Source: Desulfosporosinus acidiphilus SJ4
Lineage (GTDB): Bacteria; Bacillota; Desulfitobacteriia; Desulfitobacteriales; Desulfitobacteriaceae
DNA: 64,000 bases
Direction of reading: 5' to 3'
Assembly: GCF_000255115.2 (NCBI RefSeq)
Contig: NC_018068.1
Span: 1,955,977 to 2,019,976, forward strand
In this document: positions 1-64,000 of the stretch, piece by piece
Numbering within the stretch: the first letter of the stretch is position 1
How the letters are laid out: each line of letters begins with the position of its first letter
The notes under the pieces: model-generated
The model's input: only the letters and a program-made list of their open reading frames with translations
Database searches by the model: none
Told to the model about the DNA's origin: nothing
Translations under genes and position numbers: made by a program

Positions 1-471
1 ACCAATAAAGATTTATGGGAGATGACAGAAAAGGGTTATTTCCGCAAGGATCTATATTACAGACTTAATGTTTTAGAACTGCGTCTTCCTACTCTGCGAG
101 CCCGTAAATCAGATATTCCTTTACTTGTAGAACGTTTTCTTACGGAACTTTGTCATGATCTCACTGCAAAGGAAATTGAGAAAATTTCCCGGAACGCTGT
201 ATTTAGGAATTATGACTGGCCTGGAAATATTCGCGAACTGCGAAATATGATTGAAAGATTCGCAGCCCTCTATAAGGAAGAAGATCATGAGGCGCTGCTG
301 TTATCATTATTTGAAAGGCTGATGTTGAAAGGTGTTGGTTCTAATGAACAAGCAGAAATTATCCGTGTTTTAAAGAGCGTTAAGGGCAATAAAACTGAAG
401 CGGCGAAAAAACTTGGCATCAGCCGGACGACGATCTGGCGAAAACTAAGAGGATATAAAGAAACGATTTGA
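1..471 (+). CDS. Sigma-54-dependent transcriptional activator, C-terminal part (5' end outside window)
   Basis: The reading frame is open from base 1, so the gene begins upstream of the window. The visible 156 residues hold the end of an AAA+ sigma-54 interaction domain (the FRKDLYYRLNV stretch, followed by the WPGNIREL motif) and a C-terminal Fis-type helix-turn-helix (NKTEAAKKLGISRTTIWRKL). Proteins of this family bind upstream sites and hydrolyse ATP to open sigma-54 polymerase complexes. A terminator and a good -24/-12 promoter follow directly, ahead of the propionate/methylmalonyl-CoA operon. I therefore infer that this is the operon's own activator, PrpR-like in role. The sensor domain is outside the window, so the signal is unknown. 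Confidence 0.9.
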   Translation, partial: TNKDLWEMTEKGYFRKDLYYRLNVLELRLPTLRARKSDIPLLVERFLTELCHDLTAKEIEKISRNAVFRNYDWPGNIRELRNMIERFAALYKEEDHEALLLSLFERLMLKGVGSNEQAEIIRVLKSVKGNKTEAAKKLGISRTTIWRKLRGYKETI

Positions 472-517
472 AACATTTGCAACACGATATTAATCATTAT
501 GCAACATAGTGTTTCAA
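468..517. promoter_or_regulatory. Candidate upstream activator site of the sigma-54 activator
   Basis: An inverted repeat TTGAAACA (468-475) / TGTTTCAA (510-517) encloses two direct GCAACA-containing copies (477-484 and 499-506). It lies 70-120 bases upstream of the -24/-12 promoter, the usual enhancer distance, and starts at the activator's stop codon. The binding role is inference. Confidence 0.45.
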
Positions 518-540
518 CAAAGAGGAATAAATTACCTTAA

Positions 541-573
541 AAGGGGCGAATGGCTTGAATTTCGCCTCTTTTT
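541..573 (+). terminator. Rho-independent terminator of the activator gene
   Basis: AAGGGGCGAA (541-550) pairs with TTCGCCTCTT (561-570, one G-U pair) and runs into a T tract. It separates the activator transcript from the operon promoter at 588. Confidence 0.75.
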
Positions 574-587
574 CATGTGCAGAAAGA

Positions 588-603
588 TGGCATAAATCTT
601 GCT
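588..603 (+). promoter_or_regulatory. Sigma-54 (-24/-12) promoter of the propionate operon
   Basis: TGGCATAAATCTTGCT matches the TGGCAC-N5-TTGCW consensus with exact GG-to-GC spacing. It lies 48 bases before the sucC start, just downstream of a sigma-54 activator gene, which makes a chance match unlikely. Predicted start of transcription is near 615. Confidence 0.8.
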
Positions 604-651
604 TATTAATAGCAGATAATTCAGAATATTAGGTGAAAGGAGTTCGTTTCG

Positions 652-1788
652 TTGAAACTTTACGAGTTTATGGCCAAAAAGATTCTTCAAAACAATGGGA
701 TACCTGTGCCAAAGGGTGAAATTTTTACCGGAGTTGAAGGCGTGGCCGCCTTTGTTGAAAAAACGGGTCCTGTGGCTGTCAAATCTCAAGTTCTTTCCGG
801 GGGACGAGGAAAGGCTGGCGGCATAAAGTTCGCCACAGCTCCTCAAGACGCCCTTTCCCTGGTACAGGATTTGTTGGCGGCGGAGATTAAGGGCAGCAAA
901 GTGGAGAAGGTTCTCATTGAAAAAAAGGTGAGTATTGAACGCGAAATCTACCTTGCCCTTACAGTTGATGGCGCTAAAAAACAACCGGTTCTGTTAGCTT
1001 CTGCGGCCGGTGGGATGGAGGTTGAGCAAGTACCGGAAGAACTGATGATCAAGCGTCTTATTGACGTTACCATTGGCCTTCGGCCCTATGCCGCCCGGGA
1101 AATCGCTCGGCAAATGGGATTAAAGGGCAGGGAGGCTCAACAAGTTTCCGATCTTATGCTTAAGCTCTACCAGATTTTCCGCAAGTACGATGCCGAATTA
1201 GTGGAAATTAACCCGCTGGTTGTTACTCCAACGCAAGTTCTTGCCGCTGATGCCAAAATGACCTTGGATGATGATGCAGCCTTCCGTTTTCTTCCTGAGG
1301 TTCCCTGGGTTGAAGAAAGGACAGCCGTTGAAAAGAAAGCCGGAGATTTAGGAATCTCCTATGTTGAGCTGGACGGGGATATCGGAGTTATGGCTAACGG
1401 GGCAGGAATTACGATGGCTACTCTTGATCTGCTTAAACATTTTGGGGCCGGTGCCCGTAATTTTATGGATGCCGGAGGAGGATCAAGTTTAGAAGCGACG
1501 GCAGCAGCCTTGGAAATCTTGCTTTCTACAAACCCTAAAGCGCTCTTGATCAATATCTTCGGCGGGATAACTCGCTGTGATGAGGTAGCACAGGCCTTCG
1601 TACAAGTAAAGAATAGTCTTGGCCTGAAACTGCCTGTCGTTATTCGCCTCATAGGTACCAATGAAGATTTAGGAACTGCAATTTTACAAGAACAGGGCAT
1701 TGAATCATTTAAGAATATTGAAGACGCTGTAAGAAAAGTAATCGCTTTACTGAATGGGGGCGGAGACGATGTCCATTATTATCAATGA
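652..1788 (+). CDS. sucC: Succinyl-CoA synthetase beta subunit
   Basis: A 378-residue protein with the ATP-grasp fold of the beta subunit. VAVKSQVLSGGRGKAGG (41-57) is the nucleotide-binding start, and the ligase/CoA domain carries GAGITMATLDLL and NIFGGITRCDEVA near residues 250 and 301. With SucD it interconverts succinyl-CoA + ADP + Pi and succinate + CoA + ATP in the cytoplasm. The start is TTG, chosen for the AAAGGAG at 636-642 and the normal N-terminus. It is first in the operon behind the sigma-54 promoter and overlaps sucD by 20 bases. In propionate oxidation this would be the ATP-yielding step after methylmalonyl-CoA mutase (inference). Confidence 0.93.
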   Translation: MKLYEFMAKKILQNNGIPVPKGEIFTGVEGVAAFVEKTGPVAVKSQVLSGGRGKAGGIKFATAPQDALSLVQDLLAAEIKGSKVEKVLIEKKVSIEREIYLALTVDGAKKQPVLLASAAGGMEVEQVPEELMIKRLIDVTIGLRPYAAREIARQMGLKGREAQQVSDLMLKLYQIFRKYDAELVEINPLVVTPTQVLAADAKMTLDDDAAFRFLPEVPWVEERTAVEKKAGDLGISYVELDGDIGVMANGAGITMATLDLLKHFGAGARNFMDAGGGSSLEATAAALEILLSTNPKALLINIFGGITRCDEVAQAFVQVKNSLGLKLPVVIRLIGTNEDLGTAILQEQGIESFKNIEDAVRKVIALLNGGGDDVHYYQ

Positions 1789-2674
1789 AACCACGAGAAT
1801 CCTTGTGCAAGGAATTACCGGGAACCAAGGGCAATTTCATACCCGGCAGATGCTGGCCTGCGGAAGCAAAATAGTCGGAGGCGTATCACCCGGCAAAGGC
1901 GGACAGGAAGTTCAGGGAGTCCAGGTTTTCGAAACGGTTGAAGAAGCCATGGGAGAGCAGCAGGCAGATGCATCTGTCATTTTTGTACCGGCCAGGTTAG
2001 TCAAAGATGCGGCTCTGGAAGCCATGGATGCCGGGCTTAAAACCTTGGTAATTATAACCGAACATGTTCCTTTGCATGACGCTCTGGAACTTATGGCCTT
2101 CGCTGAGAAGAAACAGGTAGAAATAATAGGCCCCAACACCTATGGACTGATCTCGCCGGGACAATCCAAGATTGGCATCATGCCCAACAACATTTTTACT
2201 CCCGGTGAGGTGGGTGTTGTGACCCGGAGCGGGACTCTCAGTTATGAAATCGTCTACCAACTGACCGGCGCTGGAATCGGTCAATCGACGGTGCTGGGCC
2301 TGGGCGGAGATCGAGTCGTTGGCCTGTCCTTCACTCAAGTCCTGGAGAAGTTCGAGGCAGATCCGCAAACAAAAGCTGTGGTTCTTGTCGGCGAGATCGG
2401 TGGAAATGCTGAAGAAGAAGCGGCTCGTTACATCAAAGGCATGAAAAAACCTGTCGTTGCTTTTTTAGCGGGCAAAAGCGCTCCCTCCGGTAAAAGAATG
2501 GGGCATGCCGGCGCAATAATTGAACGTGGTAAGGGTACTTTTGAAAGTAAAGTTGAAGCCTTAACGGCTGCCGGTGTAACTTTGGCGAACTTGCCTTGGG
2601 AGGTCGGCGGGCTCGTTAAGCAGCTCTTAGAGGAGAGGAGTGAATTATACCCGTGGAAAAGAGTGAAGAATTAA
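1769..2674 (+). CDS. sucD: Succinyl-CoA synthetase alpha subunit
   Basis: A 301-residue alpha subunit. [14 protein letters not shown] (15-28) is the CoA-binding loop of the Rossmann domain and [10 protein letters not shown] holds the phospho-accepting histidine (His246). The ATG at 1769 is preferred over one at 1754 because it follows GGGGGCGGAG and gives the usual N-terminus. It overlaps the end of sucC and runs into the mutase gene, so the three are probably translationally coupled. It partners SucC. Confidence 0.93.
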
Positions 2675-4326
2675 ATAAAATAGTTCGTGCAAAAGCCCTT
2701 TGGGAGAGTAAGAATTTTGCCGGAAATTCTAAGCAACCCAGTACTGAACCTTGGAAAAACGGTGCCTCGGAGGTGGAATTTCAGCGACTTTATTCGCCGG
2801 AGGATCTAGAATTGGACTATCTGACCGATTTAAGCTTTCCCGGAGAATTTCCCTATACACGCGGCGTTCAGCCGGACATGTACAGGGGCAGGCTTTGGAC
2901 GATGCGTCAATATGCTGGTTACGGAACCGCGCAAGAAACGAATTCCCGTTTTAAGTATTTGCTACAACAAGGACAAACCGGTTTAAGCGTCGCTTTCGAT
3001 CTGGTGACACAAATTGGTTATAATTCCGATGATTCTCTGGCTCAAGGGGAAGTCGGAAAAGTGGGTGTGGCTATTGATTCCTTGGCAGATATGGAATTGC
3101 TCTTCCAAGATATACCCTTGGATAAGGTCAGCACCTCTATGACGATTAATGCCCCCGCTGCCATACTTCTGGCGATGTATATTGCGGTTGCCGAAAAACG
3201 GGGCATAGCTTCCGCTAAATTATCAGGAACGATTCAAAATGACATATTGAAGGAGTATATGGCCCGGGGAACGTACATTTTCCCCCCGGCTCCCTCAATG
3301 CGACTAATCACCGATACCTTTAAATACTGTGCCGAGCATCTTCCCAATTGGAACACCATTAGTATCAGCGGTTATCATATTCGGGAAGCGGGCTCAACTG
3401 CAGTTCAGGAAGTCGCTTTTACTTTAGCAGATGGAATTGCCTATGTTGAAGCAGCCTTGGAAGCCGGGTTGGAAATTGATCAGTTTGCCCCCCGACTCTC
3501 CTTTTTTTTCAACGCTCACTCGAATTTTTTGGAAGAGATCGCTAAGTTTAGAGCTGCCCGCAGAGTATGGGCCAAGATTATGAAAAACCGCTTCAAAGCC
3601 AATAACCCTAAATCATGGATGATGCGTTTTCATACTCAGACAGCCGGCTGTACCCTGACGGCCCAGCAGCCCGAGGTAAACATTATACGGGTGGCTTTTC
3701 AGGCCTTAAGTGCTGTGCTGGGCGGCACTCAATCCCTGCACACAAATGCCTGGGATGAGGCTCTGGCCCTCCCCAGCCAGGAATCGGCCCTGCTCGCTTT
3801 ACGAACCCAACAGACTATCGCCTATGAAACCGGCATAACGGAGACGGTGGATCCTTTGGGCGGATCCTATTGCGTGGAAAAATTAACAGATGATATTGAA
3901 AAGGCCGTTTGGGGCTACCTCAAAAAGATTGATGAATTAGGCGGCGCCGTACGGGCCATCGAACTTGGCTTTCAACAAAAGGAAATTCAGACCAGCGCTT
4001 ATCGTTATCAAATGGAAATCGAGCAGCAAAAACGGATTGTTATTGGGATTAACAAATTTGAGCTTCAACAAGATCCCCCCAAAGGTTTGCTTAAGGTGAA
4101 TCCGAAAGTCGAACAAGAACAAAAACAACGGTTAGCAGCTGTGTATCGGAAACGAAATCAAGCAGAAGTTGAGAGGGGTCTGAATCGCTTAGAAAAGGCC
4201 GCAGAAAGCGCGGAAAACTTGATGCCCTATTTACTGGACTGCGTCCGGAATTATAGCACCTTGGGTGAGATTTGTTACATCTTACGAAAAGTATTTGGAG
4301 AATACCGGCAAGAAATTACCTTTTAA
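2653..4326 (+). CDS. Methylmalonyl-CoA mutase, large (substrate-binding) subunit
   Basis: A 557-residue protein equal to the N-terminal TIM-barrel part of methylmalonyl-CoA mutase. The family stretches [20 protein letters not shown] and [18 protein letters not shown] are present. The C-terminal B12 domain is missing and encoded separately by the next gene, the split arrangement seen in archaea and some Firmicutes. The enzyme interconverts (R)-methylmalonyl-CoA and succinyl-CoA. The GTG start overlaps the end of sucD and follows AGAGGAGAGGAG. No MeaB-type GTPase chaperone gene is in this operon. Confidence 0.93.
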
Positions 4327-4341
4327 TCAGGAGGAGTTACC

Positions 4342-4743
4342 ATGGCAACAGAACAGTATCTTCGGGTTTTAATCGGTAAAGTCGGATTGGATGGGCATGA
4401 CCGTGGGGCTAAAGTTATAGCCCAGGCCCTGCGGGACGCCGGAATGGAAGTTGTTTATACAGGCTTGCGGCAAACCCCGGAGCAAATTGTCGAGGCTGCG
4501 ATCCAAGAGGATGTCCAAATCATTGGAATCAGCATTTTATCGGGGGCCCATAATTACCTGCTTCCGAGGATTATTGAGCTTCTGGCCCGTGAGGGTGCTC
4601 AGGATATTCAAGTTATCGCCGGTGGGATCATTCCCAAAGATGACCAGGACTTCTTAAAAGAATCAGGAGTAGCTGGGATCTTTGAAACGGGAACAGCCAC
4701 TGGGGATATTGTTAACTTTATCAAAGAACGAGTAGTTGGGTAG
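4342..4743 (+). CDS. Methylmalonyl-CoA mutase, small (cobalamin-binding) subunit
   Basis: A 133-residue B12-binding domain. The base-off/His-on motif is intact: D17-x-H19-x-x-G22, then the SILSGAH stretch (64-70) and a Gly-Gly at 94-95. It binds adenosylcobalamin through His19 and completes the split mutase with the preceding subunit, 15 bases upstream. AGGAGG precedes the ATG. Confidence 0.94.
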
Positions 4744-4789
4744 CTTTTATGTCATGCCGGAGAGGCGAGTGAAAGGAGTATCAAGGCAT

Positions 4790-5203
4790 ATGGATCTTCA
4801 ATTAAAACTGGACCATCTGGGGATCGCTGTCAAAAACCTGGATGAGGCTATCAGTGTTTATCTTGGCTTGGGGTTGAGCTGCAGTCAAGTTGAAACAATT
4901 CCCGAACAAAAAGTCCGGACGGCAACGTTACCGCTGGGTGACACCAATTTAGAACTTTTAGAGCCTATGGAAGATGACAGTCCCGTTGGGAAATTTCTTG
5001 CTTCCCGTGGAGGTGGGATTCATCATTTAGCACTGCAAGTCGCAAATATTGAGGAAAAGTTATTGGAATTGGAAAATTCGGGGTTGCGTTTAATCGATAA
5101 GATCCCTAGAAATGGACTGGGCGGAAGCCGGGTCGCTTTTATCCATCCTCAAAGTACCTTCAACACGTTAATCGAACTCGTCCAGCGCCGCGGCCAGGTT
5201 TAA
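4790..5203 (+). CDS. mce: Methylmalonyl-CoA epimerase
   Basis: A 137-residue glyoxalase/VOC-fold protein of normal family length. Metal ligands fit His9 (KLDHLGIAVKN), His79 (GGGIHHLALQV) and Glu129 near the C-terminus. It converts (S)- to (R)-methylmalonyl-CoA, linking the biotin carboxylase complex to the mutase. The ATG at 4790 is chosen because GAAAGGAG lies at 4771-4778 and the protein then starts like its homologues; longer readings begin at a TTG inside the previous gene. Confidence 0.92.
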   Translation: MDLQLKLDHLGIAVKNLDEAISVYLGLGLSCSQVETIPEQKVRTATLPLGDTNLELLEPMEDDSPVGKFLASRGGGIHHLALQVANIEEKLLELENSGLRLIDKIPRNGLGGSRVAFIHPQSTFNTLIELVQRRGQV

Positions 5204-5216
5204 GGAGGTGGAACCC

Positions 5217-6764
5217 TTGGATATCTACGCTAAGCTTAGCGAACTGACTGCTTTACAAGAAGCAGCCAAACTTGGGGGTGGTATCGGCCGCATTAACAGG
5301 CAGCATGAGAACGGCAAAATGACGGCTCGCGAGCGTATTGACCATCTGCTTGACGCGGGAAGTTTTATTGAGACGGATACCTTTATTAAAGGAGAGATGA
5401 CCGATTTTACTAAGCCGGATGTGGTTAACGTAGGGGAAGGTGTCGTCACAGGCTATGGTACGATCCATGGCCGTCTTGTTTATGTTTTCTCCCAGGACTT
5501 TACCGTTTTCGGCGGGGCGTTAGGTGAACTTCACTCTCGAAAAATTTGCAAAATCATGGATCTTGCTCTCAAAAACGGTGCCCCGGTTATCGGCCTCAAT
5601 GATTCGGGGGGCGCGCGTATCCAGGAAGGAGTCAGTGCCTTATCGGCTTACGGTGACATCTTTTATCGCAATACTTTGGTTTCAGGAGTAATCCCGCAAA
5701 TTTCTGTGATCATGGGACCCTGTGCCGGCGGCGCTGTTTATTCACCGGCTATTACCGACTTTACCTTTATGGTAGAAACCACCAGCCAGATGTTCATTAC
5801 CGGTCCCCAAGTCATTAAATCTGTGACCGGGGAGGAAGTAACGACTGAAGAATTAGGCGGGGCCATGGTTCATAACCATACCAGCGGAGTAGCTCATTTT
5901 CTTTATCCTTCGGAAACTGAAACACTGGTAAGGGTGAGGGATTTGTTAACTTACTTGCCCCAAAATAATTTGGAGGAGTCACCTATCTTAGAGGACCGGC
6001 CCCCTGACACTGAAGCAGATGCCCTGCTAAAGGTAGTACCGATTGAACCCAACAAGCAATATGATGTCCGGGATGTCCTCAATCTGATCGTGGACGGCGG
6101 TGAACTTTTCGAAGTTCATCAGCATTTTGCCCAAAATATTGTAACCTCTTTTGCCCGTTTCGCGGGGATGTCAGTAGGAATTGTTGCCAATCAGGCCGCT
6201 TATCTCGCCGGTTGCTTAGATATCGATGCTTCCGATAAATTATCCCGCTTTGTACGTTTTTGTGATTGCTTTAATATACCCTTAGTTACCTTTGTCGATG
6301 TTCCCGGCTTTCTTCCGGGAGTTGACCAAGAGTACCGCGGAATTATCCGTCATGGGGCAAAAATTTTATACGCTTATTCTGAGGCCACAGTCCCCAAGAT
6401 TACGATTATTCTGCGGAAGGCCTACGGCGGAGCTTATGTGGCAATGTGCAGCCGCTCCTTAGGCGCCGATGTTGCCGTAGCCTGGCCGACGGCGGAAATC
6501 GCAGTAATGGGGCCGGACGGTGCGGCTAATATTATCTTCCGGGAAGAAATAATGAAGTCGGCAGACCCCAAGGCCACGATGAAACAAAGGACTGAGGAAT
6601 ACCGAGAGAAGTTTGCAAATCCTTATATTGCTAGTGCCAAGGGCTTAATTGACAATGTGATTGATCCCCGCGACACCCGGAAAATAATTATTCAAAGTCT
6701 CAACATGCTGAATTCTAAGCGTGAAACACATCCGCGCAAGAAGCATGGCAATATACCTTATTAG
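5217..6764 (+). CDS. Acyl-CoA carboxylase carboxyltransferase (propionyl-CoA carboxylase beta / methylmalonyl-CoA decarboxylase alpha)
   Basis: A 515-residue carboxyltransferase with both crotonase-type halves. GLNDSGGARIQEGV and GPCAGGAVYSPA lie in the N half; FVDVPGFLPG and RKAYGGAYVAM lie in the C half. It moves a carboxyl group between biotin and propionyl-CoA. The TTG at 5217 sits 6 bases after AAGGAGGTG, better than the GTG inside that site. With separate BC and BCCP genes downstream and no membrane OadB-type subunit, a soluble ATP-dependent carboxylase (or its ATP-forming reversal) is more likely than a sodium pump. No 5S transcarboxylase subunit is present. Confidence 0.9.
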   Translation: MDIYAKLSELTALQEAAKLGGGIGRINRQHENGKMTARERIDHLLDAGSFIETDTFIKGEMTDFTKPDVVNVGEGVVTGYGTIHGRLVYVFSQDFTVFGGALGELHSRKICKIMDLALKNGAPVIGLNDSGGARIQEGVSALSAYGDIFYRNTLVSGVIPQISVIMGPCAGGAVYSPAITDFTFMVETTSQMFITGPQVIKSVTGEEVTTEELGGAMVHNHTSGVAHFLYPSETETLVRVRDLLTYLPQNNLEESPILEDRPPDTEADALLKVVPIEPNKQYDVRDVLNLIVDGGELFEVHQHFAQNIVTSFARFAGMSVGIVANQAAYLAGCLDIDASDKLSRFVRFCDCFNIPLVTFVDVPGFLPGVDQEYRGIIRHGAKILYAYSEATVPKITIILRKAYGGAYVAMCSRSLGADVAVAWPTAEIAVMGPDGAANIIFREEIMKSADPKATMKQRTEEYREKFANPYIASAKGLIDNVIDPRDTRKIIIQSLNMLNSKRETHPRKKHGNIPY

Positions 6765-6775
6765 GGGGTGGAACT

Positions 6776-8311
6776 ATGTTTCGCAAAATCTTAATTGCTA
6801 ACAGAGGGGAAATCGCTGTCCGAATAATTCGGACCTGCCGGGAGATGCAGGTCAGGACTATTGCAATATATACCGAAGCTGACAGAGGTTCTCTCCATGT
6901 TCAGCTGGCGGATGAAGCGGTTAAGTGTGTCTCCAGGGCAGGATACCTGGACATGGACTGGATTATCCAAACTGCCTTAACTATGGGTGTCCAGGCCATT
7001 CACCCAGGCTATGGTTTCTTAGCGGAAAATCCGCTTTTTGCAGAAAAAACTTTGCAGGCCGGTCTCATATTTATCGGTCCTGATGCCCGGATCATGACTT
7101 TAATGGGCGATAAAGCAAAAGCCAGGGAAACGATGGCTGCCGCTGGATTTCCCGTTGTTCCGGGAGGCTCGGGAATTGTCAGGAGCGCCGAAGAAACACT
7201 GCCTATCGCTAGGGCCTTAGGTTACCCGGTGCTGATCAAGGCCGTTGCCGGAGGAGGAGGACGGGGTATGCGCTTGGTTCTCGAAGAGGATCAACTTTTT
7301 CAGAGTCTGGAGAGTGCAAGCTCCGAGGCCAATGCCTGTTTCGGAAATTCGGATGTTTATTTGGAAAAATACCTTGAGGGATGCCGGCATGTGGAAATAC
7401 AAATCTTGGCGGACAACTATGGTCAAGTTGTCACGTTAGGCGAACGAGATTGTTCAATTCAACGACGGCACCAGAAACTGATTGAAGAGTCACCGTCACC
7501 CGCGCTCACCGCCCAGCTTAGAGACCGCATGAGCAAAGTTTCCAGGGATGCAGTTAAAGCTGTTGCTTATCGTGGTGCAGGGACTCTGGAGTATCTCTTA
7601 GACAAAGATTTGAATTTTTACTTTATGGAAATGAACACCCGTATTCAGGTCGAACACACGGTGACAGAATTAATTTGCGGTCTTGATCTGATTAAAGAGC
7701 AGATCCGAATTGCAGCCGGAGAACCGCTAGGGTATGAGCAATCTGATATCCGGCTGACAGGCTGGGTCATGGAATGCCGTATTAATGCAGAGGATCCGGT
7801 GACGTTCCTGCCTGCACCGGGCAAAATCGACGTTTACCGTCCACCGGGGGGCTTTGGAGTCCGCGTCGACAGTGCCGCTTACTCAGGTTATACAGTGACT
7901 CCTTTTTATGACTCCCTAATTAGCAAACTGCTCGTTTATGGCCGGACGCGGAAGGGGGTTATTGCCCGAATGCAGCGCGCTTTGGCTGAATTCAGCATTC
8001 AGGGAGTAAAGACGACGATTCCATTTCACCAAAGGATTTTGGCTGACAGCGACTTCCAAAGAGGGGAATTCACAACGGATTTTATTCAGCAGAAGCTTGA
8101 TTCGGAGAATGAGTTCTGCCTGGAATCCTCAGACCGCCCGGATCAAGACGATCAATCTAGAGACAATCTTCTGGCTGCGGTGCTTAGCGCAGCCGTGGAA
8201 GCTTATGGGGATTCAGAACACCAGCGCTACCGTATTATTAACATTCAAACTTCAGGTAAGATACGTTCCCCTTGGCGTTTGGCAAGTTTATATGGAGGAG
8301 GATTACTATGA
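6776..8311 (+). CDS. accC: Biotin carboxylase with an extra OadG-like C-terminal tail
   Basis: Residues 1-445 are a full biotin carboxylase: IANRGEIAVRIIRT at the start, the ATP-grasp glycine loop AGGGGRGMRLV (158-168), and EMNTRIQVEHTVTE (285-298). It carboxylates the biotin of the BCCP encoded next, using ATP and bicarbonate. Standard AccC ends near residue 450, but here about 60 residues follow an acidic linker. Residues 465-506 (LLAAVLSAAVEAYG ... RSPWRLASL) resemble the cytoplasmic tail of OadG/MmdD subunits, which help assemble decarboxylase complexes. That likeness is by eye. The ATG follows GGGGGTGG, and the stop overlaps the BCCP start by 4 bases. Confidence 0.9.
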   Translation: MFRKILIANRGEIAVRIIRTCREMQVRTIAIYTEADRGSLHVQLADEAVKCVSRAGYLDMDWIIQTALTMGVQAIHPGYGFLAENPLFAEKTLQAGLIFIGPDARIMTLMGDKAKARETMAAAGFPVVPGGSGIVRSAEETLPIARALGYPVLIKAVAGGGGRGMRLVLEEDQLFQSLESASSEANACFGNSDVYLEKYLEGCRHVEIQILADNYGQVVTLGERDCSIQRRHQKLIEESPSPALTAQLRDRMSKVSRDAVKAVAYRGAGTLEYLLDKDLNFYFMEMNTRIQVEHTVTELICGLDLIKEQIRIAAGEPLGYEQSDIRLTGWVMECRINAEDPVTFLPAPGKIDVYRPPGGFGVRVDSAAYSGYTVTPFYDSLISKLLVYGRTRKGVIARMQRALAEFSIQGVKTTIPFHQRILADSDFQRGEFTTDFIQQKLDSENEFCLESSDRPDQDDQSRDNLLAAVLSAAVEAYGDSEHQRYRIINIQTSGKIRSPWRLASLYGGGLL

Positions 8312-8652
8312 AAAAGTTTCTGGTTCGTGTAAATGATCAGGAATTTGAAGTCGAAGTGGAAGAGTTAACTCAAAAGGCAGTTAATAATACTGCTGCTTTG
8401 CCAAAAAATCCGCAAAGAAATCAAATAACGGGTCATGGCAATGGGCAGGTTTTAGCTCCTATGCCCGGGGTCATTACTCAGACTCATGTAAAGATCGGTG
8501 ATATAGTTAAAGCAGATCGAACGGTAGTGACTTTAGAAGCTATGAAAATGGAAAATCGAATACCCGCCGGTAAAGACGGGCGGGTATTCGATATCCTGGT
8601 CAGTGTTGGTCAAACTGTTTCTGCCGGTGAACTTCTTATTGTCATTCAGTGA
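8308..8652 (+). CDS. Biotin carboxyl carrier protein (biotinyl subunit)
   Basis: A 114-residue carrier: a short N-terminal segment, a polar linker (22-46), then a biotinyl domain with PMPG (51-54) and EAMKM (77-81), Lys80 being the biotinylated residue. The start overlaps the stop of the biotin carboxylase (ATGA) and follows GGAGGAGG. It carries CO2 between the BC and CT subunits. The stop codon TGA is supplied by the first bases of a palindromic repeat (8649-8712), although the protein end looks normal. Confidence 0.93.
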   Translation: MKKFLVRVNDQEFEVEVEELTQKAVNNTAALPKNPQRNQITGHGNGQVLAPMPGVITQTHVKIGDIVKADRTVVTLEAMKMENRIPAGKDGRVFDILVSVGQTVSAGELLIVIQ

Positions 8653-8712
8653 ACTCGTTCAGCTAAAGTCGAACCTCGGGGCTTCGAGTGGGGGATTCTA
8701 CCCCAACCGAAG
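8649..8712 (+). repeat. Palindromic repeat, left module, degenerate copy
   Basis: Starts GTGAACTCGTTCAGCT and contains the GTTCAGCTAAAG hairpin and the CTTCG-GTGGG / CCCC-ACCGAAG hairpin, both with mutations. It matches the left half of the full copy at 29758. Its first bases overlap the end of the BCCP gene. Confidence 0.8.
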
Positions 8713-8713
8713 A

Positions 8714-8766
8714 AATCAAAAGGCCCAAAAGGCGTTAATAGATGCGTCCTTTTGGGCTGATTTTGT
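8714..8766 (+). terminator. Probable terminator of the propionate operon
   Basis: GCCCAAAAGG (8723-8732) pairs with CCTTTTGGGC (8748-8757), flanked by an A-rich left side and TGATTTTG on the right. It lies between two inverted repeat copies that seem to have inserted around it. Confidence 0.6.
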
Positions 8767-8836
8767 GTATGGGATTCTCTTATTTTCGAAAGCTGTTTTG
8801 CAATACCTTCGATTATCACCTTCGATTATCAAGCTC

Positions 8837-8953
8837 TTTATCCAATCGTGAGACTTCCACTTCTTGTAAGTGGGAGTGGTCCCCGGTCTCTGCTTCGGTG
8901 GGGGTAGAGTCCCACCGAAGCCCCGATGTTCAGCTTTAGCTGAACGAGTTCAC
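8837..8953 (-). repeat. Palindromic repeat, full copy (minus orientation)
   Basis: This is the near-exact reverse complement of the full copy at 29758-29866. On the plus strand it reads the CCAATCGTGAGAC end first, then the CCACTT...AAGTGGGAG hairpin, the CTTCGGTGGG...CCCACCGAAG hairpin, and the GTTCAGCTTTAGCTGAAC hairpin, ending GAGTTCAC. The rest of this non-coding stretch (8767-8836) shows only a short tandem CCTTCGATTATCA duplication (8808-8831). Confidence 0.9.
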
Positions 8954-8967
8954 TGAAAATGCGGCTG

Positions 8968-9579
8968 TTAACGACGTGGTCCTACCGGCAGTACAGTTCT
9001 TTTATACAGAGGATTAATAATCGCAGCTGCGGAGGCATACCAAGCACAAAGGGCCGTGATAAGACCAAAAACTCCGCCGGGAACACTGGAAATAAAACCG
9101 AATTCCGCCAGGTCTAAGAAGATAAAGGTAATTTCCAAAAAGGTAAATACTGCAAGTAAAGCATTGTTTATTCTAAAAGTACCAATCCACATATAAAATG
9201 TAAAGATGGTAAAGCCGATGAGATAAAGTCCGGTGGCTGCATGTGCATAATCCCCAAAATTAATAATTTTAAGTGTTTGTAAAATAACCATGGATGCCAA
9301 GCTCAGCCAAAATGCCCCGTACGTAGTAAAAGCTACAGCACCAAAGGTATTATTTTTTTTGAATTCCCACATGCCGGCAAGAATTTGGGCAAAACCTCCG
9401 TAAAATAAAGCTAAAGGCAAAAACAGAGCACTAAACGCTGCGGGAACAAATTGAGCGTTTGACATACTGAGAATAAATGTCGTGAGGGCAAATCCTGCTA
9501 AGCCAAGTGGCCCCGGGTCTGCTATGGAACTTTCACGAATTTCCATGATCTCTGCCAAATCATCCACACTCCTTTTCAT
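8968..9579 (-). CDS. satP: Acetate/succinate transporter, GPR1/FUN34/YaaH family
   Basis: A 203-residue membrane protein with six predicted transmembrane segments and the family motif near its N-terminus (DPGPLGLAGFALTT, compare NPAPLGL). The family transports acetate and related monocarboxylates with protons. It lies 35 bases downstream of acs on the same strand, so uptake and activation of acetate are probably co-expressed. The start is uncertain: the ATG at 9579 has no visible ribosome site, whereas AAAAGGAG lies inside the reading frame and would serve a TTG at 9558. Confidence 0.88.
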   Translation of the reverse strand: MKRSVDDLAEIMEIRESSIADPGPLGLAGFALTTFILSMSNAQFVPAAFSALFLPLALFYGGFAQILAGMWEFKKNNTFGAVAFTTYGAFWLSLASMVILQTLKIINFGDYAHAATGLYLIGFTIFTFYMWIGTFRINNALLAVFTFLEITFIFLDLAEFGFISSVPGGVFGLITALCAWYASAAAIINPLYKRTVLPVGPRR

Positions 9580-9614
9580 TGAGTAGCAAAGGTCTACTAT
9601 TATTTATCAATGTC

Positions 9615-11558
9615 TTAACTTTCATCGCCGTATTTCCTTTTTAAGAAATCCAGAACGGCGGCGTCGGCCAACGTTGAAACATCGCCCAATGCCCGGCCTT
9701 CGGCAATATCACGGAGAAGTCGCCTCATGATTTTGCCGCTCCTGGTTTTGGGCAATTCGGCTGTTAAATAAATATCATCAGGGCGGGCAATCGAGCCGAT
9801 TTTACTGGAAACGTGTCCTTTCAGCTCGTCAACAAATCCATCGATGACTTCGATACCTTCTTTTACGGTAACAAAGCAGACAACGGCCTGACCTTTGACA
9901 GCATGATCTTTGCCGATACAAGCTGCTTCAGCCACAAGCGGATAATCAACTAAAGCACTTTCCACTTCGGCAGTTCCAATACGATGACCGGAAACATTAA
10001 TAACATCATCGACACGACCTAAGAGCCAGAAGTAGCCGTCGTCATCCCACTTGGCTCCGTCACCGGTAAAATAATTCTCTTCAAAGTTATTCCAATAGGT
10101 TTTAATATAGCGATCGGGGTCATTGTACACGGTCCTGAGCATTGCCGGCCATGGTTCGCGAATGACTAAAAATCCTCCGGAACCTTTCGGTACGGAATTA
10201 CCGGACTGGTCGACAACCTCAACGTTTATACCGGGGAAAGGAATAGTACATGATCCTGGCTTAGTTTTTGTAACTCCAGGCAGAGGTGTCATCATAATCA
10301 TGCCGGTTTCAGTTTGCCACCAGGTATCAACGATCGGGCAGCGTTCACCACCGATGTGCTTGTGATACCACATCCATGCTTCGGGATTAATAGGTTCTCC
10401 GACAGTACCTAATAATCTCAAGCTGGAAATATTTCTTCCTTCGGGATAGCTTGTTCCCCATTTCATAAATGTCCTGATAGCTGTCGGAGCGGTATAAAGA
10501 ATAGTAACGCTATATTTTTCAATGATTTCCCAATACCTATCTTTAGCAGGATAATCGGGGGTGCCTTCGTACATCAGAATTGTAGCGCCATTTGCCAGAG
10601 GTCCATAAACAATATAACTATGCCCTGTAATCCAGCCTACATCCGCGGTACACCAATAAACATCATCCTCTTTAAGGTCAAAAACCCAATCATGAGTCGT
10701 CGTTACTCCCACCATATAGCCGCCGGTTGTGTGTACCACGCCTTTAGGTTTACCTGTGGTTCCGCTGGTATATAATATAAAAAGTATGTCCTCAGCATCC
10801 ATTGTTTCTACTGGACAAGCCATGGCAGCTTTCTGCATGGCATCGTGATACCAGACATCCCGGCCTTCCAACATCGTTACTTTGTGACCGGTTCTATTGA
10901 CAACGACAACATGTTCGATGCAGTCTACGCCTTGTAAGGCATTGTCTGCATTAGCCTTAAGCGGAACAATATTTCCTTTGCGGAAACTGCCGTCGGCGGT
11001 GATTAATACCTTGGCCTGGGCATCGAGTATTCTGTCTTTCAATGATTCTGCACTAAATCCGCCAAATATTACACTATGCGGAGCTCCGAGACGGGCACAA
11101 GCAAGCATGGCTATGGCGGCTTCGGGAATCATTGGAAGATAAATAGTGACGCGGTCGCCTTTTTTTATGCCCAAGGACTTCAAAACATTGGCAAACTTGG
11201 AAACCTCCCGGTATAAATCCTGATAGGTGAGAACCCGACTATCGCCGCCTTCTCCCTCAAATATAATTGCCGCTTTATTACGCCGCCAAGAATTAAGGTG
11301 GCGGTCAACACAATTATAGGCGGCATTCAATTTACCATCCACAAACCACTGAGCAAAGGGCGGTTTCCAGTCTAATACTTGGGTCCAGGGTTTAAACCAG
11401 GTCAGACGTTCTGATTGTTTTGCCCAAAATCCCAGCCGATCGTCAGAAGCTTCAGTATAGATATCTGATGATTGAACATTGGCTTGGGAACTAAACTCTT
11501 CTGCAGGTGTAAAATGCCTGTTTTCGTATAAAAGAGCTTCAAGCTGTGTTTCAGTCAC
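9615..11558 (-). CDS. acs: Acetyl-CoA synthetase (AMP-forming)
   Basis: A 647-residue enzyme of normal length. It has the AMP-binding motif [14 protein letters not shown], the WWQTETG stretch, and the C-terminal TRSGKIMRR motif, whose Lys609 is the catalytic and usually acetylation-controlled lysine. It makes acetyl-CoA from acetate, ATP and CoA via acetyl-AMP. The GTG start follows AAGAAAGGG. It is upstream of satP, and no regulator is adjacent except the LysR gene further up, which more likely serves yeiH. About 300 bases upstream (11559-11799) hold no gene and are AT-rich. Confidence 0.95.
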
Positions 11559-11799
11559 TATCTACCACACCCTTTCTTATCTTGACAGTTCATACATGAA
11601 TATAAAAAAAGATAATTCCTGAGAGGATTCCGATGACACCTCCTCTTTCAAAGAAATAGGGTTGTAATTAAAGATCATTATAATAATTTATATGCAGAAA
11701 ATAAAGAATATTTAATAAATTCAGACATTTAATTATTTTGTGTTGAGCATAAAATAATTCCATAGCAGAGAAAAGTCGTAGGGATACGAGGTATATACC

Positions 11800-11838
11800 C
11801 CCAAAATTAAACGGCGAACTCCGAAGAGCTCGCCGTTG
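11800..11838 (-). terminator. Terminator of the LysR gene
   Basis: Read on the minus strand, AACGGCGA (11837-11830) pairs with TCGCCGTT (11817-11810), followed by TAATTTT. It lies 18 bases after the LysR stop codon. Confidence 0.75.
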
Positions 11839-11855
11839 GGTCTATAAGTTTGGAT

Positions 11856-12749
11856 CTATAATTTAAATAAGCGTAGTTTCTCCAGAAATTCGTCGACTGC
11901 CTTAGAACTTGTCTGTTCTTTACTGTGCAGAATACTCAAGCGGCGGGAAAGCTGGAGTTTTTCTTCTGTTTTGATCGGCACGGTTTTTATAATCTTAGCC
12001 GCTAGTTCTTTATGGACGACGAGCCGCGACACAAAAGCTATTCCAAGGCCATGTATGACCGCTTCTTTGATGCCCTCGTTGCTGCTGAAGACAAAAGAAC
12101 GATTCACTTTAATATCCAATGATTTTAAGAGGTCATCGCCGAAGGAGCGCGTTCCGGAACCGGATTCTCTCAAAATCCAAATCTGATTTTGCAGGTCATC
12201 TGCTGAAACTTTCTTCAACTTGCTTAGTGGATGATCTAAGGGGACTATTAAAAGCATATCATCTTGCATGAAAGGTTCTTCTTCGATGTTTGGGAGGGTA
12301 ACTTGCCCTTCAACGATTCCGATGTCCAAATGGTTCTGACGCAGCATTTGAGCGATCTCTTCCGTATTGGCGATGGAAACAGATACGTTAACGTTTGGAT
12401 AGTTTACCGAAACTTCTGCTAAAAAGCGAGGGAGCACATATTCACCGATGGTAAAACTCGCGCCAATTCTCAAAGTTCCGGTGACAACTTGGCGAAGTTC
12501 ATCGATTTCGTTTTTGGCCTGGTCGTAATGATCGAGGATCTTTTTAGCGTGTTTAAATAAGGCTTTTCCGGCAGGTGTAAGGCTGAGCCGCCGGGAGGAA
12601 CGATTAAGAAGTTTGGCTCCAAATTCGTCTTCAAGATTTCGAATGTGGAAACTGACGCTTGGCTGAGATAAAAAGAGTTCTTCGGCAGCCCGAGAAAAAC
12701 TATTATTATCGACCACCGTTACGAGAACTTTAAGTGATTCCGTAATCAA
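11856..12749 (-). CDS. LysR-family transcriptional regulator (YeiE/CysB-like)
   Basis: A 297-residue regulator. An N-terminal winged helix-turn-helix (NSFSRAAEELFLSQPSVSF, about residues 15-33) precedes a periplasmic-binding-like effector domain. The TTG start is 8 bases from AGGAGG. It is divergent from a YeiH-family exporter gene; the same pairing (yeiE-yeiH) is known in enterobacteria, so I infer that it controls that exporter. The shared 229-base intergenic region holds palindromes that could be its operator. Confidence 0.9.
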   Translation of the reverse strand: MITESLKVLVTVVDNNSFSRAAEELFLSQPSVSFHIRNLEDEFGAKLLNRSSRRLSLTPAGKALFKHAKKILDHYDQAKNEIDELRQVVTGTLRIGASFTIGEYVLPRFLAEVSVNYPNVNVSVSIANTEEIAQMLRQNHLDIGIVEGQVTLPNIEEEPFMQDDMLLIVPLDHPLSKLKKVSADDLQNQIWILRESGSGTRSFGDDLLKSLDIKVNRSFVFSSNEGIKEAVIHGLGIAFVSRLVVHKELAAKIIKTVPIKTEEKLQLSRRLSILHSKEQTSSKAVDEFLEKLRLFKL

Positions 12750-12776
12750 AACAAAAACCTCCTCGATTCTTTAAAG

Positions 12777-12791
12777 CCTAATCGAATTAGG
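12777..12791. promoter_or_regulatory. Candidate LysR operator
   Basis: CCTAAT-CGA-ATTAGG is a perfect 6-base inverted repeat with a 3-base centre and a T-rich/A-rich core typical of LysR boxes, 28 bases upstream of the regulator start. The role is inference. Confidence 0.45.
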
Positions 12792-12905
12792 ATTAATTGA
12801 CTTTATATTTAATAAGTAAATCTTTAGGATAGAACATCTCGATTGTAACTGAAAATCTCAACCCTTATAGTTAGACAAGAACCTGAAGGAAAAACAACTT
12901 GTAAG

Positions 12906-12925
12906 CACTTGTTCCGGAGCAAGTG
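12906..12925. promoter_or_regulatory. 20-base palindrome in the yeiH leader
   Basis: CACTTGTTCCGGAGCAAGTG is palindromic except for one symmetric pair of positions. It ends 53 bases before the exporter start. It could be an operator or an RNA hairpin; the sequence does not decide. Confidence 0.4.
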
Positions 12926-12978
12926 TTGAAAAGGAATATTTCGGGTATTTTTTAGCAAATGGAAAGGGTTGAAGACAA

Positions 12979-14010
12979 ATGTCTCAAAATAATATGGCTT
13001 ACGTTGGAACGACAACAAACTTTAAACCAAAATCAAGGTTGTTTAGATTTTATGGCGGTATATTGTTTACTTTGGCTATTGCTGCAATTGGTACGGTGGC
13101 ATCCAATTTACCTATTCTGGATCGAATAGGTGCTATGCTCACATCGATTCTTATTGCAGTGGTGTATGGAAACGTCTTTGGTTATCCAGAAAGTATTCAT
13201 ACAGGAATACAATTTTCTGGGCATAAAATCCTGCGTTTTGCCATTATCTTATATGGTTTCAAACTCAATATTGATGTCGTTATAAACCAAGGGGGCTTGC
13301 TTCTGGTTCATGATATATTATCTATTCTGGTTGCTATTAGTATAACAGTCTTGCTTGGTAAACTATTCAAGGGGGAAAAGATGCTTACCTTGCTTCTGGG
13401 AATAGGAACAGGCGTATGTGGTGCTGCGGCTATTGCCGCTGTTTCTCCGGTTGTCAATGCGGATGATGAAGATACTGCACTCGGAGCAGGTATTATCGCC
13501 CTGGTTGGTACTGTGTTTGCTATTGGTTATGCTCTGATTCGCCCTATTCTTCCGATTTCTCCGGTCCAATTCGGAATTTGGAGCGGAATTAGTTTGCATG
13601 AGATAGCCCATGTTGCTGCGGCCGCAGCAACGGCCGGTCCGAATGCTTTAGAGATCGGTTTATTAGCTAAACTGGGACGGGTCTTTCTGCTTATTCCGTT
13701 GAGTATGATTCTTTCACTCTGGACACGGCGGAATAAGAAACAGGGAGAAGCGAAAAGGGCACCATTCCCCTGGTTTTTAATTGGTTTTCTTGCAGCAAGT
13801 ATCATCGGGACGTATTTTCACATACCAAAAATTATTTTGAAGGAGATTTCAGATGTTATTGGTCCTTTCTTGTTAGCGGCTGCTATGGTTGGTTTGGGAC
13901 TCCATGTTAATGTATCACGTCTGCGCAACCGGGCGTTACGGCCATTGTTGGCAATGCTTATCGCATCGATTGTTCTTTCTGTGTTTTCTTACGCTACACT
14001 TTGGTTTTAG
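12979..14010 (+). CDS. YeiH/UPF0324-family membrane protein (putative sulfate/sulfite-type exporter)
   Basis: A 343-residue protein with about ten hydrophobic segments. Family stretches include LYGFKLN, GIGTGVCGAAAIAAVSPVV and SGISLHEIAHVAAAA. Members are annotated as putative sulfate exporters, and the E. coli pair YeiE/YeiH has been tied to sulfite stress. A role in handling sulfur oxyanions would fit a sulfate- or sulfite-reducing host, but that is inference. It is divergent from the LysR gene and followed by a terminator. Confidence 0.85.
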   Translation: MSQNNMAYVGTTTNFKPKSRLFRFYGGILFTLAIAAIGTVASNLPILDRIGAMLTSILIAVVYGNVFGYPESIHTGIQFSGHKILRFAIILYGFKLNIDVVINQGGLLLVHDILSILVAISITVLLGKLFKGEKMLTLLLGIGTGVCGAAAIAAVSPVVNADDEDTALGAGIIALVGTVFAIGYALIRPILPISPVQFGIWSGISLHEIAHVAAAAATAGPNALEIGLLAKLGRVFLLIPLSMILSLWTRRNKKQGEAKRAPFPWFLIGFLAASIIGTYFHIPKIILKEISDVIGPFLLAAAMVGLGLHVNVSRLRNRALRPLLAMLIASIVLSVFSYATLWF

Positions 14011-14116
14011 AACTCGTATTGATTACTTTTCATTTAACTTAGCAAATATAAGTGAAATGTGAAATTAGAATATTATATTTTAAACATAAGGAATTTATAT
14101 AAGTTGATATTATCTG

Positions 14117-14149
14117 AAATCTTCTCATTAATTTTGGGAAGATTTTTTT
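14117..14149 (+). terminator. Terminator after the YeiH gene
   Basis: AAATCTTC (14117-14124) pairs with GAAGATTT (14138-14145), followed by seven T. The next 240 bases (14150-14388) show no gene or structure I recognise. Confidence 0.8.
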
Positions 14150-14388
14150 GCTGCAGGTGAAGACAGGGATCAAAGTTATGACCATTCCTCATCAGAAGGA
14201 GAGAAGGGGCAAATCCAAAGCTCAAACTTGCTTAGTTTGCTTGCGATAATTATAAAATACTCCGGAATCATGAGTCTCTTCGCCATCCTAACGTTTTATA
14301 CAGAGAAATTTTTGACCCGAAGGAATGTCTGTTAAGTTAGCTTGCCGGATTAGATGCTTTGTATTTCCTTGTGCTTCCAATTTTGGCC

Positions 14389-14417
14389 TTGACAAGCACA
14401 ATAAATATGAATAGACT
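14389..14417 (+). promoter_or_regulatory. Promoter of the dapA leader
   Basis: TTGACA (14389-14394) and TAGACT (14412-14417) are separated by 17 bases and lie just upstream of the lysine riboswitch. The -10 box is weak but the position is right. Confidence 0.6.
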
Positions 14418-14426
14418 GGATTAAAT

Positions 14427-14592
14427 GATAGAGGTGCATTATACAATCAGTACCCGAAGTTGTTAAGGTTTACGTAAGACCGTAGCTTCGGTGAAAGGGG
14501 TAGATGCCGAAGTCGGTCTTATTTACGTGGAGACTGGGCTGGTTGAACGAAATAAGATTCGTTCAACTGTCGCATTTGCGGAGAGCTATCTA
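14427..14592 (+). ncRNA. Lysine riboswitch (L box)
   Basis: The conserved L-box blocks appear in order: GATAGAGGTGC, AGTA, GGTGAAAGGGG, GCCGAAG, GGTTGAACG, ACTGTCGCATT and GCGGAGAGCTATC. P1 is formed by GATAG (14427-14431) and CTATC (14586-14590). The known role is to sense lysine and terminate transcription. The gene downstream is dapA, the first committed step of lysine/diaminopimelate synthesis. The 3' P1 strand (AGCTA, 14584-14588) can also pair with the 5' arm of the following terminator (TAGCT), which gives the expected antiterminator switch. Confidence 0.95.
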
Positions 14593-14632
14593 TATTACCA
14601 TAATGGATTGTAAAGTCGTATGGGTAATTTAG

Positions 14633-14660
14633 TAGCTGATTCCGTATCAGCTATTTTTTT
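14633..14660 (+). terminator. Riboswitch-controlled terminator
   Basis: TAGCTGAT (14633-14640) pairs with ATCAGCTA (14646-14653), followed by seven T, 18 bases before the dapA start. Confidence 0.92.
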
Positions 14661-14678
14661 ATTGAAGGAGATTTTAAT

Positions 14679-15569
14679 ATGGAAAAGAACACTGTGTTTA
14701 AGGGTATCGCAACTGCTCTTATTACCCCTCTGGACGAAACAGGAATTAATTATGAGCAGTTCGGCAAATTGATTGATTGGCAAATTACAGAAGGAATTGA
14801 CGCTCTGGTAATTTGCGGAACCACCGGTGAAGCGTCGACCCTCACTGACGCCGAACACAGAGAGGCCATTTCATTTGCTGTTCAGCGCGCGGCAGGCAGA
14901 GTACCAATTATTGCCGGCACAGGCAGCAATGATACGGAATACGCACATGACCTCACGCGTTATGCCTGCGAAGCAGGTGCGGATGCAATGCTCGTAGTTA
15001 CCCCTTATTACAATAAGGCTACGCAAAAGGGCCTGATTAAAATGTTTACCCAAATTGCCGACAAGAGTACAAAACCCATTATCCTCTATAATGTGCCTTC
15101 AAGGACAGGTATTAATATTGAGCCGGAAACCTATGAGGTATTGGCTGAACACCAAAATATAGTAGGGATTAAAGAAGCAAATGGCAACATTTCTAAAATT
15201 GTCGAAACAATGGCTCGTGTGCGTGGCAAGCTTGATTTGTATTCAGGCAATGACGATCAAATAGTTCCCCTCATGGCACTTGGCGGAATTGGCTGCATTT
15301 CTGTCCTTTCCAACATAATGCCTGCCCAGACCCGTGAGATTTGCACCCGTTTCTTTAACGGTGACATCGCAGGCAGTGCTGAGCAGCAATTTGAACTTTA
15401 CAATCTAATCAATGTACTATTTAGTGAAGTAAATCCTATTCCAGTCAAGGCTGCTATGGCAGCTATGGGTTTCTGCAAGGATTATCTGAGATTACCTCTC
15501 ACTACAATAGAGGATACTCACCGTGAAAAGTTGATTTCTATTATGAGAAGATATGGATTGAATGTCTGA
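14679..15569 (+). CDS. dapA: 4-hydroxy-tetrahydrodipicolinate synthase
   Basis: A 296-residue TIM-barrel enzyme. The Schiff-base lysine is Lys165 (GIKEANGN), with Tyr137 in YNVP, the GTTGE loop at 47-51 and Arg142 as expected. It condenses pyruvate with aspartate semialdehyde for lysine, cell-wall and spore dipicolinate synthesis. AAGGAG precedes the ATG. It is a single-gene unit under the lysine riboswitch, with its own terminator at 15606. Confidence 0.96.
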   Translation: MEKNTVFKGIATALITPLDETGINYEQFGKLIDWQITEGIDALVICGTTGEASTLTDAEHREAISFAVQRAAGRVPIIAGTGSNDTEYAHDLTRYACEAGADAMLVVTPYYNKATQKGLIKMFTQIADKSTKPIILYNVPSRTGINIEPETYEVLAEHQNIVGIKEANGNISKIVETMARVRGKLDLYSGNDDQIVPLMALGGIGCISVLSNIMPAQTREICTRFFNGDIAGSAEQQFELYNLINVLFSEVNPIPVKAAMAAMGFCKDYLRLPLTTIEDTHREKLISIMRRYGLNV

Positions 15570-15605
15570 GGAAAGAACACCTCCGATTTCAATAACTAGT
15601 ATTAT

Positions 15606-15644
15606 GTCCTACGACCGGACAAAACCGGGGGTAGGACTTTTTTT
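15606..15644 (+). terminator. Terminator of dapA
   Basis: GTCCTAC (15606-15612) pairs with GTAGGAC (15631-15637), with an inner CCGG/CCGG stem, followed by seven T. Confidence 0.9.
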
Positions 15645-15835
15645 AGGTAGTCACCGACCATGGCGATAGAGCGGAAGAATAGCTGGTTGTTAGCGTATCG
15701 GGGTATGTTGTTTTTTAATAGTGATTCAAGTTGAACTACCAAAATGATACAATAATTACAGATCAGTGATAGAACGTGCGAATGAGCGATGCGCCTGAAT
15801 AAATTTGTTGTAACGGTCTAAGGAGGAAAAGTTCA

Positions 15836-15900
15836 ATGTACAAAAAGCCGGAGGATCTGTTATGATTTTCATTGGAGTCATCGCAATAGTTTATAAGTAA
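15836..15900 (+). other. Two overlapping mini-ORFs behind a strong ribosome site
   Basis: AAGGAGGAAAA precedes an ATG at 15836 that opens a 9-codon frame (MYKKPEDLL). Its TGA overlaps a second ATG (15862), which opens a 12-codon hydrophobic frame (MIFIGVIAIVYK). This is either a coupled pair of tiny peptides or the remains of a small membrane protein broken by a frameshift. Apart from the dapA terminator, the rest of 15645-15985 shows no gene. Confidence 0.3.
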
Positions 15901-15985
15901 TAGATAATTTTTTGGGGACTGAATCTCCTTATGAAAAGGCAAAATAAGATGAGTTACTAAAAATTAAATTGGAGAGAAGAGACAG

Positions 15986-17056
15986 ATGAACAAGCAACGA
16001 ATCAATGATGTTATCGACAAAATGAAAAAAGAGGGCCTGACACAGATCATAGTGTCATCCACGGCATCCCTTTATTACTTAACCGGGTATTGGGTTGAAC
16101 CTCATGAGCGCATGATTGCCTTGTATTTGGATGCTTCGGGAAAGGCAGTTCTGTTTGGCAATGAGATTTTTGGCCTGAATAGTATGCCGGATTTGCCGCT
16201 GATTTGTCACACAGACAGCGAAAATCCTGTCAAGGATCTAGCCAACGTGGTTAAAGCAGGAAAACTGGGGATTGATAAGTTTTGGAGCAGTAAGTTCCTA
16301 ATTGAGTTGATGGGGTTAAGGAATGATGTTGTACCTGTTCACGGTTCTGCTCCTGTAGATCTGGCCAGAATGTTTAAAGATGAACCTGAAATGATCATGA
16401 TGCGCCATAATTCCCGCATCAATGATCAGGTGGTTGGAACGGTCATATCTATGCTCGAAGACGGAGTGACAGAAAATTATCTTGCTTCTCAAGTCAATAA
16501 GCTCTTCCTGCAAAACGGTGCGGATTGTGAAGGGACACAGATTGTTTGCTTTGGCGCAAACGGCGCAGATCCCCATCATAGCAGTGACAGCACGGTTCTC
16601 CAAACAGGCGACAGTGTGATTTTAGACATTTTTACACCTTTGAACCACTATTGGTGCGATATGACAAGAACTGTATTTTATAAAACTGTTTCCGAGCAGC
16701 AGCGTCGTGTATATGACCTAGTAAAGCTCGCCAACGAAACGGCAATTTCCAGGATAAAGCCGGGAGTATTGCTTTCGGAAATAGATAAAACAGCGAGGGA
16801 TATCATTATTCAGGGAGGATACGGCAAGTATTTTACCCATCGACTGGGACATGGAATTGGTCTTGAATGTCATGAACCTCCTGATGTAAGCCTTGCTTCG
16901 GATATTCCCCTTGAGGCAGGTATGATTTTTTCTGTTGAGCCGGGAATTTATTTGCCTGGGGAGTTTGGTGTGAGAATTGAAGATCTCGTGATGGTCATGG
17001 AGGATGGCTGCGAGGTTCTCAATAAGTATCCCAAGGAATTGCAAGTTATTCTTTGA
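15986..17056 (+). CDS. M24-family aminopeptidase (Xaa-Pro dipeptidase-like)
   Basis: A 356-residue protein with an N-terminal creatinase-type domain (1-135) and a C-terminal pita-bread metalloprotease domain. All five metal ligands are visible: Asp214 (VILDIFTP), Asp225 (WCDMTRT), His289 (RLGHGIG), Glu318 (SVEPGIY) and Glu332 (VRIEDLV). It should remove an N-terminal residue preceding proline from peptides in the cytoplasm. The ATG follows GGAGAGAAGAGA. It is monocistronic. Confidence 0.9.
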   Translation: MNKQRINDVIDKMKKEGLTQIIVSSTASLYYLTGYWVEPHERMIALYLDASGKAVLFGNEIFGLNSMPDLPLICHTDSENPVKDLANVVKAGKLGIDKFWSSKFLIELMGLRNDVVPVHGSAPVDLARMFKDEPEMIMMRHNSRINDQVVGTVISMLEDGVTENYLASQVNKLFLQNGADCEGTQIVCFGANGADPHHSSDSTVLQTGDSVILDIFTPLNHYWCDMTRTVFYKTVSEQQRRVYDLVKLANETAISRIKPGVLLSEIDKTARDIIIQGGYGKYFTHRLGHGIGLECHEPPDVSLASDIPLEAGMIFSVEPGIYLPGEFGVRIEDLVMVMEDGCEVLNKYPKELQVIL

Positions 17057-17146
17057 CGCATAGGAAGGGTACAAGAAAAAGAGAAGCCGGTCGCCTAGAG
17101 AACGTGTATACTGTTCGTTACATTATGCTAGCTGGAGGTATTTGAA

Positions 17147-17254
17147 TTGCCAGATATTAAGTTTGAAATTAAGGAAACCATCGGGGTTCTATCCGAATCA
17201 GCGAAAGGATGGAATATGGCTAGAGACAAGGCCGATAAGATGCCGGTTTACTAG
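17147..17254 (+). pseudogene. Remnant of a PC4/YdbC-family protein
   Basis: A TTG 8 bases after GGAGG opens a frame of 35 codons. Its first 22 residues (ending IGVLSESAKGWN) read like the N-terminus of YdbC-type transcriptional coactivator PC4 proteins of Firmicutes, normally about 70 residues. After GWN the sequence leaves the family (MARDKADKMPVY) and stops. I read it as a gene that lost its 3' part. The following 290 bases (17255-17541) hold no recognised gene. Confidence 0.55.
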
Positions 17255-17541
17255 GTGATCTTGTAAGAGGTTTTGCATTCGAAGGAGCAGTGATTGGCCA
17301 ATAATACAGCGTTGAATTCAGAAGAGTTAAGCCAAACATGGTCAAGACACTCTTATTGACAATGCTATTAAGCAAACGGTACAATTGTTTTAACTTCTTT
17401 AGAAATTTGATCGGGTAGAAAGATGCTCGATTAATTTTTTGCCATTTCCATTTAATGAAGAAAAACAATTACTTTTCAATTAGCAATTATTATCGATCCA
17501 TTTAGACTAACAAGTTGTAGTATTGAAAGAAGGAATTAAAC

Positions 17542-18651
17542 GTGCAATTTCGCTCTGTTCTGTCCGGCTTGGAAGATATCGGCCAAAAGCTTGAAAAAGG
17601 GGAACGCTTGGACCGTGCCGATGGGATTAGCTTGCTGCGAACAAATAATATCCTTGGATTAGGTTATTTGGCGAATGAAGCCCGACATGCCAAGGTCGGC
17701 GATCAAGTCTATTTTAACAACAATGCACATATTAACTATAGCAATGTTTGTAAAGTGCGCTGTGGATTTTGTGCCTTTGGCAAAGACCTGGACGAAAAAG
17801 GTTCCTATACAATGACTATTGAACAGGTCGTTGAGCGCGCCAAACATTTTGCTTCCTTAGGTGCTACTGAAATTCATATGGTGGGAGGAATTCACCCGGA
17901 GCTTCCCTTCTCCTTCTATGTAGAAATGCTGCAAAAAGTTCAGGAGAGCGTACCTCAAGTCAGTATTAAAGCTTTTACCGCTGCAGAGTATGACTATTTT
18001 GCTCAAATTGAGGGTGTGCCTGTAGAAGAGATCCTTAAAAGATTAGCAAAGGTAGGTCTTCGCTTTGTTACTGGGGGAGGAGCCGAAAATTTCAGTCAGC
18101 GGGTACGAGATATTATCTGTCCTGGAAAATTAAGCGGTGAGCGTTGGTTGGAAGTCCATAGAACAGCCCATAAATTAGGAATACCCACGAATGCGAATAT
18201 GCTCTATGGTATTATAGAAACTGATGAAGAGTTGATTGATCATCTACTAGCCTTGCGTAAGCTGCAGGATGAAACCGGAGGCTTTTATGCTTTAATTCCG
18301 ACGGCCTTTCATCCGAAGAATACAAAATTCGAATACCTGCCCCAGGCCAGTGCCGTAAGAACTTTAAAAGTTATTGCCACGGCCCGCCTTATTCTTGATA
18401 ACTTCCGATATATTAAAGCTTACTGGGTGTCTTCCGGTTTACAGCTTGCGCAAATGTGCCTGAATTTTGGAGCTAACGATTTAGATGGAGTAGTGCGAGA
18501 GGAAAAAATTTATCACACCGCCGGTGCTTCCAGCCCACAAGAACAAAGTGAACAGGAACTAATCCGTATGATTAATGAAGTTGGCTTAACTGCCGTTGAA
18601 CGAGATACCTTTTATAATGTTCGAAAAATTTACGAACCCAACCCCAAGTGA
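17542..18651 (+). CDS. Radical SAM protein, MqnE/CofH family (stand-alone paralogue of aminofutalosine synthase)
   Basis: A 369-residue protein with the radical SAM cluster Cys70-x3-Cys74-x2-Cys77 (CKVRCGFC). It is close in length and pattern to the MqnE encoded at 34979. Two family signatures differ, however. The DS(L/M)PGGGAE block of MqnE is RFVTGGGAE here (174-182), and the LYGHVET block is LYGIIET. MqnE adds adenosyl to a chorismate-derived enol ether in futalosine menaquinone synthesis. With a canonical MqnE elsewhere in the window, this copy may use a different substrate or be a divergent duplicate. The GTG start follows GAAGGA. Confidence 0.8.
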   Translation: MQFRSVLSGLEDIGQKLEKGERLDRADGISLLRTNNILGLGYLANEARHAKVGDQVYFNNNAHINYSNVCKVRCGFCAFGKDLDEKGSYTMTIEQVVERAKHFASLGATEIHMVGGIHPELPFSFYVEMLQKVQESVPQVSIKAFTAAEYDYFAQIEGVPVEEILKRLAKVGLRFVTGGGAENFSQRVRDIICPGKLSGERWLEVHRTAHKLGIPTNANMLYGIIETDEELIDHLLALRKLQDETGGFYALIPTAFHPKNTKFEYLPQASAVRTLKVIATARLILDNFRYIKAYWVSSGLQLAQMCLNFGANDLDGVVREEKIYHTAGASSPQEQSEQELIRMINEVGLTAVERDTFYNVRKIYEPNPK

Positions 18652-18680
18652 TGCATAAAAATCTGTAAAAAGAGCACTAT

Positions 18681-18944
18681 ATGATCAAGGGTATACAGTG
18701 GTCGAGCCAAGATTTATATCGGCTCTTTGCGGGTCGATATGGGTCGGCCAAAGATGATTTTCAGGTGTTAAAACGCTTGTTTGTTGTCGGAGGGAAGATC
18801 TTTTATAGTGGGGAAAAGCTTTATTACAGTCGATTTTTGGCAACAATATTGATTGTTATGGGGTTCCAACTTATTGTAAAAGGTCGAGCTAAGATGATGC
18901 GGGGTATTGATTTTTTTCATAGATATACAAGGCAGCTTGCATAA
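18681..18944 (+). CDS. Hypothetical small protein, doubtful
   Basis: An 87-codon frame from an ATG without a clear ribosome site, 29 bases after the MqnE paralogue. It has one hydrophobic stretch (RFLATILIVMGFQLIVKG, residues 51-68) between basic segments. I do not recognise it; it may not be expressed. Confidence 0.3.
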   Translation: MIKGIQWSSQDLYRLFAGRYGSAKDDFQVLKRLFVVGGKIFYSGEKLYYSRFLATILIVMGFQLIVKGRAKMMRGIDFFHRYTRQLA

Positions 18945-19117
18945 CTATGAATTGACTGGTCATATACAGCCGTAAGGTTGTGTGTGGTTGGGTAGGTATC
19001 TTGCATGGTCGAACGAACCATTTTTATGGGTTGTGACCTGCTTGATAATGGTCGAAAGATCATTCTTAGGTAATAAGCTATCTATAAAGGTGCAAGGTAG
19101 ATCATTGTATGCTCTTT

Positions 19118-19153
19118 ATAAGCTCCTGTCTTCGGACAGGGCTTATATTTTTT
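19118..19153 (+). terminator. Rho-independent terminator
   Basis: ATAAGC-T-CCTGTC (19118-19130) pairs across a TTCG loop with GACAGG-G-CTTAT (19135-19146), then ATTTTTT. Confidence 0.9.
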
Positions 19154-19157
19154 AGGA

Positions 19158-19208
19158 GAGAAAGGCTTTGTCACTCCACAATCGTGGTGGAGAGACAAAG
19201 CCTTTCTC
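19158..19208. repeat. 51-base near-perfect hairpin without a T tract
   Basis: GAGAAAGGCTTTGTC-A-CTCCAC pairs with GTGGAG-A-GACAAAGCCTTTCTC around a 7-base loop, with one A-A mismatch. It lies four bases after a terminator and has no T run on either side, so it is not a standard terminator. Confidence 0.7.
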
Positions 19209-19386
19209 AAGTTGTGCAGCTAATAGAATGAGAAAATTTAGTAATTAATACGGAGGAAGAGAGCATTTCTTGCCGAACTCATACTTAAAAGTTAAATCGA
19301 AAGGGCCCTTTGTCAGTTGAAGATCAGTTGAGGATAGAAGAGACCCCTAGAACTCTTTACTTTCGTATAAAGGTGGTTGAACTGTC

Positions 19387-20559
19387 ATGAACAATAGCGG
19401 TGTACAGCCGAAAGCCGATGTGATCATTATTGGAGCAGGTATTATAGGTTTAAGCATCGCATATCACCTGCTGGAGCGCGAACCTCAATGTTCGATTATC
19501 GTCTTGGAAAAGGAAAAATTGCTGGGTCTGGGTTCAACAGGAACATGTACCGGAGGCATTCGTTATCAATTTACCAGTCCTCTGCTCAGGAAGCTAAGTC
19601 TGCAAAGCCGGGATTTTTTCCTTAATTTCGAAACAGTCTTTGATGCTCCTTGCTGGTATCGGGAGCGAGGGTATTTAATGCTGGCCTCGCAGGAATTCCT
19701 ATGGAAGGAGCTCCGGCAGGCAACAGAACAAGCCAAGGATGAAGGGATTCCTATCAACCTGCTTCTCCAAGAGGACTTGGAAAAGAATTTCCCCTATCTG
19801 CAGAGAGAGCGTTACTTGGGGGGAACCTTTGGCCAATGGGATGCCTATGCGGATCCTTACGCTGTCCTAGCGGCTCTTTATGCTTCAGTGCGCCGCAAGG
19901 GAGTCAGGGTCAATTTTGAACAGGAAGTTACTAAAATTATTACCCGGGACGAAGATGTTATAGGTGTTGAAACGACGAAAGGAACGCTTTGGAGCCCCAT
20001 TGTTGTGAATGCCTCCGGCCCTTATGCCGCTAAAGTGGCAGCTTCAGCGGGAATTATGCTGCCCGTACATCCTTTCCTACGCCAGGTTTATGTTTGTACC
20101 AACCCCAAAGATGTACCGCCTGCTGCTCCTTTGATTGTTGATCTAACCAGTGGTTTTTATCTGCATCAGGAAGCCAGCGGAAAAACAATTTTATTGGGAG
20201 GAACAGATAAAGATACTCGGCCTGGAATTGATGAAACAATTGACAAATCCCTGGCGGAAGAGTTTTTTATGGCGGCGATGGAGACAATTCCTTCCGCTCT
20301 GAACATTAAATGGCTTCGCACTTATACAGGAATTAGGGAACAAACTTCCGATTTCCACCCCATTCTCGGTGAGGTTTCCGAATTAAAAGGATTTTTTGTG
20401 GTCAGTGGATTAAGCGGCCACGGTTTTATGCATGCTCCGGCCATTGGCAGTATTATGGCAGAGCTAATCATTAAGGGCGGCTCGGAACGAATCGAAAGCT
20501 CGTTACTTTTTCCCCAGCGGTTTTCCAGAAGTCATCTCTCGGAAGCCCTTGAATTTTAG
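19387..20559 (+). CDS. FAD-dependent oxidoreductase, DAO (glycine/sarcosine oxidase-like) family
   Basis: A 390-residue protein with an N-terminal FAD-binding Rossmann motif (IIIGAGIIGLSIAYHL, 15-30) followed by the D-amino-acid-oxidase-type fold. GIREQTSDFHPILGE and SGLSGHGFMHAPAIG near the C-terminus are typical for FAD contacts. Members oxidise amines or amino acids or act as dehydrogenases; the substrate cannot be read here. It is monocistronic, with AAAGGTGG upstream of the ATG. Confidence 0.85.
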   Translation: MNNSGVQPKADVIIIGAGIIGLSIAYHLLEREPQCSIIVLEKEKLLGLGSTGTCTGGIRYQFTSPLLRKLSLQSRDFFLNFETVFDAPCWYRERGYLMLASQEFLWKELRQATEQAKDEGIPINLLLQEDLEKNFPYLQRERYLGGTFGQWDAYADPYAVLAALYASVRRKGVRVNFEQEVTKIITRDEDVIGVETTKGTLWSPIVVNASGPYAAKVAASAGIMLPVHPFLRQVYVCTNPKDVPPAAPLIVDLTSGFYLHQEASGKTILLGGTDKDTRPGIDETIDKSLAEEFFMAAMETIPSALNIKWLRTYTGIREQTSDFHPILGEVSELKGFFVVSGLSGHGFMHAPAIGSIMAELIIKGGSERIESSLLFPQRFSRSHLSEALEF

Positions 20560-20597
20560 TCCAAAAGAAAGTGCTAGACTGATTTAGTCACTGCAAA

Positions 20598-21044
20598 TTA
20601 AATCGGATGTTTTTTCATATAGTCTTGGAGCCAAAGACTATGGAATTCTTCATCCAATCGATATTCCATGAGAGTCCGGCGCAGTATTGAATACTTTTTG
20701 TCGGTACTTTCCTGAATAAAGGCTTGGTACGTTTGTATAGCTTTATTTTCTAAGGCCATGCCAAGTTTGCAGGTATTATGTGCCCCCGTCGACTTGACCA
20801 TGTCTCCGAGAAATGTACCAGCTAAACTAAACACTGATCCCTTAACGGTGGGCGGATCGACATTTGCTTTGTCTAACTCTTCGGCAAAAAAATCCACATG
20901 ACCTTGCTCAATCTGGGCCATCTTTTCAAAGGCATGGCAATAGTATTCGTCTGTTGAGGACTGTAGCTGTTCGTTATAATAGGCTACCTGGAAGGTTTCC
21001 AAGGTATAAAATTCTTTAAATCGCGACAGTAGTTTTTGGTCCAT
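20598..21044 (-). CDS. Ferritin-like di-iron protein
   Basis: A 148-residue four-helix-bundle protein. Di-iron ligands fit Glu16, Glu46-x-x-His49 (IEQGH), Glu99 (ALENKA) and Glu132-x-x-His135 (EEFH). This spacing matches the ferritin-like/COQ7/rubrerythrin superfamily; no rubredoxin domain is present. A role in peroxide or iron handling is possible but not shown. AGGAG lies 7 bases before the ATG. It is convergent with the FAD oxidoreductase. Confidence 0.75.
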   Translation of the reverse strand: MDQKLLSRFKEFYTLETFQVAYYNEQLQSSTDEYYCHAFEKMAQIEQGHVDFFAEELDKANVDPPTVKGSVFSLAGTFLGDMVKSTGAHNTCKLGMALENKAIQTYQAFIQESTDKKYSILRRTLMEYRLDEEFHSLWLQDYMKKHPI

Positions 21045-21187
21045 GATTTACTCCTAAATTTATTTGAACGCAACTTCTTGATCGTTCACTCATTATATTA
21101 AAATTCATCAAAAGGCTGATTTCTATTCGGATATAAGCGTGCCTGCCATTTATATATGAAGAAACCATCGTATTTTTCCATCTAAGA

Positions 21188-21264
21188 TTCCCACTTATAT
21201 AAAGTAGGGTTATTCCTTAGATCCAATCGTGAGACTCCCACTTCAAAAAGTGGGAGTGATCCCC
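21188..21264 (-). repeat. Palindromic repeat, right module
   Basis: ATCCAATCGTGAGACTCCCA, the CTCCCACTT...AAGTGGGAG hairpin and GATCCCC (21221-21264) match the right half of the full repeat in minus orientation. A second, weaker CCCACTT/AAGTAGGG hairpin (21190-21209) lies beside it. The remaining parts of 21045-21414 contain no gene. Confidence 0.85.
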
Positions 21265-21414
21265 ATTGAGTACACTCCTGCGGTAGAAGTAGATTTGAGA
21301 ACTTGCAAATTTGAGCTGCCGAAAAAGAAGGATTTAAAAACCATGTCTAGAATTGGTAAATAAACGATGATGACGATTCAGCAACGATTATGATGGTTTA
21401 GTTAGGGGGAAAAG

Positions 21415-22614
21415 GTGAGACATTTCAATTATTTGCCGCGCGAAGGTCAAGATATTACGTTTTTTAAGGCTCCGGAGCCTTTCGATAAATATACACCGCG
21501 TTCTGTCCTTGCTTATGCTCTCGGCGCGACCCTTTATATGCCGGGAACACGGAAAACCATTGCTCAAGACATTATCGATAAAAAGAATCCGGCTTTGGTC
21601 TCAACAGTCTTTTGTTTAGAAGATTCCATTGGAGATGCTGAAGTGCCTTTGGCAGAAGAAAACCTGACTGTTCAATTCGAGAGACTTGGTCAGGCGATTG
21701 AGCGTGGAGAGCTGTTCAAGGAGGATCTTCCTCTGATCTTTCTGCGAGTTCGTAACCCTGATCAAATCCTTAGACTCTACCGGAGGATGGCAGGGTTTTC
21801 TCATTTGGTTGCCGGGTTTGTCTTCCCGAAATTCACTTCAGATAGCTTTCGTTACCTGGAAGTGCTTAAGGATCTGAACCATCAATCCTCGGATCGATTT
21901 TACGGAATGCCAATCATTGAAAGCCCTCAAGTAATTTACAGGGAAACTCGAAGCCGTGAATTGTTAGAAATAAAACGGCTTCTTGATTTGTATCAGGATT
22001 TTATCGTAAATGTTCGAATAGGGGCTACCGATTTCTCCGGCCTTTTTGGAATTCGCAGAGGGCCGGATGTGACCATCTATGATATTACCGTTATACGTGA
22101 TTGCATCGCTGATATTCTCAACATTTTTGCTCGAGCTGAGAGCGGTTATGTCGTTTCCGGACCTGTCTGGGAATACTTTGCTGGTGAGGGCAGGGTACTA
22201 AAACCTCTACTGCGTAAAAGTCCTTTTGAAGAATTCCAGAGGAGTCATCAGGGAATTCAGGGGACCAACCTGCGAGGTCAGCTCTTAAACAAGTACGTTG
22301 ACGGCTTGATGCGGGAGGTCATCTTAGATAAGGAAAATGGAATGATTGGCAAAACCGTCATTCATCCCAGCCATTTGATCCCTGTTCAGGCTCTCTATGT
22401 TGTGGGGCATGAAGAGTATCTTGATGCTATGGCTATTTTAGAACAGTCCTATGGTCAACAGGGGGTCATTCGCAGTCACTATACTAATAAAATGAATGAA
22501 CCTAAACCGCATTATCAATGGGCTCAAAAAATATTAAGTCGAGCTCAAAATTATGGAGTATTTCATGAACAACAAAATTTTGTCGGGTTACTCAGGCAAG
22601 ACTTATCAGTATAA
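21415..22614 (+). CDS. HpcH/CitE-like C-C bond lyase of the Ter stress island
   Basis: A 399-residue protein of the HpcH/HpaI aldolase-citrate lyase beta superfamily. VFCLEDSIGDAEV (about residues 63-75), a central FPKFTS stretch and GMIGKTVIHPSHL near the C-terminus fit the CitE barrel. This long subgroup is known from tellurium-resistance (Ter) operons, where it is predicted to act in making a nucleoside-like metabolite. The GTG start follows AGGGGGAAAAGG. The next gene overlaps its end by 50 bases, so four biosynthetic genes form a tight operon. Confidence 0.85.
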   Translation: MRHFNYLPREGQDITFFKAPEPFDKYTPRSVLAYALGATLYMPGTRKTIAQDIIDKKNPALVSTVFCLEDSIGDAEVPLAEENLTVQFERLGQAIERGELFKEDLPLIFLRVRNPDQILRLYRRMAGFSHLVAGFVFPKFTSDSFRYLEVLKDLNHQSSDRFYGMPIIESPQVIYRETRSRELLEIKRLLDLYQDFIVNVRIGATDFSGLFGIRRGPDVTIYDITVIRDCIADILNIFARAESGYVVSGPVWEYFAGEGRVLKPLLRKSPFEEFQRSHQGIQGTNLRGQLLNKYVDGLMREVILDKENGMIGKTVIHPSHLIPVQALYVVGHEEYLDAMAILEQSYGQQGVIRSHYTNKMNEPKPHYQWAQKILSRAQNYGVFHEQQNFVGLLRQDLSV

Positions 22615-24034
22615 ACTTGAAGATCTTAGTTTAAAGATTTGTCTGCAGAGCAACCCTTTTACTTTGGAACCCGAAGCCCTGTTTTCTTTGGCTTTAAGGA
22701 AAAACAAGCGGCGGAGATTTTTATTTGTCAGCAAGGTCTTGGGCAAACATATTCCAGTTGAGCCCTTATTGCCGCTTTTAGCCGGGGCCGCCTTAGCGGT
22801 TCAATATGCCAACTCGCTCTCGGGAATTACTCATCCATATACCTCCTCGCTGCTTCAGGCCCTTAGGACAAAACAGAAGTTGCAGGAAGTTTTTGCAGAA
22901 CTGGTACAAAAGCCTCTTATGGTTCTTCCGGAGAAGACCTTGTTTATCGGCTTTGCCGAAACGGCAACGGCTTTAGGACAATCGGTTTTCGGCCTGTTTG
23001 AAAATGCCGGTTATCTTCATACCACCCGGGAAGATATTCCTTGTTTAAAATCCGAACTCGAATTTCGCGAAGAGCATTCTCATGCCATTAATCACCGTTG
23101 CTACTTGAACAACAACGACGATCTGCACACTGCAAAAACTATTGTGTTCGTTGATGATGAGCTGACCACAGGAAATACCGTTCTTAACCTCATCCGAGCA
23201 ATTCATCATCAATACCCTAAGAAGAATTATGTGACTCTGTCGCTTCTGGACTGGAGATCAGCGGAACATCGTGCGGCGTTCAAACAGGTGGAATTAGAAC
23301 TGGGTATAAAAATTCATTCGTTTTCCTTGCTGGGCGGAGATTTTAGCTATACTGATCCGGTCAAGGGACAAAGCCCAAATGCTGATCCTTCCTGGGAACC
23401 CTTTGCTGTCGGAGATCTGACTCAGCCAAAAGGAAACCCCTCAATAGAGTATCGAACGCTTTCGGAAGGTTATCCTTTTGTTCCATTGGAGCTGGTGCCT
23501 GTTTACTCTCTGGATTCTGAGGGACTTAAGAACCTAACTCCCTATCTAAGACTGACAGGCAGATTTGGATTATCCTGGAGTGACCATCAGAAAAGCATCT
23601 CTTTAGCCCAAAAAGTTGGCCGGGCATTGAAACACCATCGTCAAGGAGCTAGGACACTTTGTCTGGGAAGCGGAGAATTTATGTATTTTCCTATGTTGAT
23701 CTCAGCGTATATGGGTGATGGAGTAAAATTCCATTCTACCACCAGGAGCCCAATCTATACCATAGCCAAACCTGACTACGCCATTCAAAATGGATGGGCG
23801 TTCCCAAGTCCTGAAGATCCGGGGGTTATTAATTACGTCTATAATCTACCGGCAAACTATTACGATGAAGTGTATTTTTTTATTGAAAGAGAGATATGTC
23901 GTGAACGGTTATACCCTCTTCAGCAAATATTTCACGCTAAGGGTATTTTTCGTGTTGTTTTCATATTTTGTGTATCTTCCTCAGAAAGGAGATCTTTGAG
24001 TGACCTTAAGAACCCCTCGGCGGCCAATTCCTGA
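22565..24034 (+). CDS. Phosphoribosyltransferase with C-terminal TRSP domain
   Basis: A 489-residue protein. IVFVDDELTTGNTVLNL (about 194-210) is a PRPP-binding loop of type I phosphoribosyltransferases. The C-terminal part carries the signature that names the TRSP domain (FHSTTRSPIY, about 390-399) after LGSGEFMYFP. The ATG at 22565 is 6 bases after GGAG and is preferred to that at 22553. It overlaps the lyase upstream and StiP downstream (35 bases). In Ter-linked operons this protein is predicted to attach ribose-phosphate to a base-like precursor. Confidence 0.85.
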   Translation: MNNKILSGYSGKTYQYKLEDLSLKICLQSNPFTLEPEALFSLALRKNKRRRFLFVSKVLGKHIPVEPLLPLLAGAALAVQYANSLSGITHPYTSSLLQALRTKQKLQEVFAELVQKPLMVLPEKTLFIGFAETATALGQSVFGLFENAGYLHTTREDIPCLKSELEFREEHSHAINHRCYLNNNDDLHTAKTIVFVDDELTTGNTVLNLIRAIHHQYPKKNYVTLSLLDWRSAEHRAAFKQVELELGIKIHSFSLLGGDFSYTDPVKGQSPNADPSWEPFAVGDLTQPKGNPSIEYRTLSEGYPFVPLELVPVYSLDSEGLKNLTPYLRLTGRFGLSWSDHQKSISLAQKVGRALKHHRQGARTLCLGSGEFMYFPMLISAYMGDGVKFHSTTRSPIYTIAKPDYAIQNGWAFPSPEDPGVINYVYNLPANYYDEVYFFIEREICRERLYPLQQIFHAKGIFRVVFIFCVSSSERRSLSDLKNPSAANS

Positions 24035-25115
24035 TCCATTGCCTATGGGAAGCTATAGCCCCGAAGATGTGATTTTTCTTTTAAAAAACCTTAATGGTGT
24101 TATTCGAGAAACGGATTTAAAAACCAGGGAGAGTTTGATTCAATCAGGAGGACATTATTCAGAAATGTTGCCTATTGAATATCAGCCCAGTGCAGAATAT
24201 CTCCGTCTTTTTCATCAATCACTACAGGAGAATGCCAATAAAGTCGCTGAAGCGGCAGGAATTGTTTCAGAACAAATCCTGCGCCGCAATGGCAGCAGGA
24301 CCGTTCTCGTTTCCTTAGCGCGGGCCGGAACCCCTATCGGAGTTTTGCTGAAACGTTATCTGCTTGAAAAGCGAGGGTTGAACCTTCCCCATTACAGTAT
24401 TTCGATCATACGCGGGAAGGGAATGGATGAAAATGCGATTCTTTATATCCTTCAACATCATCCGGAGTATAAACTTCAGTTTATTGATGGTTGGACAGGA
24501 AAAGGGGCGATAACCATGACACTGCGTGATGCCTGTCTTAAGTTCCAAGCGACCTATGGATACGAACTCGACAGTGATTTAGCCGTTCTCACGGACCCGG
24601 GGCATTGTGTCAATACCTTTGGTACCCGTGAGGATTTTCTTATTCCAAGTGCTTGTTTGAACTCTACTGTTTCAGGATTAATCAGCAGAACAGTGTTAAG
24701 AAAGGATCTAATCGGTGAACAGGATTTTCATGGGGCGAGATATTATCAGGAACTTGAGGCCGAAAATGTTTCCGGTCTCTTTGTGGATACCATCTCGGCC
24801 CAATTTAAAAATCTTGATAGGGAACATTTGGCGAATTTACCCTTGAAAAATACTGAGATTACCTGGAAGGGACTCAAGGACTTAGAGGAAATTCAGAAAA
24901 AGTATCAGGTGAGGGATATTAATTTGCTGAAACCAGGTTTGGGAGAAACAACGAGAGTTCTCTTAAGACGGTTGCCTGAAAGGATTTTGGTCAATGAACC
25001 GGATAACCCAAACTTAAAACATATTCTGCTGTTAGCCAAGGACAGAGGAGTTCCGGTAGAAGTTTTTCCGGAATTAACTTACGCCTGCTGTGGTATGATC
25101 AAGCAATTATCATGA
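24000..25115 (+). CDS. StiP family protein (Ter-associated)
   Basis: A 371-residue protein matching the family annotated as 'cysteine protease StiP', now regarded as a second phosphoribosyltransferase-like unit with a PELOTA-type C-terminal part. SLARAGTPIGVLLKRYL (about 102-118) and HYSISIIRGKGMDENAI are the conserved blocks. The C-terminal Cys-Cys (YACCGMIK) is also visible. The GTG start follows AAAGGAG and lies inside the end of the TRSP gene. It overlaps the HAD gene by 4 bases. Confidence 0.82.
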   Translation: MTLRTPRRPIPDPLPMGSYSPEDVIFLLKNLNGVIRETDLKTRESLIQSGGHYSEMLPIEYQPSAEYLRLFHQSLQENANKVAEAAGIVSEQILRRNGSRTVLVSLARAGTPIGVLLKRYLLEKRGLNLPHYSISIIRGKGMDENAILYILQHHPEYKLQFIDGWTGKGAITMTLRDACLKFQATYGYELDSDLAVLTDPGHCVNTFGTREDFLIPSACLNSTVSGLISRTVLRKDLIGEQDFHGARYYQELEAENVSGLFVDTISAQFKNLDREHLANLPLKNTEITWKGLKDLEEIQKKYQVRDINLLKPGLGETTRVLLRRLPERILVNEPDNPNLKHILLLAKDRGVPVEVFPELTYACCGMIKQLS

Positions 25116-25948
25116 GGAAATCAATGTTATTTGCCAGCGACCTTGATCAAACTTTAATCTATTCTCATCGTTCCTTAACTCCTTCGTCGAAGGCTGATCC
25201 AATCTTGCCGGTTGAGCGGTTAGATAATCGGGATGTCTCTTTCATGACTCAAAATGCCCTCAAGTTGTTACAAGAACTATCCGGGCAGATTCTCTTTGTA
25301 CCCGTTACCACCAGAACAATACTTCAATATTCCCGAGTTAATTTGCAAGGCTATGGGATATGCCCTCGTTACGCTGTGACGAGTAATGGCGGAACTGTTA
25401 TTCAAGAAGGCTGCGAAGATAAGGCGTGGAAAGAACAGGTTTTAGCAGGAAACGTTAATTGCGCGGATGTTCGGGATTTACTTAGTAAGTTTCGGGAAAT
25501 TTCTCATCCTTCCTGGGTGCTCAAGGAATCCGATAAATTAGCCGATGACCTGTTTTATTATTGTATCGTTGACCGCGAGAAAATGCCTTATTCTGAATTA
25601 GACGATTTTGCTCTCTGGGCCGGTAAGCTGCGTTGGACTCTTTCGATTCAGGGAAGAAAACTCTATCTCATTCCGTACCATGTCAGTAAAAAGTCCGCTA
25701 TTCTCTATCTTCAAGAAAAAGAAGGTCTCAGCACTCTTGCGGCGGCCGGTGATTCTCTCTTAGACCTTGAATTGCTGCAGCAGGCTGATGCGGCTTTTGC
25801 ACCGTCCCACGGCGAGCTGTTTTTGCAATATCAAATGGGAGTGTTTACTGCAAAGAGAATTAACAATCAAGGAATTCAATTTACCAGGACCAGCGGTATT
25901 GGAGCTGCGGAAGAAATCTTACGACATGTTCTAAAGATGCTTGATTAA
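25112..25948 (+). CDS. HAD-superfamily hydrolase of the Ter island
   Basis: A 278-residue HAD phosphatase: DLDQTLIYS (about 10-18) is the nucleophile motif and AAGDSLLDLELL near residue 210 is motif IV. The 4-base overlap with StiP indicates translational coupling. In Ter operons the HAD enzyme is predicted to remove phosphate in the last step of the nucleoside-like product. It is followed by a 214-base gap before terC, so terC and terD may have their own promoter. Confidence 0.85.
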   Translation: MRKSMLFASDLDQTLIYSHRSLTPSSKADPILPVERLDNRDVSFMTQNALKLLQELSGQILFVPVTTRTILQYSRVNLQGYGICPRYAVTSNGGTVIQEGCEDKAWKEQVLAGNVNCADVRDLLSKFREISHPSWVLKESDKLADDLFYYCIVDREKMPYSELDDFALWAGKLRWTLSIQGRKLYLIPYHVSKKSAILYLQEKEGLSTLAAAGDSLLDLELLQQADAAFAPSHGELFLQYQMGVFTAKRINNQGIQFTRTSGIGAAEEILRHVLKMLD

Positions 25949-26104
25949 AGGTAAGTTGTATAATGTATTCATTTCAAGTACAATGAGTGTGGTAAACATT
26001 GTAAAAATAATCGCATAAAACGTATTCATGTGTTAAAGTAATGGTTAAAATAGCATAATGGAGGAAAAATGTGAAAGTTATGTGAACATTTTAAACGTAG
26101 TGTT

Positions 26105-26134
26105 TTGCTTCCCTTGGTTGTGATACTATACAAT
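26105..26134 (+). promoter_or_regulatory. Candidate promoter of terC-terD
   Basis: TTGCTT (26105-26110) and TATACA (26127-26132, 16-base spacer) or the overlapping TACAAT (18-base spacer) lie upstream of terC. Confidence 0.4.
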
Positions 26135-26162
26135 AAACTTGTGTCAATAGGAGTGGTTCTAA

Positions 26163-26945
26163 GTGGATTCCGTTTCATCTTTTTTCCATGGAGTATCTCA
26201 AAGTTATGCTCAGTTTTTTTCACTCCATGCGTTACTGGCAACCCTGTCAGATCCGGTAAGCTTTGGGATTATTGGTTCTCTGATCATTCTGGAAGGCTTA
26301 TTATCAGCGGATAATGCTCTGGTTTTAGCTGTTATCGTACGTGAGCTGCCGAAGCGGCAACAAAAAAAGGCGCTTTTTTATGGGATTTGGGGTGCCTATC
26401 TCTTTCGCTTTTTAGCCATTGGGTTTGGAGTTTATCTCGTACAAATCCGTTGGGTAAAAATGATAGGAGCCCTCTATTTGCTTTGGATGTCCTTCAAGTA
26501 TTTCTTCATGAACAGTGAAGAAGAGGATGGGACGGTGGAAGGGAAGTCTAAAAGCTTCTGGGGCACCGTACTGCAGGTTGAATTGATGGATATTGCTTTT
26601 AGTATTGATAGTGTTCTGGCTGCTTTTGGAGTGAGCGGAAAGGTTTGGGTACTATTCCTCGGTGCGGTTTTCGGGATTTTGATGATGCGGGGAGTCGCCC
26701 GGATCTTCTTGATTTTAATTGAGAAGTTCCCTGAGATCGAGACAACGGCCTACGTTCTAATTAGCCTCATCGGCCTTAAAATGATGGCTTCCGTGTTTGG
26801 CTATATTGTATCGGATTCGCTGTTTTTTGTGATTTTGGTGGTTGTTTTCTTCAGCACATTCTTTGTGCATTACTTTAAGTCAATGTTAGGACAGAAGGAC
26901 AAACCCAAAGATGATAATGATTCTAAGGAAAACAAGGTATCTTGA
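26163..26945 (+). CDS. TerC family integral membrane protein
   Basis: A 260-residue membrane protein with seven to eight hydrophobic segments and both acidic motifs of the family: EGLLSADNALVLAV (about 45-58) and MDIAFSIDSVLAAFG (about 143-157). TerC proteins are tied to metal homeostasis (manganese or calcium efflux, or metal supply to exported enzymes) and to tellurite resistance. The C-terminal tail is charged. The GTG start has AGGAG upstream. It leads into three TerD genes. Confidence 0.88.
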   Translation: MDSVSSFFHGVSQSYAQFFSLHALLATLSDPVSFGIIGSLIILEGLLSADNALVLAVIVRELPKRQQKKALFYGIWGAYLFRFLAIGFGVYLVQIRWVKMIGALYLLWMSFKYFFMNSEEEDGTVEGKSKSFWGTVLQVELMDIAFSIDSVLAAFGVSGKVWVLFLGAVFGILMMRGVARIFLILIEKFPEIETTAYVLISLIGLKMMASVFGYIVSDSLFFVILVVVFFSTFFVHYFKSMLGQKDKPKDDNDSKENKVS

Positions 26946-26966
26946 ATATCGAATGGAGGATGAGTT

Positions 26967-27578
26967 ATGGCTGTTATTAACTTGCAAAAAGGACAAAAGA
27001 TTGACCTTACGAAAGGAAACCCGGGGCTAACGAAAATTATGGTCGGTTTAGGTTGGGATGAAGCAGCGAAGTCAAGATCGGGGGGCTTTTTGAGCAGTCT
27101 TCTGGGAGGAAAACCTCCTGAGATCGATTGCGACGCTTCGGCCTTAATGCTGGATGCCAATGACAAGCTTACTCGCAAAGACCGTTTGATTTATTTCGGG
27201 AATCTGCAAAGCGTTGAAAAAAGTGTTAAACATAGCGGCGATAATCTTACAGGCGGCGGAGACGGGGATGATGAACAAATCCACGTGGATTTAGCCATGG
27301 TTCCCGCTGAAATTCACAAAATTGTGTTTGTGGTTAATATCTATGACTGTGTCAAACGAAGACAGGATTTCGGCCATATTGCCAATGCTTTTATTCGCGT
27401 CGTTAATTCCGGTAATGGACAGGAACTTTGCCGTTTCAATTTGACGGAAGACTATTCTGGAAAAACCAGCTTGATTGTAGCTGAAGTCTATCGCCATTCC
27501 GGCGAATGGAAATTTGCTGCTCTAGGGGAAGCTACCAGGGATGCTTCTTTGAGCGAAATAATTCGCCGTTATCAATAA
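26967..27578 (+). CDS. TerD family protein, divergent copy
   Basis: A 203-residue TerD-fold protein. The beginning ([18 protein letters not shown]) and GDDEQIHVDL are typical, but the calcium-binding [11 protein letters not shown] is EIDCDASALML here. An insertion of about 18 residues rich in Ser/Gly/Lys (32-51) precedes it. It may bind metal differently from its two neighbours. GGAGG precedes the ATG. Confidence 0.88.
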   Translation: MAVINLQKGQKIDLTKGNPGLTKIMVGLGWDEAAKSRSGGFLSSLLGGKPPEIDCDASALMLDANDKLTRKDRLIYFGNLQSVEKSVKHSGDNLTGGGDGDDEQIHVDLAMVPAEIHKIVFVVNIYDCVKRRQDFGHIANAFIRVVNSGNGQELCRFNLTEDYSGKTSLIVAEVYRHSGEWKFAALGEATRDASLSEIIRRYQ

Positions 27579-27605
27579 TAAGTATTGTGGAAAGGGGATA
27601 TTATA

Positions 27606-28184
27606 ATGGCTATCAGTTTGCAAAAAGGTCAGAAAGTGGATTTAACGAAAGGAAATCCTGGTTTAAAAAAGATTGTTGTTGGTTTGGGTTGGGACGTTAA
27701 CAAGTATGATGGCGGCAATGACTTTGATCTCGATGCCTCGGCTTTTTTGTTAAATGCTGAAGGTAAAGTGGCAGAAGATGGAAATTTTGTTTTCTTCAAT
27801 AATACTTCAAGTCCTGAAGGTGCTGTTGTTCATACGGGAGATAATCGTTCCGGAGTGGGCGAGGGCGATGATGAGCAAATTAAAGTTGATCTTTCTTCAG
27901 TACCAAGCAGTGTTGCTAAGATTTCTTTTGGAATTACTATTCATGAAGCCAAGGAGCGTCGCCAAAACTTCGGACAAGTTTCCAATTCTTATGTGCGGGT
28001 TCTCAATGAAGAGACAGGTGAAGAGATTATTCGCTATGATCTGGGTGAAGACTTTTCCGTTGAGACAGCCATCGTGGTAGGAGAACTTTATCGTAATAAT
28101 GCAGAGTGGAAATTCAATGCTATCGGCAGCGGGTATCAGAATGGACTCGCCGGATTATGCAAGGATTTTGGCTTAGACGTCTAA
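27606..28184 (+). CDS. terD: TerD family calcium-binding stress protein
   Basis: A 192-residue canonical Ter[12 protein letters not shown] (39-49) and [12 protein letters not shown] supply the acidic calcium ligands. The ATG at 27606 follows AAAGGGGATATT. TerD proteins are cytoplasmic or membrane-associated calcium-binding stress proteins. It is the second of three tandem copies. Confidence 0.92.
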
Positions 28185-28241
28185 AACTTTTGGAAACAAG
28201 CGATTGAAGAAATAAAATTGAATGGGCAATGAGGTGTTAAC

Positions 28242-28820
28242 ATGATTAGTTTGCAAAAAGGACAGAAAATTGATTTAACAAAAGGAAACCCGGGACTTTC
28301 CAAGATTATCGTTGGCCTGGGCTGGGATACCAATAAATATTCAGGCAGGGCGGATTTCGATCTTGATGCTTCAGCCTTTCTGCTAGATCAAAATGGCAGG
28401 GCTGGAGGAATTGAAGATTTCATCTTTTACAATAATCTCGTAGGTGGAGGAGGTTCCGTACAGCATACCGGTGATAACCTGACCGGAGAAGGTGAGGGCG
28501 ATGATGAGCAAATCAAAGTTGATCTTGCCGCTGTGCCCAGTCATGTCGACAAGATTGCCTTCACAGTAACGATTCACGAGGCAATTGCTCGCGGTCAAAA
28601 CTTTGGGCAGGTCTCCAATGCCTATGTGCGGGTTATTAATGAAGTTAGCGACCAAGAAATCATGCGCTACGACCTGGGAGAAGATTTTTCTGTTGAAACA
28701 GCTTTGGTCGTTTGTGAACTTTACCGTCATCAGGGAGAATGGAGATTTAATGCGGTTGGGAGCGGATTTTCCGGAGGACTTGCAGCTTTATGCGCCAATT
28801 ATGGCCTGCAGGCTGGCTGA
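28242..28820 (+). CDS. terD: TerD family calcium-binding stress protein
   Basis: A 192-residue canonical TerD, closest to its upstream neighbour ([23 protein letters not shown], and the same C-terminal blocks), so it probably arose by local duplication. GAGGTG precedes the ATG. It is the last gene of the island; a strong terminator follows at 28947. Confidence 0.92.
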
Positions 28821-28946
28821 TGCCAATAAAGTAAATAACCTGACCTCATAAAGAAAAACATGGCTGGCGCCCGAAAACATCGTCTTAGCACTTGTTAGCC
28901 TTTGGCGCAGGCGGATGCTTAGTTGCACGGAGGTCTTCTAGTATTT

Positions 28947-28996
28947 AAAAAGTCGAAACAAAGTTTAAGTAACTTCGTTTCGACTTTTTCTTTTTC
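28947..28996 (+). terminator. Terminator of the Ter island
   Basis: AAAAAGTCGAAAC (28947-28959) pairs with GTTTCGACTTTTT (28977-28989), followed by more T. The rest of 28821-29186 shows no gene. Confidence 0.9.
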
Positions 28997-29186
28997 AGGA
29001 GTTTACAATCATTATCCCAATCTGAGACCGGAGGTTCATTTTTAGGTTGTCGAGTTCAATGAGGTAATGGCAATTTAATTAAAATTATCGGCTATGTATG
29101 GTTATTAATGGAAGGAAGGAGGCGAACCAAACCTTATGGGGCTGATGGATACCCGTTAGGATACTGCGCTTGCATTAAGGACTTTC

Positions 29187-29624
29187 TTAGGCAAAGTACC
29201 TAAAGAATAAGGAAAGTTTCGTTTCTTGATCCTTGCGAAATAAAGAGGTGTATTTTCTAGGGGCTATGATCAGAGCTCTGTCGCGGAACAAATAGACTTT
29301 AATCTCTCGCTTAAAAAGGTTTAAGTTTCTGTGTTCATAGATTGTTAAGAATCCTTCGGTGCTTTTTAAGATAAAGCCAAGGTTTGCTAAGGCCTTTGTA
29401 AGACTGTTTAGATATTCCCGACGATTCTTGAAGTCAACCATGAAATGTACTTCCCTTAAATTATGGGCGAGAAAGAAGCTGCCAATTAAGGAAACGGAAA
29501 ATCCATAAATAAGTAAATTCATATCAATGGGCAGGAGCAAACGACAGAGAGAAAGAATCAGAAACGGAGCTGTAAGAGGCAGCAGAGTTTTTATGTAGGA
29601 CTGCAGGAAGCTTTTAATTCTCAT
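29187..29624 (-). CDS. Hypothetical membrane protein
   Basis: A 145-residue protein with two hydrophobic segments in the N-terminal third (about 13-32 and 36-54) and a basic, soluble C-terminal part of about 90 residues. The ATG at 29624 is chosen because GAAGGGGG lies 8 bases upstream. I do not recognise a family. It is monocistronic between the Ter island and a palindromic repeat. Confidence 0.6.
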   Translation of the reverse strand: MRIKSFLQSYIKTLLPLTAPFLILSLCRLLLPIDMNLLIYGFSVSLIGSFFLAHNLREVHFMVDFKNRREYLNSLTKALANLGFILKSTEGFLTIYEHRNLNLFKREIKVYLFRDRALIIAPRKYTSLFRKDQETKLSLFFRYFA

Positions 29625-29757
29625 ACCTAATCCCCCTTCAAAAGGCATATTAAGTAATTTAGAATATTCGTCCGGCACAGAAATGTTACTAGTGTTTATG
29701 GGAGATTTCGATTTCGATAAAGATTAAGATTAATATTATAAATAGGTACTAAAAATA

Positions 29758-29866
29758 GTGAACTCGTTCAGCTAAAGCTGAACATCGGGGCTTCGGTGGG
29801 ATTCTACCCCCACCGAAGCAGAGACCGGGGACCACTCCCACTTAGTGGGAGTCTCACGATTGGATA
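29758..29866 (+). repeat. Palindromic repeat, full reference copy
   Basis: Three hairpins in a row: GTTCAGCTAAAGCTGAAC; CTTCGGTGGG...CCCACCGAAG; and CTCCCACTTAGTGGGAG. The copy starts GTGAACTC and ends CACGATTGGATAA. It is nearly identical to the minus-strand copy at 8837-8953. No ORF lies inside it. Confidence 0.93.
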
Positions 29867-29952
29867 AAAAATTTAAAGATGATGCAATAGGGTTTAAAAA
29901 ATGGCTCCGAACTTATTAAGTCCTCGGCCATTTATAGATGGTGGATAAAGAG

Positions 29953-30019
29953 AACGGGGACGACTCTCACTTAGAGAAGTGGGCGTTTCACGATTGGATA
30001 AATGGGGGTAACTCGTTCA
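29953..30019 (+). repeat. Palindromic repeat, right module plus a fragment of the left end
   Basis: GAACGGGGACGACTCTCACT...AAGTGGGCGTTTCACGATTGGATAA (29953-30002) is a diverged right module. AACTCGTTCA (30010-30019) repeats the left-end sequence and runs into the stop codon of the next gene. Confidence 0.8.
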
Positions 30020-31039
30020 CTTACCGAAAGAGCATTGAGGATAGGTGCAAACAGGGCATTCCAAACAGAGACCTCCGTGACCAAGCTTTACAATATCCAG
30101 GCGGGTAAGACGTTCTCCCGTAAGGATACGAGGAGCCACTAAATCGAATACAGTGGTTTTGGAGTACATAACACAGCCCGGTAAGCCCATAATCGGAATA
30201 TCTCCCAGATAAGCAAGCAAGAACATGGCGCCGGGCAGAACGGGAGCACCATAGGTGATAAGCTGAGCGCCCATTTCTTTAATAGCCGTGGGGGTGACGT
30301 CGTCAGGGTCCACTGACATTCCTCCGCTGACCAAAACCATCTCTGCACCTTGTTGAATTTGATCTCGGATAGCCTTTTGAATCATAGATACATCATCGCT
30401 GGCAAAGGTCTGATCCAGGGCGGCCGATCCCCAGCTTTCAATTTTCTGTCTAAGGACGGGACCAAATTTATCTTTTATCCTGCCATGAAAGACTTCACTG
30501 CCCGTTGTTACAATCCCAACCTTGAAGGTTTTCAAAGGGCGAATTTCGAGGATCGGCGCAGAAAATGTTCGGACTATTTCTTCCGCTTCCAGAATCGCCT
30601 TTTCGTCAATCATCAGGGGAACAACCCGTGTTCCTGCGATTTTATCTCCTTTTTTCACGGGTCGGTAATTGTGAATCGTTGCCAGGACCACATTTTCCAA
30701 AGTATTTAAGGCTAATATGCCGTCTTCAGAGGCGTAAAGGAGTCCGTCCCAGGCTGCTGTAATATTGATTTTTCCTTCTTTGGGTTCGCTGAGATCAAGA
30801 CCGGGACCTGCGACAGCATGGGCCAGGCGCTCAGCAGCTTCGTTTTCGTGGATGAGGCCCGGCGTTTGATCCCAAACATAAATATGTTCTTTTCCCATTC
30901 CGAGGAGTATGGGGATATCTTCTTCTCGAATGATATGCCCTTTACGAAAACGGGGGCCTTTGGTTACGCCGGGAATGATTTCTGTCATGTCGTGAATCAA
31001 AACCGCACCGACTGCATCCTGAACTTTGATTTTCTCCAT
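30017..31039 (-). CDS. Molybdopterin-binding protein (MoeA/MogA-like domain) with C-terminal cysteine cluster
   Basis: A 340-residue protein. The first 160 residues are an N-terminal domain seen in some MoeA-related proteins. From about residue 174, VGIVTTGSEVFHGRI, SGGMSVDPDDVTPTAI and MGLPGCVMY form a MogA/MoeA-type molybdopterin-binding domain. The last 18 residues contain Cys-x2-Cys-x2-Cys-x4-Cys (CLECPVCTYPQC), suggesting a metal or Fe-S site. It is divergent from an XdhC-family gene, which fits maturation of molybdenum hydroxylases. GGAGG precedes the ATG. Confidence 0.85.
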   Translation of the reverse strand: MEKIKVQDAVGAVLIHDMTEIIPGVTKGPRFRKGHIIREEDIPILLGMGKEHIYVWDQTPGLIHENEAAERLAHAVAGPGLDLSEPKEGKINITAAWDGLLYASEDGILALNTLENVVLATIHNYRPVKKGDKIAGTRVVPLMIDEKAILEAEEIVRTFSAPILEIRPLKTFKVGIVTTGSEVFHGRIKDKFGPVLRQKIESWGSAALDQTFASDDVSMIQKAIRDQIQQGAEMVLVSGGMSVDPDDVTPTAIKEMGAQLITYGAPVLPGAMFLLAYLGDIPIMGLPGCVMYSKTTVFDLVAPRILTGERLTRLDIVKLGHGGLCLECPVCTYPQCSFGK

Positions 31040-31176
31040 GGGAAAGCCTCCAATACATCATGATGTATTTTGACGAAATATTAAATTTAATATAGTTTGT
31101 CTATATTCAGCATGGTATCGTATTCTTATTAAGAGGTCAAGGAATATAGGAAGAAACATAAGAGAGTGAAGCAGAA

Positions 31177-31226
31177 AACGGGGACCACTTCCACATAGAG
31201 AAATGGAGTCCCACGATTGGATGAAA
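31177..31226 (+). repeat. Palindromic repeat, right module
   Basis: AACGGGGACCACTTCCAC...GTGGAAGT-like hairpin (ATGGAGTCCCAC) and CACGATTGGATGAA match the right module. It resembles the copy at 29953 more than the full copies, sharing the AGAGAA loop. Confidence 0.8.
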
Positions 31227-31295
31227 ATCAAGGGGTCTATGTTATAATATAAATACTCTTGAACAAAAGAAATTAGCTTTTAGGGAGGCGAGCGA

Positions 31296-32387
31296 ATGGA
31301 AAAGGAAGTTTTTCAGGGATTAAAGAAGGTTTTTGAGCAAAACATTGAGGCTGCCTTGATTACAATTTGCAGTGTTTTAGGCTCGACCCCGCGTAAGCCC
31401 GGCACAAAAATGTTAGTTTTTCCTGATGGAACAACGGTGGGAACGATTGGCGGCGGATGCGGGGAGGCTGAAGCCCGGCGTGAAGCCCTTAATGTCTTAA
31501 CCTCACGGAAGACGAAATTACATAGCTTGAATATGACTGCGGATCTTGCTCAAGACGAGGGAATGGTCTGCGGAGGTTTGATGGGACTTTTAATTGAGTA
31601 TTTGGGTCCTCAAACTCCCGCGGAACAAATCAAGTTTTATCAGGACTATCTAGCGGCTTTAGAAAACCAAAAGTCACCCTATTTATTGACTGTGTTGGAA
31701 GCACCCGAAAAACAGCTCATCGGTAAAAAGCTATTTACAAGCAATACGGGAGAGGCATTGGGCGATCTTGGCTTGGAACAACTTAATCAGACCGGTTTGG
31801 ACTATGCTCAAAACCCAATTAAATACTCCAAACCGGTACTAATTACCTTGGATACTGAGTTCGCCCCTCTTGAAGGTTCCGGTTCTAAGGCTTCATATCG
31901 CTTGTTGCTTGAACCTCCGTCTTCGTCTGTGGAATTGTTAATCTTAGGAGCCGGACACATTGCTTTGCCCTTGGCTGCCATGGCCAAAATCCTCGGCTAT
32001 GAAATAACGGTCGTTGATGATCGCCCGAGTTTTGCCAATGCAGGGCGGTTTCATATGGCGGATCGAGTGATTTGCGATGACTTTGCAACTGCCTTGGACA
32101 CTCTGACAATTAGCCCGGAAACCTTTGTTGTTATCATAACTCGGGGTCATCGCTACGATAAGGTCTGTTTGAGAAAAATCATCACTCAGCAGACGGCATA
32201 TGTTGGGATGATCGGCAGTCGTAGGAGAGTGAATGCTTTGAAAGCTGAATTAGAAAAGGAGGGCATACCTAAGCAGCTTCTGCAAAAACTCTATTCTCCT
32301 ATTGGCTTGAATATCGGGGCTGAAACTCCGGAAGAAATCGCCGTATGTATTCTTGGAGAATTAATAAAAGTTCAAAAAGGTGTTTGA
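31296..32387 (+). CDS. XdhC/CoxI family protein (molybdenum hydroxylase maturation)
   Basis: A 363-residue protein with both XdhC parts. The N-terminal XdhC/CoxI domain has GGGCGEAEARREAL (about 53-66) and GMVCGGLMGLLIEYL (about 89-103). The C-terminal Rossmann domain starts LLILGAGHIALPLAA (about 211-225) and carries VVDDRPSFAN. Family members bind and hand over sulfurated molybdenum cofactor to xanthine-dehydrogenase-type enzymes. AGGGAGG precedes the ATG. No molybdenum hydroxylase structural gene is in the window. Confidence 0.9.
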   Translation: MEKEVFQGLKKVFEQNIEAALITICSVLGSTPRKPGTKMLVFPDGTTVGTIGGGCGEAEARREALNVLTSRKTKLHSLNMTADLAQDEGMVCGGLMGLLIEYLGPQTPAEQIKFYQDYLAALENQKSPYLLTVLEAPEKQLIGKKLFTSNTGEALGDLGLEQLNQTGLDYAQNPIKYSKPVLITLDTEFAPLEGSGSKASYRLLLEPPSSSVELLILGAGHIALPLAAMAKILGYEITVVDDRPSFANAGRFHMADRVICDDFATALDTLTISPETFVVIITRGHRYDKVCLRKIITQQTAYVGMIGSRRRVNALKAELEKEGIPKQLLQKLYSPIGLNIGAETPEEIAVCILGELIKVQKGV

Positions 32388-32567
32388 GAAAGTGAAATAA
32401 AAAGTTTTTGGCGAATGGGAAGCAGTGGACGAGTTCACAAAATGACGGTATTTCATATGATAAGTAGTGAATATTAGAGTAATTCGAAGGAAAATAGACG
32501 TTAGTAAACTTTATCCTGAGAAAATTATAGTCTATTCAAGGATATCACGAATATGAATAAATTTTTA

Positions 32568-32595
32568 TTGACAACACCGAACTTTGTGCTAAAAT
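32568..32595 (+). promoter_or_regulatory. Promoter of speD
   Basis: TTGACA (32568-32573) and TAAAAT (32590-32595) with a 16-base spacer. Predicted start of transcription is near 32602, immediately before an ATG at 32604 that opens a 20-codon frame. Confidence 0.65.
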
Positions 32596-32603
32596 TTAAC
32601 CTG

Positions 32604-32666
32604 ATGGAAATTTGGGAGGACCCATTTTTACGAATGCGGTTAGCTCAGATTCCTTCATCTTTTTAG
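32604..32666 (+). other. Possible upstream ORF in the speD leader
   Basis: ATG to TAG, 20 codons, beginning [10 protein letters not shown]. It has no ribosome site and would start within a few bases of the predicted transcript end, i.e. leaderless. It ends 23 bases before the speD start. Expression is unproven. Confidence 0.25.
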
Positions 32667-32689
32667 AGAAAAGGGGGCAAAGATCACAA

Positions 32690-33067
32690 TTGGCAAATTC
32701 TCTTGGACGTCATGTGTTGGCTGAAATTTATGGGTGTAGTTTCGACATTTTAAACGATAGGGAAAAAGTCGAAGCATTAATGGTCGACGCAGCTCTGGAG
32801 GCAGGTGCTGAGGTACGTGAGGTAGCGTTTCATAAGTTCAGTCCTCAAGGAGTGAGTGGTGTTGTAGTCATATCTGAATCTCACTTAGCCATCCACACTT
32901 GGCCGGAACTTGGATATGCGGCAGTTGACGTCTTTACTTGCGGGGACCGTGTCAATCCCTGGGATGCATGCAATTTTTTAACGGATCATTTCAAAGCGGG
33001 TCATATGACTGCAACAGAAATTAAACGAGGAATTGTTGAGGATCCTAAGAAAGCGGTAAATATTTAG
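32690..33067 (+). CDS. speD: S-adenosylmethionine decarboxylase proenzyme
   Basis: A 125-residue class 1B proenzyme. Self-cleavage occurs between Glu63 and Ser64 ([13 protein letters not shown]), giving the pyruvoyl group. His69 (HTWPE) and Cys84 (DVFTCGD) match the catalytic residues of the Thermotoga-type enzyme almost number for number. This match supports the TTG at 32690, with AAGGGGG upstream, over a longer reading from 32612. It supplies the aminopropyl donor for spermidine synthesis. No speE is adjacent. Confidence 0.92.
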
Positions 33068-33161
33068 GAGGGATATTTATTTTACTCCGGACTAGAACGA
33101 GTGCGGATAAAGAAATTCTGACTTATACCAATCAAAAGTTTGACTTTCTGAAGGGTACTAG

Positions 33162-33203
33162 ATAGACCTTGTAACTGAAGAAGTTGCAGGGTCTATTATA
33201 TTT
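33162..33203 (+). terminator. Probable terminator after speD
   Basis: ATAGACC-T-TGTAACT pairs with AGTTGCA-G-GGTCTAT (33182-33196), followed by TATATTT. Confidence 0.6.
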
Positions 33204-33338
33204 CGATTGTTGTTTTACATATAATAAGAATAATAATGTCATATTATCTGGATAGAATAAATTACGGGGCAGGACTTTTACTAAATATATAGAATAAGTA
33301 ATAGGTTAATGTCTGAATGGAGAACAAGGAGCGATTAA

Positions 33339-34106
33339 ATGATGCCGCTGGAATTCAGCTTCTTAGAGAAGCTGAACTTAGTACAGGCGCGATTGCGTCA
33401 AGAAATAAATTTCAAACCTGCCAGTTTTGAAGAATTAGTTCCATTGGATATGGATGAACTGGATAAAATTGTTTGCCCGGCTATTGTCTTAGCAGTCAGT
33501 CGATCATGCGGGGATCATGGAGAAAAATCAGATGCTTTAGCAGAAATTGTCCAGTTTATCTATATGGCCCATCAAGTCCATAAGCTGATGAAAGATGATA
33601 GTGATCTCGCTGAAGAGCTTCGCCAGTTCCCGGTACTGGTAGGTGACCTGCTTTTTGGTAAGTTTTTTTTGCATCTTTGCCAGGAAAGGTTGCTGCAATT
33701 CCTCGCTCCCTTGGCTCAAGTCATCGGGACGATGAGCGAAGGGGGGATTTCCCGCTGGCTTTCTCGTGATAGAAGACTTACGAACGATGAGTGGCTGAAA
33801 ATCATTGAAAAAGAAAGCGCATCTCTGACGGCCATAGCGGCTCGCTTGAGCGCTGAGCTCGCTAATGTTTCCCTTCCGCTGCAGCATCAGCTTGAAGCCT
33901 TTGGCTTAGAGCTGGGAAAAGCATGGGGAGCTTCAAAACAGAAGATGGAAAGTGATGTCATCCAATCAATTCTTCAGAAGGCCAATGATATTCTCAGTGA
34001 AATTGCTGCCGGAACTCAGCTTCAGCTGCAGCCTCTTCATGAGGTATATAATTTCATGGTCAGACATTTAACTTCAGACAGGACAATTCCTGAATCGGGA
34101 TTGTAG
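33339..34106 (+). CDS. Inactive polyprenyl synthase-like protein (HepS / component I-like)
   Basis: A 255-residue all-helical protein. The segment around residues 50-90 follows the pattern of prenyl diphosphate synthases (an AIVLAVSRSCGDHGEK block in place of the GGKRLRP region, then FIYMAHQVHKLMKDD). The DDxxD metal motifs are absent. It resembles HepS, the small, non-catalytic half of heptaprenyl diphosphate synthase. The active-site subunit would be the synthase encoded at 38444 in the same cluster. It begins the menaquinone gene group and is followed 14 bases on by the UbiA gene. Confidence 0.55.
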   Translation: MMPLEFSFLEKLNLVQARLRQEINFKPASFEELVPLDMDELDKIVCPAIVLAVSRSCGDHGEKSDALAEIVQFIYMAHQVHKLMKDDSDLAEELRQFPVLVGDLLFGKFFLHLCQERLLQFLAPLAQVIGTMSEGGISRWLSRDRRLTNDEWLKIIEKESASLTAIAARLSAELANVSLPLQHQLEAFGLELGKAWGASKQKMESDVIQSILQKANDILSEIAAGTQLQLQPLHEVYNFMVRHLTSDRTIPESGL

Positions 34107-34120
34107 GAATGGAGTAAGGA

Positions 34121-34975
34121 ATGCATAAACTAAAAGTTTTTTTGGAAATGATTAAATTTGAGCATACTTTGTTTGCTTTGCCCTTTGCTTATTTAGGTGC
34201 TTTTTTAGCCTCCCATGGTATTCCTTCCGGAGTTAAATTGTTTTGGATTACTTTAGCCATGGTTGGAGCGCGAACAGCCGCCATGTCACTGAACCGCTTA
34301 ATCGACCGGCACATTGATGCGCGAAATCCCAGAACTGCCCAGCGGGCAATACCGGCAGGGCAGCTTCAAGTTACGGAAGTCTATATCTATACGATTCTCT
34401 CTTTCTTGCTTTTGGGATTTTCAGCCTATCAGCTCAATTTTCTGGCCCTATGGTTAATGCCCATCGCGGTCTTCTTTTTAGTCCTGTATTCCTATACCAA
34501 GCGATTTACTTGGGCTTGCCATTTTGTTCTGGGAATTTCTTTGGGCTTGGCTCCTTGCGGCGCTTGGATTGGGGTAACCGGGCATTGGGCCTTGGCTCCG
34601 GTTCTTTTAGGTTTGGGAGTTGTCACCTGGGTAGCAGGATTTGACATTGTCTATGCCTGTCAGGATGTGGAGTTTGACCGTCGTGAAGGCTTAAACTCTA
34701 TACCGGCGATTTTTGGGGTCCAGAGAGGTTTGGAGATTTCGGCGGTTTTGCACGCCCTGGCTCCCTTGCTTTTTATCGCGGTGGGGGTTGTGATGTCCAT
34801 GAGCTGGCTTTATTACCTGGGTGTAGGAATTGCAGTATTTTTACTCTTTCGTCAGCATCGCATTGTATCGGCCAGCGATCTCTCAAAAGTCGGTGTCGCT
34901 TTTTTTGATTTAAATGGCTATTTGAGTGTTATGCTATTCGTTTTTTCGGTTCTTGACTTAATCATTTGGCATTAA
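34121..34975 (+). CDS. mqnP: UbiA-family prenyltransferase (futalosine-pathway MqnP type)
   Basis: A 284-residue membrane enzyme with eight to nine hydrophobic segments. Both aspartate motifs are present: NRLIDRHIDARNPRT (58-72) and CQDVEFDRREGLNSIP (about 180-195). It should prenylate the dihydroxynaphthoate-type precursor of menaquinone at the membrane. The 4-hydroxybenzoate prenyltransferase name is often given, but adjacency to mqnE and mqnC supports the futalosine route. mqnE follows after 3 bases. Confidence 0.88.
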   Translation: MHKLKVFLEMIKFEHTLFALPFAYLGAFLASHGIPSGVKLFWITLAMVGARTAAMSLNRLIDRHIDARNPRTAQRAIPAGQLQVTEVYIYTILSFLLLGFSAYQLNFLALWLMPIAVFFLVLYSYTKRFTWACHFVLGISLGLAPCGAWIGVTGHWALAPVLLGLGVVTWVAGFDIVYACQDVEFDRREGLNSIPAIFGVQRGLEISAVLHALAPLLFIAVGVVMSMSWLYYLGVGIAVFLLFRQHRIVSASDLSKVGVAFFDLNGYLSVMLFVFSVLDLIIWH

Positions 34976-34978
34976 GAA

Positions 34979-36097
34979 GTGGAGGGGAACGTTCTGACAT
35001 CATTGTTTGTTCAAAGCGAATTATCAGACTTAATTAATAAAGTGGAAGATGGCAAACGCTTGGATTTTGCAGACGGCGTTCGCCTGATGAAAAGCGGGGA
35101 TATCTTGGCCCTTGGATATATGGCCAATCTTATACGTGAGCAAAAAAATGGCAACAAAACGTATTTTATTGTCAATCGTCATATCAATCATACTAATGTT
35201 TGTACGAATCTTTGCCATTTTTGTGCTTATGGAGTTGAAAAGGAAAACCCCCAAGCATTTACCTTATCCCTAGCAGACATAGAAAAAGCGGCTCATGAAG
35301 CGGCCCAGGAAGGGGTCTCCGAAATTCACATAGTGGGTGGGCTTAACCCTGATCTACCTTTCGACTATTATCTTGAGATGCTGCGCCGGGTCAAGGGGAT
35401 TTTGCCTCAGGCCTGTATTCAAGCCTTTACAGCAGTGGAAGTTGATTATTTTACACAAATTACCGGGTTATCAGTATCCGAAGTTTTACGCAGGTTAATG
35501 GCTGCGGGACTGGATTCTCTGCCGGGAGGGGGAGCCGAAGTCTTTTCACCGCGTGTGCGGGCTAAAATCTGTGAGAAGAAAGTATCCGGACAGCGTTGGC
35601 TGGAAATCCAAGAGGCAGCTCACGGTTTAGGCATGCGCACAAACGCAACTATGCTTTACGGCCACGTTGAGACGGCTGAGGAACGGATAGACCATCTTCT
35701 TCAGCTCCGAGATCTGCAGGATCGTACCCATGGCTTTCTGACCTTTATCCCGCTGCCCTTTTATCCCAAAAACACCAAGTTGGAAGGACAGATGGGAGTA
35801 GAAAGTACCACCGGTTTCGAAGATCTTAAAATGTTGACTGTATCCAGGATTCTCTTGGATAATTTCGATCATATTAAATCATTTTGGATTATGCTGGGAC
35901 CTAAGTTGGCTCAAGTTTCTCTGGCTTTTGGAGTGGATGATCTTGATGGTACCGTTGTGGAAGAGCGGATTATTCATTCTGCTGGGGCAGAGACCGGACA
36001 GGTTATGAGCAAACGGGCTCTTATCAATATGATCCAAAAGGCTGGCCGGGAGGCCGTGGAAAGGGATACTCTTTATCGTGTCCTGAAAACCAATTAG
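34979..36097 (+). CDS. mqnE: Aminofutalosine synthase
   Basis: A 372-residue radical SAM enzyme with Cys75-x3-Cys79-x2-Cys82 and the canonical DSLPGGGAEVFS block (179-190) and LYGHVET. It joins SAM's adenosyl part to 3-[(1-carboxyvinyl)oxy]benzoate to give aminofutalosine, the second step of the futalosine menaquinone route. The frame can begin at a GTG at 34979 that overlaps GGAGGGG; a CTG at 34994 or TTG at 35003 would be better spaced, so the exact start is open. Confidence 0.93.
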   Translation: MEGNVLTSLFVQSELSDLINKVEDGKRLDFADGVRLMKSGDILALGYMANLIREQKNGNKTYFIVNRHINHTNVCTNLCHFCAYGVEKENPQAFTLSLADIEKAAHEAAQEGVSEIHIVGGLNPDLPFDYYLEMLRRVKGILPQACIQAFTAVEVDYFTQITGLSVSEVLRRLMAAGLDSLPGGGAEVFSPRVRAKICEKKVSGQRWLEIQEAAHGLGMRTNATMLYGHVETAEERIDHLLQLRDLQDRTHGFLTFIPLPFYPKNTKLEGQMGVESTTGFEDLKMLTVSRILLDNFDHIKSFWIMLGPKLAQVSLAFGVDDLDGTVVEERIIHSAGAETGQVMSKRALINMIQKAGREAVERDTLYRVLKTN

Positions 36098-36111
36098 CAG
36101 GGAAAGGGAGA

Positions 36112-37200
36112 ATGGGCATGGATTTAGAGACTGTAAAGATCATCGAGAAACGTTTAGCAGGAGAACGATTATCGCTTTCTGATGGCATTCAGCTCTTACA
36201 AGACGCTGATCTTCTATCCCTGGGGCAAGGAGCCGACCTCATTCGCAATAAAATGCATCCGGAAAACGTTGTGACCTTTGTTATCGACAGAAATATAAAT
36301 TATACTAATATTTGTTCTTGTCAATGTAAGTTTTGTGCTTATTACTGTAAACCCGGTGATCCTAAAGGATTTATTTTGTCAAGAGAAGATTTGCATGCTA
36401 AGATAAAAGAGACAGTTGAGGTGGGTGGAACTCAGCTTCTTATTCAAGGGGGACTGCATCCTGATTTGGGACTGGAGTACTTTGAAGAGATGCTGCGTGA
36501 TATTAAATCTCATTTTAATATTCATATTCATTCGTTCAGTCCGCCGGAGATCTGGGATTTGGCAGAAAAGTCAAAGTTAAGTCTGGAGGAGGTCATTGGC
36601 CGCCTCAGAGCTGCCGGACTGGACTCCATTCCAGGCGGGGGAGCGGAAATCCTCGAGGATCGCGTCAGGCATCTCATTAGTCCGAATAAAATTAAATGGG
36701 AGCAGTGGATGGATGTGATGACCACGGCTCATCGGCTGGGCATGAAATCCACGGCAACCATGATGTTTGGCCATGTTGAGACCTATGAGGAACGTATCTT
36801 GCATATGCTCCACGTGCGCGAAGCTCAGGATCGCACGGGAGGGTTTACCGCCTTCATCCCCTGGAGTTTCGCGCCCTCGAATACGGAATTGGGCGGAGAA
36901 GGCAGTACCGGTGTAGAGTATTTGCGAACTCTTGCGGTGGCGCGCTTAATGTTGGATAATGTCCCTAATATTCAAGCCTCCTGGGTTACCCAAGGGGCCA
37001 AGATGGCCCAAGTGGCCTTGCGCTTTGGAGCCAACGATTTTGGCAGCACCATGCTCGAAGAGAACGTTGTGCGCGCGGCCGGAGTGCAAACTCGTGTTCC
37101 TTTACGGGAAATTATTCGCTGCATTGAAGATGCGGGATACCAGGCAGTACAACGCAATACTCATTATGAGCGGTTAAAGGTCTACGGGAAGGAAGTGTAG
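36112..37200 (+). CDS. mqnC: Cyclic dehypoxanthinylfutalosine synthase
   Basis: A 362-residue radical SAM enzyme. Cys68-x3-Cys72-x2-Cys75 lies in NICSCQCKFCAYYC, followed by DSIPGGGAEILEDRVR and MMFGHVET. It cyclises dehypoxanthine futalosine in the menaquinone pathway. mqnA, mqnB and mqnD are not in the window. GGGAAAGGGAG precedes the ATG. It is followed four bases on by tatC, so quinone and Tat genes share a transcript. Confidence 0.94.
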   Translation: MGMDLETVKIIEKRLAGERLSLSDGIQLLQDADLLSLGQGADLIRNKMHPENVVTFVIDRNINYTNICSCQCKFCAYYCKPGDPKGFILSREDLHAKIKETVEVGGTQLLIQGGLHPDLGLEYFEEMLRDIKSHFNIHIHSFSPPEIWDLAEKSKLSLEEVIGRLRAAGLDSIPGGGAEILEDRVRHLISPNKIKWEQWMDVMTTAHRLGMKSTATMMFGHVETYEERILHMLHVREAQDRTGGFTAFIPWSFAPSNTELGGEGSTGVEYLRTLAVARLMLDNVPNIQASWVTQGAKMAQVALRFGANDFGSTMLEENVVRAAGVQTRVPLREIIRCIEDAGYQAVQRNTHYERLKVYGKEV

Positions 37201-37204
37201 TTGG

Positions 37205-37963
37205 ATGCGCAGGCGACCACGTGGGGATGGCAATATGCCGCTCTTGGAACACGTTCTTGCTCTTCGTAAAGTACTCGTTATAGCCGCCTATGCTGTTGCC
37301 ATAGGAACTGTCCTTGGCTGGTTTTTTAGTGATCAGACCTTTGCCTATTTAGCTTACCCGGTCTTAAGGCTGAAAAACATTACGTTTATTACCACTACCC
37401 CAATGGAGCCAATGTTGGTAAAGCTGAAAGTCTCTTTATTAATAGGGGTTGCCTTATCTCTGCCCGTCATCCTCTGGCAGATTTGGAGCTTTGTCTTGCC
37501 GGCCTTAAAGCAAAACGAAAAAAAATATCTTTATATCATTGTTCCCAGTTCTCTTCTTCTTTTTATCGGTGGTGCGGCCTTATGTTTTTTTGTTATTTTG
37601 CCGATGGGAATTAAGGTTCTGCTTTATGCGGGCGGGGGTATGGTTCAGTCAACACCTTTTGTAACGAAAACCTCTTACTTGGGTTTCCTTATCACCTTTC
37701 TCGGGACCTTCGGACTTGTCTTTCAGCTTCCCATCGTACTTTTAATCTTAATTCGTATAGGAATTTTGTCGCCCAGAACGTTAGCGAAGAAACGACGTTG
37801 GGCAGTTTTGATTATTATAATCTTGGCCGCTGTTGTTTCACCGACCCCGGATTTATTTACTCAATTTCTAATGGCAGCTCCTATGTATTTCCTTTTTGAG
37901 ATTAGTATTTGGTTGGGATACATTGTGGAACGGAAGAGAACAAAAGCACTGGCGTCTCAGTAA
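37205..37963 (+). CDS. tatC: Sec-independent translocase TatC
   Basis: A 252-residue membrane protein with the six-helix TatC pattern. MPLLEHVLALRKV near residues 11-23 is the family N-terminal motif, and residues around LALSLPVILWQIWSF and VVSPTPDLFTQ are conserved. It recognises twin-arginine signals of folded, cofactor-bearing exported proteins. The first ten residues (Arg-rich) may not belong to the protein. A TatA/B gene follows. Confidence 0.92.
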   Translation: MRRRPRGDGNMPLLEHVLALRKVLVIAAYAVAIGTVLGWFFSDQTFAYLAYPVLRLKNITFITTTPMEPMLVKLKVSLLIGVALSLPVILWQIWSFVLPALKQNEKKYLYIIVPSSLLLFIGGAALCFFVILPMGIKVLLYAGGGMVQSTPFVTKTSYLGFLITFLGTFGLVFQLPIVLLILIRIGILSPRTLAKKRRWAVLIIIILAAVVSPTPDLFTQFLMAAPMYFLFEISIWLGYIVERKRTKALASQ

Positions 37964-38079
37964 AGTGCGGACTGATTGAAATCCGGCGGAGATTTGGAGA
38001 TTATTTAAGGTGAAAATTGAGTTTAAATGACACAGAACGGTTAAAGGAATAGAAGGTTTGGGATAAAGGGGGCAGAAAT

Positions 38080-38436
38080 ATGGGCTTGACAGAAATCCTC
38101 CTAATTCTGGGTATTGCCTTAATCTTGTTTGGGCCTGAGGATTTACCGGAAATCGCTCGAACAATAGGGAAAATAGTTTTTGAGCTTCGAAAAGCGACTC
38201 AAGATGTAACCCGAGAATTTCAAGGTACAATTGATACTCCCCGCAACGCTTTTAATAAAGCAATGGATTTTAGTGAAAACATGCCTGAAACCACCCCCCC
38301 GCAGAGTCCGCAGGAAACAGAAAAGGCTGATGCGGATGAAGAATTATTGACATTTGAGGATGAAAATCCTGCAGATCCGCTAGCGGAACTACCATCAGAT
38401 ATGGTATCTTATGAAGAAAAAGGTGCGAGCAGGTGA
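38080..38436 (+). CDS. TatA/TatB family protein
   Basis: A 118-residue protein: one N-terminal transmembrane helix (3-18), the FGPEDLPEIARTIGK hinge and amphipathic helix, then an acidic, proline-rich tail (about 60-118). The Glu in place of a basic or polar residue after FGP and the long acidic tail are TatB-like. It partners TatC. AAGGGGGC precedes the ATG. A second, shorter TatA is at 52846. Confidence 0.88.
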   Translation: MGLTEILLILGIALILFGPEDLPEIARTIGKIVFELRKATQDVTREFQGTIDTPRNAFNKAMDFSENMPETTPPQSPQETEKADADEELLTFEDENPADPLAELPSDMVSYEEKGASR

Positions 38437-38443
38437 ATCGGTT

Positions 38444-39412
38444 TTGAAACAACTCTGGCTCTTTAATCAGATAAATTCAGATCTTCAAAAGGTTGAAAAA
38501 GAACTTACAAAATTTGTGGAGACGGACTATCCGATCCTCCAGGAGTCTGGTATCCACTTATTAACTGCCGGAGGCAAACGTTTACGTCCGGCTTTTACGC
38601 TGTTGGCAGGTAAATTTTATGCTTGCTCGATAGAAAAGCTTATCCCCGTAGCCATGGCCTTGGAGCTTATTCATATGGCTACTTTAGTTCATGATGATGT
38701 GGTGGATGCCTCTCTGACAAGAAGAGGCAGACCAACCGTCAAAGCAAATTGGGGAAATATCGTTTCAGTTGAAACGGGCGACTATTTACTGGCCAAATCG
38801 TTAATTCTTATCTCCCAAATAGACCATCCTGAGGTCTCCCGTATCTTGGCGGAAGTAAGCGTGGAGATGTGTCAAGGGGAGATTCAACAGATTAAGGCTT
38901 CCTTTGATGTAGAGCAGAACTTAAAACAGTATTATTTCAGGATTAAGCGTAAAACGGCCTTGCTGATTTCCGCTTGCTGTAAGCTTGGGGCTTTGGTTTC
39001 TGAGGCTCCCAGACATCAGGTTTGGGCTTTGGGAGCCTATGGCCATTCCTTAGGTATGGCTTTCCAGATTGTCGATGATGTTTTGGATATTACGGCAAAG
39101 CCTTCCGAGTTCGGAAAACCCATTGGCGGAGATCTTCGCCAAGGAATTATGACCTTGCCAATGATTCTGGCCCTCAGATCTTCTCCCAAAGGTTCGCGTC
39201 TTCATGAGTTATTAAAGAAAGTTGATAAATCGGATGCTGAAGTTACGGAGACGATTCACTTGATTAAGGCCACCGGAGCCATTGATCAATCTATGCAAAT
39301 CGTCGATGCCTATATTAGTAAAGCTAAAAGGCGCCTCCAGGATCTGCCGAAGGTTTCATCCCGGAAGGCACTGGAAGATTTAGCGGATTTTATTGCTGTT
39401 CGAAAATTTTAA
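38444..39412 (+). CDS. Polyprenyl diphosphate synthase (HepT-like)
   Basis: A 322-residue trans-prenyltransferase with both catalytic motifs: DDVVD (84-88, in LVHDDVVDASLTRRG) and DDVLD (211-215), plus AGGKRLRP. It makes the long prenyl diphosphate for the menaquinone side chain, probably with the HepS-like protein encoded at 33339. The TTG at 38444 (AGGTGA upstream) gives the usual length; an ATG at 38411 has no ribosome site. It closes the quinone/Tat cluster. Confidence 0.92.
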   Translation: MKQLWLFNQINSDLQKVEKELTKFVETDYPILQESGIHLLTAGGKRLRPAFTLLAGKFYACSIEKLIPVAMALELIHMATLVHDDVVDASLTRRGRPTVKANWGNIVSVETGDYLLAKSLILISQIDHPEVSRILAEVSVEMCQGEIQQIKASFDVEQNLKQYYFRIKRKTALLISACCKLGALVSEAPRHQVWALGAYGHSLGMAFQIVDDVLDITAKPSEFGKPIGGDLRQGIMTLPMILALRSSPKGSRLHELLKKVDKSDAEVTETIHLIKATGAIDQSMQIVDAYISKAKRRLQDLPKVSSRKALEDLADFIAVRKF

Positions 39413-39430
39413 GAATCGTCAAAGAAAATG

Positions 39431-39465
39431 GGCCTTCCGCAATGTTTCTACGGAAGGCCTTGGTT
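39431..39465 (+). terminator. Terminator of the quinone/Tat cluster
   Basis: GGCCTTCCG (39431-39439) pairs with CGGAAGGCC (39451-39459), followed by TTGGTTGT. The stem is strong but the T tract is weak. Confidence 0.65.
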
Positions 39466-39570
39466 GTCGATTGGCGGAGGCTGGCGCTTGCTTGAATTCC
39501 GGTTTTGGAAATGATAAACTAGTACAAATGAGGGTACATTGAACTATGGCCTCGTCAGCAGAGAGCTATA

Positions 39571-39622
39571 AAGTCGGGTTTATCAAGCCTTTCATTTAAG
39601 GTTCAATAGACCCGGCTTTTGT
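39571..39622 (+). terminator. Terminator or attenuator ahead of resB
   Basis: AAGTCGGGT (39571-39579) pairs with ACCCGGCTT (39610-39618, one U-G pair) and ends in TTTTG. The 30-base loop holds a smaller AAGCCTT/AAGGTT stem. It sits 30 bases before the resB start and could attenuate that operon. Confidence 0.5.
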
Positions 39623-39651
39623 ATGATGCTCATAAATAAGGAGGCAATCAC

Positions 39652-40956
39652 GTGAAAGAACATCAAGAGAGTGCCGTGGACAAATTATGGCGCATCTTCA
39701 GTTCCATGAAATTAGGACTGGTTTTGCTTGGAGTTATTGCATTCTTCGCTGGTATAGGAACCTTATTTCCTCAGATGGATGTTGATCCCGACAAAGCTCA
39801 GGCAGTGGGCAAGCTGTGGCAGACCTTAGGATTTACGAATCTCTATGGTACATACTGGTTTCGTTTGCTGTTAGGCCTGCTGTGTATTAATCTCATTATC
39901 TGCAGCATTCAAAGGTTCCAAGGCATTTATAACCGGACGTTTAAACTTAACCCTCCGGAAAACAGCAGCGTCATACCTAAAAAGGTTCAGGAGACATGGC
40001 AAGGAGACGGCGAATCCCTGCGCAAATCTGTACAAGATGTTTTGCGGCATAGGGGTTTTAGAGTCGTTTTTGCTGAAAAAGACAAGCAATGGGGTTTTAC
40101 AGCCATAAAACGACGCTGGGGAAATTGGGGATCCTTCATTTCTCATGTGTCCTTTGTTGTTTTGGTTATCGGAGCTGTCATCGGCTCTTCTCTGGGATTC
40201 AAAGGCTTCTTGATGGCAGGTACGGGGACGACAGTGCCCATCCATTCCATTCAAGTATCCCGGGGTACTGTCAAGGAAACCTTTGATGTCCTGATTAATT
40301 CGGCAGAAGATCGTATGTTAGCCAATGGTCAGAGAGATAATTGGTATACGGATCTGAGCATTTTGCAGAATGGCAAGGTTATGGCCCGCCATACCATTTC
40401 CGTTAATCATCCGTTTACTTATCAAGGAGTTACCTTCTATCAATCCAGTTTTATTAACGGGGTTCATCTTACCGCAGATGTTAAAGGACAGAAGATTCCC
40501 GTTACCTTGGAAGATCGAGGCGGAAATTATTTTAATGCTCCTGGGACAGATCTCTATCTTGTAGCATCAGCGATTAATAGTGATTCTCAAAAACCTTCGA
40601 TGCTATTTGAGGTTTTTAAGGGTATGAGTGAGGATGCTGTACAGTCCGGCCAGCTTGATTTTGGGCAAACCATTGATATTCAAGGTGCTTATAAACTTAC
40701 TCTCGATGGGAACTCCGGCTATACAGGCTTACAAGTCAAACAAGATCCGGGGGTTATGATTATCTGGTTAGGATGTGCCTTATTGCTTCTGGGGTTAATC
40801 TTGTCCTTTTACTGGCGCCCGATTCTTGTCAGCGGCATATTTCAGGCTGAGAAGGACAACCGGGGAGAGTTAACCATGGGTGTTTCCACTGGAAAAGTAG
40901 TTGGCGGTGTTAAAGAGGTCTTTGACCGATTAGTTGGAGAAATACGAGCAAACTAG
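39652..40956 (+). CDS. resB: Cytochrome c biogenesis protein ResB (Ccs1)
   Basis: A 434-residue protein with three N-terminal hydrophobic segments, a large soluble domain (about 215-355) and a final transmembrane helix (about 365-385). The early SSMKLGLVLLGVIAFFAGIG segment and the HPFTYQGVTFYQSSF stretch are family blocks. With CcsA it forms the system II heme-c synthase on the outer face of the membrane. AAGGAGG precedes the GTG start. It begins the cytochrome maturation and tetrapyrrole block. Confidence 0.92.
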   Translation: MKEHQESAVDKLWRIFSSMKLGLVLLGVIAFFAGIGTLFPQMDVDPDKAQAVGKLWQTLGFTNLYGTYWFRLLLGLLCINLIICSIQRFQGIYNRTFKLNPPENSSVIPKKVQETWQGDGESLRKSVQDVLRHRGFRVVFAEKDKQWGFTAIKRRWGNWGSFISHVSFVVLVIGAVIGSSLGFKGFLMAGTGTTVPIHSIQVSRGTVKETFDVLINSAEDRMLANGQRDNWYTDLSILQNGKVMARHTISVNHPFTYQGVTFYQSSFINGVHLTADVKGQKIPVTLEDRGGNYFNAPGTDLYLVASAINSDSQKPSMLFEVFKGMSEDAVQSGQLDFGQTIDIQGAYKLTLDGNSGYTGLQVKQDPGVMIIWLGCALLLLGLILSFYWRPILVSGIFQAEKDNRGELTMGVSTGKVVGGVKEVFDRLVGEIRAN

Positions 40957-40988
40957 TAAAAGAGTATCAAGGTAAGGAGGATAAAATC

Positions 40989-41849
40989 TTGAATCTTGGA
41001 TTACAGAACCTTGAATCATCTGCGTTTTACGTTACGGTGATGGCTTATATTCTTTGCATGATGCTATATTGGGTTTGGATCGGTATAAAGAAAGACCTGA
41101 TTGGCAGTTTGGCAACCTACATCGCGGCTCTCGGTCTGATAGCTAATACGGCAGCCATTGTTATTCGCATGGTAATTTCAGGACATCCGCCGCTGTCTAA
41201 TGGCTACGAATTCCTTTTAACCTTTGTTTGGGGAATTATGGCAGTTTATTTGTATATCGAGTATCGTTACAAGTTAAAGTCATTGGGTGCTTTTGTGATG
41301 CCCATACCTGTCTTGCTCTTGATGTTTATCATTATGAGCATGGGGCCTGAGGAACGGGTAGCTCAGGCAATTCCTCCGGCTTTAAAAAGCCAATGGCTTA
41401 CTTTCCACGTGGTAACTGCTATGCTGGCCTATGGAGCCTTTGCCATCTCCTTTGGTTTGGGGATCATGTACCTTCTTAAACTTAAGGAAGAAGGCAGGGG
41501 ATGGGAAGCGAAACCTCAAGGGATTATTGCCCGTTTTCCGGATTTAGAAACCCTTGATGAATTGTCCTATAAAGTGATAGGGTTTGCTTTTCCTCTTTTA
41601 ACCCTTTGCATTATTACCGGAGCAATCTGGGCAAATTATGCTTGGGGTACTTATTGGTCCTGGGACCCCAAAGAAACTTGGTCTTTAATTACATGGATTA
41701 TTTATGCAGCTTATTTACATGCCCGTTTGATGTATGGCTGGAAAGGAAAACGTGCGGCTTGGATGGCTGTCTTAGGTTTCGCCGCCGTATTATTTACGTT
41801 CTTTGGAGTTAACTACTTCTTACCGGGACTGCACTCTTACGCCCAATAG
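40989..41849 (+). CDS. ccsA: Cytochrome c biogenesis protein CcsA (ResC-like)
   Basis: A 286-residue membrane protein with eight hydrophobic segments and the heme-handling tryptophan-rich motif WGTYWSWDPKETW (about 218-230). His residues before and after it (WLTFHVV, YLHARLMY) are in place. It exports or presents heme for attachment to apocytochromes with ResB. The TTG start follows AAGGAGG. Confidence 0.93.
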   Translation: MNLGLQNLESSAFYVTVMAYILCMMLYWVWIGIKKDLIGSLATYIAALGLIANTAAIVIRMVISGHPPLSNGYEFLLTFVWGIMAVYLYIEYRYKLKSLGAFVMPIPVLLLMFIIMSMGPEERVAQAIPPALKSQWLTFHVVTAMLAYGAFAISFGLGIMYLLKLKEEGRGWEAKPQGIIARFPDLETLDELSYKVIGFAFPLLTLCIITGAIWANYAWGTYWSWDPKETWSLITWIIYAAYLHARLMYGWKGKRAAWMAVLGFAAVLFTFFGVNYFLPGLHSYAQ

Positions 41850-41951
41850 AAAAAGTATTAATTGTAAGAAATCTTTAGTTTTGGGGCAGGGGAAATGTCT
41901 GAATAGGGCGAATTATATCTGGGAGAAAGCTTGAGAAGGTGACAGTATTTT

Positions 41952-42590
41952 ATGCCGCAGTATTATCCGATTTTTATGGATTTAAAGGATCAATCCATTT
42001 TGGTTGTTGGAGGAGGAAACGTGGCTCTGCGCAAAGTACAGACTCTATTGAAACATGGGGCCGTCGTTCGTGTTGTTTCTCCGGAAATTGTGCCCGAGCT
42101 GAGAAGTTTGATCAATGATACGACTTGTTGTTGGTTTGAAAAAGAATATTCCTCGGAAGACATTGGCGAAGCCCGCCTCGTTTTTTCCTGCACTGAAAAT
42201 GAAGAAGTCAATAGGCAAGTGTCATTTGATGCCAAGAGTCAATATCGTCCAGTTAATGTCGTGGACGATCCCGAAAAATGCAGCTTTATAGTTCCCTCCA
42301 TTATGGAGCAGGGAGATTTGAAAATAGCTGTTTCCACAGGAGGAAGTAGTCCTATTGTAGCCCGGCAGATACGCGCAGAATTGGAAAAGCTATTTGGATC
42401 CGAGATGAAGGAGTATTTGCGCTTACTGAAAACTTGGCGTACTATTGTCAAAAATGATTTGTCGCCCGAAAAACGGAGCGTATTTTGGGAGCGTATAACG
42501 GACGGCGAAGTCAGGAAACTAATTCAAGAGAACCGACTATCCGAAGCGGAAGGAGTGGTTAAGCAGTGTTTCCAATCGCTGTTGGCTTAA
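41952..42590 (+). CDS. Precorrin-2 dehydrogenase / sirohydrochlorin ferrochelatase-type protein
   Basis: A 212-residue protein like the N-terminal part of CysG and yeast Met8. It has an NAD-binding loop ILVVGGGNVALRKV (16-29), the NVVDDPEKCSFIVPS stretch (about 98-112) and STGGSSP. It oxidises precorrin-2 to sirohydrochlorin; whether it also inserts iron is not clear. In this organism siroheme is the precursor of heme, so it is a pathway core enzyme. The end overlaps hemA by 25 bases. Confidence 0.92.
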   Translation: MPQYYPIFMDLKDQSILVVGGGNVALRKVQTLLKHGAVVRVVSPEIVPELRSLINDTTCCWFEKEYSSEDIGEARLVFSCTENEEVNRQVSFDAKSQYRPVNVVDDPEKCSFIVPSIMEQGDLKIAVSTGGSSPIVARQIRAELEKLFGSEMKEYLRLLKTWRTIVKNDLSPEKRSVFWERITDGEVRKLIQENRLSEAEGVVKQCFQSLLA

Positions 42591-43903
42591 ACCACCAAGG
42601 GACGCCTGTCGAAATAAGAGAGAAAATGAGTTTTCAACCTTCTCAGATTCAGGAGGCCTTAAAAAAGCTAAGGAATTATCCTGCGCTTGAAGGTGTTCTA
42701 ATTCTCAGTACCTGTAATCGAACCGAAGTGTATGCTGCCACAACAGATGTTGAAGTGGGTATTGTCTCCATTAAAAAATTTCTGTCGGCTCATCACGGTA
42801 TCGACGAAAAACTTTTAAACCAATATCTTTATGTCCATACCCTTTATGATGCTATTCGTCATTTGTTTAGGGTAACAGCAGGCTTAGACTCTATGGTTCG
42901 CGGAGAAACTCAAATTCTCGGACAAGTTGCCAGTGCATATCAGCAAGCTAATGACGCAGAAGTTACGAACAAGGCTATTAATGTCTTCTTTCAAACGGCC
43001 CTGGCCGTAGGCAAACGAATTCGTACGGAAACTCAAATTGATCAGCATCCTGTCTCTATTAGCTATACGGCGGTGGAGCTTGCCAAGCAACAGTACGGAG
43101 AGCTCCAGGGAAAAGGAATTTTAATTTTAGGTGCGGGTGAAATGAGCACCTTAACGATCCGAAACTTGGTTGCTGCCGGAGCCTCCACAGTTATGGTTTC
43201 CAACCGTTCTTATGATAAGGCTGTTTCTTTGGCTGAAGAATTTTCCGGTCAGGCGGTTCGCTTTGATGAGATGGATAAGCACCTTGAGACTGTGGACATC
43301 GTAATTTCCGCTACGGCTGCCACTCATTTTGTAATTCTCCCTGAGCGAATGAAGACGATTATGGAAAAGCGCCAAGGGCGTCCTTTGTTGCTTATTGATA
43401 TAGCGGTTCCCCGGGATATCCATCCTGATGTCAAAGAGATCGAGCATATAACCTTATTTGACATTGATGACTTGCGAGGAGTGATCGATCGCCATCATCA
43501 GGAACGAGAGCTTGCCGCCCTCAACGCTGAGAAAATTATTGAAGAGGAAATGAACCGGTTCGTAAAATGGCATAATTCACTGTTTGTTGTTCCAACCATC
43601 GTTGCTCTGCAGCAAAAGGGTCAACAAATTAAAGATGCGCAGCTGGAACGGGCCATCGAGCGTTTAGGCGGATTAACGCCAAAACAGGAAAAGATTGTGA
43701 GGTCAATGGCTAATTCTATAGTCAACCAGCTCTTACATGTGCCAATTACCAACCTTAAAGAATATGCTTCCACATCTCAAGGGCATCTTTACACAGAAAT
43801 TTTACAAAACCTTTTCGACTTAGATGTTGAGGAAGAAACGAAACGGCAAATGACGCTTGTAAATCAGCATATAAGTCCTGTGCGCCATGGGAGGGCAGAA
43901 TGA
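42566..43903 (+). CDS. hemA: Glutamyl-tRNA reductase
   Basis: A 445-residue enzyme with the catalytic Cys50 in [19 protein letters not shown], and a NADPH-binding [17 protein letters not shown]-terminal dimerisation helix follows. It makes glutamate-1-semialdehyde from glutamyl-tRNA, the entry to tetrapyrroles. The GTG start lies inside the end of the previous gene, with GGAGTGG upstream. It overlaps hemC by 4 bases. Confidence 0.96.
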
Positions 43904-44811
43904 AGAAGATTCGAATCGGAACAAGAGACAGTCAGTTGGCTATGTGGCAGGCAGAGTGGGTGAAACATCGGCTCGAGCAGCTTCATCCGCATCTTAGTTT
44001 TGAGCTGGTCCCTATGAAAACCAAAGGGGATAAAATATTAGATGTACCCTTAGCCAAAATAGGAGATAAAGGTCTATTCACAAAAGAATTAGAGCATGGA
44101 CTGTTAAATAATCAATTGGATATGGCCATTCACAGCCTTAAGGACTTGCCGACAATGTTGCCGGAGGGCTTAGAAATATGCACTTTTTGTGAACGAGAAG
44201 AACCAAGAGATGTTTTTTTAAGCAAAAAGGGAATACTCTTGGAAGAATTACCCGAAGGTGCCTTAGTAGGTACGAGCAGTTTGCGTCGTAAATCCCAGCT
44301 CAAGCATTATCGCCCTGATCTGTGCTTTACAGATTTGCGGGGCAATCTCCAGACACGCTGGCGAAAGCTGCAAGAGTCGGAGATGGATGGTATCGTCCTG
44401 GCTGCAGCAGGGGTAAAACGATTAGGATGGGAAGAGAGGATTACGCAGATTCTTTCCGAAGATCTTGTGCTTTCGGCAGTAGGGCAAGGATCTATTGCCG
44501 TTGAAATCGCCCAACAGCGTGATGATATTCGTGGTTTGCTGGCTCCTGTCAATCACCCCGAAACTGAACTTGCTGTCCGCGCGGAACGAATGTTAATGCG
44601 TAAACTTGAAGGAGGGTGTCAAGTCCCCATTGGGGCCTTAGGTCAGGTTACTGACGGGAAGATTTTCCTCAAAGGGATGGTTTCCAGCCTTGACGGAAAC
44701 CGCTTGCTGAAAGCGGAAGGAAGAGGCACTGATCCTGAAAGCGTTGGAATTGAAGTTGCCGATCAATTGCTTAGTTTAGGTGCTGCAGAAATCTTAGCTG
44801 AAATTCGCTGA
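43900..44811 (+). CDS. hemC: Hydroxymethylbilane synthase
   Basis: A 303-residue enzyme. HSLKDLP (78-84) contains catalytic Asp82, and Cys240 in [11 protein letters not shown] carries the dipyrromethane cofactor. It polymerises four porphobilinogens. The start overlaps the hemA stop by 4 bases and follows GGGAGG. A short leader with a promoter-like element separates it from cobA-hemD. Confidence 0.96.
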
Positions 44812-44874
44812 GGAAATTGTACGCTAAAAACTTATCACTAAGTGCTCCAAATCACAAAAGTCGTTTTGAGGATT

Positions 44875-44955
44875 TGTTATAATGGTTATGAACCCATGAT
44901 CTATACTCAAAGAACATGGGACGGTTCTGCTGTAACTTGGAACCGTCCCCATTTT
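44875..44955 (+). promoter_or_regulatory. Extended -10 promoter and overlapping hairpins before cobA-hemD
   Basis: TGTTATAAT (44875-44883) is an extended -10 box. The leader then offers CCCATG (44893-44898)/CATGGG (44915-44920) and GGGACGGTTC (44918-44927)/GAACCGTCCC (44940-44949). They share GGG, so they compete. The second is followed by a weak T run (CATTTTC). This could be an attenuator or just a terminator for hemC. Confidence 0.5.
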
Positions 44956-44992
44956 CATAGTTGCATCTTCAGCATAGATAGGAGTGTTCAGG

Positions 44993-46510
44993 TTGAATAA
45001 AGGATATGTATATTTAGTCGGGGCTGGCCCGGGAGATCCAAAGTTAATCACGATTAAGGGTTCGGAATGTATTGCCAAGGCAGAGGTTTTAGTTTACGAC
45101 CGCCTGGCGTCCCGGCGCCTTTTGACCCTTGCCCGCCCGGATTGTGAACTTATCTATGTTGGGAAATCGCCGGATCGTCACACCCTTAAGCAGGATGAGA
45201 TTAACCAGCTTCTTGTAGACAAAGGACTTGAGGGTAAAATTGTGACTCGTCTTAAAGGGGGCGACCCTTTTGTTTTTGGCCGGGGAGGAGAAGAAGCGGA
45301 GGCTCTCTTAGAAGCAGGAATTCCCTTCGAAGTCGTTCCGGGGATTACTTCTGCCATTTCAGTTCCTGCCTATGCCGGAATTCCCGTGACCCATCGGGAT
45401 TTAACATCGTCTTTTGCTGTCATAACGGGTCATGAAGATCCCACCAAAAATGAAACGTCGATTCAGTGGAATCATATTGCCCAATCCCACGGCACTCTTG
45501 TATTTCTCATGGGAATGGAAAACCTTCCTTTGATTGCCCAAAAACTTATGGAGAATGGGAGAAAGCCAACAACTCCCGTTGGGATTATTCAATGGGGCAC
45601 GAGACCGGAACAGCGCACTTTGGTGGGATCGTTAAATAACATAGCCGAAAAGGTTAAAGAAGAAGGATTTACCAATCCCTCAATTATTATTGTCGGTGAG
45701 GTTGTTTCCCTGCGGGAAAAACTTCAATGGTTTGAAAAGAAACCGTTGTTCGGCCAGAGAATCATTGTCACTCGGGCACGCCATCAAGCTAGTGAATTGT
45801 CCCAGGCCATAGAAGCTTTAGGTGGAGAGGCCTGGGAATTTCCGGTAATTGAGATTGCCCCGCCAACGGATAAAACGTCGCTGTTGAAAGCCATAGAGGA
45901 TCTAAAAAGCTTTCAGTGGCTTATTTTTACCAGTGTTAATGGAGTAGAAACCTTTTTCGCAGAACTTTTAGAGCAGAAACGAGATGTGCGGGATTTGGCA
46001 GGTATAGAGCTAGTTGCCATCGGCCCGGCCACAAAAGCGGCCTTAGAGAAGCGTGGGCTGAGAGTGGCTTATGTACCTGAAGAGTACCGGGCGGAAAAGA
46101 TTGTTGAAGGTTTAAACGGCCGTGTTAAGGCAGGAGATAAGGTTTTGCTGGCGAGGGCGGAAGAAGCCAGGAACATTCTTCCTGATTCTCTGAAAGGCAT
46201 GGGTGTTGAGGTTTGGGATGTTCCTGTTTATAAGACGATACTCGGCAGTGCTAATCAGGATGAACTGCAGAAGATGCTGCAAAATAAGGAAATTGATAGT
46301 GTTACTTTTACAAGTTCATCTACGGTGAAGAATTTTATGAAGTTATTGGATGGAAAAATGGATTTACTGCAGAATGTTTTGCTTTATTCCATCGGACCCA
46401 TAACCAGTGCAACTGCCCGTGAACTGGGACTTACAATGCACAGAGAAGCTTCAGAATATACCATAAATGGCCTTGTCGATGCCTTACTGGAGGGAAAAAA
46501 GCATGATTAG
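44993..46510 (+). CDS. cobA-hemD: Uroporphyrinogen-III C-methyltransferase fused to uroporphyrinogen-III synthase
   Basis: A 505-residue fusion. Residues 1-245 are the SAM-dependent methyltransferase (VGAGPGDP at 9-16, RLKGGDPFVFGRGGEE). Residues from about 255 are uroporphyrinogen-III synthase, with FTSVNGVETFF and FTSSSTVKNFM. It closes hydroxymethylbilane and methylates the product to precorrin-2 in one protein, committing flux to siroheme. The TTG start, 8 bases after GGAG, gives the family N-terminus. It overlaps ahbC by 8 bases. Confidence 0.95.
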   Translation: MNKGYVYLVGAGPGDPKLITIKGSECIAKAEVLVYDRLASRRLLTLARPDCELIYVGKSPDRHTLKQDEINQLLVDKGLEGKIVTRLKGGDPFVFGRGGEEAEALLEAGIPFEVVPGITSAISVPAYAGIPVTHRDLTSSFAVITGHEDPTKNETSIQWNHIAQSHGTLVFLMGMENLPLIAQKLMENGRKPTTPVGIIQWGTRPEQRTLVGSLNNIAEKVKEEGFTNPSIIIVGEVVSLREKLQWFEKKPLFGQRIIVTRARHQASELSQAIEALGGEAWEFPVIEIAPPTDKTSLLKAIEDLKSFQWLIFTSVNGVETFFAELLEQKRDVRDLAGIELVAIGPATKAALEKRGLRVAYVPEEYRAEKIVEGLNGRVKAGDKVLLARAEEARNILPDSLKGMGVEVWDVPVYKTILGSANQDELQKMLQNKEIDSVTFTSSSTVKNFMKLLDGKMDLLQNVLLYSIGPITSATARELGLTMHREASEYTINGLVDALLEGKKHD

Positions 46511-47681
46511 TGTTACAAAGCTCTTATTTGATACGGAGTATTTCGGCGACTCTTTGCGCTACAGTCAAAACTCTCTGGGAGCCAAACACGGTACGACGGT
46601 TGATTCCGGGCCAGTCGTTGTTTGGAATATGACCCGGACTTGCAATTTGAAATGTGCCCACTGCTATATGGAATCTGACGCACAAAAGTATGCCGGAGAA
46701 CTGACTACTGAAGAAGCCAAACGCTTTATTGACGACTTGGCAGAGTTTAAATCCCCGGTTATTCTTTTCTCAGGAGGAGAGCCTTTAATTCGCCCTGATT
46801 TTTTCGAGTTGGCTGAATATGCCATATCTAAAGGGTTAAGGGCTACCCTGTCCACCAATGGCACCCTAATCACACCGGAAGTTGCCAAACGATTAAAAGA
46901 AATCGGTGTATCCTATGTAGGTATCTCTTTAGACGGACTTCAAGATGTTAACGATAAGTTTCGGGGTAAAGAGGGGGCATTTAAGGCAGCCATGGAAGGC
47001 ATCCAAAACTGTGTTGCCGTAGGACAGCGGGTTGGGCTGCGCTTTACTATTAATCATCATAATTTTCAGGAACTCGATAAGATCTTTGATTTTATCGAAG
47101 CTGAAAATATCGATCGGGTCTGCTTCTATCATTTGGTGTATTCCGGACGAGGCAGTCAGATGATCAGTGAAGACGTAACTCCTGAAGAATCTCGACAAGC
47201 TATGGAGACTATTATCCGGCGCACCCGGGATTTTGAAGAACGGGGATTGAAAAAGGAAATTCTTACGGTTGACAATCATTGTGACGGGGTTTTTATGTAC
47301 CTTCAAGCGTTCAAAGATGATCCCAAGAAGGCCGAAAAAATCAAGGGCTTGATTGGCCTTAACGGCGGTAATCGTTCAGGAATTGCCTTCGGAGAAGTTG
47401 ATCCTATGGGGTATGTGCATCCCGATCAATTCACTCAACACATTACCTTTGGCAATGTTCGGGAGCGTAAATTCGGAGAGATTTGGACGGATCTTTCGCA
47501 ACCGATTCTTGCCGGGCTTAAAGATAGAAAACCCCTGCTCAAAGGCCGCTGTGCTTCCTGCAATTTCTTAGATATGTGCAACGGCAATTTCCGCACCCGT
47601 GCCGAAGCTGTGACAGGAGACTTCTGGGAATCTGACCCGGCTTGTTATTTGACAGACGAGGAGATTGGGATTAGTAAGTAG
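46503..47681 (+). CDS. ahbC: Radical SAM protein AhbC (12,18-didecarboxysiroheme deacetylase; NirJ1-like)
   Basis: A 392-residue radical SAM protein: Cys47-x3-Cys51-x2-Cys54 (CNLKCAHC) and a C-terminal SPASM-type cysteine cluster (CASCNFLDMC and DPAC, Cys381). The N-terminus (MISVTKLLFDTEYFGDSLRY) is typical of NirJ1/AhbC. It removes two acetate side chains from didecarboxysiroheme to give Fe-coproporphyrin. Operon position between cobA-hemD and hemB/ahbAB supports this over other SPASM functions. Confidence 0.87.
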   Translation: MISVTKLLFDTEYFGDSLRYSQNSLGAKHGTTVDSGPVVVWNMTRTCNLKCAHCYMESDAQKYAGELTTEEAKRFIDDLAEFKSPVILFSGGEPLIRPDFFELAEYAISKGLRATLSTNGTLITPEVAKRLKEIGVSYVGISLDGLQDVNDKFRGKEGAFKAAMEGIQNCVAVGQRVGLRFTINHHNFQELDKIFDFIEAENIDRVCFYHLVYSGRGSQMISEDVTPEESRQAMETIIRRTRDFEERGLKKEILTVDNHCDGVFMYLQAFKDDPKKAEKIKGLIGLNGGNRSGIAFGEVDPMGYVHPDQFTQHITFGNVRERKFGEIWTDLSQPILAGLKDRKPLLKGRCASCNFLDMCNGNFRTRAEAVTGDFWESDPACYLTDEEIGISK

Positions 47682-47819
47682 AGTAAACACCATATGTTTC
47701 GGCGAGGATGACTTCTCACAGAGTTTCGAAGTTCAGTTAAACTGAGCGGGTCATTGGATAAGAAGCTGAGCAAGCAGTCTGGGTAAGGCTAATAAGTTTA
47801 TGTTTTAGGAGGTAGTGGT

Positions 47820-48794
47820 ATGGACCTGAAAAGACGCCCGCGACGGCTACGGTCTAGCGAGACAATCCGCAGAATGGTTCGAGAAAACCATCTGCGCATC
47901 GATGATTTGATTTATCCTATGTTTGTCATGCCTGGCGAGAATGAGAGAGTGGAAGTCTCTTCAATGCCAGGAGTATATAACTATTCTCTGGATGAATTTG
48001 TAAAGGCTTTGAACGAAGTGGTAAAATTAGGGATACCCGCAATTTTACTGTTCGGTATCCCTGAGAGTAAAGACAGTGTCGGCACAGGGGCCTATGATGA
48101 ACACGGTATTGTCCAAGAAGCTGTGCGTATCGCGAAAAAACATTATCCTGAGCTTTATGTTATAACGGATGTTTGTCTTTGTGAGTATACCGACCACGGA
48201 CATTGCGGAGTTATTGATCACGGACAGATTTTGAACGATCCGACCTTAGACCTTTTAGCTCAGACAGCCCTTTCCCATGCCCGCGCAGGTGCGGATATGG
48301 TTGCCCCTTCTGATATGATGGACGGAAGAGTTGCAGCCATTCGGGATTTGTTGGATCGGGAAGGGTTTACTCATATTCCCATCATGGCTTACTCAGCTAA
48401 ATTTGCTTCAGGGTTTTATGGCCCCTTTCGTGAGGCCGCCGGTTCGGCACCTCAGTTTGGGGACCGCAGGACCTATCAAATGGACCCGCCTAACGGGAAC
48501 GAAGCAATGCTGGAGACAGCTTTAGATATTGAAGAGGGTGCGGATATGATTATCGTTAAGCCGGCTTTAGCCTATGGCGATATTATCTGCCGCACCAAAG
48601 ATAGATTTGGCTTGCCCATTGCCGCGTATAATGTCAGCGGGGAGTATGCCATGGTTAAAGCTGCTGCTGCCAACGGCTGGATCGATGAGAAACGTATCGT
48701 CATGGAAGCCTTAGTCAGCATGAAACGCGCGGGAGCCGATTTGGTAATTACCTATCATGCTCTCGATGCAGCACGTTGGTTAAGAGAGGGTTAA
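47820..48794 (+). CDS. hemB: Porphobilinogen synthase
   Basis: A 324-residue TIM-barrel enzyme. The zinc cysteines are present (Cys119, Cys121, Cys129 in [14 protein letters not shown]), as are both Schiff-base lysines: Lys194 ([11 protein letters not shown]) and Lys247 ([11 protein letters not shown]). It condenses two 5-aminolevulinates. AGGAGG precedes the ATG. The 138 bases upstream hold only a weak GTTCAGTTAAACTGA hairpin followed by CATTGGATAA, perhaps a decayed palindromic repeat. Confidence 0.96.
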
Positions 48795-48795
48795 G

Positions 48796-49011
48796 ATGGG
48801 AGGGACGTCCGTGATGGTATCTTGGAATACGACGAATGCCTGCAACCTGTTTTATGATCACTGTTACTGTGGATATAAACAATTATGCGGTGGCTGCCGG
48901 GCGCGGGCTGCCTATTATAGTGAAGGGGATTACACGGCTGAGGAGCCATTGAGCTTGTATCAGGGAAGGGAGGGGGGTTGGCATGGATTCCGCCGATCGT
49001 ACGCTGCTTAA
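48796..49011 (+). pseudogene. ahbD: Internally deleted ahbD (NirJ2-like heme synthase) remnant
   Basis: The frame stays open for 71 codons but encodes only the two ends of a radical SAM/SPASM protein. VSWNTTNACNLFYDHCY (8-24) is the radical SAM start; CGYKQLCGGCRARAAYY follows at once and is the C-terminal SPASM block. About 280 central residues are missing. The second cysteine of the CxxxCxxC motif is Tyr, and the usual Cys of the PLCxY end is Ser (EEPLSLY). AhbD would turn Fe-coproporphyrin into heme; this product cannot. The order hemB-ahbD-ahbAB is that expected for an intact operon. Its 3' end overlaps ahbAB by 29 bases. Confidence 0.75.
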
Positions 49012-49999
49012 CGAGATCCAAAAACAATTTCCCATTGAGGTTCATCCCTATGAAATCCTTGGCATCGTTGCCGGAATTACAGAAGAGAATGCCTTCACGC
49101 GGATTCAGCGGCTTCGCCGGGAAGGAATTATCCGTCGTTTAGGCGGGGTTTTCGATTCTCGGAAATTAGGGTATTATAGTACGTTGTGTGCAGCGAAAGT
49201 TCCGGAAGAGAAGATTTCAGACTTGGCTGACTTACTTAACAAAATCCCGGGGGTAACCCACAATTATATCCGCGAGCATGACTATAATGTCTGGTTTACC
49301 TTGATAGCCCGGTCAGAGGAAGTTGCCGAGCGTATTATTCAGAGGATTCGTACTGAGTTAGAGATTTCTGAAGTATTTAGCCTTCCAGCCACACGACTAT
49401 TTAAAATTAACGTTAATTTTGATTTTAGCGAAGAGGAAGATGCCCAAGACGATTCCTTAAGTTCGCCTGAAAGTGGAGAACAAGGATCAACCAACAGAGG
49501 AAGCAGTCAACCTTTTGACCTAACCGATGCAGACATTTCTCTGATTCAAATGATTCAAGGCGATCTGCCGGATTCCCCAACTCCTTTTACGGTTCTGGCC
49601 GAAAAACTCAACTGGCCGGTTGAGAAGCTGATTTCCCGCGCCAAAGACTTATTGGATGCCAAAGTTTTGCGCCGCTTTGGTGCCGTGTTAAGACACCAAA
49701 AAGCCGGTTTTGTTGCGAATTCTATGGGTGTTTGGCAAGTGGAGCTTGACCGGGCAGAAGAGGTCGGAAAAATCATGGCCCAATTTAAGGAAGTCAGCCA
49801 TTGTTATCAAAGACCAACCTTGTCCGATTGGCCCTATAATTTATTTACGATGATCCATGGCAAAACCATGGAGGACTGTGACGAAATCATGAAAAGGATT
49901 TCTGCGGCCACAGGCGTTACTGATTATTCCATGCTTTTTAGTACTGCAGAATTGAAAAAGAGCAGTATGCAGTATTTTCTTGAAGAAGAGACGTTTTAG
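48983..49999 (+). CDS. ahbAB: Siroheme decarboxylase, AhbA-AhbB fusion
   Basis: A 338-residue protein made of two Lrp/AsnC-like halves. Residues 1-150 have LLNEIQKQFPIE and RRLGGVFDSRKLGY; residues 179-338 have FGAVLRHQKAGF and a similar domain. A polar, Ser/Gly/Glu-rich linker (about 150-178) joins them. In other organisms the halves are separate AhbA and AhbB (or NirD-L/G-H proteins) that decarboxylate siroheme at C12 and C18. The ATG follows GGGAGGGGGG and lies inside the ahbD remnant. Confidence 0.9.
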   Translation: MDSADRTLLNEIQKQFPIEVHPYEILGIVAGITEENAFTRIQRLRREGIIRRLGGVFDSRKLGYYSTLCAAKVPEEKISDLADLLNKIPGVTHNYIREHDYNVWFTLIARSEEVAERIIQRIRTELEISEVFSLPATRLFKINVNFDFSEEEDAQDDSLSSPESGEQGSTNRGSSQPFDLTDADISLIQMIQGDLPDSPTPFTVLAEKLNWPVEKLISRAKDLLDAKVLRRFGAVLRHQKAGFVANSMGVWQVELDRAEEVGKIMAQFKEVSHCYQRPTLSDWPYNLFTMIHGKTMEDCDEIMKRISAATGVTDYSMLFSTAELKKSSMQYFLEEETF

Positions 50000-50022
50000 A
50001 TTCGTAAAAGGGGGGCATTCAC

Positions 50023-51312
50023 TTGCCGTTTGTTGATGAAAAAAGCAGCCAAGCCTTTGCCAAAGCCAAAAGAGTTATTCCCGGGGGGGTTAATTCTCCG
50101 GTAAGAGCCTTTAAATCGGTAGGCAGGGATCCTGTATTTATTGACCGGGCTGAAGGCGCTTATCTCTGGGATATTGACGGCAACCGTTATGTTGATTATG
50201 TAGGCTCTTGGGGACCGCTCATCGTTGGTCATGCTCATCCTGAAGTGGTAGAAGCGATAAAACGGGTGGCCGAACGAGGCACAAGTTATGGTGCGCCGAC
50301 AGAAGTTGAAACGGAATTGGCAGAGGAAGTACTTAAAGCTTACCCTTCCATGGAAATGATCCGGATGGTTAATTCCGGGACGGAAGCCACGATGAGTGCT
50401 TTGCGTCTGGCCAGAGGAGTTACAGGCAGAACGAAGATTGTTAAATTTGAAGGCTGTTATCATGGACATGCCGATCAGCTTTTAATTAAGGCCGGAAGTG
50501 GTGCCCTGACTTTTGGTGTGCCTACATCTCCCGGCGTCCCGCCTCAAACTGCGGCGACCACGATCTCTGCACGGTATAATGATCTGGAAGGACTCAGGGA
50601 AATTTTCCAACGTGAAGGAGAAGACATTGCCGGGGTAATTCTTGAACCGGTTACCGGCAATATGGGAGTGGTCCTGCCGGGAGAAGGATTCTTACAGGGT
50701 GTCCGCCGTCTGACGGAAGAGTATGGTGCCTTGCTGATCTTTGACGAGGTTATGACAGGTTTTCGGATTAGTTATGGCGGTGCGCAAGCCCATTATGGCA
50801 TTGATCCGGATTTGACCTGTTTGGGCAAAGTCATCGGGGGAGGGCTGCCTGTAGGGGCGTATGGCGGGAAAAGACGTTTTATGGAGCAAATATCTCCCAG
50901 TGGTCCTATTTATCAAGCAGGGACGTTATCGGGAAATCCCTTGGCCATGAATGCCGGTTTAACGACTCTCAAATTGCTGCAGCAACCCGGTGTCTATGAG
51001 GAACTAAATCGTAAGACGTCTCGCTTAGCGGAAGGTCTAAAACGTATTGCTAAAGAGGCTGGACTTCCGGTTTGGGTTAATGCTCTCGGGGCTATGTTTT
51101 CTGCCTTCTTTACCGATGTGCCTGTTAAGGATTATGCCAGTGCCTGTACCTCAGATGTTGAACGGTTTGCAAAGTATTTTCGGGGTATGCTTGAGAAGGG
51201 TATCTACCTGGCACCGAGCCAGTTTGAGGCAGTTTTCTTATCTGCGGCACATACTGATGCGGATATCGATAATACTCTTGAGCAAGCCCGCTTAGTCATA
51301 AAAACCCTTTAG
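50023..51312 (+). CDS. hemL: Glutamate-1-semialdehyde 2,1-aminomutase
   Basis: A 429-residue PLP enzyme. Lys269 ([11 protein letters not shown]) binds the cofactor; [15 protein letters not shown] and FDEVMTGFR are typical. It makes 5-aminolevulinate from the product of HemA. The TTG start follows AAGGGGGG. It completes the block: with hemA, hemB, hemC and cobA-hemD, every step from glutamyl-tRNA to precorrin-2 is present. Confidence 0.96.
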
Positions 51313-51403
51313 GAGGCAAAAGTGCCGGTACCAACGAAGTGCCATCGTAACGACACTTTGAGGATTGATGGCAAGTGTGATTTGACAGGGGTGCTTAAGA
51401 TCT

Positions 51404-51697
51404 ATGGAAAGAAAACACGTATTAAGAACCATCATTACCGTTGCTTTATTTGGAGCCTTAGTTACAGTCATCATTATTTCGCAGAACCACGATCCTTCTA
51501 ATCCACATTCATCAATTCCCAAAAATGTTTGGATAAACGGACCCAAAGGTCATGGCTATGCAGTTCTCAATAATCAACAGCCTTGGAAACAATGTTACCC
51601 TTGTCATGAAAAAAAGGGTCTGGGCGGGGAACAGTTTTGCCAGAGTTGTCATGTAAAATCAAAGGTCAATGTAACACTGCCTAAGAAACCTTCCTAG
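51404..51697 (+). CDS. Small membrane-anchored diheme cytochrome c-like protein
   Basis: A 97-residue protein: an N-terminal hydrophobic anchor (8-26) and an outside domain with two heme-binding sites, Cys64-x2-Cys67-His68 and Cys79-x2-Cys82-His83, only 15 residues apart. His50 could be an axial ligand. It lies just after hemL and in the same 12-kb stretch as ResB/CcsA, which would attach the hemes. It may pass electrons from menaquinol to an outside acceptor (inference). I do not know a named family. Confidence 0.8.
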   Translation: MERKHVLRTIITVALFGALVTVIIISQNHDPSNPHSSIPKNVWINGPKGHGYAVLNNQQPWKQCYPCHEKKGLGGEQFCQSCHVKSKVNVTLPKKPS

Positions 51698-51782
51698 TGA
51701 CAATTCTCTTCCAGTGGACATTCACGACCAGCTTTTAATTGGAATAATATGGTACGTGAGGAAGGCTGGGAGGGGACTTGGT

Positions 51783-52547
51783 TTGAACGAAGAAGATCGT
51801 GTAAATTTGCTTGAGCGCCTAGAAGAATTGCGAAATTCTAAAGTCTTAGTCTATTTTTCATATTCACCACTGGATGATTCCATCTTAGTTCCTCTTTATA
51901 AACAACTGAAAAAAATTGGACCTACTCCAAAAATTGATTTAATTTTGCATAGTTACGGCGGAACTGTAGATACTCCTTATAAAGTGGTCCTGTTAATTCG
52001 CGAGTTTTGCCAGGAATTTTCGGTTATTGTTCCCTTTGCGGCTAAGTCGGCAGCATCGATGTTAGTCTTAGGGGCTGATGAGGTCATTATGGGGCCTCTA
52101 TCTGAACTGGGACCAATTGATCCTCTAGTTAAACATCCTGTCTATAAGGATATTCTTGTACCGGTTCAAGCCGTTTGGCATTGTTTTGATTATTTACAGA
52201 GATCAATTACCACGAGTGGTGATCCTGAAGTTGTTTCCTTTTTGGCTACCCCGATGTTAAATAAACTTGATCCTTGGCTTATCGGAGATTATGAAAAAAC
52301 CATTAAAGCATCGCGACAATATGCGGAAATATTAATGTCTAACTACATGTTTAAAGATTCTCCGGACCGTATTGAAAGTGTTGCCCGAGCTTTAACCGAG
52401 GGTTATTTTTCTCACGGTTACCCTATTGGGCATCAAGAAGCTAAACAACTTGGTTTGAATGTAACTCTTGCCCGGGACGAATTATGGGAAGTTATTTGGA
52501 GCCTATATCTGGCTTACGAAGAAATCTTTAAAAATGAACGAAATTGA
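51783..52547 (+). CDS. ClpP-fold serine protease-like protein (SDH/SppA-related)
   Basis: A 254-residue protein of the ClpP/crotonase-like 'serine dehydrogenase proteinase' group. DLILHSYGGTVDTPYK (about 52-67) forms the oxyanion region, and AAKSAASMLVLGADE (86-100) holds the likely nucleophile. No signal peptide or membrane helix is seen, so it is probably cytoplasmic. The TTG at 51783 is 7 bases after GGGAGGGG and is chosen over a GTG at 51714 that has no ribosome site. Confidence 0.75.
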   Translation: MNEEDRVNLLERLEELRNSKVLVYFSYSPLDDSILVPLYKQLKKIGPTPKIDLILHSYGGTVDTPYKVVLLIREFCQEFSVIVPFAAKSAASMLVLGADEVIMGPLSELGPIDPLVKHPVYKDILVPVQAVWHCFDYLQRSITTSGDPEVVSFLATPMLNKLDPWLIGDYEKTIKASRQYAEILMSNYMFKDSPDRIESVARALTEGYFSHGYPIGHQEAKQLGLNVTLARDELWEVIWSLYLAYEEIFKNERN

Positions 52548-52594
52548 CCCAGTACAATGAAATTAAACAAGTTAATCTAGATTCGTTAAATATG

Positions 52595-52666
52595 TTAGTT
52601 AAGTAAAAGTAAATTTAACTAATTCTACTAATCCTAACTAATATAGTAAGTTTTCATATTAACTAA
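52595..52666. repeat. Cluster of TTAACTAA-type repeats
   Basis: TTAGTTAA (52595-52602) and TAACTAA at 52616, 52635 and 52660 form a small direct/inverted array upstream of the tatA terminator region. They could be operator sites or chance in AT-rich DNA. Confidence 0.3.
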
Positions 52667-52683
52667 CCATTTTTAAACGTGTT

Positions 52684-52726
52684 TCAGAAAAAGACTTGTT
52701 TAGAAACAGTCTTTTTCTGACTTTTC
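52684..52726 (+). terminator. Terminator after the ClpP-fold gene
   Basis: TCAGAAAAAGACT (52684-52696) pairs perfectly with AGTCTTTTTCTGA (52708-52720), followed by CTTTTC. Confidence 0.75.
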
Positions 52727-52845
52727 CACAAAAAACATATTGCTTGTTGTTGCACAATAGGATAGGATAAACTTGTACTGCATTTTAATTTTCAAGTGGT
52801 TAATGTTTATGACTGTATTGGTCAAAATATATGGAGGTGGATCAG

Positions 52846-53055
52846 ATGCTGACAACGTTTGGATTCGTGTCCCCTTTGGAGGGTGGTATTCTTCTTGTAA
52901 TCGCTCTGGTTATTTTTGGTCCCGGAAAATTACCCGATGTGGGCAAAGCTTTAGGTAAAGGGATCAAAGAATTTAAGACAGCAAGTCAAGGCGGCGACGA
53001 GAGTGTACCTAATGCTCCGGAGAACAAAGCAGTCAATCTCGATAAAGCTGAATAA
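52846..53055 (+). CDS. tatA: Twin-arginine translocase subunit TatA
   Basis: A 69-residue TatA: a short transmembrane helix (about 11-24), the FGPGKLPDVGKALGKGIKEF hinge/amphipathic helix, and a polar tail. The ATG at 52846 follows GGAGGTGG. It is away from tatC and, with the TatA/B-like protein at 38080, gives the export system two single-span subunits. Confidence 0.93.
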   Translation: MLTTFGFVSPLEGGILLVIALVIFGPGKLPDVGKALGKGIKEFKTASQGGDESVPNAPENKAVNLDKAE

Positions 53056-53068
53056 AGGAATATATCAC

Positions 53069-53103
53069 AAAAAGACGAGGCAAACTGTGCCCCGTCTTTT
53101 TTT
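53069..53103 (+). terminator. Terminator of tatA
   Basis: AAAAAGACG (53069-53077) and an inner GGCA stem pair with TGCC and CGTCTTTTTTT (53093-53103). Confidence 0.9.
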
Positions 53104-53121
53104 AGTTTTTCTAATAAGGTT

Positions 53122-53388
53122 TTATTGGAGTGGTTTAAATTTATCCTTAGTTTTTTGAACCTCTTGAGCTTGAGCATCACTCGCGGGATACCAACCTTTT
53201 TGGTTCATGATGTTAAAAAGGTTTTCGTGTATGCTGTGTTCTTCATCGAGTATTGTCTTAAGGTTTTGCCTCAAATTGGCACAGGTAGATTCTGTTATGA
53301 ACGTATTAACCGTTGATGTCACATGTTTTTCACTTGTCAGTAAATCAGTTACAATTTCTTGCTCTGACATCGTGGTTTGTGAAGTCAA
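53122..53388 (-). CDS. Spore coat protein, CotF-like
   Basis: An 88-residue helical protein with the CotF-type pattern (EIVTDLLTSEKHVTSTVNTF, EEHSIHENLFNIMNQKGWYP). Proteins of this group belong to the spore coat, indicating a spore former. The TTG at 53388 is 8 bases after AAAGGAG; a GTG three codons earlier would lie too close to that site. It forms a pair with the next small gene, which is upstream on the same strand. Confidence 0.82.
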   Translation of the reverse strand: MTSQTTMSEQEIVTDLLTSEKHVTSTVNTFITESTCANLRQNLKTILDEEHSIHENLFNIMNQKGWYPASDAQAQEVQKTKDKFKPLQ

Positions 53389-53412
53389 TAAAATCACTCC
53401 TTTCTTTAGACG

Positions 53413-53619
53413 CTATTGATGAGAATTTAAATAATTAAGTAAGGTATCATAGTGCTTACGGTGCAGTTCAGAAATTGAAGAAAGCTGCGATTTGATTGCC
53501 GGGTCTTGAACAGTTTGCGATGCTTGGGCGAACTTGTGAACGAGTAATGACTCAGCACCAAGTTGGTCATTCAGAATGGCCAGATTTTTAGAAGTCAATT
53601 CAGGTTTTGTTGTATTCAT
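53413..53619 (-). CDS. Small helical protein, probable spore coat partner
   Basis: A 68-residue helical protein with ferritin-like/coat spacing (LGAESLLVHKFAQASQ, ELHRKHYDTLLNYL). The ATG at 53619 follows GGAGG. It precedes the CotF-like gene by 24 bases. Its function in the coat is inferred from this pairing. Confidence 0.7.
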   Translation of the reverse strand: MNTTKPELTSKNLAILNDQLGAESLLVHKFAQASQTVQDPAIKSQLSSISELHRKHYDTLLNYLNSHQ

Positions 53620-53805
53620 AGTCAACCTCCCCTCTGTCATAATGACTCTAGTATTCCCGTATTAATTTTCTATATGATTTCTAAATATTGGATGGAATAG
53701 AGTGCTAGGGGGTTGGAAGACTGAAGAGGGTTGAACTATGCAGATATTGGGGAAGACTATGGGAGATGTAACGGCAAGGGTTAATAATTATAAGGAGAAT
53801 CAGGA

Positions 53806-54876
53806 ATGAAGGTTGTCAAAAAGGGATCGATCAATCGTGGAAAATTAATTTACAATTTTGTTACTAAGGTTTTTCCCATGGTTAAAGAAGAACTAATGCT
53901 ATGGCGGAAGCGGGCCGAAGAAATTCCTGATTCCCGACTGAGTTCACAGGCTCTGGAAAGTATCCGGTTAAAAGCCTTTCATTGCCAGGGAGGGAGTATT
54001 TATGCCTTATATCCGGGTGCCAATCAAATAGAAACGGTTCGTTTTATTGTCGCTTACCAGACGATGAGTGACTATCTAGATAATTTAGTTGACAACTTAG
54101 AAATTGAGGATGAAATGGCATTTGCCCAATTGCATTTGGCTATGGAAGAAGCTTTAGTTTTTAAAGCGAATCTATCAGATTATTATAAGTATTATCCTTA
54201 TCAGAACGATGGAGGGTATCTCGAACAATTAGTCAAAACTTGTCAAGCGAGTCTAAAGAGCCTGCCTTCCTTTCATCTAGTCCAGGAAAATGCTCTGGAA
54301 TTAGCACGACTTTATTCTCACTTACAAACCTATAAACATTTAGAGGCAGAACGACGAGAATCGGTAATGCTTGACTGGATTGACCCCTACTTAAGAAAGT
54401 ATCCCTCAATCACGTCCTGGGAATTTGCAGCTGCCACTGGATCAACGCTGGGGATATTTTGTTTGTACGCAGCTTCTTTTGATATTGATTTACAAGCTTC
54501 TGACGTGGATAAAATTTGTCAGGCTTATTTTCCGTGGATATGTGGTCTGCATATCTTGTTAGATTATTTCATTGATCTTCGCGAAGATCGTGAAACAGGA
54601 CAGTTAAATTTTGTAGCGTATTATTCCGGCTCGGAAAGAATAGCTGATCGCTTAAAGCTTTTTATCCATAAATCATACGAAGCGGCAAAAACACTTCGCT
54701 ATAAAAAATTTGAGCGAGCAGTAGTTCAAGGACTTCTTGCCATGTACCTATCGGATGAAAAAGGTCAAGATAGAGATATTCGGTTTATAACGAAGCAACT
54801 CTTAACCAAGAGCGGGGTAGGAGTACAGGTTCTCTTTTGGATGTGTTGTTGGCTGAGAAAAAGAAACCTCCTTTAA
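53806..54876 (+). CDS. ytpB: YtpB-like tetraprenyl-beta-curcumene synthase (DUF2600)
   Basis: A 356-residue protein of the YtpB family of large terpene synthases. The acidic motifs are DYLDNLVDN (89-97) and LLDYFIDLREDRETG (251-265). In Bacillus, YtpB cyclises a C35 prenyl diphosphate to tetraprenyl-beta-curcumene, a C35 terpene made in spores. AAGGAGAA precedes the ATG. A prenyl diphosphate synthase gene faces it and overlaps its stop codon by 4 bases, so a supplied substrate is plausible. Confidence 0.85.
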   Translation: MKVVKKGSINRGKLIYNFVTKVFPMVKEELMLWRKRAEEIPDSRLSSQALESIRLKAFHCQGGSIYALYPGANQIETVRFIVAYQTMSDYLDNLVDNLEIEDEMAFAQLHLAMEEALVFKANLSDYYKYYPYQNDGGYLEQLVKTCQASLKSLPSFHLVQENALELARLYSHLQTYKHLEAERRESVMLDWIDPYLRKYPSITSWEFAAATGSTLGIFCLYAASFDIDLQASDVDKICQAYFPWICGLHILLDYFIDLREDRETGQLNFVAYYSGSERIADRLKLFIHKSYEAAKTLRYKKFERAVVQGLLAMYLSDEKGQDRDIRFITKQLLTKSGVGVQVLFWMCCWLRKRNLL

Positions 54877-55865
54877 TATGTACGCTGCAAAATCAAATCC
54901 GAAAGATTTAGGAGAGCTGTTCGATAAGGACTGGGCGGGATTATATTTAAGCTGTTTTTAGCCTTTTCGACACATTGGGCAGCGGCTAAATGAGCTTGAT
55001 TCAGGCATCCGGAACTCATCAGAGCTTCATAAATGCTGTTCAGCCCTTGAGGAGTGACACGCTGAGAATTGATAATTTCCTGCAGCCAGTTGCCATATAT
55101 TGGATTGTCTTTGAGATAAATAAGCGGCAGAGTCATATTGCCATTTTGCAGATCGGCTCCGACAGGTTTACCTAAAGAGTCTGAAGAGCTGTTAAGATCC
55201 AGGATATCGTCCGTGATTTGATACGCGTAGCCGATGTTTAAACCAAACTCTCGCAGACTGAGGATTTCTTCAGTTCCGGCATTTGCTAACTGGGCACCTG
55301 ATTGACAACAGGCTGCCAGAAGAATTCCTGTTTTTTGGGCAATTCGTTTAAAATATTGGTCCGTTCCGATGGCCGAGGAAAATTGCTCTTTAGCTTGATT
55401 CACCTCTCCCGCACACATTGCTTGAATGGCCTCAATGAAGAAGCTCATGCATTTTAATAGCTTTTCTGTTGAGAGAATATTAAATGCTTCAGCAAAGAGA
55501 TAATCTCCGGTCAAAATAGCAGCATGGTCTCCATACACCGAATTTGTTGTTGGTTTTCCACGTCTTGTTGCAGATTTATCAATGACATCATCATGAATCA
55601 AGGAAGCCATATGAATTAATTCGGCGGCAACTGAAGCTCTAAGTATTAAGGGATTTAGAGGACCAAAGCACATCCCGCTGTAGAGGGTCAATAATGGCCG
55701 TACCCTTTTGCCGCCTGATTTTAGTAAGATGCCGCAGGTTTTTTGAATGAGACCATCCGCTTTATTAATTATTTCGTTCAGTTGATCTTCCACAAATAGT
55801 AATTCTGGAAATTTTAAGGATCCCATCAACATGTCGCTAGGTTTATGTAGTTCTTGAATACTCAT
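54873..55865 (-). CDS. Polyprenyl diphosphate synthase, second copy
   Basis: A 330-residue trans-prenyltransferase with KSGGKRVRP (49-57), DDVID (92-96) and DDILD (219-223). It is a paralogue of the synthase at 38444. It is convergent with ytpB with a 4-base overlap of the 3' ends, so the two genes are physically tied. It may make the C35 substrate for YtpB or serve another prenyl product. The ATG has only a weak ribosome site. Confidence 0.9.
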   Translation of the reverse strand: MSIQELHKPSDMLMGSLKFPELLFVEDQLNEIINKADGLIQKTCGILLKSGGKRVRPLLTLYSGMCFGPLNPLILRASVAAELIHMASLIHDDVIDKSATRRGKPTTNSVYGDHAAILTGDYLFAEAFNILSTEKLLKCMSFFIEAIQAMCAGEVNQAKEQFSSAIGTDQYFKRIAQKTGILLAACCQSGAQLANAGTEEILSLREFGLNIGYAYQITDDILDLNSSSDSLGKPVGADLQNGNMTLPLIYLKDNPIYGNWLQEIINSQRVTPQGLNSIYEALMSSGCLNQAHLAAAQCVEKAKNSLNIIPPSPYRTALLNLSDLILQRTY

Positions 55866-56055
55866 TGCATCAGCCTCAGCCCTCTATTAAAATACAATAT
55901 GCTTTTATTATGTCTGAAAGGGCGTCATTGGATACCTAAAGTACTTATGAACTAATTTTATCGGCTATGACTAAATCTTAAATCGGGGGGGAAATCTTAA
56001 ATTGATCAGTCATTTTAAGATCAAATTGAAACTGAGACGCTGAGGAGGAATAGCC

Positions 56056-56274
56056 GTGGGTAATGAGAATGATAAGGAACATGCTTCCCAGTTAAACCGT
56101 CAACCTTGGGAGCCTGCAGGAGTAGTTAGTGTCGTTAATGATGATCAGACACCGAACTATGGAACCAATGGCCGTAAAAACGCCAAGGGTGGCCAGCTTA
56201 CCCTGGAAGTCGATGAGGTCTTTCATAATCGAGGCATTATGGAAGGAACCCAGTTGAAACCTCATAAACATTAA
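56056..56274 (+). CDS. Small hydrophilic protein, unknown
   Basis: A 72-residue polar protein from a GTG with GAGGAGG upstream. It has no hydrophobic segment and no cysteine; blocks such as QPWEPAGVVSVVNDDQTPNY suggest a short structured core. I do not recognise it. It is flanked by non-coding DNA on both sides. Confidence 0.6.
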   Translation: MGNENDKEHASQLNRQPWEPAGVVSVVNDDQTPNYGTNGRKNAKGGQLTLEVDEVFHNRGIMEGTQLKPHKH

Positions 56275-56289
56275 CTAACTCTCACAAAA

Positions 56290-56318
56290 AACGGGCTCGT
56301 TTGCGCGACGAGCCTGTT
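56290..56318 (+). terminator. Hairpin after the small gene
   Basis: AACGGGCTCGT (56290-56300) pairs with ACGAGCCTGTT (56308-56318, one G-U), without a real T run. It may be a weak terminator. Confidence 0.45.
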
Positions 56319-56379
56319 CCTCTGGAAGAACTGAAAGAGGTATATGATCGATGGCAGAAATGAATTAGGAGTATAAATT

Positions 56380-56499
56380 ATGAGAACGAAAACAATTTGG
56401 GAGGAACTTATAAAACCCACGTTAGTTGCATACATATTGGCTTGTTCAATCCCTGCTGTAATCGCAGTTATATATTATGTTTACAACGTTTACTTTTAA
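56380..56499 (+). CDS. 39-residue single-span membrane peptide
   Basis: ATG to TAA with TAGGAG 8 bases upstream. The peptide has a short polar start (MRTKTIWEELIKP) and one hydrophobic span of about 22 residues ending YYVYNVYF. It is too short for standard gene calling but has a good ribosome site. The rest of 56275-56651 holds no gene except the hairpin at 56290. Confidence 0.5.
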   Translation: MRTKTIWEELIKPTLVAYILACSIPAVIAVIYYVYNVYF

Positions 56500-56666
56500 T
56501 TTTAATCCTGATCATCGCACTATTGCAATTATTTGTTAATATTATAAAGGAAAGGGTTCTTCGTTAAAAATTATTTATATGTTTCCTTTGAAAGGTTATA
56601 TAAATACTTTCAAAGGTATAATTTTCCTGGTACAATGAATTAACATTGTAATTGGAAAGGTTAAGG

Positions 56667-57233
56667 ATGAGTATAATGAATGTTGTTATCTTTACCTGCA
56701 GCCCTAATCTGGATGGATTAACGGCGGCCTGTGGAAAAGCAGCCCAAGAAGGTGCCCTCGAAGTAGGCGCTAACGTTAAAATTATCAATTTAAATCAACA
56801 AAAGATTGGCCGTTGCCAAGCTTGTGGTAATGGATGGGGTCCATGCCGCAATGAGCATGAATGTCAAGTTCAAGATGAATTCCAAGCTCTGCACGCTTCC
56901 TTAGAAGGATTTGATGCCTTTGTTTTTGTAACTCCAGTTTATTTTGGAGATTTGAGCGAATCTGCTAAAGCCTTTACTGACCGCCTGCGCCGATGCGAGG
57001 CCTTCAAAGAGGAGTCTTACTTTCAAGGAAAACCTATCATTGAAGTGGCTGCCGCCGGAGGAACCGGAAATGGTATTACCTCATGCCTCACTGCTCTGGA
57101 ACGAATTTTCCTCACAATCAAGGCAGAGAAATTTGACTTAATCGGGGTTACTCAGAAAAACCGAAAGTATAAGCTTGAGACCATTAAAGCTGCTGCTAAA
57201 GAAATGGTATCATTATATAGCAGTAAGAAATAG
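56667..57233 (+). CDS. Flavodoxin-fold NAD(P)H-dependent FMN reductase-like protein
   Basis: A 188-residue flavodoxin-fold protein. The FMN phosphate loop is TCSPNLDGLTA (about 10-20), and FVTPVYFGDLSESAKAFTDR (about 91-110) is the aromatic loop with the typical tail of iron-sulfur-flavoprotein relatives. Cysteines (CQACGNGWGPCRNEHEC, 52-68) form a cluster like that of iron-sulfur flavoproteins, though the exact spacing differs. The ATG follows GGAAAGG. It is monocistronic, with a terminator at 57288. Confidence 0.82.
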   Translation: MSIMNVVIFTCSPNLDGLTAACGKAAQEGALEVGANVKIINLNQQKIGRCQACGNGWGPCRNEHECQVQDEFQALHASLEGFDAFVFVTPVYFGDLSESAKAFTDRLRRCEAFKEESYFQGKPIIEVAAAGGTGNGITSCLTALERIFLTIKAEKFDLIGVTQKNRKYKLETIKAAAKEMVSLYSSKK

Positions 57234-57287
57234 TGAACTTGTGCCTCCGTGAAGAAATTGAAGGATTCAGCTCCACGTCTAATTTTA

Positions 57288-57317
57288 AGCCAACGACAAG
57301 TTTGCCGTTGGTTTTTG
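57288..57317 (+). terminator. Terminator of the flavodoxin-fold gene
   Basis: CCAACG (57290-57295) plus inner CAA/TTG pairs with CGTTGG (57306-57311), followed by five T. Confidence 0.85.
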
Positions 57318-57493
57318 AGTTTAACTTGGACGAAAAGGCTGCACGAAGGAAACGGTTTGTTTTTGTAATCGATATATATGATCATTACGATATTGCTTTG
57401 TAATATCCAACATTGACTAATGATTCCGGAGATGTTAATCTTCAGTTGTGATTAAGGGTTGCTGCTCTTGAAGGCAGGAGGTGTTAAGCATAT

Positions 57494-58132
57494 ATGGAAA
57501 ATCTGATAGCGGGTTTAATTAAATTCCGAACGCAGGATTATGAGGAACATAAAAATTTATTTTCTCGTTTAAAGCGAGGTCAAGAACCTCATACCTTATT
57601 TATTGGTTGTTCTGATTCCCGAGTTGTTCCGGAGTTAATTACCAAATCCCTTCCAGGGGAATTATTTGTCGTTAGAAATATCGCTAATATAGTTCCCCAA
57701 TATCATCAAGTTTTAGAGCAAGAGGCGCCAATGTCAGCCACAACTGCTTGCATTGAGTACGCGGTGAATGTTTTAAAGGTTAAACAGATTATTATTTGCG
57801 GCCATTCAAATTGCGGAGGATGTGCATCCATATATCTTCCGGATGAAGAACTGAATCAATTGCCTACTACCAAAAAATGGTTGGAACTCGCTCAGAATGT
57901 TAAATTGAGAGTATTAAAAGAACTGGGCGACGCCGATGATGAAATGAAGAGAGAATGGCTCACAGAACAAATAAATATCGTAGAACAAATCAAGCACTTA
58001 CTGTCGTATCCCTTTATTGTTGAAAAGTATAATAAGCGGGAAATTGATATAATCGGTATGTACTATACGATTGAATCCGGAGAAGTTTTCATATATAATG
58101 CCAAAAAGGGTATTTTTGAATTGGCGAACTAG
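57494..58132 (+). CDS. Beta-class carbonic anhydrase
   Basis: A 212-residue beta-carbonic anhydrase. Zinc ligands are Cys39, His104 and Cys107 (CSDSR at 39-43; HSNCGGC at 104-110), with the Asp41-Arg43 dyad. It interconverts CO2 and bicarbonate, which could supply biotin carboxylases. AGGAGGTG precedes the ATG. It is a single gene. Confidence 0.93.
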   Translation: MENLIAGLIKFRTQDYEEHKNLFSRLKRGQEPHTLFIGCSDSRVVPELITKSLPGELFVVRNIANIVPQYHQVLEQEAPMSATTACIEYAVNVLKVKQIIICGHSNCGGCASIYLPDEELNQLPTTKKWLELAQNVKLRVLKELGDADDEMKREWLTEQINIVEQIKHLLSYPFIVEKYNKREIDIIGMYYTIESGEVFIYNAKKGIFELAN

Positions 58133-58213
58133 GGCCTTTAAGAAAAACCCTCGAGAGCGTATTCTTGAGTTGAGTTCACAGGAATCATAACATAATCAAG
58201 TGACTGAATACCA

Positions 58214-58252
58214 TGAGCGCTTATCCTTATCAACAGGGAAGCGCTTATTTTA
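58214..58252 (+). terminator. Terminator downstream of the carbonic anhydrase gene
   Basis: AGCGCTT (58216-58222) pairs with AAGCGCT (58239-58245), followed by TATTTTATT. The rest of the 322-base gap before 58455 has no convincing gene. Confidence 0.65.
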
Positions 58253-58454
58253 TTCCTCTCAACAATGAACGCCACAATGGACGGCCGGGTCTCTGAATAA
58301 AACAAATCAAGTTGAGAAAATCTAAAAAGATTAGGATTGACCTCGGAATACTTCAGAGAAGGAAAATTTCGAAACAATGTGGAAGTTATGCTAGAAACGA
58401 TTTCTGAAGCACTTTAATTGGAGATTTTAATTATACAAGGATAAGGTGAGAACA

Positions 58455-59138
58455 ATGCCGCTTCCAGAGAATAACCTATTGTTTGGCCTCGCACCACGTT
58501 TAACGCCTGAACAGCGGGAATATGTCGATGCAATCTTTGATTATCAATTAGTAATGGTTAACGCTAAAGCAGGAACAGGAAAAACGACCCTGGCCGTTGC
58601 CTGCGCTAAGATCCTGAAAAAGCCTCTCATTTATATTTTTAATCCTGTCCAAGAAGCTATTATGGGTTTTAGACCTGGGACACAATCAGAGAAGGAGAGT
58701 ATATATCATCAACCTCTCATTGACGCTCTTTTGGAAATTAATGAGAACCCGGTTCAGTGCATTTATAATGAAGAGGTATTAGCCAATGAAGCTATACGCC
58801 GAAAGGTAAGCGTAAAACGTGTTATGGATGGTATCTGGTGTTATCCAAAGAGTCCCTTATTTTTACGAGGAACTAACCTTAAAGATATGACCATTATTAT
58901 TGATGAATGTCAAAACTTCACAGCCATTGAACTTCGAAAAATATTTACCCGGGTTCACGATTCTTGTAAAGTTATCTGTATTGGTCACTCAGGGCAAACC
59001 GATATTCCAAGTTCAAAGAGTGGCTTTGTGCCCTATATGGAACATTTTAAAGATCAACCTTATTGCAAGATCATAACCTTATCGAAGAACTTTCGAGGAG
59101 AACTCGCAAATTGGGCGGATAAATTCCAAACTGTTTAA
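58455..59138 (+). CDS. PhoH-like P-loop ATPase
   Basis: A 227-residue ATPase of the PhoH family with Walker A NAKAGTGKTTLA (about 35-46), Walker B TIIIDECQNF (about 150-159) and sensor-type LSKNFRGE near the end. The ATG at 58455 uses AAGGTGAG. PhoH proteins are linked to RNA handling and stress; this one lacks the PIN or KH domains of PhoH2 and YbeZ relatives. It is monocistronic with a strong terminator. Confidence 0.85.
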   Translation: MPLPENNLLFGLAPRLTPEQREYVDAIFDYQLVMVNAKAGTGKTTLAVACAKILKKPLIYIFNPVQEAIMGFRPGTQSEKESIYHQPLIDALLEINENPVQCIYNEEVLANEAIRRKVSVKRVMDGIWCYPKSPLFLRGTNLKDMTIIIDECQNFTAIELRKIFTRVHDSCKVICIGHSGQTDIPSSKSGFVPYMEHFKDQPYCKIITLSKNFRGELANWADKFQTV

Positions 59139-59157
59139 GTCACGAAGCGTTTATGTA

Positions 59158-59190
59158 AATGATCCCCGAGTACTGGGGATCATTTTTTTT
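59158..59190 (+). terminator. Terminator of the PhoH-like gene
   Basis: AATGATCCCC pairs with GGGGATCATT around a short loop, then eight T. Confidence 0.93.
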
Positions 59191-59250
59191 TCGGCAGGCA
59201 GCAGTACCTGTTTATCCAATGCTAAGACGGTTCAGCTTTATCTGACGAAT

Positions 59251-60003
59251 TTACTTACCTGTCCACATGTCCACAACATTTTCAGCAAAATAAGCGTAGG
59301 GAAGAAAGAAATATCCACTTTCTCCCCAGTTTCCCCCCCAAGAGTTGCGACAGATAACGACCCCCGAGTTTGTATTCTGAGCGTCGTCTTTGTAACCGAC
59401 GGCTAATACAGCGTGTCCCCCAAGATATTGTTCACCTTGTTGAGGAAGGGGCACAATACCGTTTCGAGCTACCTCTTCAGATTCGAAACTTTCGTAGATC
59501 TTGATGCCGATGACAACGGGATACCTTGTCGCTAAAGCTGCTTTAAGGGCTAGTAAGTCCGAAACTCTGTGATATTCGCTTATTTTGTAGTGAAGAGCAT
59601 CAAGGAAAGAAACCACGGGTGGGGTTTGGGTGAATTTTGAAATATCATAAGGCCAATCGTTTTCCGGGGCACAACCAAACTTATGGAGAATTTTCATGCC
59701 GTCCCGGATACTGGCTCCGGAATCTTCATCCACAGTTCCTTCCAGCTTTCGTTCTCCCCAGTAAAGCCATAAGCGGCTCAGCGGGGTCAACTTTCCGCTG
59801 CGTAATTCCTGGAATTCACGCAAACCGGAAGCAATAGCATTAGCAGTACAACTGCCCAATTCTCCTTGGTCAACCACAGGGGAGCATCCATTTCTCAGAT
59901 CTACGAGAGGGGGGAGGGTCATTTGTTTATGGAGGGCGGAATAAAAAATTTTATCTCTCGCATCAACTTTGTCATGTTTCAGCTTATACACTCTCTTAGC
60001 CAT
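59251..60003 (-). CDS. Papain-like C1 family cysteine protease
   Basis: A 250-residue C1A protease fold. Catalytic residues are Gln46 and Cys52 (DQGELGSCTANA), His197 (GGHAVLAVGY) and Asn220 (CRNSWGGNWGESGYF). There is no signal peptide or long propeptide, unlike lysosomal relatives; similar short forms occur in Firmicutes and archaea. AGGAA lies upstream of the ATG. On the same strand, a tiny ORF and a terminator lie 235-295 bases upstream. Confidence 0.9.
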   Translation of the reverse strand: MAKRVYKLKHDKVDARDKIFYSALHKQMTLPPLVDLRNGCSPVVDQGELGSCTANAIASGLREFQELRSGKLTPLSRLWLYWGERKLEGTVDEDSGASIRDGMKILHKFGCAPENDWPYDISKFTQTPPVVSFLDALHYKISEYHRVSDLLALKAALATRYPVVIGIKIYESFESEEVARNGIVPLPQQGEQYLGGHAVLAVGYKDDAQNTNSGVVICRNSWGGNWGESGYFFLPYAYFAENVVDMWTGK

Positions 60004-60237
60004 ATCATGTTCCTCGCTTATAAAAATTTCTAACTAAGCAGACGCCTGCGTCGGCCAAGTTTTCTGTATTCAACGTTATAGTACGCATGATTGTCCGAAA
60101 TTGTGAATAAGCTTGTTGGACCTCAGGAGAAGGAAAATTAACTAAGGACTGTTTTGAAATAAAAAAATTTAATTCTTAACAGATTCTTCATATAAAGATC
60201 ACGGAAGAGTAACATTTATATTTTATGATAAGTATAA

Positions 60238-60272
60238 CAAAAATTTAGCGAACGAAAGCTCCTCGCTAATTA
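60238..60272 (-). terminator. Terminator on the minus strand
   Basis: On the minus strand TTAGCGA (60272 side) pairs with TCGCTAA, followed by ATTTTTG. It follows the 6-codon ORF at 60277-60297 and precedes the C1 protease. Confidence 0.55.
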
Positions 60273-60276
60273 GCGG

Positions 60277-60297
60277 TTAACATAAAGGTTTTTTCAT
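60277..60297 (-). other. Six-codon mini-ORF with a strong ribosome site
   Basis: AGGAGGAGG (60314-60306) lies 8 bases from an ATG that encodes MKKPLC and stops. It is followed by the minus-strand terminator at 60272-60238. It could be a leader peptide of an attenuator for the downstream protease gene, or the rest of a dead gene. Confidence 0.35.
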
Positions 60298-60315
60298 TTT
60301 TCTTTCCTCCTCCTT

Positions 60316-60347
60316 ATTCCCCCCCTTTGATGAGGGGAATTTTTTTT
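60316..60347 (+). terminator. Plus-strand terminator-like hairpin
   Basis: ATTCCCC (60316-60322) pairs with GGGGAAT (60334-60340), then seven T. No plus-strand gene lies directly upstream. It may stop antisense transcription or form the start of the minus-strand leader. The rest of 60004-60472 has no gene. Confidence 0.6.
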
Positions 60348-60383
60348 GCCAAAATTCTATGCGGAAGTAAATTTATTTAGAAC

Positions 60384-60412
60384 TTGGATTATGACCGATT
60401 TTTATGTATAGT
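60384..60412 (+). promoter_or_regulatory. Promoter of the 98-residue gene
   Basis: TTGGAT (60384-60389), a 17-base spacer and TATAGT (60407-60412), 60 bases upstream of the start codon. Confidence 0.6.
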
Positions 60413-60472
60413 AATTCAAGAGGAATTTAAAGGTATAACTTAGGATACGTAGAAATAAAGGGGGAATTAAGA

Positions 60473-60769
60473 GTGTTGTCCTTATCCTCTAAAATAGAAT
60501 TTGTAAAGTTTCTTAAGCAGAAATTTCTTGGTAAAAAGTTGAGATGCCTAGAAGTCTTGTGTGTTGTCGAATGTACGATGGACTTTGGAACAGTGACGAA
60601 CATCGATTTTGCCGACGATAAGGTTTCTGTGTGGGGAGAAGATATGAATGTATTCTGGATTAAACTCGATGATATCATCAGAGTGGATTTTGCTCCCAAG
60701 CAAGAAGATGTCTGTTTAGAGATTGAAGCACAAAATGAAGTGAAAGTGTTATTCTATCTTGACGAGTGA
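60473..60769 (+). CDS. Hypothetical protein
   Basis: A 98-residue protein from a GTG with AAGGGGGAA upstream. It looks like a small beta-rich domain (TVTNIDFADDKVSVWGEDMN, IIRVDFAP) after a basic helix; there is no hydrophobic span. I do not recognise a family. It has its own promoter. Confidence 0.65.
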   Translation: MLSLSSKIEFVKFLKQKFLGKKLRCLEVLCVVECTMDFGTVTNIDFADDKVSVWGEDMNVFWIKLDDIIRVDFAPKQEDVCLEIEAQNEVKVLFYLDE

Positions 60770-60808
60770 GTTAAATGAACCAAGTTAACCTCTAACTCTA
60801 TCAGTAGC

Positions 60809-60843
60809 AGCATGTAAAGTTCTATCTGAATTAGCATGTAAAG
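60809..60843 (+). repeat. Two AGCATGTAAAG direct repeats
   Basis: The 11-base word occurs at 60809-60819 and 60833-60843, 24 bases apart, upstream of the small gene at 60896. They may be a two-site operator. Confidence 0.35.
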
Positions 60844-60895
60844 CCTCAGCTTTGGTTAAAGTAACTATGTGCTATATTTCAAGGAGGGGTTAACT

Positions 60896-61015
60896 ATGGA
60901 AAATTTGGATAAAATTCTCCAAGCTCAGGACAAGCAAGAACAAAATAAGAAACACCAAGGCAAAGGAAATCCGGATCGCAAATTGCCCAATAAGCAGCAT
61001 AGTACCAATAAATAG
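60896..61015 (+). CDS. 39-residue highly hydrophilic protein
   Basis: ATG to TAG with AAGGAGGGG 5 bases upstream. The peptide is rich in Lys, Gln and Asn (KQEQNKKHQGKGNPDRKLPN) with no hydrophobic core. It resembles small spore or stress proteins in composition only. A terminator follows 12 bases after the stop, which supports a real transcription unit. Confidence 0.6.
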   Translation: MENLDKILQAQDKQEQNKKHQGKGNPDRKLPNKQHSTNK

Positions 61016-61027
61016 AAAGTTATCATT

Positions 61028-61062
61028 AAGAATCATAGTCTTACAAGATTATGGTTCTTTTA
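61028..61062 (+). terminator. Terminator of the small hydrophilic gene
   Basis: AAGAATCATA (61028-61037) pairs with TATGGTTCTT (61050-61059, one U-G), then TTT. Confidence 0.75.
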
Positions 61063-61157
61063 AGTATTGATGTAGGTATTAATGGATGCAAATTCAGTCG
61101 AATAACCATTGTTTGCCCATCTTGAAAGTGATTTCTATTTAATTCACAACTAAATAG

Positions 61158-61190
61158 AGCAAAAGAAAAAGCCCTCACAGAGAGGGCTTA
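61158..61190 (-). terminator. Terminator of the hypothetical gene at 61208
   Basis: On the minus strand AAGCCCTC (61189-61182) pairs with GAGGGCTT (61176-61169), then TTTCTTTT. Confidence 0.85.
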
Positions 61191-61207
61191 AGTTATATAA
61201 GTAAACA

Positions 61208-61528
61208 CTATTCAACATGGTCTATCATCAACCTTGTTATACATTCCTCGCAGTTAACTATTTCCTCCGGATTTGGAAGTTTATTTCTGACTGAGCAATC
61301 TGGGTGATATTGCTCGCATAGTGCACCTCTTACTTTTCCGCTGGAGGATTCCATTAAAGTTATCCCCCGGAACAACACTTCGCAGCCGGCGATATTTTCA
61401 CGATCTTGTGTCCAATCATCAAAATCGGATAAAGCTTCTGCCACATCATTGTACTGGCTATACTCAGGATTGTTCGCCTGGTATGGTCTTGCTACGACCC
61501 ATATTTTATTTGGATTATCTTTTAACAT
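61208..61528 (-). CDS. Hypothetical protein with scattered cysteines
   Basis: A 106-residue soluble protein. Cysteines sit in IAGCEVLF, ALCEQYHPDC and NCEECITR; the last two groups could bind a metal. The ATG at 61528 is chosen because GGGAGG lies 7 bases upstream. I do not recognise a family. It has a clear terminator and is separate from the MazG-like gene. Confidence 0.6.
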   Translation of the reverse strand: MLKDNPNKIWVVARPYQANNPEYSQYNDVAEALSDFDDWTQDRENIAGCEVLFRGITLMESSSGKVRGALCEQYHPDCSVRNKLPNPEEIVNCEECITRLMIDHVE

Positions 61529-61666
61529 TCTATGGCCTCCCATGTTCTGACTGCATAATTAGCTAAATAATGACTCCATGGCCTATTTTACCGTATAGTT
61601 CTCGGTCAGTCCATGTATTTTTCGCGTGATCTTGAGTGAAGAAACTGCAAATTGTTGAGTCTGATT

Positions 61667-61996
61667 TTAAAGTTCGCTGTATTTTTTCCTTGAACCATAT
61701 GATTTGGAAACTGGATACTTCTGTTCGTTTTTGAGAAGCTTATCCCTTACTACCGGTGATAGTTTTATACCCAATCGATCGGACAACAGGATTAAATAGA
61801 TGAAAACATCGGCAATTTCATCTTTGATATCCTCAAACTTTTCATCGATAGCCTCTTCGCTTGTCCGCCATTGAAAGTTTTCCAAAAGTTCACTGGCTTC
61901 CAGGGAGAGTGAGATTGCTAAATCCTTCGGATTATGGTACTGCGACCAATTTCTATCGTCTCTGAATTTCAAGATATAGTTGATTAGATCCTCCAT
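61667..61996 (-). CDS. MazG-like nucleotide pyrophosphohydrolase (RS21-C6/dCTPase type)
   Basis: A 109-residue all-helical protein. SLEASELLENFQWR (31-44) supplies the ExxE metal pair, and DEIADVFIYLILLSDRLG (about 59-76) supplies the ExxD pair. Such short MazG relatives split dNTPs, often (5-modified) dCTP. AGGTGA precedes the ATG. It is monocistronic. Confidence 0.88.
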   Translation of the reverse strand: MEDLINYILKFRDDRNWSQYHNPKDLAISLSLEASELLENFQWRTSEEAIDEKFEDIKDEIADVFIYLILLSDRLGIKLSPVVRDKLLKNEQKYPVSKSYGSRKKYSEL

Positions 61997-62272
61997 TAGT
62001 AGTTCACCTCGATACTTTAAATTCTCTTAAGAAGAGACAATTCCTTTAACCTGTTCGAATATAATTATTTTCTATGGGATATTGTCAAACAATGAACAAA
62101 CAAGTATTATACTAAGCATTCGAAGTCTTATTAGGGTGAAATATCTTGAATTATGAAAAAAATATTTACCAGATATGAATAAGACAGGAATATCGAGCTT
62201 AATCTCCTAATCTTTATATATTCTTTATGCTTTAGGAGGTTATATTTAGACAATTTTTATGGGCTTTCAGGC
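61997..62272. other. AT-rich non-coding interval
   Basis: No gene is seen. One hairpin is present: CTCCTAA (62203-62209) with TTTAGGAG (62231-62238), probably a weak terminator or an operator ahead of kdpD. Confidence 0.5.
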
Positions 62273-62278
62273 TATAAT
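62273..62278 (+). promoter_or_regulatory. -10 box of the kdpD transcript
   Basis: Perfect TATAAT; the -35 region is poor (ACAATT at 17 bases). Predicted start near 62285 falls at the beginning of the structured leader. Confidence 0.5.
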
Positions 62279-62281
62279 AAG

Positions 62282-62373
62282 TCAGCATTGGGATTATGCA
62301 CTCTCAACTCTATGCCAGCCAAAACTTGCAGCATGGAGAAAGGGTTGGTTCTAAGGATGAACTTTGGTGCTGA
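62282..62373 (+). ncRNA. Candidate structured leader RNA of kdpD
   Basis: TCAGCA (62282-62287) closes with TGCTGA (62368-62373). Inside, CTCTATGC (62307-62314) pairs with GCATGGAG (62331-62338, one U-G), and GGTTC pairs with GAAC in a third hairpin (62347-62362). A closed three-stem fold of 92 bases just before a regulator gene suggests a cis-acting RNA. It does not match the c-di-AMP (ydaO) or other riboswitch consensus that I know. Confidence 0.4.
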
Positions 62374-62398
62374 AGCCTTATGAGCAGGTGATTGAATA

Positions 62399-64000
62399 AT
62401 GAAGAACCAAGGAAAACTGACTGTGTTTCTGGGCGCTGTCGCTGGAGTAGGAAAGACCTATGCCATGCTGGAGGCAGCAAAAGAACGATTATCCGAAGGT
62501 ACGGATGTGGTCATTGGTTTTGTGGAAACCCATGGCAGCCTTGAAACAGAGACCGTACTAAAGGGGATTCCTTATATTTCCTCGAAAACTCAGGAATTTC
62601 TGGGTAAGTTAGTTCAAGAAATGGATTTAGAAGTTCTCTTAGAACGCCACCCCCAACTGGTTGTGGTCGATGAATTAGCCCATACCAATATCCCGGGATC
62701 TCGGCATAGGAAACGATACCAGGATGTTGAAGAGTTATTGGCCTCAGGAATTGATGTTTATACCACTTTAAATATTCAACACTTAGAAAGCCTTAATGAT
62801 GTTGTAGCCCAAATCACGGGTGTTACGGTAAGCGAAACTGTGCCCGATCGTATTCTGGAGATTGCTTCGCAAATTCAGATGGTGGATATTACCCCGGACG
62901 AGCTGATTCAAAGGCTCAAGGAGGGTAAAGTTAACGTCCCCGGAGTGGCTGCGGAAGCGATTGAGAAATTCTTTCGTCCAGGCAATATTAATGCCCTTCG
63001 GGAAATGTCTTTGCGTTATACGGCTAAGCGGGTAGACTGTCAGATGGAATCATATATGCGGAATCATGGGATTGCCGGCCCTTGGCCATCCGGAGAAAAA
63101 GTGATGGTTTGTGTCAGCGGCAATCCTTTTTCTACTAAACTTATCCGTACCGCGAAGAGAATGGCAGCGCGACAGAATGCTGAATGGCTGGCCGTGCATG
63201 TAGTACTTCCTGGAGAAATGCAAAAAAACGAAAACGAAAAGGACCTCATGGAAGAAAATCTGCGCATGGCTGAAAAATTGGGGGCGGAAATTGTTACTCC
63301 CCATGGAGATGACATCGTTGAAGAGCTTTTAACCTTAGCTCGTAAACGGAACGTTTCGCAAATCATCATCGGGAAACCGGAACGTGCTCGTTTTCAGGAA
63401 TTGTTTCATGGGTCAGTTGTCGATAAAGTCATCCGCAGAAGCCATGGCATCAGCGTCCATGTAATATCTGGGCGAAAAAATGCTGCAGACCGTAAGCGTG
63501 AAACGATTGCAGAAGATAATAATACTTCGTTAGGCCATCTTTCACGCCGTCAGAGGTATTCTGCAACACCGTATTTAATGTCTGTACTCATGATGTCCGC
63601 ATTGACCGTTGCTGTTTCGCCCATAGAGACATTTTTAGGGCCAGTCAATATTCCTATGCTCTATTTGCTGCCCGTTCTTCTCACCGCCGCGCGCTGGGGC
63701 AGGCTGCCGGCCTTAATTACAGCAGGGATGGGTGTTATTATCTTCGACTATTTCTTTGTGCCTCCTTTTTATACCTTGCATGTCGATGATTTTCGATATG
63801 TAATAAGTTTCGTTATCCTCATGATTGCGGGTATTGTCACCGGGACTCTCTCCGGTCGTTTAACGGACCAGATCAACTATTCACGTCAGCGTGAGCAGCA
63901 AGTATCGGCCTTGTATTCTCTGAGCAGGGATTTAACGGCAGTAGATAAGCTGGAGCGCATATTAGACAGTATTGCCCGCAAGATTGGTGAAACTCTTGAT
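62399..64000 (+). CDS. kdpD: Osmosensitive K+ channel histidine kinase KdpD, N-terminal part (runs off the window)
   Basis: The frame is open to the last base (534 codons). The N-terminal KdpD domain has a Walker A loop (LGAVAGVGKTYAM, 11-23), VVVDELAHTN and the IQHLES block. A universal-stress-like domain follows (about 235-365). Four hydrophobic segments span about 395-495, and the start of the GAF/linker region ends the window. KdpD senses potassium limitation or turgor and phosphorylates KdpE to turn on the KdpFABC pump. The kinase core and any kdpE or kdpFABC genes lie beyond the window. The ATG has a weak ribosome site (GAGCAGGTG). Confidence 0.95.
   Translation, partial: MKNQGKLTVFLGAVAGVGKTYAMLEAAKERLSEGTDVVIGFVETHGSLETETVLKGIPYISSKTQEFLGKLVQEMDLEVLLERHPQLVVVDELAHTNIPGSRHRKRYQDVEELLASGIDVYTTLNIQHLESLNDVVAQITGVTVSETVPDRILEIASQIQMVDITPDELIQRLKEGKVNVPGVAAEAIEKFFRPGNINALREMSLRYTAKRVDCQMESYMRNHGIAGPWPSGEKVMVCVSGNPFSTKLIRTAKRMAARQNAEWLAVHVVLPGEMQKNENEKDLMEENLRMAEKLGAEIVTPHGDDIVEELLTLARKRNVSQIIIGKPERARFQELFHGSVVDKVIRRSHGISVHVISGRKNAADRKRETIAEDNNTSLGHLSRRQRYSATPYLMSVLMMSALTVAVSPIETFLGPVNIPMLYLLPVLLTAARWGRLPALITAGMGVIIFDYFFVPPFYTLHVDDFRYVISFVILMIAGIVTGTLSGRLTDQINYSRQREQQVSALYSLSRDLTAVDKLERILDSIARKIGETLD

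Follow-up and report, generated by a model that had tools for sequence, protein, structure and literature searches.

A nirJ2 remnant in the heme operon

The window (the whole stretch of 64,000 nucleotides analysed here) comes from the genome of a sulfate-reducing Desulfosporosinus, of 4,991,181 bases in three contigs (G000). In the open reading frame listing, an open frame at 48796-49011 lies between hemB and a fused ahbA-ahbB gene. The features of the region, all on the plus strand, are:

39652-41849, plus strand: resB and ccsB, cytochrome c maturation and hence heme demand (PF05140 at G000:C3:1995682, about 39706 in the window; TIGR03144)
41952-46510, plus strand: precorrin-2 dehydrogenase domain, hemA, hemC and cobA/hemD (NCBIfam profiles)
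46467-47681, plus strand: ahbC (NirJ1; NCBIfam profile TIGR04054, 706 bits, match from residue 14)
47820-48794, plus strand: hemB, porphobilinogen synthase (NCBIfam profile)
48796-48810, plus strand: in-frame upstream ATG at 48796, with GGGAGGG at 48798-48804 (by eye)
48811-49011, plus strand: nirJ2 (ahbD) stub from the homologous start GTG, 66 codons and stop (open reading frame, profile match, relatives)
48811-48867, plus strand: 19 codons kept from the N-terminal end of nirJ2, with Tyr in place of the second RS-cluster Cys (codon comparison)
48868-48978, plus strand: 37 codons kept from the C-terminal end of nirJ2, with Ser in place of the last Cys (codon comparison)
48963-48977, plus strand: purine run GGGAAGGGAGGGGGG within the stub, likely Shine-Dalgarno region of ahbAB (by eye)
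48979-49011, plus strand: read-through beyond the lost ancestral stop, overlapping ahbAB (relatives)
48983-49999, plus strand: fused ahbA-ahbB, siroheme decarboxylase (NF040708 over residues 5-148, NF040707 over residues 187-331)
50023-51312, plus strand: hemL (NCBIfam profile)
51404-51697, plus strand: 97-residue protein carrying two CXXCH motifs, a probable small cytochrome c and hence heme demand (motifs)

AhbC, HemB, AhbA-AhbB, HemA, HemC, CobA/HemD, HemL and the precorrin-2 dehydrogenase domain all give full-length family matches, which bears out the original prediction that the other Ahb-route genes are intact. The NCBIfam search returned no match for the 97-residue CXXCH protein. AhbAB evolves faster than its operon neighbours, with a median pN of 0.158 against 0.061-0.071 for hemB, ahbC and hemL (G000, G006-G008, G010, G014, G015, G017, G018, G021 and G044). 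Further downstream, at 53806-55865, a polyprenyl diphosphate synthase gene (HepT-like) is convergent with a gene for a 356-residue protein without an NCBIfam match, which we take to resemble a YtpB-type terpene synthase.

The best NCBIfam family for the stub is TIGR04055 (NirJ2), at 57 bits and thus below the cut-off of 500 for the whole protein. The match falls into two stretches, the better of which places residues 25-56 on positions 294-325 of the 326 in the profile, and the stub protein aligns with both ends of intact nirJ2 from relatives. The frame is, as proposed from the sequence, only the two ends of a NirJ2/AhbD enzyme. The large internal deletion that had been proposed is likewise evident, although its size was put at about 280 residues and codon comparison gives about 275 codons absent between the ends, relative to the 331-residue intact NirJ2 of relatives. 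Alignment shows both of the predicted cysteine replacements, the second Cys of CX3CX2C by Tyr and the last C-terminal Cys by Ser, so the stub lacks the intact cysteine set of NirJ2/AhbD. An open frame of 71 codons does run from ATG 48796, as had been noted, but the start is probably GTG 48811, which yields 66 amino acids; GGGAGGG is, by eye, a Shine-Dalgarno-like sequence six bases ahead of this GTG and would fall within the gene if ATG 48796 were the start. The ahbAB start was correctly placed inside the frame, at 48983, an overlap of 29 nt. Most likely, an internal in-frame deletion removed the catalytic body of this nirJ2 (ahbD) gene, and the stub that is left can no longer take part in heme synthesis.

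Stubs across Desulfosporosinus

We searched 29 genomes of the genus, 28 of which have an ahbAB match; G009, without one, was left out throughout. Between hemB and ahbAB lies nirJ2 in 18 of the 28 genomes, occupying about 1 kb, and a stub at the equivalent place in the other ten. The interval in G022 is about 1.2 kb and includes a run of N, which accounts for an apparent nirJ2 frameshift (two separate matches) that we excluded. The stub intervals, counted from where the hemB match ends up to the ahbAB start, are 192 nt in G000, 103 in G005, 148 in G006, G007 and G010, 112 in G008 and G014, 71 in G012, 169 in G041 and 178 in G044. Without their stop codons the stubs are 30 to 66 residues long, and cluster cysteines are gone in several. 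Eight of the stub genomes, G000 included, are 99-100% complete, and none of these eight has a full NirJ2 at another place.

These loci represent seven deletion footprints (G000, G005, G006/G007/G010, G008/G014, G012, G041 and G044). Six of the seven keep both retained ends in one frame with the nirJ2 start; in the remaining one, G012, nothing but the last nirJ2 codons survives, no longer in frame with the former start, so that start and frame are both lost. If the footprints are independent and each has a one-in-three chance of being in frame, the probability of at least six in frame among seven is p=0.007; among clear independent origins only, three of four are in frame (p=0.11). In an operon tree built from seven proteins of 27 genomes (G022 was omitted for its run of N and a wrong ahbC match), stubs occur in four places. 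Five of them (G044, G041, G000, G008 and G014) form a group with a split support of 90 under midpoint rooting, which may reflect one loss or several. The trio G006, G007 and G010 is sister to G017, G018 and G021, which have intact nirJ2 (support 90), and the stub genomes G005 and G012 are sisters to the intact G019 and G001, respectively (support 100 for each).

Two further genomes have unusual frames at this junction. At G001:C60:1512-3521 (L052, L081), an intact nirJ2 continues in frame into ahbAB as one open frame of 710 codons, owing to a one-base difference at the usual stop/start junction, and this is either a true fusion or a sequencing error. At G040:C90:42860-43870 (L062, L090), the ahbAB frame is open over 825 codons, pointing either to a fusion with hemL, the next gene downstream, or to an error in the sequence.

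Peptide drift and the open frame

Codon comparison covered 14 of the 18 intact genomes (G017, G020, G021 and G022 were not included) and nine of the ten stubs (all except G012). The four closest stub pairs have pN/pS values of 1.71, 0.75, 0.41 and 0.38, each calculated from 1 to 3.5 silent differences, and the 91 pairs of the 14 intact genes have values of 0 to 0.11 over 43 comparable codons. Six stub pairs across older splits have values of 0.12-0.41, which are a mix of the time before and the time after the loss. In all, 35 distinct stub residues are absent at their position from the 14 intact genes. The stub peptide is largely free to change, as seen for close relatives over few sites. Premature stops are absent from the nine stubs, compared with 2.8 expected from as many non-silent changes (P=0.07), and the start codon is kept in nine of the ten. 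The load of unusual residues is uneven (11 in 55 codons in G000, 2 in 53 in G044 and 1 in 28 in G005), so some stubs may simply be young.

The junction with ahbAB is tight. Outside G000, all nine stub loci have a TAG that ends one base ahead of the ahbAB ATG; the overlap of stub and ahbAB is special to G000 among the ten. By eye, a purine run able to serve as the ahbAB Shine-Dalgarno sequence sits in the last nirJ2 codons of nine stub loci, and runs like GGGAAGGGAGGGGGG are present in relatives' loci. The stub stop of G000, 28 nt downstream of the ahbAB start, is not an ideal geometry for coupling. At the 3' end of relatives' nirJ2, immediately before the Shine-Dalgarno region of ahbAB, the PWCLYHG codons can fold into a small hairpin, which may be due to codon constraint alone. 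A promoter scan of 2.5 kb found 11 promoter-like sites (4.0 expected), none of them within 48796-48983, and an ahbAB promoter inside the stub was ruled out on this basis.

That the frame stays open through translational coupling to ahbAB, as the original prediction suggested, is supported indirectly by the in-frame deletions, the lack of premature stops and the near-neutral peptide change in close relatives. With the Shine-Dalgarno region and start of ahbAB at the stub end, ribosomes would pass through the stub in order to start well on ahbAB. The dead gene has thus probably been kept translatable for this coupling; the simplest account would be that ahbAB depends on translation passing through the stub. 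Early stops or out-of-frame deletions in the stub would then be expected to lower AhbAB.

The last step of heme synthesis

Heme is needed in these bacteria: cytochrome bd subunit I is present in 26 and ResB in 28 of the 29 genus genomes, and in the window resB-ccsB lie upstream of the operon and the CXXCH protein downstream of it. With AhbAB and AhbC intact, the gene content shows that the pathway still reaches Fe-coproporphyrin III. Neither ChdC (PF06778, matched in control genomes such as Bacillus subtilis) nor ferrochelatase of the protoporphyrin or coproporphyrin route (PF00762, matched in 8 of 14 control genomes) has a match in any of the 29 genomes. Both were therefore rejected as the last step, and the earlier suggestion that a coproheme decarboxylase might finish heme is not supported. 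Its counterpart, a heme synthase encoded elsewhere, found a candidate in a TIGR04053 AhbD-like gene of the same genome, for which the activity is presumed:

G000:C3:1055944-1057098 (L031:3945-5099): T53, a solo radical SAM gene of 384 residues (TIGR04053)

T53 is the sole strong AhbD-like protein in G000 besides AhbC. At 479.6 bits it lies above the TIGR04053 cut-off of 395 and belongs to that family; it scores 359.5 bits against the AhbD equivalog TIGR04545, short of the cut-off of 500, and 227 bits against NirJ2. Of 82 genomes in the class, 11 have T53 at an E-value of 1e-90 or better, and every one of these is a Desulfosporosinus; G012 has a fragment at a contig end that is 99% identical over residues 1-139. 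Counting this fragment, T53 is present in 8 of 10 stub genomes compared with 4 of 18 with nirJ2 (p=0.005), where fragments were sought in ten genomes only, so that the latter count may be too small by one fragment. Among AhbC-positive genomes without G012, T53 is found in 7 of 8 lacking NirJ2 and in 4 of 16 having it in the genus (p=0.008), or 4 of 57 in the class (p=3.6e-6); these Fisher tests treat genomes as independent and ignore shared ancestry. Both genes distinguish the close sisters G012 and G001, the former having T53 and a stub and the latter intact nirJ2 without T53. T53 and nirJ2 coexist in G015, G017, G018 and G021, and T53 does not, therefore, force the loss of nirJ2. T53 was not found in the stub genome G005, which is 79% complete. 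The stub genome G041 (rated 100% complete with 9% contamination) has no match to T53 or another AhbD-like protein, and has cytochrome bd and ResB.

Transfer of T53 among species

T53 DNA is 91-97% identical among the 11 carriers, from about 60-260 nt upstream of the gene to just past its stop. Beyond this shared stretch there are at least six settings, which differ even between the close relatives G006 and G007; flanks are shared downstream by G000 and G014 and in part by G017, G018, G007 and G010. The median pS of T53 is 0.14, versus 0.75, 0.75, 0.69 and 0.71 for hemB, ahbC, ahbAB and hemL of the same hosts. Among the very close G017, G018 and G021, T53 is as diverged as the host genes. We interpret these patterns to indicate that T53 moved between species by horizontal transfer. 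We considered ordering T53 gain before nirJ2 loss from the insertion sites that G017 and G018 share with G007 and G010, which proved not usable, since gene and flank were probably transferred together (T53 pS of 0.09-0.13 between these pairs, compared with 0.62-0.69 for host hem genes).

The shared stretch includes a promoter-like pair, TGGACT-17-TAAAAT, in a scan that found 5 sites where 3.6 were expected. A palindrome, AAGTCCATCAATGGACTT, lies at the promoter-like site (L031:3850-3950 and other T53 loci) and could be a regulator site; by eye it is perfect in G044, G008 and G012, imperfect in most other T53 loci and missing in G015 and G017. After the T53 stop, folding gives a 12-bp hairpin (z -4.75), which the pattern scan for terminators did not flag. 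In 11 genomes, the 420 nt before the T53 match and the 220 nt after it have no exact 11-mer in common, inverted or direct, and repeats at the unit ends were rejected accordingly.

Relatives of T53 and its likely function

Outside the genus, the nearest T53 matches are in Bacillales (58-77%) and Paenibacillus (53%). In both of two Paenibacillus loci, a T53-type gene is followed by a protoporphyrinogen/coproporphyrinogen oxidase gene (hemY/cgoX) and by one for an iron-sulfur repair protein, and narG lies farther along. The Oceanobacillus TIGR04053 locus has narG and an Fnr-like gene, and that of Bacillus timonensis has NarK. Eight neighbour probes applied to 23 of the 26 non-Desulfosporosinus loci found such neighbours at five (L137-L141, with L138 having only YwiC- and Fnr-like genes) and a HesB-like gene at 12. 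On one Thermus plasmid the TIGR04053 gene sits between nitrite reductase and a cytochrome c, and another tetrapyrrole role of T53 is possible in view of this nitrite reductase neighbour and of the AhbD cut-off (TIGR04545) that T53 does not reach. A plasmid record of 2,894 bases labelled Campylobacter jejuni (H1, NZ_CP029056.1) carries a TIGR04053 gene 58% identical to T53; the contig may be mislabelled or a contaminant.

When six TIGR04053 proteins are aligned with one NirJ2, C36, C40, C43, C344, C347, C353 and C374 are invariant. T53 thus has the motif set of AhbD in the wider sense, an RS CX3CX2C, a C-terminal CX2CX5C and a further Cys (PMC10452713). Two further NirJ2 cysteines, which by alignment position would be AuxI ligands, are Ser in all six TIGR04053 proteins; T53 keeps the RS and AuxII cysteines and lacks the full SPASM with AuxI cysteines that a subset of AhbDs has. 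AhbDs have been divided into full and AuxII-only kinds, and in the relevant passages of that 2023 survey no AuxII-only enzyme had been studied biochemically (PMC10452713). The solved structures related to T53 by sequence are four, SkfB, PqqE and two cytosylglucuronate decarboxylase entries, all of them other radical SAM enzymes.

A haloarchaeal gene offers a comparison. Knockout of Haloferax volcanii HVO_2144, listed as ahbD (PMC8305020), caused poor growth without oxygen, and added heme restored growth by DMSO respiration and, in part only, denitrifying growth (PMC5746218). A Haloferax larsenii gene that aligns with T53 at 41-42% has a setting like that of HVO_2144, with halocyanin, a NorB-like oxidase and a multicopper oxidase, and three of the 14 control genomes, H. 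volcanii among them, have a TIGR04053 match at 1e-90. The haloarchaeal AhbD with knockout evidence is, judging from these matches, probably in the same family as T53. From its association with nirJ2 loss and the haloarchaeal genetics, both of them indirect, we infer that T53 would convert Fe-coproporphyrin III to heme b.

Discussion

Reading the locus together with its relatives, we favor, with reasonable but far from complete confidence, an explanation in which the frame is a gutted nirJ2, T53 is its transferred substitute and the frame has been kept open for the translation of ahbAB. The last heme step would be done by T53 as a separate radical SAM enzyme, and the spread of T53 in the genus by horizontal transfer would have made the operon nirJ2 dispensable, the order of T53 gain and nirJ2 loss being presumed. 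A wider proposal, for and against which we see about equal weight, is that a mobile AuxII-only heme synthase (TIGR04053, as a self-contained unit of about 1.3-1.4 kb) is spreading in Desulfosporosinus and driving the parallel loss of the full-SPASM AhbD, and that the gutted genes persist as relay frames selected only for translation into ahbAB.

The stub frames could be open simply because the pseudogenes are young, without selection for translation, in which case the T53 replacement may still hold. We regard this as possible but somewhat unlikely: the probability of 0.07 for the lack of stops by chance, the three of four clear origins in frame (p=0.11), the few unusual residues of G044 (2 in 53) and G005 (1 in 28) and the purine-rich start region that ahbAB has of its own all fit young pseudogenes, whereas six in-frame footprints of seven (p=0.007) and the frame of G000, open despite 11 unusual residues in 55 codons, do not. 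A new functional micropeptide, such as a small Fe-S or regulatory peptide, might explain why nine of ten stubs keep the start codon and both protein ends. Yet the lengths range between 30 and 66 residues, several stubs have lost cluster cysteines, change is near neutral in close relatives and almost nothing is left in G012, so this seems highly improbable. The relatives share no single conserved 71-residue protein; the sharing of such a protein is what the original prediction had named as evidence against a remnant. It had also named an assembly collapse that hides an intact ahbD, to which we give practically no credence, given shortened loci in ten assemblies with seven footprints, including the single-contig G007 and drafts of named isolates, and no full NirJ2 elsewhere in G000.

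It is a separate question whether T53 is the substitute. An unrecognised enzyme, heme uptake or coproheme as end product might instead account for the loss of nirJ2, with T53 put to some other use, such as a part in heme d1 or nitrogen-oxide respiration. Arguing for this are the G041 stub without T53, the co-occurrence of T53 and nirJ2 in four genomes, the Thermus homologue beside nitrite reductase and the TIGR04545 cut-off that T53 does not reach. Counter to it, T53 is associated with nirJ2 loss, between the sisters G012 and G001 both genes change together, the closest characterised kind of enzyme is AhbD, and there is the haloarchaeal knockout phenotype (PMC5746218). On balance we consider it unlikely that T53 is not the substitute.

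Parts of this picture have precedents. AhbABCD-like genes have been described in Dehalobacter, a relative (PMC4751268), and a 2023 review notes AhbD as an oxygen-independent coproheme decarboxylase beside hemY/hemH/hemQ (PMC10548856). A 2024 paper, in the passage concerned, calls the enzyme for the oxygen-independent coproheme step of Bacillaceae unknown (PMC10965808). Searches of the open-licence literature found neither the name TIGR04053 nor Desulfosporosinus together with AhbD, and the passages they returned show nothing on such nirJ2 stubs. The reaction, the Ahb route and AhbD are already known; to these the case would add a resident enzyme displaced in parallel by a transferred relative, with a dead gene whose frame is still open.

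The analysis closes an apparent gap in heme synthesis by naming a testable substitute, T53. Should T53 work as presumed, it would give a function to the radical SAM family TIGR04053 and show that AhbDs with one auxiliary cluster suffice. If T53 is indeed spreading as proposed, the displacement would be a natural experiment in which AuxII-only AhbDs act as true heme synthases, and TIGR04053 would become a candidate family for the coproheme step that nitrate-respiring Bacillota take without oxygen; the genes beside hemY/cgoX and narG at two Paenibacillus loci fit such a role. The parallel stubs also provide a natural test of whether operon position selects for the translation of a dead gene.

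The stub is best compared with the NirJ2-type AhbD (TIGR04055), the operon's heme synthase candidate, of which it keeps both ends and the place in the operon; unlike that protein it is short of about 275 codons and two cluster cysteines and is not an enzyme. T53 passes the cut-off of the TIGR04053 family, which includes the H. larsenii gene, and keeps the RS and AuxII cysteines, but the H. larsenii gene lies in a denitrification cluster whereas T53 is a solo gene in a genus with an Ahb operon. The second-best family for T53 is TIGR04545, the AhbD of Methanosarcina barkeri and Desulfovibrio, a characterised heme synthase whose reaction, from Fe-coproporphyrin III to heme b, is presumed to be the same for T53; in contrast to its members, T53 is below the cut-off of 500 and has Ser in place of the placeable AuxI cysteines. 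The whole would be of a general kind, xenologous gene displacement with a pseudogene remnant. As is usual there, a relative (T53) would have come in and the resident gene (nirJ2) has eroded; here, however, the displacement would have run in parallel in several lineages, with mostly frame-preserving erosion directly before a close-set downstream gene.
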